Positions 1 to 24,638 of a DNA stretch of 24,638 bases are shown one piece after another. Numbering within the stretch: position 1 is the stretch's first letter; each line of letters begins with the position of its first letter. Both the position numbers and the translations under genes were made by a program. The stretch covers positions 1 to 24,638 of IMG/VR virus record IMGVR_UViG_3300037193_003130; one strand, 5' to 3'. The stretch comes from a virus. The notes beneath the pieces are model-generated. The model was given only the letters and a program-made list of their open reading frames with translations. It ran no database searches and had not been told where the DNA came from.

Positions 1-3
1 CCC

Positions 4-1785
4 ATGTCTAGCCCCAACGGTCACGGCAACGCCATTGCCCTCGTCGACGTCGGCTGCCTCTTCAAGCGCAACTTCGAAGCCAACCCCAACGCCGGCGCAG
101 AGAACGCTCTGAAGGAGATCATCCGCGTCGAGGAGCGCGTCGCCCACGTCGTGCTCTGCCTCGATGCTCCACCCTACAAGAGGGCGGAGCTCTTCCCCGC
201 CTACAAGGCGAATCGCACCGAGCCCGAGACGACCGAGGTCTACCAGAAGCGCTTGCTCTACACGCGGCTCAAGGAGCGCGGCTACCCGATGGCTCGCGTC
301 GAGGGCGCCGAGGGCGACGATGTCGTCGCAACCCTCGCGCGCATCTACGGCGAGAGCTGGCCCGAGGTGTGGCTCGTCGGGGCCGACAAGGACCTCGCCC
401 AGTGCGTGACCGACAACGTGCTGCAGCTCGTCCCGAAGCACGGCGAGCGCGCCGAGCACTTCCGGGGCCCCGACGAGGTGAAGGAAAAGTGGGAGGTCAC
501 CCCCGAGCAGATACCGCTCTTCCTCGCGCTCTGGGGCGACAAGGGCGACAACGTGCCAGGCGTGCCGGGCGTCGGCCCCGTCAAGGCGGCCGGGCTCATC
601 GGCGAGTACAAGACGCTCACCGGCATCGCCGAGCACCTCGCCACCGGCTCGGGCAAGGTGTGGGAATCCCTGCGCGCCAACTGGGAGCAGCTCGTGCTGT
701 CGCTCAAGCTCACGACCCTCGACAGCCACCTGCCCATCGATGCCCAGGCGCTGCTCACTCGCGGCGCGCCCGCGGCGCCGCCCCAGGGCGAGCCCGAGTT
801 CGTGGGCAACGCGACGCCCATGCCGGAGGCGGACCTCCCGGAGAAACTTCACGGCGAACTGTTCAAGAGCGCGCTCGCCGAGGCGCACAGAGCGGAGCCC
901 ATCATCGGCACCGACCCGCGCGCCGTCGAGTTCATGCGCCAGGAGCATGAGGCCCGCCTCGAGCGAGAGCGCAACGCCGACCGCGCCGCGCGCGAGCAGC
1001 AGGAGCAGGAGCACGAGCGTGAGAGCGAGCGCGCCCGCCAGCCGCGCAAGGCGGCGCCCGAGTTCGACAGCGAGCACCCCGACTTCCCCACGTGGGGCTC
1101 GCCCGGGTTCGCGCCGAAGCAGGGCCCGGGTCCCCTCGAGGCGGCGCGGGTGAAGGAGCGAGAGGCGGCCGCCGTGGCGCCCAAGGTCACCGAGTCGGAG
1201 TTCATTCCCTTTGGGCAGCCCGCTGCTGCGCCGGCGCCCAAGCCCGCCCCCGTCGCGCTCATGCCGCCCGTCAAGGCCAAGCTGAAGGGCCTCGCCCTGC
1301 TGCGCGCTCCGTTCGAGAAGCATCAGATCAGCAAGCTCCCGAAGGGAACAAAGGACCAGAACAACTGCGCGCCGCAGGATAAGCGCAGCTGCAACGTGTG
1401 CGGCGGCTGGCACCACCCGAAGATCATTCACCTCGATTACGTCGGCCACGCCGCGCTCACCGACAGGCTGCTCGAGGCAGACCCCGAGTGGACGTGGGAG
1501 CCGATGGCCGTCGACCCCAAGGGCCTGCCGCTGTTCGACGCCAGCGGCGGGCTCTGGATCAAGCTGACGGTCTGCGGCGTGACGCGGCTCGGCTACGGCA
1601 ACGCGAAGGTCAAGAAGGTGCAGGACGAGGACCCGGGCGCGCGCGAGAAGGAGATCATCGGGGACGCCCTGCGCAACGCGGCGATGCGGTTCGGCGCGGC
1701 GCTCGACCTCTGGCACAAGGGCGACGACCTGCATGCCGAAGACTGGGACGCGGATGAGGCCTGGCAGGCACTGGGGGGCGCGTGA
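4..1785 (+). CDS. FEN-type 5'-3' nuclease fused to phage single-strand annealing (Rad52/Sak-like) domain
   Basis: The N-terminal ~250 residues carry the full acidic set of the PolI/T5 D15 flap-endonuclease family: D15 in the LVDVG strand, D54, the YKANR arch around residues 67-71, EGAEGDD at 100-106, GADKD at 126-130, GDKGDN at 178-183, then a helix-hairpin-helix GVPGVGPVKAAG. Such enzymes digest 5' ends or flaps using two metals. Residues ~270-420 are a low-complexity Glu/Arg-rich, then Ala/Pro-rich linker with a likely coiled coil near 312-350. From ~420 a second domain begins: LRAPFEKHQISKLPK, a probable zinc site (C455, C463, C466, H470/H471), DYVGHAALTDRLLE, LWIKLTVCGVTRLGYG and IGDALRNAAMRFGAALDLW. 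I recognise these as the phage annealing-type family seen in actinophages. The protein would couple resection to annealing, as lambda Exo and Beta do as separate proteins. Only three bases precede the ATG, so a more upstream start cannot be excluded. Nuclease call is firm; annealing role is by family resemblance. Confidence 0.85.
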   Translation: MSSPNGHGNAIALVDVGCLFKRNFEANPNAGAENALKEIIRVEERVAHVVLCLDAPPYKRAELFPAYKANRTEPETTEVYQKRLLYTRLKERGYPMARVEGAEGDDVVATLARIYGESWPEVWLVGADKDLAQCVTDNVLQLVPKHGERAEHFRGPDEVKEKWEVTPEQIPLFLALWGDKGDNVPGVPGVGPVKAAGLIGEYKTLTGIAEHLATGSGKVWESLRANWEQLVLSLKLTTLDSHLPIDAQALLTRGAPAAPPQGEPEFVGNATPMPEADLPEKLHGELFKSALAEAHRAEPIIGTDPRAVEFMRQEHEARLERERNADRAAREQQEQEHERESERARQPRKAAPEFDSEHPDFPTWGSPGFAPKQGPGPLEAARVKEREAAAVAPKVTESEFIPFGQPAAAPAPKPAPVALMPPVKAKLKGLALLRAPFEKHQISKLPKGTKDQNNCAPQDKRSCNVCGGWHHPKIIHLDYVGHAALTDRLLEADPEWTWEPMAVDPKGLPLFDASGGLWIKLTVCGVTRLGYGNAKVKKVQDEDPGAREKEIIGDALRNAAMRFGAALDLWHKGDDLHAEDWDADEAWQALGGA

Positions 1786-1994
1786 AGGTCACGAAGGAGG
1801 AGAAGCTCGTCGGGTCCCTCTCGACAGAGGACCTGATACGAGCCATCGAGCGGGAGGGGCTCGTCATCCCCAAGGGGGCGAGCATCGGGCTCTTCATCAC
1901 GGTCGATGGCCCCCACGGCGGGGTCGAGCGCATCCACGTCGGCTATGGCGTCGCCTTCGAGATCATTCTCCCCCATGCCCAGAAGCAAGGCTGA
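1782..1994 (+). CDS. small hypothetical protein in the recombination operon
   Basis: 70 residues starting at a GTG that overlaps the TGA of the nuclease-annealing gene (GTGA), which implies translational coupling. The N-terminal half is charged and helical (KVTKEEKLVGSLSTEDLIRAIERE). The C-terminal half looks like beta-strands (GLFITVDGPHGGVERIHVGYGVAFEIIL). I do not recognise the family. Its last 20 bases overlap the next gene. The alternating charged/hydrophobic pattern and coupling support a real gene; position suggests an accessory factor of the neighbouring nucleases, but that is inference. Confidence 0.6.
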   Translation: MKVTKEEKLVGSLSTEDLIRAIEREGLVIPKGASIGLFITVDGPHGGVERIHVGYGVAFEIILPHAQKQG

Positions 1995-2322
1995 AGAGTG
2001 TCTCGCGGCCGCTCTCGACGCGCAGCCCCTACCGGGCTGGGACTTGACCCGGGAGTTCCAGTTCGACAAGGCGCGCAGGTGGAAGTTCGACTTTGCCTTC
2101 CCGAGCCAGAGGCTGGCGATCGAAGTCGAGGGCCACTACCACCGGACGTACGCGGGGCAGCGGAGCGACAGCGACAAGTTCAACGAGGCGCTACGCCAGG
2201 GCTGGCGCGTGCTGCGCTCCCCGGCGCGGGAGCTCACCCCGGCGAAAGCGCGGGAGCTCGTGCTCCTGGTGTGGGAGGTGCTCTGCTGTCCCCCGAGCTC
2301 AGCGCTCGAATCGGGCGAATAG
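1975..2322 (+). CDS. PD-(D/E)XK-fold endonuclease, VSR/DUF559-like
   Basis: 115 residues from the ATG at 1975; the frame stays open further upstream, but the added residues are Ser/Pro/Ala-rich and look non-coding. The core RRWKFDFAF (D39) followed by LAIEVEGHYH (E50, E52), with a conserved tail SDKFNEALRQGWRVLR, is the pattern of small VSR/DUF559-like nucleases common in phage genomes. D39 and the E50-x-E52 pair are the likely metal ligands; the usual lysine of E-x-K is replaced by glutamate, as in many members. The length fits a stand-alone single-domain nuclease. It probably nicks or resolves DNA in replication or recombination alongside the fused protein upstream. The start lies inside the preceding gene and the last 52 bases overlap the next predicted start. 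Confidence 0.75.
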   Translation: MPRSKAEECLAAALDAQPLPGWDLTREFQFDKARRWKFDFAFPSQRLAIEVEGHYHRTYAGQRSDSDKFNEALRQGWRVLRSPARELTPAKARELVLLVWEVLCCPPSSALESGE

Positions 2323-2426
2323 CCGCGGCCGAGAAGCGCACCGTGGACAGCGTCGTGCAGGACGCTGTCCTGCTCTTCTGGACGCGCTGGGCGCTCGAGC
2401 GGCGCATCCCCCCGGGGGACTGGTGA
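2271..2426 (+). CDS. tiny ribbon-helix-helix-like protein
   Basis: 51 residues if started at GTG 2271, within the end of the nuclease gene. A start a few codons later is possible because ribosome-binding sequence is weak. The pattern LSPELSARIGRIAAAEKRTVDSVVQDAVLLFWTR resembles a ribbon-helix-helix fold: a short strand, then two amphipathic helices separated by a T-V-D turn. Such proteins are usually dimeric DNA binders, for example autoregulators or antitoxins. The stop overlaps the next gene's GTG (GTGA), so the genes are probably co-translated. Real coding is supported mainly by the amphipathic pattern and the overlap; the function is inferred. Confidence 0.45.
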   Translation: MGGALLSPELSARIGRIAAAEKRTVDSVVQDAVLLFWTRWALERRIPPGDW

Positions 2427-2863
2427 GCCGCGTCTTCGTCGTCACGGGCTCGCGCGAGAGCGTCTACTCGCTGTGTGAGCTCGTCAACTTCACGTTCTAC
2501 CTCGCCAAGCCCGAGTTCCTCATCCTCGGAGACTGCCCGACGGGGGTCGACGCCTTCGCCCGCGCGTGGGCCATCCTTGCCGGTGTCCGGTACAAGCGGC
2601 ACATCGCCGACTGGCGCGGCCCCCTCCGCAAGAAGGCGGCCCCTGCCAGGAACGGGGAGATGGTCGCGCACGGCGTCCTACTCGAAGCCGAGGTGATCGC
2701 GTTCCCCCGCGGGGGCCCAGGCACCCTCGACTGCATGAGGAAGGCGCAGCGCGCGGGCCTCACCGTTCACGTCATCCGTTCGGCGGACGACGCAGAACGA
2801 CTGTGGGCGCCCGCGACCGGGTCGCAGCGGCAATCTGGCTCTGCTGGTGCTGGACGTCCTTGA
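2423..2863 (+). CDS. DUF2493-type SLOG (YAcAr-like) Rossmann protein
   Basis: 146 residues from a GTG overlapping the previous stop. The features of the DUF2493 branch of the SLOG superfamily are present in order: VFVVTGSRE (residues 4-12, nucleotide-binding loop), LILGDCPTGVDAFARAWA (33-50), KKAAPARNGEMV (70-81) and VIAFPRGGPGTLDCMRKAQRAGLTVHVI (91-118). The superfamily binds or senses nucleotides and nucleotide-derived ligands; DUF2493 members are frequent in phages without a defined role. It closes the plus-strand operon. Its last ~90 bases run into the convergent lysis operon, and the tail after residue ~128 (Ser/Gly/Gln-rich) is probably unstructured. Confidence 0.75.
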   Translation: MSRVFVVTGSRESVYSLCELVNFTFYLAKPEFLILGDCPTGVDAFARAWAILAGVRYKRHIADWRGPLRKKAAPARNGEMVAHGVLLEAEVIAFPRGGPGTLDCMRKAQRAGLTVHVIRSADDAERLWAPATGSQRQSGSAGAGRP

Positions 2864-2975
2864 ACGAAAGCCCGCGCTTCTTGCGCGCCTTCTTCTCGTC
2901 GAGGTAGCGGTCGAGACGGATGGCGCGGTCGAGCAGGAAGTCCACGCCCTTGAACACGAGCGGCCAGATGCTCAT
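2772..2975 (-). CDS. small charged protein, last gene of lysis cassette
   Basis: 67 residues; the ATG overlaps the endolysin stop as ATGA (2972-2975). The N-terminus MSIWPLVFKGVDFLLDRAI is amphipathic or membrane-peripheral rather than a clear transmembrane helix. It is followed by a strongly basic stretch (RLDRYLDEKKARKKRG) and a polar tail. I do not recognise it. Position directly after the endolysin in the same operon suggests a lysis accessory or spanin-like protein, but no signal peptide or lipobox is visible. Its 3' part overlaps the 3' end of the convergent SLOG gene (2772-2863), which is unusual. Confidence 0.5.
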   Translation of the reverse strand: MSIWPLVFKGVDFLLDRAIRLDRYLDEKKARKKRGLSFKDVQHQQSQIAAATRSRAPTVVLRRPPNG

Positions 2976-3439
2976 GCTTCGGCATCCTGGAAGTGGGGGC
3001 CATCGTCGAGCGGGCGCCTCTTGCTGCCGTAGATGCGCTGGTAGCGCTGCACGTAGAGGTCGCGCTCTCCGTCGAAGTCGTCCGGGTCGAGGTCGAAGAG
3101 CTCCGTGTCCCAGACCCGGCCCCAGATGAGCCGCACGCCCTCGTGCCCCGCCGCTTCCCGCACCGCGCGCGCGACCTCGTTGCAGAGCGGCATCTCCCAT
3201 CGCAGCTTGCCGTTCACCCACGGCACGAGGTCGACCGCCTTGCCCACGAGGTGCAGGCTGTCGAGCGTGCGGCTCGCCCCCGTCGCCACCAGCCGCTTCT
3301 GCTCTTCGAGCGTGCGCAGCCCGTCGTGCACCATGAAGTCGATATCGGTAATGAGGATGGCGCGGCGCACGACCCCAACGAGGCGAGAGTCAACGCCGAC
3401 CAGGTTCTGCTCGCTCTTCGGGCCGAGGCGGAAGCTCAC
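2972..3439 (-). CDS. endolysin, M15-family L-Ala-D-Glu / D-Ala-D-Ala peptidase type
   Basis: 155 residues from a GTG overlapping the preceding stop (GTGA). Peptidase M15 hallmarks are visible: GLRTLEEQKRL (40-50), SLHLVGKAVDLVPW with zinc ligands H63 and D70, then DGPHFQ with the third ligand H149. This is the arrangement of T5-type endolysins and VanY-like peptidases, which cut the peptide stem of peptidoglycan. An acidic insertion around 111-128 (DTELFDLDPDDFDGE) separates the two halves. There is no signal sequence, so a membrane-permeabilising partner is needed, probably one of the two membrane proteins encoded upstream. Confidence 0.85.
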   Translation of the reverse strand: MSFRLGPKSEQNLVGVDSRLVGVVRRAILITDIDFMVHDGLRTLEEQKRLVATGASRTLDSLHLVGKAVDLVPWVNGKLRWEMPLCNEVARAVREAAGHEGVRLIWGRVWDTELFDLDPDDFDGERDLYVQRYQRIYGSKRRPLDDGPHFQDAEA

Positions 3440-3882
3440 TGCAGTGCCCCCGCGATCGCCTCGAACAGCCAGCGGTACTTGGGAACCGCGTCGGCCAGCA
3501 TCGGCGCGGCGAGCAGCACGATAGCCACGATGCCGCCGCCCTTCGCTGCCTTCTGCCCGAGCGTCGCCTCCACCTTCTCGAGGCGCGGCGCGTGGCTCTC
3601 CGTCACCGTCTGACGCAGCATCGCCAGCTCCTCGTGGAAGATGTCGAAGCGGCGGTTCATCGCCTGCCCGAAGCCGTCGAGCTGCAGCGCCATCTTGCGC
3701 TGCGTGTCGCGCACCTCGCGCACGAGCTCCGCCGGAGTCTGCGCGAGCTTCTGGAAGGGCTCGTTCGGACGCGGCGGCAGGTAGCGCCCGCTGACACCCG
3801 CCGGCGGGATCTCCACGATCTCGTCGTCGCTGAGCTCACTCGGCCGACGGAAGCGCGGCGGAGGCTTGCGCTCGTCGGTCAT
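3436..3882 (-). CDS. coiled-coil protein with C-terminal membrane helix, holin candidate
   Basis: 148 residues. The N-terminal 45 residues are Pro/Arg/Glu-rich and probably disordered. Residues ~50-110 form a long amphipathic helix (ELVREVRDTQRKMALQLDGF onward), likely a coiled coil. Residues ~115-133 (GGGIVAIVLLAAPMLADAV) are the only hydrophobic segment long enough to cross a membrane, close to the C-terminus. The gene sits immediately before the endolysin and overlaps genes on both sides by four bases, so a holin or holin-regulator role is likely. Tail-anchored, coiled-coil phage proteins of this design are often annotated as putative holins, but no specific family is recognised. Confidence 0.6.
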   Translation of the reverse strand: MTDERKPPPRFRRPSELSDDEIVEIPPAGVSGRYLPPRPNEPFQKLAQTPAELVREVRDTQRKMALQLDGFGQAMNRRFDIFHEELAMLRQTVTESHAPRLEKVEATLGQKAAKGGGIVAIVLLAAPMLADAVPKYRWLFEAIAGALQ

Positions 3883-4094
3883 GGCCCGCCATCAGCCTCG
3901 AGGTGGTGGCAGGCCCGCACGCGCCGATAGACGTCGAGTGCGTCGCCCACCGTGATCATGTTCTCGTCCTCGGGCAGGACCTTCAGCGCATCGAGCTTGC
4001 AGCGCACGACCGGCGGCAGACCGGCGCACGCCGCCTGCGAGAGGCAGAAGAGCAAAAGGCCCAGCAGCGTCCCCGCCGCAATCTCGCGCAGCAT
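3879..4094 (-). CDS. small exported or membrane-anchored lysis protein
   Basis: 71 residues. Residues 1-25 look like a signal peptide or N-terminal membrane anchor: charged start (MLREIAAG), hydrophobic core (TLLGLLLFCL) and a small-residue end SQAACAG. The cysteine at 23 could be lipidated, but Q at -3 makes a weak lipobox. The mature part is short, with C32 and C62 that could form a disulfide, consistent with a periplasmic location. It is first in the lysis operon, directly downstream of a strong promoter whose predicted start falls at or beside this ATG. It may be a spanin component or a lysis regulator; the function is inferred from position. Confidence 0.55.
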   Translation of the reverse strand: MLREIAAGTLLGLLLFCLSQAACAGLPPVVRCKLDALKVLPEDENMITVGDALDVYRRVRACHHLEADGGP

Positions 4095-4099
4095 GCGGC

Positions 4100-4128
4100 A
4101 GAATACCGCACAGGCGTGCAGTGGTCAA
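4100..4128 (-). promoter_or_regulatory. sigma70-like promoter of the lysis operon
   Basis: On the minus strand, TTGACC (4128-4123) is separated by exactly 17 bases from TATTCT (4105-4100), a close match to the -35/-10 consensus in otherwise GC-rich DNA. The lysis operon ATG at 4094 begins only five bases after the -10 box, so the predicted transcription start falls at or beside the ATG and would give an essentially leaderless mRNA. The -35 box also forms half of an imperfect dyad GTCAA-AG-TTGAC (4124-4135) that could bind a regulator. Confidence 0.6.
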
Positions 4129-4382
4129 AGTTGACGAATCACCCCGCCGGCGTCAGGCTGTCCGGGACGCAATGTTCGGGTCCCTTCGCTGGGGCAAGCC
4201 GCCTGGGGTCAGCCAGGCCCGAGGGCGACGATCGGGTAATCGTTGTCAGGCTGGGGTGCTGTAACCGCCCCGAAGCGCTGGCCCTCGGCGCGGCCGACGG
4301 GGGCACAAATCTTCTCCACTCCCTTCGCCGAGACAATGCCCGGCTGGGAGTGGCCTATTGTGGGGCGCTGTGCCGAAGTGGG

Positions 4383-4405
4383 CGTGTTGCACCGACGTGT
4401 TGCAC
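4383..4405. repeat. tandem direct repeat CGTGTTGCAC, period 13 bp
   Basis: Two perfect copies of CGTGTTGCAC (4383-4392 and 4396-4405) separated by CGA, ending 15 bases before the protease ATG. This placement suits an operator or activator site. The gap is not the 10-11 bp spacing of a sigma54 promoter. Confidence 0.55.
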
Positions 4406-4420
4406 GTGAAAAGCTAAAGG

Positions 4421-4993
4421 ATGGCGCTGCTCTGGCCGTCCACTCCGATTGTGCTTCCCTCCTGCGCCATCGGCCTGCTACTCAGTCTTCCGCTCGCTCT
4501 GGCGTGCACTCTGGCGTGCTCGACCGGTGGTCCCCCCCCTCCCCCGGAAGAACCGCCGCCAGAACCGCCGCCAGAGCGAGCGATCTATTCACCGCCGAGC
4601 TGCCACGTGGCGTTCAGCCCCGACGAGGCGTTGCTCTCCGACGTCGATGCGGCTGCCGCGCGCTGGTCGGCGGCGACGGGCTGCACCATCGAGGTGAGTG
4701 ACGCGGGCGTGCCCGTTACCATCGTGGCGAGCATCGTGCGCCCCGACGGCTCGCAGGCGCCGGGCTGGACGAGCGACGAGCGCGACCGTGTCGAGATTAA
4801 CGTGCGCTGCGGCAGCGCTCAGCGCACGAGCGCCACGTTCCACGAGCTCGGGCATGCGCTCGGCGGCGACCACGTCGAGAGCGACGGCGTGCTCTCGGGG
4901 CAGAAGGGGCGGCGCGACGTCATCGACGAGGCGTCGCTCGCAAGCGTCTGCAGCCGGCTCGACTGCCCCGCCTTCAATCCCGAAGAGCCGTGA
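4421..4993 (+). CDS. secreted, lipoprotein-like metzincin zinc metalloprotease
   Basis: 190 residues. A hydrophobic leader (residues ~10-29) ends in Cys-containing LALAC and TLACS (C29, C33), possible lipidation sites although neither is a textbook lipobox. A Pro/Glu-rich linker follows (38-52), typical of surface lipoproteins. The catalytic signature HELGHALGGDH (141-151) fits HExxHxxGxxH exactly: H141, H145 and H151 as zinc ligands, E142 as the base. The expected Met-turn downstream is not canonical; the stretch DGVLSG lacks methionine. Four Cys outside the leader may form disulfides. The domain resembles a minimal matrixin/astacin-like core. The gene is a single-gene plus-strand unit inside a minus-strand region, so it is probably cargo acquired from a bacterium. 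The ATG is only just preceded by CTAAAGG, so the start is uncertain; GTG 4451 is an in-frame alternative. Target unknown. Confidence 0.75.
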   Translation: MALLWPSTPIVLPSCAIGLLLSLPLALACTLACSTGGPPPPPEEPPPEPPPERAIYSPPSCHVAFSPDEALLSDVDAAAARWSAATGCTIEVSDAGVPVTIVASIVRPDGSQAPGWTSDERDRVEINVRCGSAQRTSATFHELGHALGGDHVESDGVLSGQKGRRDVIDEASLASVCSRLDCPAFNPEEP

Positions 4994-4996
4994 GCC

Positions 4997-5206
4997 TCAC
5001 GACTCCGGATCGGGAATGGTCACGCTCGCGCGTGAGCGCGTGATGATGAGCCGCGCATCGGCACCGTTGCCGTCGACGCGGAAGTGCCAGGAGTCCCCGG
5101 TCGCGATGTGGCCCGGGGCGAGCATCAGACCGAGCGCGTCGCTCAGCAGGATGTCGAAGTCGTCGTCGGTCGTGGCTTGGTTGCGGCGGCGCTTGGCGTT
5201 GGCCAT
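4997..5206 (-). CDS. small hypothetical phage protein
   Basis: 69 residues with a basic N-terminus (MANAKRRRNQ), an acidic stretch (TTDDDFDILLSD) and a beta-like C-terminal half (DSWHFRVDGNGADARLIITR). It begins with a recognisable GGGAAAG about ten bases upstream. It lies 19 bases after the glycosyltransferase stop and ends three bases from the convergent protease gene. No family recognised. Confidence 0.5.
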   Translation of the reverse strand: MANAKRRRNQATTDDDFDILLSDALGLMLAPGHIATGDSWHFRVDGNGADARLIITRSRASVTIPDPES

Positions 5207-5219
5207 GTGAAAGCTTTCC

Positions 5220-5234
5220 CGGGGCTCAACCCCG
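5220..5234 (-). other. short GC hairpin between glycosyltransferase and the next gene
   Basis: CGGGG-(CTCAA)-CCCCG forms a five-pair stem with the glycosyltransferase stop codon in the loop. It is not followed by a T-run on the minus strand, so it is not an intrinsic terminator. It could influence coupling or mRNA ends. Confidence 0.3.
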
Positions 5235-5858
5235 AAGCGCCGTGAGCACCGACTCGACGACGTGCCCGGCGCGCAGGCGCGGGTCGCACCAGAGTTCGGT
5301 GCCGCTCTCGCGCAGCCGCACGCAGAGCGAGCCGTCGTCGGCGTAGTAGGTCGCCGGCTTGCTGCCGAACGGGGGCCGCACGAACGGCACGCAGAACGGG
5401 CGCCAGCGCAGGCCGTCTTCTTCCTCGATGGTCGGCAGCTCCGACCCGAGCCGCTCGAGGCTGTCGCGGTGGATGGCGCAGAGCCCGAGCCCGCCCGTCA
5501 GGAGCTCGAAACTCCGTCCCTCCCGGATGGCGAGGTCAGCCTCGACGGGGTCCTTCGGGTTGACGCTCCAGCGGTCGCCCTCGCGCAGGGGGTACATGCC
5601 CCACACCGCGCAATCGGGCGTGACCCCCTCGGCGTCGGCGAGCGCTTGGAGCACGCCGAGTGTCGGCACCGTGTCGGCATCGATAAGGAGGATGCGCTCG
5701 GCTTCCGTGCGGAGCGCTTGCTCGATGAGCACCGAGCGCACGCGCGGCAGGTCGCTGTGGCCCTGGAGCACCAGCGACGGAATGCCCGAGGCGTTGATGA
5801 CGCGCCAGAGTCGGCGGTCGATTTCTCGGTAGGCGGGTGTGATGATGGCGGCTTTCAC
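5226..5858 (-). CDS. GT-A fold (GT2-like) glycosyltransferase
   Basis: 210 residues from a GTG that overlaps the tail-fibre stop (GTGA). The N-terminal nucleotide-sugar fold is visible: AAIITPAYREID (3-14), then RILLIDADTVP with the DxD metal/nucleotide motif D60-A61-D62. The acceptor half contains ELLTGGLGLCAIHR (118-131) and YYADDGSLCVRLRESG (171-186), followed by RLRAGH (194-199) with a possible catalytic or metal His. This is the layout of phage and bacterial GT2-type enzymes. Being coupled to the fibre gene, it may glycosylate the fibre or another virion protein. Modification of host surface sugars or DNA is less well supported. Confidence 0.75.
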   Translation of the reverse strand: MKAAIITPAYREIDRRLWRVINASGIPSLVLQGHSDLPRVRSVLIEQALRTEAERILLIDADTVPTLGVLQALADAEGVTPDCAVWGMYPLREGDRWSVNPKDPVEADLAIREGRSFELLTGGLGLCAIHRDSLERLGSELPTIEEEDGLRWRPFCVPFVRPPFGSKPATYYADDGSLCVRLRESGTELWCDPRLRAGHVVESVLTALRG

Positions 5859-8800
5859 AGGTCAACCTCGTCTCGGCAGAGCAGGCGCCACCGATCGCTC
5901 GTGCCGTCGTACCACGCCAGGGCCATCTCGCCGGGCTTGATGTGGCGGTCGGTGCCGAGCCCGGCGAAGGTATTGGCCGCCGTGCTGCTCGGGCTGTTCA
6001 GCTGGATCACGACGTCATCGGTCGCATGCGCGTTGACGAGCAGGACCGTCTGTCCGTCCACGACGGGGACCATGCCCGTTAGCGGGTTAACGGGCCCCGT
6101 GAACCGCACCACGCTCACGCTATTGATCGCGAGATTGTTGGCCGCCGTGGTCGCCGTCGTCCCGACGCTGTCGAGAGCAACCGAGCTCGCGAGGCGCGTC
6201 GGGCTCGTGATCTGAACCTGGGTCGTCGCGGCGAGCGTCATCGTCCCACCGCTGGCGGTGAGCGTGATGTCCGCGCCGGCCGTGACCGTGTGGTTCGTTC
6301 CGTTGAACGTGTGTGAGCCCGTCCAGGTAATGGGCTCCCCATCGATGATGGCCGCGACTTGCGTACTGGTGAGCGCCGTGGGGACGCCCGTGCCTGCGCT
6401 CTCAGCGCGGCCGATGATGGTCGACTGCGCGAGGTTCGCCATCTTGGCGAGCGTCACGGCCGCGTCCGTGATGCCGGCCGTCGCGACGGTGCCGAACCCG
6501 AGCGTCGTGCCGCTCCTGCGCAGCACCTCGCCATCGTTTGCGGCCGCAATATCCGCTGGATCGCCCGTGCTGTTGGCGCTTCTGCCGATGACGCTGAGCG
6601 CGGCGCTGTTGCGCAGCTTGCCGTTCGTGACCGCGTCGTCGTTGATGCCGCCCGTCGCGATCTGCCCGAACGAGAGCGTCGAGCCGCTCTCACGCAGCAC
6701 GGCGTCGCTCGCTGCGGTAGCCGAGATGTCCGCGACGTTGCCGATTGTGTTGTTCGTGCGCCCAACCACGCTGAGCGCGGCGCTCTGCCGGAGGTCGGCG
6801 TTCGCGATCGTGTTGTCGAGAATGTTGTTGGTCGTGACGAGCCCGAACGAGAGCGTGCCGGCGCTCTCGACGAGGACGCCGTTGCTGCCGCTCGTGGTCG
6901 CGATGTCCGACGGGTCGCCCGTGCTGTTTACGCTACGGCCGATGACCGAGAGGGCGGAGCTGTTGCGGAGCTTTGCGTCAGTGACGACGTCGTTGTCGAT
7001 CGTCCAAGTCGCGCCGCTCGCGCTGACGGTGATGTCGCCCTTGTCACCATCGGTGAGGCTGAACCCTGCGAACGAGCGCCCGACGAGGCGCCAGTCTCCG
7101 TTAGTCGCGTCCCAACGGAAGAGCGCGCTCTCCCGGAACCCGAGCGAGACGTTGATGGCTTGCGGCGTCCGAAAGCGGTTGGCAGTGAGCGAGCCCGCGT
7201 CGAGGCTCGCGAGAATGATGGTGTTGCCCGAGCCGGCAACGTTTTCAACGAGCACGAGCCGGCCGCTCGTGCCTCCCGTCATACCCGTCACCGTCTGACT
7301 GCCGGTCGGCGTCAGACGCAGGACGGTCGTGTCATCGTTCAACGTCTGATCGTTGACGGTGCCGGAGACCGCCACGCTCTGCGCGGTCGACAGCCGCAAG
7401 AGCTCTCCCACCTCGGCGCCCGTGAGCGCGACCGGGGCTCCAGTGCCGGCGTCGATCTGCCGCCCGATGACGGTGCCAGCCGCGAGGTTGGCCATCTTCG
7501 CGAGCGTCACGGCCGCGTCGGCAATACCCGCAGTAGCCACCGTGCCGAAGCCGAGCACGCTGCCGCTCTCGCGCAAGACGGCGCCGCTCGCTGCGCTGGC
7601 GGCAATGTCGGCGACGTTGCCCGTGCTGTTGGCGCTCCTGCCGATGACCGAAAGCGCTCCTCCCTGGCGCAGCTTGGCATCGGTTACCGCGTTGTTGGCG
7701 ATGCCGCCCGTCGCGATGGTGCCAAAGCCGAGGACTGAGCCGCTCTCGCGCAGCACGGCGTCGCTCGCTGCGGTAGCCGAGATGTCGGCAGGGTCGCCGC
7801 TCGAATTGGCGCTCCTGCCGATGACCGAGAGCGCTCCGGAATTGCGGAGCTTCGCGTCGCTGACGACGTCGTTGTCGATCGTCCAGGTCGCGCCAGCGCT
7901 CGACACCGTGACGTCGCCGTAGTCCCCGTCAGCAATCGCGGTCGCGCGCGACGCCGCCACGACGCGCCAGTCGTTGTTGTTCGTCTCCCAGCGGAGCAGA
8001 GCGCTCTCGCGGAACTTGAGCACCAGGTCGACCCCGTTGGGGGTGCGGATGCGGTTGGCCACCGCGCTGCTCGCCGAAAGGCTCGCGAGCGTCAGGTTGT
8101 TGCCCGAGCCCGAGATATTCTCCACGAACAGGAGCCGCCCCTGTGCACCTCCAGTGATACCCGTCAGCGTCTGACTGCCAGTGAGCGTGAGGCGCAGGAC
8201 GGTCGTGTCTGCGTTGAGCGATTGGTCGTTCGTCGTCGCCGCCAGCGTGACGGCCTGCGTCGTGCCGTAGCGCAAGAGCTCGGCCAGCTCGAGCCCCGTC
8301 AAGTCGACGGGAGGGCCCGTCGTCGCGTCGATCTGCCGCCCGTGCACGGTGCCCGCCGCCATGTCGGCGCGCTTCGCGTTGGCAATCGTCCCGTCGGTGA
8401 TCTGCGCGTTGACGAGCTGCGCCGAGACGATGTCGCCGGCAACCCGCCCGAGCACCGTGTTCGTGCCAATGGCGAAGTCTGTGGGGTTTGCCGTCGCCGA
8501 TGTCGCGTTCGCCTTGACCGTGTTCGCGGCCATCTCGGCGAGCTTGGCGTTCGTCACCGAGTCATCGGCGAGCCCGTCGGTGGCGATGGTCCCGAAGCCG
8601 AGGGTCGAGCCGCTCTCGCGCAAGACGCCGCCCGAGCCGGCGACCGCGCTGATGTCCGCCGGATCGCCCGAGCTGTTGGCGGCGCGCCCGATGACGCTGA
8701 GCGGCCCCGAGTCGCGGAGCATCGTGTCGAGCACCACGTTCACCTGAATCGCCGCGGTGTTGCTGAACTGCGGGATCGAGACGTCGCCGGTGATGGCCTC

Positions 8801-9784
8801 GCGGTGAACGGTTCCGTCGGTGTGAACGAAGGTCGTATTGCCCGTCTTGACGAAAAAGACCTGATCGGTGGGGTCCCATTCGACGCCACGCGACCCGTCT
8901 GCCACGAAGTAGAAATCCACGCCCACCGGGCTAACGAGGTCGGTGCCGGTGACGTTGGCGAGGAAGCGGTTATTGAGCAGCCGGGGCAGGTCGTTCAGCG
9001 TGAGGACGCCCCAGCCGATGATGCTTGGCGCCACCGACGCGGGGTCAGCCGGAAACCCCGTCGTGTTCGTGCGCAAGAAGCGCCCGCCCGTCGTGACCGG
9101 CATCGTGATCGCTGCCGGCGGCGCCGTGGCCGTCGTAGAAGTGCCGAGCACCGATAGCCCAGCAATCGGCGTGAGACTCGTGGAAGGGACCGTCGTGCCC
9201 GTGCTCGCCACCCCCGGGATGAACGAGACGACGAGGCCGCCGCCATCGACGAACGGGTCGTCGTGGCTGCTCTCGATGACCGTCACGCCCAGGTCCCAAT
9301 AGGTGCCCTGGTCGGTCATCGTGTTCAGGTCGAAGCGAATGAAGCGCGCCGGGTTGATCGCGTCAGAGAGCGTCACGACCCCGAGCGGCGTCGTCGCCCC
9401 TCCCGCCATCACCTCGAGCCAGGGCCGCGCGTCGACCAGGCGCGCGTTCGTCTCGCTCACCCGCATCACGGTCGCCGTGTTTTGCGGCGACGCATCGAGG
9501 CGGATGCGCCCCGCCGTCGGATCGGCGGCGCCCGTCTCGGTCGAGAAGTAGTAGATGAGCGGGTTCGCGCTCGGGGCGTTGTCGACCGTCGGCAGGTAGA
9601 CGTCGTTCACCCGGTCGCGTGTGCTCTTGACCGCGGGGTAGAGCTCGCGGTTGATGTAGTCGAGCAGGTTCTCCAGCGTCGGCCTGCCGCTGAAGGGGCG
9701 CACCGCGCGCACGACGCCCGTGCGGCCTTGCTGATAGCCAGCCTGGCGCTGGGCCTCGGTCAGCTGCCGGTCGTCACACGCCAT
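5855..9784 (-). CDS. large repeat-built tail fibre / receptor-binding protein
   Basis: 1309 residues. Residues 1-~350 form a unique N-terminal part likely to dock on the tail (includes TLENLLDYINRELYPAVKST and beta-rich segments). From ~361 to ~1120 the protein consists of repeats centred on ALSVIGRSANSTGDPADI, followed by VLRESGSTLGFGTIAT and a short D/N-rich turn ending DAKLRNS. This pattern is common in phage fibres. Three unit-to-unit distances are exactly 59 residues, and two longer inserts of ~173 residues are homologous to each other. The last ~180 residues are non-repetitive and end with HIKPGEMALAWYDG-type strands, probably the trimeric receptor-binding tip. No intramolecular chaperone is evident. 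Its ATG shares one base with the previous stop (TGATG). Confidence 0.8.
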   Translation of the reverse strand: MACDDRQLTEAQRQAGYQQGRTGVVRAVRPFSGRPTLENLLDYINRELYPAVKSTRDRVNDVYLPTVDNAPSANPLIYYFSTETGAADPTAGRIRLDASPQNTATVMRVSETNARLVDARPWLEVMAGGATTPLGVVTLSDAINPARFIRFDLNTMTDQGTYWDLGVTVIESSHDDPFVDGGGLVVSFIPGVASTGTTVPSTSLTPIAGLSVLGTSTTATAPPAAITMPVTTGGRFLRTNTTGFPADPASVAPSIIGWGVLTLNDLPRLLNNRFLANVTGTDLVSPVGVDFYFVADGSRGVEWDPTDQVFFVKTGNTTFVHTDGTVHREAITGDVSIPQFSNTAAIQVNVVLDTMLRDSGPLSVIGRAANSSGDPADISAVAGSGGVLRESGSTLGFGTIATDGLADDSVTNAKLAEMAANTVKANATSATANPTDFAIGTNTVLGRVAGDIVSAQLVNAQITDGTIANAKRADMAAGTVHGRQIDATTGPPVDLTGLELAELLRYGTTQAVTLAATTNDQSLNADTTVLRLTLTGSQTLTGITGGAQGRLLFVENISGSGNNLTLASLSASSAVANRIRTPNGVDLVLKFRESALLRWETNNNDWRVVAASRATAIADGDYGDVTVSSAGATWTIDNDVVSDAKLRNSGALSVIGRSANSSGDPADISATAASDAVLRESGSVLGFGTIATGGIANNAVTDAKLRQGGALSVIGRSANSTGNVADIAASAASGAVLRESGSVLGFGTVATAGIADAAVTLAKMANLAAGTVIGRQIDAGTGAPVALTGAEVGELLRLSTAQSVAVSGTVNDQTLNDDTTVLRLTPTGSQTVTGMTGGTSGRLVLVENVAGSGNTIILASLDAGSLTANRFRTPQAINVSLGFRESALFRWDATNGDWRLVGRSFAGFSLTDGDKGDITVSASGATWTIDNDVVTDAKLRNSSALSVIGRSVNSTGDPSDIATTSGSNGVLVESAGTLSFGLVTTNNILDNTIANADLRQSAALSVVGRTNNTIGNVADISATAASDAVLRESGSTLSFGQIATGGINDDAVTNGKLRNSAALSVIGRSANSTGDPADIAAANDGEVLRRSGTTLGFGTVATAGITDAAVTLAKMANLAQSTIIGRAESAGTGVPTALTSTQVAAIIDGEPITWTGSHTFNGTNHTVTAGADITLTASGGTMTLAATTQVQITSPTRLASSVALDSVGTTATTAANNLAINSVSVVRFTGPVNPLTGMVPVVDGQTVLLVNAHATDDVVIQLNSPSSTAANTFAGLGTDRHIKPGEMALAWYDGTSDRWRLLCRDEVDL
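6956..7477 (-). repeat. long fibre module, copy 2
   Basis: 174-residue segment from GTVIGRQIDAGTG to VVTDAKLRNSS. It shares order and most residues with the segment at 7835-8353: NDQTLN, TTVLRLT, GSQTVTG, LVENVAGSGN, FRESALFRW, NGDWR, GDKGDITVS, ATWTIDNDVV. It reads as a duplicated domain inserted between 59-residue units. Confidence 0.75.
7835..8353 (-). repeat. long fibre module, copy 1
   Basis: 173-residue segment from GTVHGRQIDATTG to VVSDAKLRNSG, the partner of 6956-7477. Both contain FRESALxRW and NxDWR, motifs often seen in fibre beta-domains, and both are directly followed by an ALSVIGR unit. Confidence 0.75.
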
Positions 9785-10134
9785 CAGCTACTCGGCGGAT
9801 CGAGGATGGCGAGCTCGGAGTGCCGCACGAACAGCGTCTCCTGCAGAGCATCGTAGACCGTGCCCGTGCCCACCCAGAAGCCCGTCACCCGCTCGGGCTT
9901 GCGGCTGTCGTAGGCGACCGCGTAGAGCCCCGCGCTCGTGCGCGTGATGGGCTGCATCCCTACCGGGTAGTGCGTGCCCGAGACGGGTGAAGCGTTGTAG
10001 GTCCACTCGAGCTCGGTCCCGTCTACGTGCTCGCGCAGGTAGAACTTGACCACCGTCGGATCGGTCGCCGTCCCCGCGCTCGTCGCGAAGGTCGGGGAGA
10101 CGAAGCTGTGCCGGTTACCGAGTGCGATGCTCAT
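9784..10134 (-). CDS. probable virion protein, beta-rich
   Basis: 116 residues in the fibre-side operon, ATG overlapping the previous stop (ATGA) and its own stop sharing a base with the fibre ATG. Predicted strands such as TVVKFYLREHVDGTELEWTY and GLYAVAYDSRK suggest a small beta-sandwich. I do not recognise the family; an adaptor between fibre and tail is plausible from position. Confidence 0.55.
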   Translation of the reverse strand: MSIALGNRHSFVSPTFATSAGTATDPTVVKFYLREHVDGTELEWTYNASPVSGTHYPVGMQPITRTSAGLYAVAYDSRKPERVTGFWVGTGTVYDALQETLFVRHSELAILDPPSS

Positions 10135-10544
10135 TGCAGAGTGAGGCTCGCCTCCACCGAGACGTCGCCATAGGCGTCCATGCGGAGCACGAGCGAATTG
10201 AGGGTCTGCGTCGCTGCCGCGGTGACCGTGAGCGAAGGGACCTCTATATCAGCGCCGCTCCCGATGGCGCCGATGCTTCCGGTCTTGGCGGTGTCGCCGT
10301 TCTGGTTGGTGATGACGAAGCGGTTGGCCGTGCCCGCGACCTCCGTGCCCGTCGAGCTGATGGGGGTCGAGCTCGCGACGATGCTGTCGAGATTGCCGGC
10401 ACCGAAGGGCGTCGCTGCCAGCGGGAAGACCGCGAGCGACGTGTTCGTCTGGTAGATGGTGAAGTTTGCCGTGCCCGAGCCCGTCTCCATGTACGTCTCG
10501 AACCCGTCGAGCATCTTGGCGCGGGCGCCGAGTGAGAGCGTCAC
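10131..10544 (-). CDS. probable virion protein, beta-rich
   Basis: 137 residues from a GTG overlapping the upstream stop. Thr/Ser/Ala-rich and strongly beta-patterned (GTANFTIYQTNTSLAVFPLA, NRFVITNQNGDTAKTG). It carries no known motif. Co-translation with the neighbouring genes and composition like the fibre N-terminus suggest a tail-fibre-complex component. Confidence 0.55.
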   Translation of the reverse strand: MTLSLGARAKMLDGFETYMETGSGTANFTIYQTNTSLAVFPLAATPFGAGNLDSIVASSTPISSTGTEVAGTANRFVITNQNGDTAKTGSIGAIGSGADIEVPSLTVTAAATQTLNSLVLRMDAYGDVSVEASLTLQ

Positions 10545-10981
10545 GGGTTATCCACCAAGAGGGCCGCGTCGGGCACCTTGCTCGTCGCCTTGTGGCAGTT
10601 GAGCGACAGGTTCGCCTGGAACACCGTCGGCACCTCGACCGCGTTCGTGAACTGAAAGCGCACATCCTGGAACTGTCCGACGTAGACCTCGTCGTGCACC
10701 GTGTCGGCAACCACGACCGCGTTGTCGTCGTCGGCGTCCGTGGTCGAGCGCGTGTAGAAGGGGACCCAGGTCGTGCCCTTGTCGTTCGAGTAGCTGCCGA
10801 CGATGGTGCCCGTGCCCGTGCCGCCGTCGCTCGCGACGCGGAGCGAGTATTGGAACCACTGCTGCCCGAGCAGGTGGAAGCTGCCGCCCGGCGGGAACGC
10901 CGTGACCGAATTGAAGAGCGTCACGGTGCCCGTGACCGTGGGGATTCCCCCAGCGTAGGTGATGATGGTCTGGCCGTTCAT
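10541..10981 (-). CDS. probable virion protein, beta-rich
   Basis: 146 residues with a good ribosome-binding sequence (AGGAG seven bases before the ATG). The stretch GTIVGSYSNDKGTTWVPFYTRST resembles Asp-box-like beta-hairpin turns of phage surface proteins, though one copy does not make a sialidase. The first of three small genes between the ejection proteins and the fibre. Function unknown. Confidence 0.55.
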   Translation of the reverse strand: MNGQTIITYAGGIPTVTGTVTLFNSVTAFPPGGSFHLLGQQWFQYSLRVASDGGTGTGTIVGSYSNDKGTTWVPFYTRSTTDADDDNAVVVADTVHDEVYVGQFQDVRFQFTNAVEVPTVFQANLSLNCHKATSKVPDAALLVDNP

Positions 10982-10995
10982 GGTGTCTCCTGCCT

Positions 10996-13659
10996 TCAGT
11001 CGTCGCGGTGCTTCTCGGTGGCGCGCCGCTCGCGCTCCTTGCGTTCCTTCTCGCGCTCGGCGTCCTTCTTCTTCTGGAGCTTCGAGCGCCGCTCGTCGTA
11101 GGCGGGCTTCTTGCGCTCGACCTCCGCCGACCGAGCCTTCTCGTCTTCGATCTGCCCCATCAGCGCCATGCGCGACATCTGTCCGCCCGTCACGGCCCCG
11201 CCCGGTTCGAGCGATCGGAGGATGGGGAAGGCACGGATCTTCGCAGCGTCTGCCACGCTGTGAATGCCGACGCCGCGAGGAGAGCCCTTGGGGCTTCTAA
11301 ACCAGGCCTGCCGCTGGATGTCGCGCGCGTCTTGGAAGCCGCGCAGCCGGTCGAGATCGCCGCGCACCCCAGCCTCGTCGGCGAGCCCGCTAATGACGTC
11401 GGCTTCTTGCTTGCCGCCCGCCTGGGGCCGGTTGCCCTGGAGCGCGACGGCGCGGAAGGCGTCGCCCTTGGGCGCGATCGACTCCTCGACCTTCTTCGCC
11501 TTGCCGATCTCCTCGGCGTGCCGCTCGTGCATCTTCGAGTAGCCGCCGCGCTCGCCCCCGTGGATGCGCTGCGCCCGGTCGTGCTTGGCGGCGGCCAGGA
11601 GCTTAGGATCGGTCAGGCCATCGATGATCTCGTCCATGCGTGTCGCGTCGGCCCCGTGCGGCGCCGCGTACACCGCGGCGATGCCGCGTTGCTTCAGGTA
11701 GCCGGCAAACGAGCCATCGAACGGCTCGAGCACCATGTCCTCGTCGACCCGCTCGCGCAGCACCTGCTGCTCGGCGTCCTTGTACGCAGCTCGGCGCTGG
11801 TCGGCGTCGAGCGCCCGATCGCCCCCCTTCTGTTGAAGCAGGTCGTCGATGCTGGCCTGGATCTCTTCGTCAACCAGCGCCCGCTTCTTCGGGTCGACCG
11901 TCTGCAGGTACGCCTTGCGGTCCTCGGGGGTGGCGCGGCGCCTCGCGGCCGCTGCCTCGATATCATCGGCGAGCAGCTTCCGGCGCAGCGAGGCGGGCAG
12001 GAACGCCCCCGCCTCGTCGGGCGTGAGCTTCGCGGCGCCCTCGATGGGCTCGAGCGAAACGTCTTTCGTGATCCGGTTGAACACCTTCTGCGCGTCGCGA
12101 TGCGTATCGCTCAGCGGGGCCAGCCCGCCCTCGGAAAGGGGCTGGTGCCCGCGACGTACCTTGTCGAGAGCCGCCGTGTGGAGCCCCGTGAGCGGCAGCA
12201 TCTCGCTGCCGAGCTCGCTCGATTGGGCATTGGCGCGCTCGGCCTCCTGCACCCCCTCCGCCTTGCGCGTCCGCGCCTCGGCCGCCTTGCGGATGGGCGG
12301 CGCGATCTGCTCGGCGATGAAGTCGCCGGGCTCGGTGCGTGTCTTGTTTCCGAGACGGACGAGGTCCTTGGCGTCCCCGCTCAAGCTTGGCCCGAGCAAC
12401 GGCGAGAGCGGGCCGTAGCGGAGGTTGCTCTCGGTGCGCCCGATCGCGCCCCCGAGGCTGTCGGCATTGCGGATGGCATCCGCCCCCGCCCCCGCCAGGC
12501 GCCCGAGCGTGCCGCCGCCGAGGCCCCAGAGCGCGGCGCTCTGCCCCGTGTCCATGATGCGCTCACCCGGCCCGAGCACGGGCTCTCGCCCGGGGGTCGC
12601 CATGTCGACCGCCTCCTGCCCTGCCTGGGTCGCCACGGCCTCCGCCGTGCCCGCCCCGACCTCGCCAGCGAGCGCAGCCGCGCCCTTCACGGCGTTGGGC
12701 GCCTTCGCCGCCATCGCCCCGAACCGCGTCTTGGCGACGAGCTGGGCGAGCTTGCTGCCGCCGGCGAGGATGCCCTGGTAGACCGCCGTGGGGGCCCCGC
12801 CGAGCGCGCCCACCGCCTGCCCCGCGCCATAGGCGAGCGGGTGCTCCTCGATGAGCGACTGGTTGAGGAATGCCGGGTCCTGCTTGGCTTCCTCGTTCAG
12901 CCCCATCACGTCCACGTTGCCCGCGACGTTCATCTTCCGATCGCCGAGCGCCTCGTCGAACGCGCGCGACGCCCCGAGCGTGCCCACGTCGTCGGCGCCG
13001 AGAATGATCGCCTGCCCGACGTCGCGGATGGGCTGCATCATCCCGCCGAGCTTGAGCCCGAGCGCGCCCAGGCCCCCCGCCGTGTCGTTCTCCTTGCCCC
13101 ATGGCATCTTGGAGTAGCGGTAGACCGTGTAGCCCTTCTGCCCGGCAGCCTCCGCCGTTCGCGCCCACATGTAGTTGGCGGCGTCCTGATAGAGCGGGCT
13201 GTCCGCATCCATCGCGGCGATCTCTTCGGCGCTCGGCGGGTCCGATCGCAGGAGCCCCAGCATGTTGGGGTTTTCGAGCAGCTGCTTCTTGACGAGCGCG
13301 ACGGGCGGCTCGTAGGCGAACTTCACGTCGCCCGCCGCGCCTGCCTTGTAGCTCGCGATGGCGGCCTCGTCCCCCTGCGGGCTGTTCGTCGCGGGCAAGA
13401 GCGCGAGCCCCTGCGGGATGAGGTCGAAGCGCGGGTCGAGCGCGGAAGCGATGCGGCCGACCTCCGACTCCTCGTGCGCGGGGTCAGCCTGGGGCGGGTT
13501 GATGACGCCCGTCACGCCAAGCGAGTTCTCTGGTGCCGGCGTGACGCTGCCGCCGCGCCCCGCGAGCGCCGCCTTCGCCTGCGCCGCGACCGCCGGATCG
13601 AGCTCGCCCGAAGCGAGCGCCGCCTCGAGCTCCGCGTAGTCTTCGTCGGAGAGAGCCAT
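10996..13659 (-). CDS. large internal virion (ejection) protein candidate
   Basis: 887 residues, mostly predicted helix, Ala/Gly/Glu-rich. Residues ~285-370 are Ala/Gly-rich and weakly hydrophobic (ALGGAPTAVYQGILAGGSKL, then AVKGAAALAGEVGAGTAEAV), suited to membrane interaction. The C-terminal ~45 residues are extremely charged and basic (KLQKKKDAEREKERKERERR), likely DNA- or RNA-binding coiled coil. No enzymatic motif seen. Its length, position after an SLT-domain protein and before the fibre genes, and composition match the podovirus proteins that are ejected to form the DNA conduit (P22 gp16/gp20/gp7, T7 gp15/gp16). The role is assigned by synteny. The ATG overlaps the upstream stop (TGATG). 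Confidence 0.65.
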   Translation of the reverse strand: MALSDEDYAELEAALASGELDPAVAAQAKAALAGRGGSVTPAPENSLGVTGVINPPQADPAHEESEVGRIASALDPRFDLIPQGLALLPATNSPQGDEAAIASYKAGAAGDVKFAYEPPVALVKKQLLENPNMLGLLRSDPPSAEEIAAMDADSPLYQDAANYMWARTAEAAGQKGYTVYRYSKMPWGKENDTAGGLGALGLKLGGMMQPIRDVGQAIILGADDVGTLGASRAFDEALGDRKMNVAGNVDVMGLNEEAKQDPAFLNQSLIEEHPLAYGAGQAVGALGGAPTAVYQGILAGGSKLAQLVAKTRFGAMAAKAPNAVKGAAALAGEVGAGTAEAVATQAGQEAVDMATPGREPVLGPGERIMDTGQSAALWGLGGGTLGRLAGAGADAIRNADSLGGAIGRTESNLRYGPLSPLLGPSLSGDAKDLVRLGNKTRTEPGDFIAEQIAPPIRKAAEARTRKAEGVQEAERANAQSSELGSEMLPLTGLHTAALDKVRRGHQPLSEGGLAPLSDTHRDAQKVFNRITKDVSLEPIEGAAKLTPDEAGAFLPASLRRKLLADDIEAAAARRRATPEDRKAYLQTVDPKKRALVDEEIQASIDDLLQQKGGDRALDADQRRAAYKDAEQQVLRERVDEDMVLEPFDGSFAGYLKQRGIAAVYAAPHGADATRMDEIIDGLTDPKLLAAAKHDRAQRIHGGERGGYSKMHERHAEEIGKAKKVEESIAPKGDAFRAVALQGNRPQAGGKQEADVISGLADEAGVRGDLDRLRGFQDARDIQRQAWFRSPKGSPRGVGIHSVADAAKIRAFPILRSLEPGGAVTGGQMSRMALMGQIEDEKARSAEVERKKPAYDERRSKLQKKKDAEREKERKERERRATEKHRDD

Positions 13660-15755
13660 CAGCCGCCGCCCTTTCGCAGGATGTCGAGCACCTTCTTGTC
13701 GAGCGGGCTCTTGCCCGCGGGTTCCGCAGTCTTCGCGTCGCCCTTGCCCTTCTGCCCGCCACGCAGCCCGTAGAAACGCAGGATGCTGCCCCTCGTGATG
13801 TCGCCGTCGTCATCGGGGCGCCACGGCTTGTTCGCCTTCCAGCCCGCCGAGCCCTTCGGGTAGACGACCATGTCGTCGCTCGCGCCCTTCGCGCGGAACT
13901 TCTTATCGGAGGCGGCGACCGCCATCGCGTAGTCCTCGGGCGAGCTGTCGGAAGTGAGCCCCTGCGCCTTGAGGAACTGCATCACGGCCGGCAGCTGCTC
14001 GGCTGCCGACAGCTTGCGATACTTCTCGGGGTCGATGCCCATCTTGCGCAGGTTGCTCGGCATGATTTGCAGCACGCCCGACGCCCCTTCCGTGCTCACC
14101 GCTTTCGGATCGCCGCCGCTCTCGGGGCCGATGATGCGCCGAATCTTCTCCGGGTCGAGGTCGCTTTCGAGCGCCTGCCCTTCGAGCTCGAGATCGAAGT
14201 CGCTCATCTCGGCGAGATCGCTGCCGACGGCTTCGGGGTCGTGTTGCCCCCCTCGCGCGCTCTTGCCCTTGTCGCCGCCGGGACCCTCGTCCCGCGCCTT
14301 CTTCATGTCGAGCCAGTCGTTGTAGATCCAGCCCGGCACCGCGGTCTTCGCGTTCGCGAGGTACGCGCGCTTCGTGTGCTCGTTGAAAGCCCCGCCGTTG
14401 GCGCGAGCACTCGACTGTTCGAGGAAGTCGAACGCGGCTTGCTTGAGCTCCTCCTTCTTGGCCTTCATGTAGGCCTTGATGGCGTTGCGCTGCGGCGCTT
14501 GCATGCCGCCTGCAACCATCTGCCGAATCGTGGTCCACGCCTGGTCCATGAGGGACGACAGCGGGATGCCGAACGCCAGCTTTAGATCCGTGTCGCTCGG
14601 CGTACCCTTGACGCCTTGGAACGTCATGAGCTCGCTCGCGATCATCGCGTCGTTGTCGGGGCTCGGGTCGTCGATGACCCGGAGGATGGTGTCGCCCGCG
14701 CGGAAGGCGTCGGCGATCTTGGGCACGCTGTTCGCCGCGGCGAACTTGTCGTTTTCGGCGCGGCCCTGCTCTTCGAGCCCCGCGATGTCCTTCGGGGTGA
14801 GCTCGTCGCGCGTCTCGCGGAAGCGCTCGGCCTGCGCATCGGCAGCAATCTGCGCGTTGCGCTGCGACGCCGGCCCCGAGATGGCCTTGTCGAATGCCGC
14901 CTGCTGCTTTTCGAGCGGCAGCCCGCTCGCTCGCAGTCCGAGACGGATCTGCTCGGCCGCCGCGCTCGTCTGCTCGTCGGGGAAGGCCGCGGCCGCCGCC
15001 TTGAGCGAGGGGTCGAGCCGGTGGAGCGTCGAGGCCGCCATCGCCCCCATGTCGATGACGTTCTTCGGCACCCCGCCCGTGAAGTCCTCTTCGTCGACCA
15101 TCGGCTGGCCCGTGGCGGGGTCGAGCCTCGGCGTCTTCGCGCCGGGCGTCCCGTAGGTGGCCGCGACGCGGCCCGCCACCGTCTGCCCCGTCCCGGGCTC
15201 GACCTCGTCGCTCGAGCGGATGCCGAGCGGTGGCAGGAGCGAGCCCGTCTCGCCGCCGAGCCCCATCGCACCGAGACGGCTGAGCGATTGCTCGGCAGTC
15301 TCGCCCTCGCCGTAGGGCGAGGTCTTCGCGAGCTGCTCGCTCTCCGCCTGCTGCGCGGCCGCCGCGTCCATGCCGACGCGGTAGCGGGGCAGCCCTCCCT
15401 CTTCGCCCTCGAGCTCGATGTCCATGCCGAGCGAGTGCAGCATCGGCACCATCGAGCGCATCGCTTCGATGTTGCCTTCTCCGCTCGCCTTGGTGAACTC
15501 GCCGTACACCTTGAGGCGGTCCTCCTGGAGCTTGGCGGCTTTCGTGGCCTCGACCTCGAGCCGAGCCTTCGCCATCTCGGCGGCCTGCCTCTCGCGAGCG
15601 AGGCGGTCCTCCTCCTCGGCGCGCTTCTTGTCGAACTCGAACTTCTCGCGCGCGAGCTTGAGCTGCTCGCGCGCGTTGCCGGCGCCGGTGGGCGCCAGGT
15701 CCCAGGCCGAGGTCTTGGTTGGCTGAAGGAGCATCTGTGCGAAGTCGATGGCCAT
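13659..15755 (-). CDS. internal virion protein with SLT lytic transglycosylase domain
   Basis: 698 residues. Residues ~25-85 form a charged coiled coil (REQLKLAREKFEFDKKRAEE onward). The middle is helical and unrecognised. Residues ~540-570 carry the SLT signature IIGPESGGDPKAVSTEGASGVLQIMP, with E545 the probable catalytic acid and the G-V-L-Q-I-M-P motif of soluble lytic transglycosylases. The enzyme would cut the glycan strand locally so the ejection conduit can cross the cell wall. In T7 gp16 the SLT domain is N-terminal, whereas here it lies near the C-terminus. A 130-residue tail follows, ending in a basic KKVLDILRKGGG. The domain call is firm; the packaged status is inferred from context. 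Confidence 0.8.
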   Translation of the reverse strand: MAIDFAQMLLQPTKTSAWDLAPTGAGNAREQLKLAREKFEFDKKRAEEEDRLARERQAAEMAKARLEVEATKAAKLQEDRLKVYGEFTKASGEGNIEAMRSMVPMLHSLGMDIELEGEEGGLPRYRVGMDAAAAQQAESEQLAKTSPYGEGETAEQSLSRLGAMGLGGETGSLLPPLGIRSSDEVEPGTGQTVAGRVAATYGTPGAKTPRLDPATGQPMVDEEDFTGGVPKNVIDMGAMAASTLHRLDPSLKAAAAAFPDEQTSAAAEQIRLGLRASGLPLEKQQAAFDKAISGPASQRNAQIAADAQAERFRETRDELTPKDIAGLEEQGRAENDKFAAANSVPKIADAFRAGDTILRVIDDPSPDNDAMIASELMTFQGVKGTPSDTDLKLAFGIPLSSLMDQAWTTIRQMVAGGMQAPQRNAIKAYMKAKKEELKQAAFDFLEQSSARANGGAFNEHTKRAYLANAKTAVPGWIYNDWLDMKKARDEGPGGDKGKSARGGQHDPEAVGSDLAEMSDFDLELEGQALESDLDPEKIRRIIGPESGGDPKAVSTEGASGVLQIMPSNLRKMGIDPEKYRKLSAAEQLPAVMQFLKAQGLTSDSSPEDYAMAVAASDKKFRAKGASDDMVVYPKGSAGWKANKPWRPDDDGDITRGSILRFYGLRGGQKGKGDAKTAEPAGKSPLDKKVLDILRKGGG

Positions 15756-15758
15756 CGC

Positions 15759-17795
15759 TCAGCCTCCCTGCTTCGCCTTTGCCTCGGCGACGCCTTTGAC
15801 GAGCTCGTAGATCTGGTCGATCTGCTTCTGGTCCATCTGCGCCTCTTGCAGCATAGGCAGGATGTCGGCCTGCCAGGCCTTGTCCACGTCCTCGATGCTG
15901 CCGTCGATGATGCCCTGCATCGCGCTCGAGATGGCGCCCTGCACCTGCGCGCTGTAGCCGCTCGCGGCGTTGAGGGCCGAGTTCTGGCGGGCCTGGCGGC
16001 TGCCTTCCGCCCCGCTCGCGGCGCGGTTGAAGGAGTCGAGGCGGTTCAGGTCGTTGTTCGAGAGCGTGTTGGCGATATCGGCGCTCGTCTTGTTGCGGTC
16101 CATGCCGAGCCGGCTTGCGCTCTCCGCCGTGCGCATCGAGGAGTCGTAGTTCGCGCGCCGCGTGTCGTCGCCACGGAAGGCGATGTCGGCGCCCGAGTTC
16201 ATCCGGTCGAGCGCGGTCCGATCGGCCGCGTTCATCGCGCTCGTCGTCGCGTTGTAGCGGTTGGTCTCCGCGCTGTCGGCCGAACTCGCGAGGTTGCCGA
16301 ACGCATTGAGCCCGCTGATGTTCGCCTGCTGCGCGCCGAGCGCCTGGCTGTCGGCGGCGTTCGCCATGTTGCCGAGCAGCTCGTTCCGACCGAGCTCCAG
16401 GTTGCCCTGCATGTTGTTCACGTTCGCGAACGTGCTCACGCCGGCGAGGTTCGAATTGAACGCATCGAGCGCAGTCTGGTCGGCCATGCGCGCCTGGTTG
16501 CCGAGCATCGTCTGCTGCCCGAGCGTCTGGTTGCCCGCCGCGTTCGCGAGGCCGCCGTAGGTTTCGAGCCCCGAGAGGTTCGCGCCGAAGGCGGCGAGAC
16601 TCGACAGGTCGCCCATGCGGGCCTGGTTACCGAGCAGCTCCTGGCGCGCGCGCTGCTCCTGCGCCCGCTGCATCTCGGCGTCGAAGGAGCGGTTCGCCCG
16701 CTGCGCCTCGATGTCGGTGATGACGTTGCCGACGCCGGAGAGAGCCTCGCTCGATCCGTAGACGCCGCGCCCCGCTGCCTGGCGGTTGTAGTCCTGCACG
16801 CCGAGCTGGCGCGCCCGGTCGTAAAACGGATCGAAGTTCGCGATGGGCAGGTCCCCGAAGGCCTGCTGCGTCTGGGCGTACTGCCCGGCGGCGAGGTTCG
16901 GATCGGAGTATTGCCCCATCGAGCCGTAGCTGCCGGCGACCTGGTCGTAGAACTGCTGCGCTGCAAGGGGGCCGCTCGAGGCGTTCTGCTGGTACTGACC
17001 CTGCGCGCTGTTGCCGCCCTGGTACTGGCCGATGCTGCCGTACTGCCCCGCGAGCTGCCCGAGCCCCTGCTCGCCCTGCGTGCCGCCGGCGAGACTCTGC
17101 GCGCTCTGGCCGTACTGACTCTGCGCGTTCTGCGGGCCCGAGTAGCCCGTGAACTGATCGTACTGCCCCATGGCTTGGTTGTAGAAGGCGCTCGCCGGAC
17201 CCTGCGCGCCGAAGTTCTGCGTCGCCTGGCGCGCGAACTGCTCGCCCGCCATCGGGTTCATGTACTGGCCCTGCACCTGGTTCCAATACTGATCGCCCTG
17301 CCCCGGCCCCATCAGGGTCCCGAGGTTCTGATTCATGAAGTCCTCGCCCTGGGTCGGGCGCTGCATGTTGTCGTACTGGTCCTTCAACAGGCCCGCGCTC
17401 GGGTCTTCGAGGTAGCGGTTTTGCGTGTAGAGGAAGGCCTGCTCGTCGTAGCCGGGGTTCGTCAGGTTGTTGCCCGGGTTCTGGATGGGCCCCTGCGACC
17501 GCGGCCCGAAAGCGGCGTTCGCGATACCGTTCCGATCGATGTTCGACAGCTGCGAGGCGGGAGCCTGGCTGCTCTGCGCGCCGTATGACGAGGTCGAGAG
17601 CGCGCTCGGATTGAAGTAGCCCGTGCCCGTCGTGGGCGTCCGAGGCGGGGGAGGCGGGCCCGCCTGCGCCGGCGGGGGATTGCCCGTTTGCGGGTGAAGC
17701 GCCGGGGCCCCGCTCGCCATCGTGCCCGTGCTCCGCGGCTTCGGGTCTTCGACCCAAACCTGGTAACCCGTCTGCGGATCGATCTGCCAGCCCAT
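15759..17795 (-). CDS. Gln/Asn/Tyr-rich internal virion protein candidate
   Basis: 678 residues. Residues 1-65 are Pro/Gly/Thr-rich. Residues ~160-340 are a low-complexity stretch rich in Gln, Gly, Tyr and Ser (repeated QGQY, GQY and SQYGQS), prion-like in composition. Residues 386-514 are three tandem 43-residue repeats starting LLGNQARM / MLGNQARM / LLGNMANA, likely alpha-helical. The C-terminal ~120 residues are helical (GAISSAMQGIIDGSIEDVDK). No enzyme motif is evident. It precedes the SLT protein and probably acts as an ejection or core protein. Stop and neighbouring ATG are three bases apart. Confidence 0.65.
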   Translation of the reverse strand: MGWQIDPQTGYQVWVEDPKPRSTGTMASGAPALHPQTGNPPPAQAGPPPPPRTPTTGTGYFNPSALSTSSYGAQSSQAPASQLSNIDRNGIANAAFGPRSQGPIQNPGNNLTNPGYDEQAFLYTQNRYLEDPSAGLLKDQYDNMQRPTQGEDFMNQNLGTLMGPGQGDQYWNQVQGQYMNPMAGEQFARQATQNFGAQGPASAFYNQAMGQYDQFTGYSGPQNAQSQYGQSAQSLAGGTQGEQGLGQLAGQYGSIGQYQGGNSAQGQYQQNASSGPLAAQQFYDQVAGSYGSMGQYSDPNLAAGQYAQTQQAFGDLPIANFDPFYDRARQLGVQDYNRQAAGRGVYGSSEALSGVGNVITDIEAQRANRSFDAEMQRAQEQRARQELLGNQARMGDLSSLAAFGANLSGLETYGGLANAAGNQTLGQQTMLGNQARMADQTALDAFNSNLAGVSTFANVNNMQGNLELGRNELLGNMANAADSQALGAQQANISGLNAFGNLASSADSAETNRYNATTSAMNAADRTALDRMNSGADIAFRGDDTRRANYDSSMRTAESASRLGMDRNKTSADIANTLSNNDLNRLDSFNRAASGAEGSRQARQNSALNAASGYSAQVQGAISSAMQGIIDGSIEDVDKAWQADILPMLQEAQMDQKQIDQIYELVKGVAEAKAKQGG
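16254..16640 (-). repeat. three tandem 43-residue repeats in the internal protein
   Basis: Residues 386-428, 429-471 and 472-514 align without gaps: LLGNQARMGD / MLGNQARMAD / LLGNMANAAD at the start of each unit and NLSGLETYGG / NLAGVSTFAN / NISGLNAFGN about twenty residues on. The exact period implies a regular helical or solenoid structure. Confidence 0.75.
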
Positions 17796-18304
17796 CAGTA
17801 CCTCCTGCCCGCCTGCGGCGGCGGCATCCGAAGCGGCGCGGGGCCGGGCCCGAGCGGCGTCGTCTGCTGGCGCACTTGCTTCATGCGCCGTTCGTTCTCT
17901 TCCATGCGGCGGATTTCATCCGCCGAGACGCCCATGGGCTGCCCCGACATGAGGCTCTTCTCCCACTCCTTGTGGTACTGATCGCGGCCCATCGCGCCGG
18001 GGTCACTCGACATCTGCGCCATCTGCTGCGGGCTGAACGCAGCTTGCGGCCCGAACATCTGGGCCATCATCTGGTTCTGCGGGTTGAAGGCGAGCATGCT
18101 CTGCCCGAGCGCCTGCATGCGCATCTGCGCGTTCTGCTGCGCGCGCTTCTTCGCTTCCGCGGCGAGCTGCTCCTGCTTCTTGAGCAGCGCCTTCTGCGAG
18201 TCGGGTTGAGCGCCGAGCAGGCCATTGACGATCGGCAGGCGCGCGACGGTGTCCTCGCCGAGGATCGGGTTGACCACTCCACCGATGATGTCAAACAGTC
18301 CCAT
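17795..18304 (-). CDS. small internal virion protein candidate
   Basis: 169 residues. N-terminus MGLFDIIGGVVNPILG is amphipathic/hydrophobic, then a Gln/Lys-rich helix (KKQEQLAAEAKKRAQQNAQM) and a Met/Gln-rich middle. The C-terminal tail is Pro-rich and basic. Good ribosome-binding sequence (GGAG, seven bases upstream). A small protein at the head of an ejection-protein cluster recalls T7 gp14 or P22 gp7 by position and size; no sequence family was recognised. Confidence 0.6.
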   Translation of the reverse strand: MGLFDIIGGVVNPILGEDTVARLPIVNGLLGAQPDSQKALLKKQEQLAAEAKKRAQQNAQMRMQALGQSMLAFNPQNQMMAQMFGPQAAFSPQQMAQMSSDPGAMGRDQYHKEWEKSLMSGQPMGVSADEIRRMEENERRMKQVRQQTTPLGPGPAPLRMPPPQAGRRY

Positions 18305-18315
18305 GCTTCACTCCG

Positions 18316-19914
18316 TTAGCTTCCAAGGTCATCGAAGGTCTCCGTCGCCTTCACGAGGTAGAGGCCCTTCGAATCGGGGAAACGAAACCGCCACTGCCGC
18401 CGGCGGTAGACGCCGAGCGAGTAGAGCGGGATGACTGGGTTCAAGTCGCCGTCCTCACACGACAGCTCGATAGCGACCTCGTTCCACTCCTCGCTGAGCT
18501 CGTCGCGCCATTCGAGGTAACAGACGACGTCGTGCGAGAGGGTCGGCTCCCGCTTGAGCGCGAGGTGCACCGCCGTCGTGCGCTTGCGGTTGTTGCTCTC
18601 GCGATCGAGAAAGCCCGTGCGCACGTAGCTCACGATGGCCGAGCCGAGGTCCGTCTCGTGGTCGAGGCTGAGCGTGCGGATGGTGCCGTCGGACAGGCCC
18701 ACGACGTTCAGGCCCCCGTCCTGCCGGAGCAGGTGACTGAGCACCGGGAACATCGTGAAGGTGTCTGTGGCGGCGTTGTGCTGCGCCCATCGGCACCAGC
18801 CGATGCCGGGCTGGAGCACGAGCGTCTCCTCGTCGGTCTCGAAGCGGAAGACGATGCAGTCGGCGAAGCTGTCGCTGAAGCGGTAGCCGTAGCACTCGTC
18901 GGGCTCGGTGAGCGCGTCGAGCGTCGCCTGGATGGGCTTGCCTACGTCCTCCCATTCGCGCCCGTCGCTGATGACGATGCGCGTGAGGTGATCGAGCCAC
19001 ACGTAGCGGTCGTCGACCTTGACGGGACTGTAGGCGGCGAGGCAGCCGACCTCGCGCGTCACGCTCGGCGCGAAGGTGACGGCCGTGTCGGGACTGAAGA
19101 GCTGCAGGCTCGTGCGCCCGAAGACGAAGATGTCGTTCGTGTTCTCGGCGCACGCGACGATGGAGTCGGGCCTCGCCTCCGCCGTGAAGAAGCCCGCGGC
19201 GCCGGGCGACGGCGACCACGTCTCGTGCCCGCTGAAGTCCACGATGCCCTGGCTGATGTCGCTGAAGCGGAGCTTCGTCTGGTCGAGCTGCGTGTCGTTG
19301 GCGAGGATGCGCGAGCTGTTGCCGAGCACGTGGCTCGCCAGCGGCGGACAGCCCCCGAGGAAGCTCATCTCGTGGTAGTCGGCATTCGTCGTGAAGTTCG
19401 GCGCGCTGAACGTCTCGGGGCGGATGTCGATCTTGCCAACCTCGGCGCCGCCTGCGATGACGAGCAATGCTTCTGTTTCGGCGAACACAGGCCGCGGAAA
19501 TCGCGTCGTCGCAATGGCTGCTGGCGTCGCAAGGCGATCCTCGTTGGCCGTGCCCGTTCCCACGAGCGTCGCCGTTCCACCGACGATGCGGTAAACGTTG
19601 CGTCCGGTGTTGTGCCCGCCTCCTGAAGCATTCACCGTTGCACCGACGGCATAGAGCACTCCGGGGTGCGTTCCGCTTACGGTGGGGCTCCCCGAGGTGT
19701 GAGCTACTTTTGCTTCCGTGAGGTACAGCCCGAGCACCCCGTTCGCGTCGACGGCAGTAGAGGGAGCGACACCCGTGTAGGCGGCGATGCCGGGGCGCTT
19801 TCGGAGGACACCTCGAGCGTCGAGGATGACGTTGAAGGCCTCGCTCGACGCGCCGCTGATCGGCTCGCTGCTGGTCTCCAGCGCTGGGCCGAAGGGGATG
19901 GGGGCAACGGGCAT
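18316..19914 (-). CDS. P22 gp10-like tail hub / packaged-DNA stabilisation protein
   Basis: 532 residues from the ATG at 19914, which has GGGAGCGAGGG a few bases upstream; a longer TTG-initiated form (19941) is less likely. The N-terminal strand pattern EAFNVILDARGVLRKRPGIAAYT, then repeated beta-blade segments (LLVIAGGAEVGKIDIR, IFVFGRTSLQLFSPD, RYVWLDHLTRIVISDG) and a C-terminal beta domain match the P22 gp10-type hub that plugs the neck of podoviruses. It follows the gp4-like adaptor as in P22. The family assignment rests on pattern and order; details of contacts cannot be read from sequence. Confidence 0.75.
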   Translation of the reverse strand: MPVAPIPFGPALETSSEPISGASSEAFNVILDARGVLRKRPGIAAYTGVAPSTAVDANGVLGLYLTEAKVAHTSGSPTVSGTHPGVLYAVGATVNASGGGHNTGRNVYRIVGGTATLVGTGTANEDRLATPAAIATTRFPRPVFAETEALLVIAGGAEVGKIDIRPETFSAPNFTTNADYHEMSFLGGCPPLASHVLGNSSRILANDTQLDQTKLRFSDISQGIVDFSGHETWSPSPGAAGFFTAEARPDSIVACAENTNDIFVFGRTSLQLFSPDTAVTFAPSVTREVGCLAAYSPVKVDDRYVWLDHLTRIVISDGREWEDVGKPIQATLDALTEPDECYGYRFSDSFADCIVFRFETDEETLVLQPGIGWCRWAQHNAATDTFTMFPVLSHLLRQDGGLNVVGLSDGTIRTLSLDHETDLGSAIVSYVRTGFLDRESNNRKRTTAVHLALKREPTLSHDVVCYLEWRDELSEEWNEVAIELSCEDGDLNPVIPLYSLGVYRRRQWRFRFPDSKGLYLVKATETFDDLGS

Positions 19915-19976
19915 ACGGTTAGCCCTCGCTCCCGCAGGCAACTACCGCAGCGGTCGGTTCCAAAGCGCGACACATC

Positions 19977-20708
19977 TCACGCGCTCCATTGCGTCGTGTA
20001 GTCGATGACCGCTTGCGGGCCACTCGTGTGCTCGAAGGAGAAGTTGACGCACTGCCTCTTCTTCGACTCCGCGATGCCGGAGAGCAGGGTCACTCGATCG
20101 GCGGGCATCGAGCTGTCGACCGCGATGTAGTAGGCGAGCTGCCAGACGAGGCAGTCGTACCAGAAGCGCTCGAGGTCGGGGCTCTTCGTCCCGTCCGAGC
20201 TCGACCCGAACAGGCGGGTGACGTTCAGGCGCATCACGCCCGCCTCGCTCGGCACGGGCCAGAAGCGCAGGTTCACGCTCGCCCCGTGACGGAAGGGGCA
20301 GTAGAGCTGCGGCCGCGTCGAGATGCTCCCCTTCACGGTGAGCGTGCTCCACTTGTAGAGGTCGACCTGCTTGCAGACGAGCTCGCCCGTCGTGTGCTTG
20401 GTGTCGGGGTTGCTGCTCGGCACGAACATCGCATCCTCGTGCACGTCGAGGATGTCGCTCGGCAGCGTGTAGTAGCTCTCGCCGGCGACGAGCGACAGGT
20501 CGTGGAAGCCGGTCGTGCGCGCGATGAACCCCTCGGTCGCGAGCGAGTCCATGATGAGGTTCAGCGTCTGCCGCCCGTGCTCGAGCTTCGGCACCATGTT
20601 CGCGCCCGACAGGCGCGACTCGATGGGCAGCACGCCGGCTCGCTTGAGGGCAAGCAGGATGAGCTCGTTCACGCTCGGGGCGGTCGACGGGGTCGTCGCG
20701 ATGGTCAC
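19977..20708 (-). CDS. P22 gp4-like tail accessory / head-tail adaptor
   Basis: 243 residues. The start SVNELILLALKRAGVLP, then LNLIMDSLATEG and GESYYTLPSDILDVHEDAMF, is the typical signature of the P22 gp4/T7 gp11-related head-to-tail adaptor. The rest is mixed beta/alpha. It sits directly before the gp10-like hub and after small head genes, consistent with a portal-bound ring adaptor. GTG start overlaps the previous stop by four bases. Confidence 0.75.
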   Translation of the reverse strand: MTIATTPSTAPSVNELILLALKRAGVLPIESRLSGANMVPKLEHGRQTLNLIMDSLATEGFIARTTGFHDLSLVAGESYYTLPSDILDVHEDAMFVPSSNPDTKHTTGELVCKQVDLYKWSTLTVKGSISTRPQLYCPFRHGASVNLRFWPVPSEAGVMRLNVTRLFGSSSDGTKSPDLERFWYDCLVWQLAYYIAVDSSMPADRVTLLSGIAESKKRQCVNFSFEHTSGPQAVIDYTTQWSA

Positions 20709-20929
20709 TCGTACCTCGCGAGCATGCGCTTCTTGATGAGCTCCATCGCGAAGATGACCTGATTATCGGGCATCCCGTCGCGGCTGTGCTCGATCTGTCC
20801 GTTCTCGTCCTCGACGTAGAGGAAGAGGCCAGTGACCTTCCCCTCCTTGGCGCGCGCGAGCGTGTCTTCGAGCAGCGCAACGATGCGCGGGTTCGCGTGG
20901 GTGGGCAGCGACAGGACCTTGAGCGCCAT
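20705..20929 (-). CDS. small conserved-looking head/neck-region protein
   Basis: 74 residues with a compact alpha/beta pattern: PRIVALLEDTLARAKEGKVTGLFLYVEDENGQIE, then a helix NQVIFAMELIKKRMLARYE. Looks folded and globular, but no named family is recognised. It overlaps neighbours on both sides (TGATG upstream, GTGA downstream), so it belongs to the neck operon. Confidence 0.55.
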   Translation of the reverse strand: MALKVLSLPTHANPRIVALLEDTLARAKEGKVTGLFLYVEDENGQIEHSRDGMPDNQVIFAMELIKKRMLARYE

Positions 20930-21273
20930 CAGAACCCCGTCGGCACGTCGCCGTTGAAGACGTCGTCGGCCGTGTAGCGCCGAGTCGTGCCCGTGTAGGA
21001 GGAGTTACTCGAGGGCTGCCCGTTACTGTCGACGTCGGGCACGGCGCCGTCGGCAGGCGCCGTCATCCCGAGGCGCTGGCTCAGCGCCGCTGCGCGGTTT
21101 GCTGTCAGCTCGGCGAGCGTGAGCTCGTCGCGCCCCGGCAGGTCGTTCTCGCAGCGGAGCAGACCATCACGACCACGCCGCAGCGCGCTGCGCAGGTAAG
21201 GCACCGAGCACACGTCGCATCGCGATAGGTGCTCGCCCTTCCTGTCGATATTGCGCGGAACGCTGCGGCTCAC
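20929..21273 (-). CDS. putative zinc-ribbon-like small head protein
   Basis: 114 residues. C19-x-x-C22 and C41, with N43/D44 nearby, look like a zinc ribbon whose second pair is incomplete (only one Cys; D44 might act as a ligand). Related small CxxC proteins occur in phage head clusters. The rest is a Leu/Ala-rich helix (DELTLAELTANRAAALSQRL) and a polar disordered tail. The GTG start lies only three bases from a strong GGAGG, a close spacing, so the exact start is uncertain. Confidence 0.5.
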   Translation of the reverse strand: MSRSVPRNIDRKGEHLSRCDVCSVPYLRSALRRGRDGLLRCENDLPGRDELTLAELTANRAAALSQRLGMTAPADGAVPDVDSNGQPSSNSSYTGTTRRYTADDVFNGDVPTGF

Positions 21274-21286
21274 TTTCCTCCATGGC

Positions 21287-22273
21287 TCAGGTCGTCGCGG
21301 CCGCCGGGGAGATGACGCCCGTCGCCGAATCCTCGTCGACTGCGCGGTTCTCGAAGCACCGGGTGATGTGGCTCGTGCCCGCGAAGGACACGCACTTGAG
21401 CGCGTTCGCTACCGTGCCGCCAGCATCGACGCCGCCGAAGTAGTTGTTGTAGATCATGCCCGTCGCCGCCACGTCGGCGAGGCGGATGCCGACCCCGTCT
21501 TCGACCGCGTTGTACATGCGGTTCCAGCCGATATCGACGTCGGTCGCCGCGCCCGTGATGGCGATGACCCCGGTCGTCGCGCTCGACTGGGTCGTGATGA
21601 AGCGGTTGCCCACGATGGTCGGGCGAGCGACGGCTCCGACGGAGATGCACGCCGTGGTCACGGCGCCGCCCGTCGCGCTGAAGCGGTTGTGTGCGATGAG
21701 GCAGTCGGTCGCGCCCGCGGCGAGCGTCACCACCGTCGCCGACTCGAGCGCGCTCGTCGTGCCGGCGATGATGTGGCAGCCTACGATGGCGCAGCCTGCC
21801 GCGCTCACCGTGATGGGCGCCGTGACGTTGTCGGCGCCGCCCGTCACCAGGTTGAGCCCCACGAGCGAGACGTTCGCGACGTCGAGCAGGAACGTCGAGC
21901 CCGTCGCCGTCCAGGTCCACGTGGGGTTATTCGTAGCGCCCGGTCTGCCGCAGCTGATGATCTGTGTGCCCGCTACCAGATCGCTCGCGAAGTCCGCCGC
22001 CGAGATGCTCTGCACGTCGCCCGGCAGCACGTAGACGATGTCGCCCATGCCGCTGCGGCACCGCTTGAGCGCGGCCGACAGCGTGGTGACGAGCAGCCCC
22101 GAGGCGGCGAAGTGGTCCTCGCCGTCCTGCGCGCCCGTGCTCCGCAGGTAGGCGGCGACCCGCCCGCCCGGCTTGACCAGCGTGCCCCAGGGGCTCGCGA
22201 TCGCCGCGTAGTTCGAGAAGAACGGCGAAGCGTTCGACAGGAAGTTACCGGCGAAGTTTGCGTCGGTGCTCAT
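21287..22273 (-). CDS. right-handed beta-helix protein beside the capsid gene
   Basis: 328 residues. N-terminal ~45 residues contain Phe/Asn-rich NFLSNASPFFSNYAAI, a possible capsid-binding segment. GDIVYVLPGDVQSISAADFA and repeated coils (NVSLVGLNLVTGGADN, AAGCAIVGCHIIAGTTS, AGATDCLIAHNRFSATGG, ARPTIVGNRFITTQSSA, ATDVDIGWNRMYNA) are characteristic of a pectate-lyase-like solenoid. Similar phage proteins with a YVLPG motif sit next to major capsid genes. Its place between the capsid and neck genes rather than with the fibre suggests head decoration. No catalytic residues are recognised. The ATG shares a base with the stop of the preceding mini-gene. Confidence 0.7.
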   Translation of the reverse strand: MSTDANFAGNFLSNASPFFSNYAAIASPWGTLVKPGGRVAAYLRSTGAQDGEDHFAASGLLVTTLSAALKRCRSGMGDIVYVLPGDVQSISAADFASDLVAGTQIISCGRPGATNNPTWTWTATGSTFLLDVANVSLVGLNLVTGGADNVTAPITVSAAGCAIVGCHIIAGTTSALESATVVTLAAGATDCLIAHNRFSATGGAVTTACISVGAVARPTIVGNRFITTQSSATTGVIAITGAATDVDIGWNRMYNAVEDGVGIRLADVAATGMIYNNYFGGVDAGGTVANALKCVSFAGTSHITRCFENRAVDEDSATGVISPAAATT

Positions 22274-22350
22274 CAGCAGCCCTTGCCCTTCTTCTTACCC
22301 TTCGGGGGGAAGGGCGCCGGTGCCGGCTTGGTTGGCTTCGTCTTGGCCAT
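22273..22350 (-). CDS. 25-residue Lys/Pro-rich mini-protein
   Basis: Starts MAKTKPTKPAPAP and ends KKKGKGC: nine Lys, six Pro and a C-terminal Cys. The evidence for expression is a very good ribosome-binding sequence (GAGAGGTGA a few bases before the ATG) and a TGATG overlap with the beta-helix gene. It lies ten bases after the major capsid gene. Such a basic, disordered peptide could bind DNA or the capsid interior, but its role is unknown. Random coding is unlikely given the start context, yet expression is unproven. Confidence 0.6.
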   Translation of the reverse strand: MAKTKPTKPAPAPFPPKGKKKGKGC

Positions 22351-22360
22351 GGTTCACCTC

Positions 22361-23272
22361 TCAGGCGTTCGAGAAGAAGAACGCGCGGGGGTTCACCCAG
22401 CCGCGGCTCCACCGAGCAGTGATGGCGTAGTTCATCATCGTTTTGTCCTCGGTCACCCACGTGTTGCTCTTGGGCTTGCGCCGCCAGAACCACATGATGC
22501 CGAGGTCGGCGTCGGTGATGAGACCCCAGTTGGTCGTGGTGTTCGTCCAGTACTTCACCGGCACCGGCGCGATGTTCAAATCGCGATTGATGACGTTGAT
22601 CGCATTGAACGCACCCGGCGTCGGGTCGTAGGAGCTGCCGAGCACTTCCCGCCAGATGCCCCACTGCTGCACGGGGAAGACGGCCTTCTTGGCCTCGACG
22701 CCGTCGATGAGGTTGTCGTGGCCGACCATCTGCATCAGCTGCGCGTTGGCGATGACGAGCGCCGCCTTGCTCGGGCTCATCGCCGTCGCGAGCATGTTCG
22801 AGTAGGTCGCGCCACCCGGCAGCACGTGCGCCGTGCTGGCGAGGGGCTGGCCGTCACCGCCGACGAAGGCGGTGTTCGTCGCCCGCACCAGCATGAGCGT
22901 CGCGTCGAAGTCGGCAAGCTTCCAGAGCGAGCGGTTGTTGCGCTTCGCAGCCTGGATGACCTTGTCGTACTTCATGTCCTCCATCGCCTCTTCGCTCACG
23001 ATCATGCGCTGACCGAAAGTGCGGGCGTTGAAGCGGGTGAGGGGACCCTCGACGATGGTCCCGACCGGGATGCTCTCGCCCTCCGGCTTTTCGCCGGCGA
23101 GGCCCGAGCCCGCGACCTCGTAGTACTCGATGTAGTTGTCCGCCATCGGCTTGACGGTCATCCACTTCGGGAAGACAGCCTTGCTGCCCTCCGAACCGTG
23201 CTCGTCGGTGTCGATGTCCTCGAGCGTTTCTTTCAGCGCGAGGGCGGCGGTGCTGGTGAAAATCTCACTCAT
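22361..23272 (-). CDS. HK97-fold major capsid protein
   Basis: 303 residues. Recognisable capsid features: an N-terminal arm, the P-domain region YYEVAGSGLAGEKPEGESIP (E-loop-like), FGQRMIVSEEAMEDMKYDKV and a spine helix AAKRNNRSLWKLADFDATLM, then STAHVLPGGATYSNM and a C-terminal beta-rich part with EDKTMMNYAITARWSRGW. It resembles Mu gpT-type and related HK97-fold head proteins. Upstream AAGGA, seven bases before ATG, supports the start. No scaffold or protease domain is fused to it. Confidence 0.8.
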   Translation of the reverse strand: MSEIFTSTAALALKETLEDIDTDEHGSEGSKAVFPKWMTVKPMADNYIEYYEVAGSGLAGEKPEGESIPVGTIVEGPLTRFNARTFGQRMIVSEEAMEDMKYDKVIQAAKRNNRSLWKLADFDATLMLVRATNTAFVGGDGQPLASTAHVLPGGATYSNMLATAMSPSKAALVIANAQLMQMVGHDNLIDGVEAKKAVFPVQQWGIWREVLGSSYDPTPGAFNAINVINRDLNIAPVPVKYWTNTTTNWGLITDADLGIMWFWRRKPKSNTWVTEDKTMMNYAITARWSRGWVNPRAFFFSNA

Positions 23273-23291
23273 GGCTCAATCCTTGTCGCGC

Positions 23292-23993
23292 TCACTCGAG
23301 GTCAGCGCCGAAGTGCGTGGCGTCAGCCGTTGGGAGCAGCTGCTGGCTCTGCCACATGACTTGGAAGGGAACGAACGCGCTCGTGAAGTCGCAGGTGAAG
23401 GCGTTCTTCCCGAGGCCCACGACGAGCAGCTGCAGCTGGTCGGTGCCGCCCGAAACCACGGTCGAGACGTCGAGCAGCGGGTTCGCCTTCGGCTGCCCCA
23501 TGCCGGCGGTGAGCACGCTGTAGACCATCGTGCCGACGCCGCCGACGAGCGCCATCGCGCCCGCGAGCGTCGCAACGGTCGGCGCCGTGTCGGCATCGAT
23601 CTCGAAGATGTTGCCAGCCACCGGGATGACCGAGACGAGCGGCGCGTTGTCGCTCGAGATGCCGCCCGTGTAGGAGGTGCCGCCCGTGTAGAAGCTACCG
23701 GGGCGCGGCGCGCCGCCCACGATGACGCGCGGGAAGCCGGCGATGATGCCGAAAGCGTAGTCGTCCGAGTCGGCGTCGGCGCCCGAGACGTCCTGCGCGG
23801 TCTGCACGAGCGCGACGGTGCCATCTTCGAGCAGGCGCACTGGGTCGCCGATGTTGAGGTTTACGCTCGTGCCGCCGCCGACGATGGTCGCGGGCTGGTA
23901 GTCATCGGCGATGGGGTAGGTGAAGATCTGCGGCGTGTCGTTGCCGCTGATGCTGCGAACGAAGCGGAAGCCGTAGCGATGCGGATTGGCCAT
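23292..23993 (-). CDS. head-region structural protein, possible decoration protein
   Basis: 233 residues upstream of the capsid gene. N-terminus MANPHRYGFRFVRSISGND, followed by beta-rich segments (GTSVNLNIGDPVRLLEDGTV, YAFGIIAGFPRVIVGG, VSVIPVAGNIFEIDADTA). The GDPVRLLEDGTV pattern is typical of small phage beta-barrel decoration domains. AAGGA ten bases upstream. Function is inferred from location beside the capsid gene. Confidence 0.55.
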   Translation of the reverse strand: MANPHRYGFRFVRSISGNDTPQIFTYPIADDYQPATIVGGGTSVNLNIGDPVRLLEDGTVALVQTAQDVSGADADSDDYAFGIIAGFPRVIVGGAPRPGSFYTGGTSYTGGISSDNAPLVSVIPVAGNIFEIDADTAPTVATLAGAMALVGGVGTMVYSVLTAGMGQPKANPLLDVSTVVSGGTDQLQLLVVGLGKNAFTCDFTSAFVPFQVMWQSQQLLPTADATHFGADLE

Positions 23994-24031
23994 GCTGTCT
24001 CGATCCTTATGAGAAGGTCACTGACTCGCAG

Positions 24032-24502
24032 TCAGAACTGCCACTTGCGGCGGTCGTCGTTGTCCGCCCGTACGCTCTTGATGCCCTTGAAGGAGGCACG
24101 CTCCTCGGGCGACAGCGGATCGATGTCGCGCTGCCGGATGGTCTCTTGGATCTGGTCGGCCTTCTTCCAGCCGACTTCGTCGAGTGCGCGTTTGCGCTCG
24201 ACGGAGATCTCCATGAGCACCATGCCCATCGACTTGATGGGGTCCCCCTGCTTGTACTCCTGGTAGCCGATGGTCGGCTTCACCTCGCCCTCGTCGTACT
24301 GCGAGACGGTGTAGCCCTGGGCCTTGTAGGAGCCGACGTTGAGCGTCGGGTCGTTGACCTCGCTCACCCAGACGTAGTGCTTGCCCGGATCGGCCTCGGC
24401 GAGGAAGCCGCGGTTGGCGACCTGCTCCACCGGGCGCGGTGGAGGATCCTCACGCCGCATCCCACCCTTCTTGCCCTGAGCCTGCTCCGTCGCTTCAGCC
24501 AC
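24032..24502 (-). CDS. conserved-looking head-region protein, possibly scaffold-related
   Basis: 156 residues from GTG 24502, six bases after GGAG; the TTG at 24505 is the other possible start. The N-terminal 30 residues are charged and disordered. The core is YVWVSEVNDPTLNVGSYKAQGYTVSQY, followed by a helix ISVERKRALDEVGWKKADQI and DIDPLSPEERASFKG. It is the first gene of the visible head cluster. Position before capsid genes suggests a scaffold or head-assembly factor, but the family is not recognised. Confidence 0.5.
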   Translation of the reverse strand: MAEATEQAQGKKGGMRREDPPPRPVEQVANRGFLAEADPGKHYVWVSEVNDPTLNVGSYKAQGYTVSQYDEGEVKPTIGYQEYKQGDPIKSMGMVLMEISVERKRALDEVGWKKADQIQETIRQRDIDPLSPEERASFKGIKSVRADNDDRRKWQF

Positions 24503-24638
24503 CAACTGCTCCGTCTGAGACCCACGGGTTCAGACGGGCGCGTCGTGGGGGACGGGCCGCCGGACTACTGACGCGATACAGGGAAGCAGACTCGGCGGCG
24601 CTCGTCAAGCAATTGGAATCGACTCCAATCTATTGGAG
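24503..24638 (-). other. leader region before the head genes
   Basis: 136 bases upstream of the first visible minus-strand gene. No ATG-initiated gene is convincing. It may hold the 3' end of a portal or terminase gene. GGAGCAG just before 24502 is the ribosome-binding sequence of the downstream gene. Confidence 0.35.
24612..24638. promoter_or_regulatory. cluster of three CTCCAAT/ATTGGAG half-sites
   Basis: ATTGGA (24612-24617), CTCCAAT (24623-24629) and ATTGGAG (24632-24638) lie within 27 bases. The last two form a perfect 7-bp inverted repeat with a two-base spacer. The region is locally less GC-rich. On the minus strand a TTGACG (24608-24603) follows, but no good -10 box stands 16-18 bases away. 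It may be an operator upstream of the structural operon or simply the end of an upstream gene cut by the window edge (a minus-strand frame with stop TAG at 24565-24567 enters from the edge). Confidence 0.35.

Follow-up and report, generated by a model that had tools for sequence, protein, structure and literature searches.

The 24,638-bp stretch of DNA analysed here (the window, which is the whole of the virus record) begins with a gene whose product combines a FEN-type 5′ nuclease domain and a single-strand annealing domain in one polypeptide. We interpret this protein, with a probability of about 0.6, as a one-chain, two-component phage recombinase that would be enzymatically active, would form oligomers and would resect DNA before annealing it. 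At the level of sequence, this interpretation draws on the presence of both domains with their conserved sites, the recurrence of the fusion, a common ancestry of the nucleases, a repeated exchange of the annealing domain and the lack of the C-terminal tail that free annealing proteins carry. The positions of the features are collected in Table 1.

Table 1. Positions in the window of the fusion gene, its parts and the two genes that follow it
Feature	Positions	Strand	Basis or remark
Fusion gene, 593 aa: FEN 5′ nuclease, linker, annealing domain	4..1785	+	Single open frame, 593 codons
FEN / Pol I-type 5′-3′ nuclease domain, residues 9-262	28..789	+	PF02739 8.2e-21, PF01367 1.7e-21; carboxylates complete
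Linker, residues 263-427: disordered around one long helix modelled with confidence (305-345)	790..1284	+	AlphaFold; dN/dS
Motif IIGTDPRAVEFMRQE of the linker, where the helix begins	901..945	+	Common to phrog_3290-fused and RecT-fused relatives
Single-strand annealing domain, residues 428-574	1285..1725	+	phrog_3290; predicted Rad52-superfamily fold
CxxC-GG-W-HH zinc-site-like motif (C463, C466, H470/H471)	1390..1413	+	Cysteines invariant in 58 homologues; absent in Soul22
Small ORF, 70 aa, overlapping the fusion stop (GTGA)	1782..1994	+	Without family match; context only
DUF559/REase-like gene, 115 aa	1975..2322	+	PF04480 7.9e-05, phrog_503 1.9e-16; context only

Domains and setting of the fusion gene

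A first-pass annotation had placed nuclease and annealing domain in one uninterrupted frame, and all 593 codons are indeed open. The ATG, preceded by 3 bases in the record, with any upstream signal lying outside it, matches the start codon of the relatives. In these the DUF559/REase-like gene also lies directly 3′ of the fusion, in phrog_3290 and RecT versions alike, and it could be a functional partner of the fusion. A capsid-like match and an endolysin on the minus strand of the window, together with its synteny with a relative of 47.7 kb in which a large terminase is encoded, show that the source is a tailed phage. Two further observations concern the rest of the window. A tail-like protein of 1309 aa (5858-9784, minus strand) is made of the repeat “LRxSxALSVIGRSxNSTGDxADI”, and its homologue in the L009 genome is called at 1528 aa, which indicates that the number of repeats may vary among relatives; moreover, very long antisense ORFs of 578 and 921 aa (1-1734, minus strand, and 11008-13773, plus strand) lie opposite real genes and are most likely an effect of codon bias in DNA of 66-71% GC.

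The nuclease domain is matched by PF02739 at residues 31-163 (74.8 bits against a cut-off of 34.3) and by PF01367 at residues 165-248 (77 against 40), and the PDB sequences nearest to it include those of Pol I, ExoIX and T5 FEN. The acidic residues named in the first-pass annotation (D15, D54, D105/D106, D128/D130, D179/D182) were correctly identified and E103 has to be added to them; D15, D54, E103, D105, D106, D130, D179 and D182 are invariant in 16 divergent relatives, as are Y67, K129 and the arch Arg/Lys residues R60, K68 and R71, and the two-metal carboxylate set is complete. In the AlphaFold model of the full chain this domain has a pLDDT of about 97, and Foldseek matches the modelled fold to those of E. 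coli ExoIX (E=1.7e-18, TMt 0.86) and T5 FEN. By Pfam, active site and modelled fold the domain is a FEN/Pol I-type 5′ nuclease, with the corresponding activity predicted.

The C-terminal half of the protein had no match in Pfam, and the annealing domain, searched as a profile, had none among PDB sequences either, its relatives there being found by fold comparison only. In PHROGs, however, residues 426-584 hit phrog_3290 (E=8.8e-49), which is annotated as “single strand annealing protein”. The domain is modelled confidently at residues 428-570 of the full chain (pLDDT 84.9 when modelled alone), and its best Foldseek matches in the PDB are human RAD52 (6.1e-4), Sak of phage 80alpha (8.8e-4) and yeast Mgm101, the scores being moderate (E about 1e-3, probability 1.00, TM mostly 0.4-0.56); viral structure models named SAK3 match as well. 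The predicted fold places the domain in the Rad52 superfamily, with annealing activity predicted. The annealing-type assignment of the C-terminus made from the letters alone is borne out, and each half of the protein falls in the family then proposed for it. In sequence, free annealing proteins of Streptomyces phage ZL12 and of the mycobacteriophages Marvin and Soul22 share 52-58% identity with the annealing domain of the fusion. The Cys/His site noted at the outset proved real but not general: C463, C466 and H470 are conserved, the two cysteines being invariant in 58 aligned homologues, whereas the site is absent from the Soul22 annealing protein and is therefore a feature of a subfamily.

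Known annealing proteins carry the annealing domain at the N-terminus, within the first ~180 residues (PMC11783212), whereas here it occupies the C-terminal residues 428-574, a difference that concerns architecture and not homology.

The linker is the fastest-evolving portion of the protein and both domains are under purifying selection, as indicated by the dN/dS values between the window and its relative L009 (NG86, rough in GC-rich DNA), which are 0.31 for the FEN domain, 0.22 for the annealing domain and 0.80 for the linker. Its pLDDT is below 50 at residues 263-303 and 355-424, on either side of the confident helix, and the full-chain model (pTM 0.50) is devoid of confident contacts between the two domains. 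Nevertheless, within the near group the motifs GN.TPMPE and GKDP.ADE.LR..A..R, the latter where the long helix begins, occur in the linkers of both phrog_3290- and RecT-fused proteins, so that the motif-bearing part of the linker travels with the nuclease.

Relatives of the fusion and exchange of its annealing partner

The first-pass annotation had regarded recurrence in related phages as the support to be sought for the fusion, and six further IMG/VR contigs (L009, L015, L016, L023, L107 and L189) carry the same combination of FEN and phrog_3290 in an intact frame. These are independent contigs from other samples, with 48-77% overall identity; in the case of L009 (IMGVR_UViG_3300027778_000003) the intact fusion has 582 aa and its FEN and annealing domains are 82% and 87% identical to those of the window. 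L009 was detected with the FEN domain as query, and the other five with alignments. That the fusion is an artefact of assembly or frame, joining neighbouring genes, might be suspected of a metagenomic record in which it begins at the contig edge, and an error near 800-1260 had been named as what would undo it. Six contigs with intact fusions rule out such an error and, along with the dN/dS values of 0.31 and 0.22, which reflect purifying selection on two domains in one frame, indicate that both domains are maintained together; the probability of an artefact is thus negligible.

As to the L009 contig itself (L012-L014, 47,722 bp), its ends have about 630 bp in common, with differences, so that it probably spans roughly one genome length and has ends that vary; its genes include those for an SSB and for an integrase-like protein.

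The partner of the nuclease is not always phrog_3290, the exchange having taken place between annealing families that have no sequence relationship to one another. The FEN of L102, 71% identical to that of the window, is fused to a RecT-family domain (PF03837, phrog_561, phrog_4171), as it is in many others, and that of L120 to an ERF domain (PF04404, 27.3 bits against a cut-off of 25; phrog_155). Among the best 80 loci per scan, distinct fusions number at least 62 with RecT (most of them called with a RecT profile built from eleven such proteins), at least seven with phrog_3290 and at least one with ERF, the nuclease coming first in all; the RecT fusions that were also scanned against Pfam or PHROGs all match RecT families in PHROGs. 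One of the scans was queried with whole fusions, which favours finding fusions, but the scan made with FEN alone still yielded 51 fusion loci among its best 80.

A scan of genome contigs found free annealing proteins only. Six FEN ORFs (L279, L377, L312, L372, L303 and L385) have unexplained C-terminal extensions of about 180-220 aa, which lack a match to the RecT and phrog_3290 profiles as well as to Pfam or PHROG families. Two separate observations may be added: in a phage contig (L123:3848-5245, plus strand) a FEN that does not belong to the fusion clade has a uracil-DNA glycosylase domain (PF03167, 104 bits) as its fusion partner, and one contig stretch contains both the gene for an annealing protein and that for a protein of repeated five-residue units (NTGNW/NTGDR; L002:1-561, minus strand).

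In an IQ-TREE tree of 109 FEN rows, every fused FEN falls in a single clade of 74 rows (support 99/88), and none of the 35 outgroup FENs carries a profiled annealing domain. The clade also holds four unfused FENs. In L017 and L258 a separate gene, for phrog_3290 and for ERF (45.5 bits), respectively, lies upstream of the FEN gene, whereas in L247, a near-copy of the fused L246, a RecT frame lies directly downstream of it; the fourth, L263 (3411-5049, plus strand), has FEN followed by an overlapping frame of phrog_10048, a family of unknown function (1.4e-42). It can be noted that the separation of the FEN and RecT frames in L247 (3264-5109, plus strand) is due to an apparent frameshift relative to the near-identical L246 fusion, and that the association with FEN makes the phrog_10048 protein a possible annealing or partner protein not recognised as such, perhaps belonging to a fusion interrupted by a frameshift.

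Within the clade the phrog_3290 and RecT labels interleave, and the well supported branches require at least three changes for phrog_3290 in the 109-row tree and four in a smaller tree, the exact counts being limited by rooting, long branches and sampling (best 80 loci per scan). A direct view of one such change is offered by L102 (RecT) and L015 (phrog_3290), which are syntenic, with 74% DNA identity from upstream through FEN and most of the linker (L183 3403-5085); the similarity is then absent and returns, at 86%, from position 5962, in the downstream gene. As judged from this alignment, the annealing domain and the start of the following region have been replaced in place. We lean, if only slightly, towards a more general description in which a FEN lineage of environmental phages has become a chassis dedicated to annealing, whose C-terminal module (phrog_3290, RecT or ERF) would have been exchanged in place several times, giving single-chain recombinases for 5′ processing and annealing in which the tether would replace a partner-binding tail.

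Proposed coupling of nuclease and annealing activity

The tail in question is conspicuously short. After the annealing domain only 3-12 aa are left in the seven phrog_3290 fusions, whereas the median for the 105 free phrog_3290 proteins is 85 aa (Mann-Whitney p=1.5e-5, the sequences being treated as if unrelated, with kinship ignored), and the RecT fusions likewise stop within a few residues of the annealing domain. The C-terminal regions of free annealing proteins serve partner proteins (PMC11783212), and in Red-beta the C-terminal domain binds lambda Exo (reference 27 of PMC9870868). These findings are most simply explained if the attached nuclease made the usual C-terminal tail dispensable.

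In the mechanism that we propose, the FEN nuclease would act at 5′ DNA ends, where it would most likely degrade the 5′ strand and expose a 3′ single strand, possibly cutting 5′ flaps too. The annealing domain, tethered by the linker of about 165 residues with its long helix, would bind the exposed strand and pair it with DNA of complementary sequence, a task that lambda Exo and Red-beta accomplish as two proteins; in the fusion, the partner-recruiting C-terminal tail of free annealing proteins would be replaced by the covalent tether. Degradation of the 5′ strand to prepare the 3′ strand is favoured here by analogy with the two-component systems and with T7 gp6/gp2.5, and a coupling of resection to annealing is plausible, although the trimming of 5′ flaps once annealing has taken place would be an equally possible role for the FEN. 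FEN enzymes recognise 5′ flaps in a structure-specific manner and in general prefer flaps, nicks and gaps, so that long resection of blunt ends is not assured.

This preference, together with the match of fold and active site to ExoIX and T5 FEN and the fact that annealing at forks makes 5′ flaps, is what speaks for the reverse order of events, in which the annealing domain would act before the nuclease, bringing single strands together at replication forks or at collapsed ends, after which the FEN would remove displaced 5′ flaps or RNA primers and leave a nick to ligase, so that annealing would be coupled to flap removal. We regard this order as rather unlikely: T7 gp6 and some other FEN-family phage enzymes act as 5′ exonucleases, and flap trimming alone leaves the missing tail unexplained, unless the tail of the free proteins recruits a host flap nuclease. 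It is distinctly less probable still that the two domains are independent enzymes encoded by former neighbour genes and only translated together, with a linker that is cut or so flexible that joining plays no mechanistic role. The unfused neighbours in L017 (annealing gene then FEN) and L258 (ERF then FEN) and the mostly disordered linker are consistent with this possibility; nevertheless, at least 70 fusions, spanning three annealing families, have the identical order and a nuclease of one lineage, and the linker motif is kept across partner types in a fast-evolving region in which a long helix is predicted. Nuclease and annealing protein are, in fact, encoded as a unit both here, in one frame, and in L017 and L258, as adjacent genes, but the gene order in the latter two is opposite to that of the fusion, so that a simple loss of a stop codon is not an obvious origin for it.

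Returning to resection followed by annealing, the question arises whether the FEN takes the place of a lambda-Exo-type nuclease. A YqaJ-type exonuclease (PF09588) was found in 0 of 14 fusion-type contigs, and PF12705 was not above cut-off in any of 15 contigs; however, only two of 30 phages with free phrog_3290 have a YqaJ-type exonuclease, and a FEN was found in none of these 30. Since the free-protein phages mostly lack the YqaJ-type enzyme too, its absence is not evidence that FEN replaces lambda Exo. As a family marker, phrog_97 was dropped, having matches in all control genomes.

Relation to known recombination systems

Like the fusion, lambda Red (lambda Exo and Red-beta) and RecE/RecT of Rac encode a 5′ nuclease and an annealing protein together, and the annealing partner in at least 62 relatives of the window belongs to the RecT family. 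They differ from it in that nuclease and annealing protein are separate chains, with Red-beta using its C-terminal domain to bind lambda Exo, in having a nuclease of the lambda-Exo/YqaJ type or RecE instead of a FEN, and in the N-terminal position of the annealing domain. A further parallel is T7, in which gp6, a FEN-superfamily 5′ exonuclease, works with the annealing-competent gp2.5; these are, however, products of separate genes and gp2.5 is an OB-fold SSB, not a member of the Rad52 superfamily. Among the free phrog_3290 homologues mentioned above, whose fold is related to SAK3 and Rad52, Marvin gp63 and Soul22 gp70 are, unlike the fusion, stand-alone proteins, the Marvin gene following a separate exonuclease gene. 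Finally, the N-terminal 5′ nuclease of Pol I, ExoIX/Xni and T5 FEN have the same Pfam pair, active site and fold as the FEN of the fusion, but the first is fused to a polymerase and the others stand alone, none being joined to an annealing protein.

The first-pass annotation named no described example of a FEN nuclease joined to an annealing protein, and in the open literature searched none was found. Exonuclease and annealing protein are presented as two components in PMC7496540. Furthermore, none of the 50,697 phage genome records of INPHARED covers 80% of any of the four fusions used as query. The best match in BFVD, A0A6J5MUB0, is a UniProt entry of 462 aa named “PIN_53EXO domain” and may be a deposited, unremarked fusion.

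Taken at the level of sequence, where the architecture is well supported, a two-protein recombination machine appears to have been repeatedly packed into one chain, in about 70 environmental phages and with three annealing families. Phage recombinases have been described as two polypeptides, usually with a lambda-Exo-type nuclease, whereas here a widespread lineage has a FEN in the same chain. A comparison of fused and separated domains would allow a direct test of what physical coupling adds to recombination, and the natural swapping of three annealing families behind one nuclease shows which parts are interchangeable. Single-gene nuclease-annealing proteins could also be convenient for genome engineering in bacteria in which two-gene systems perform poorly.
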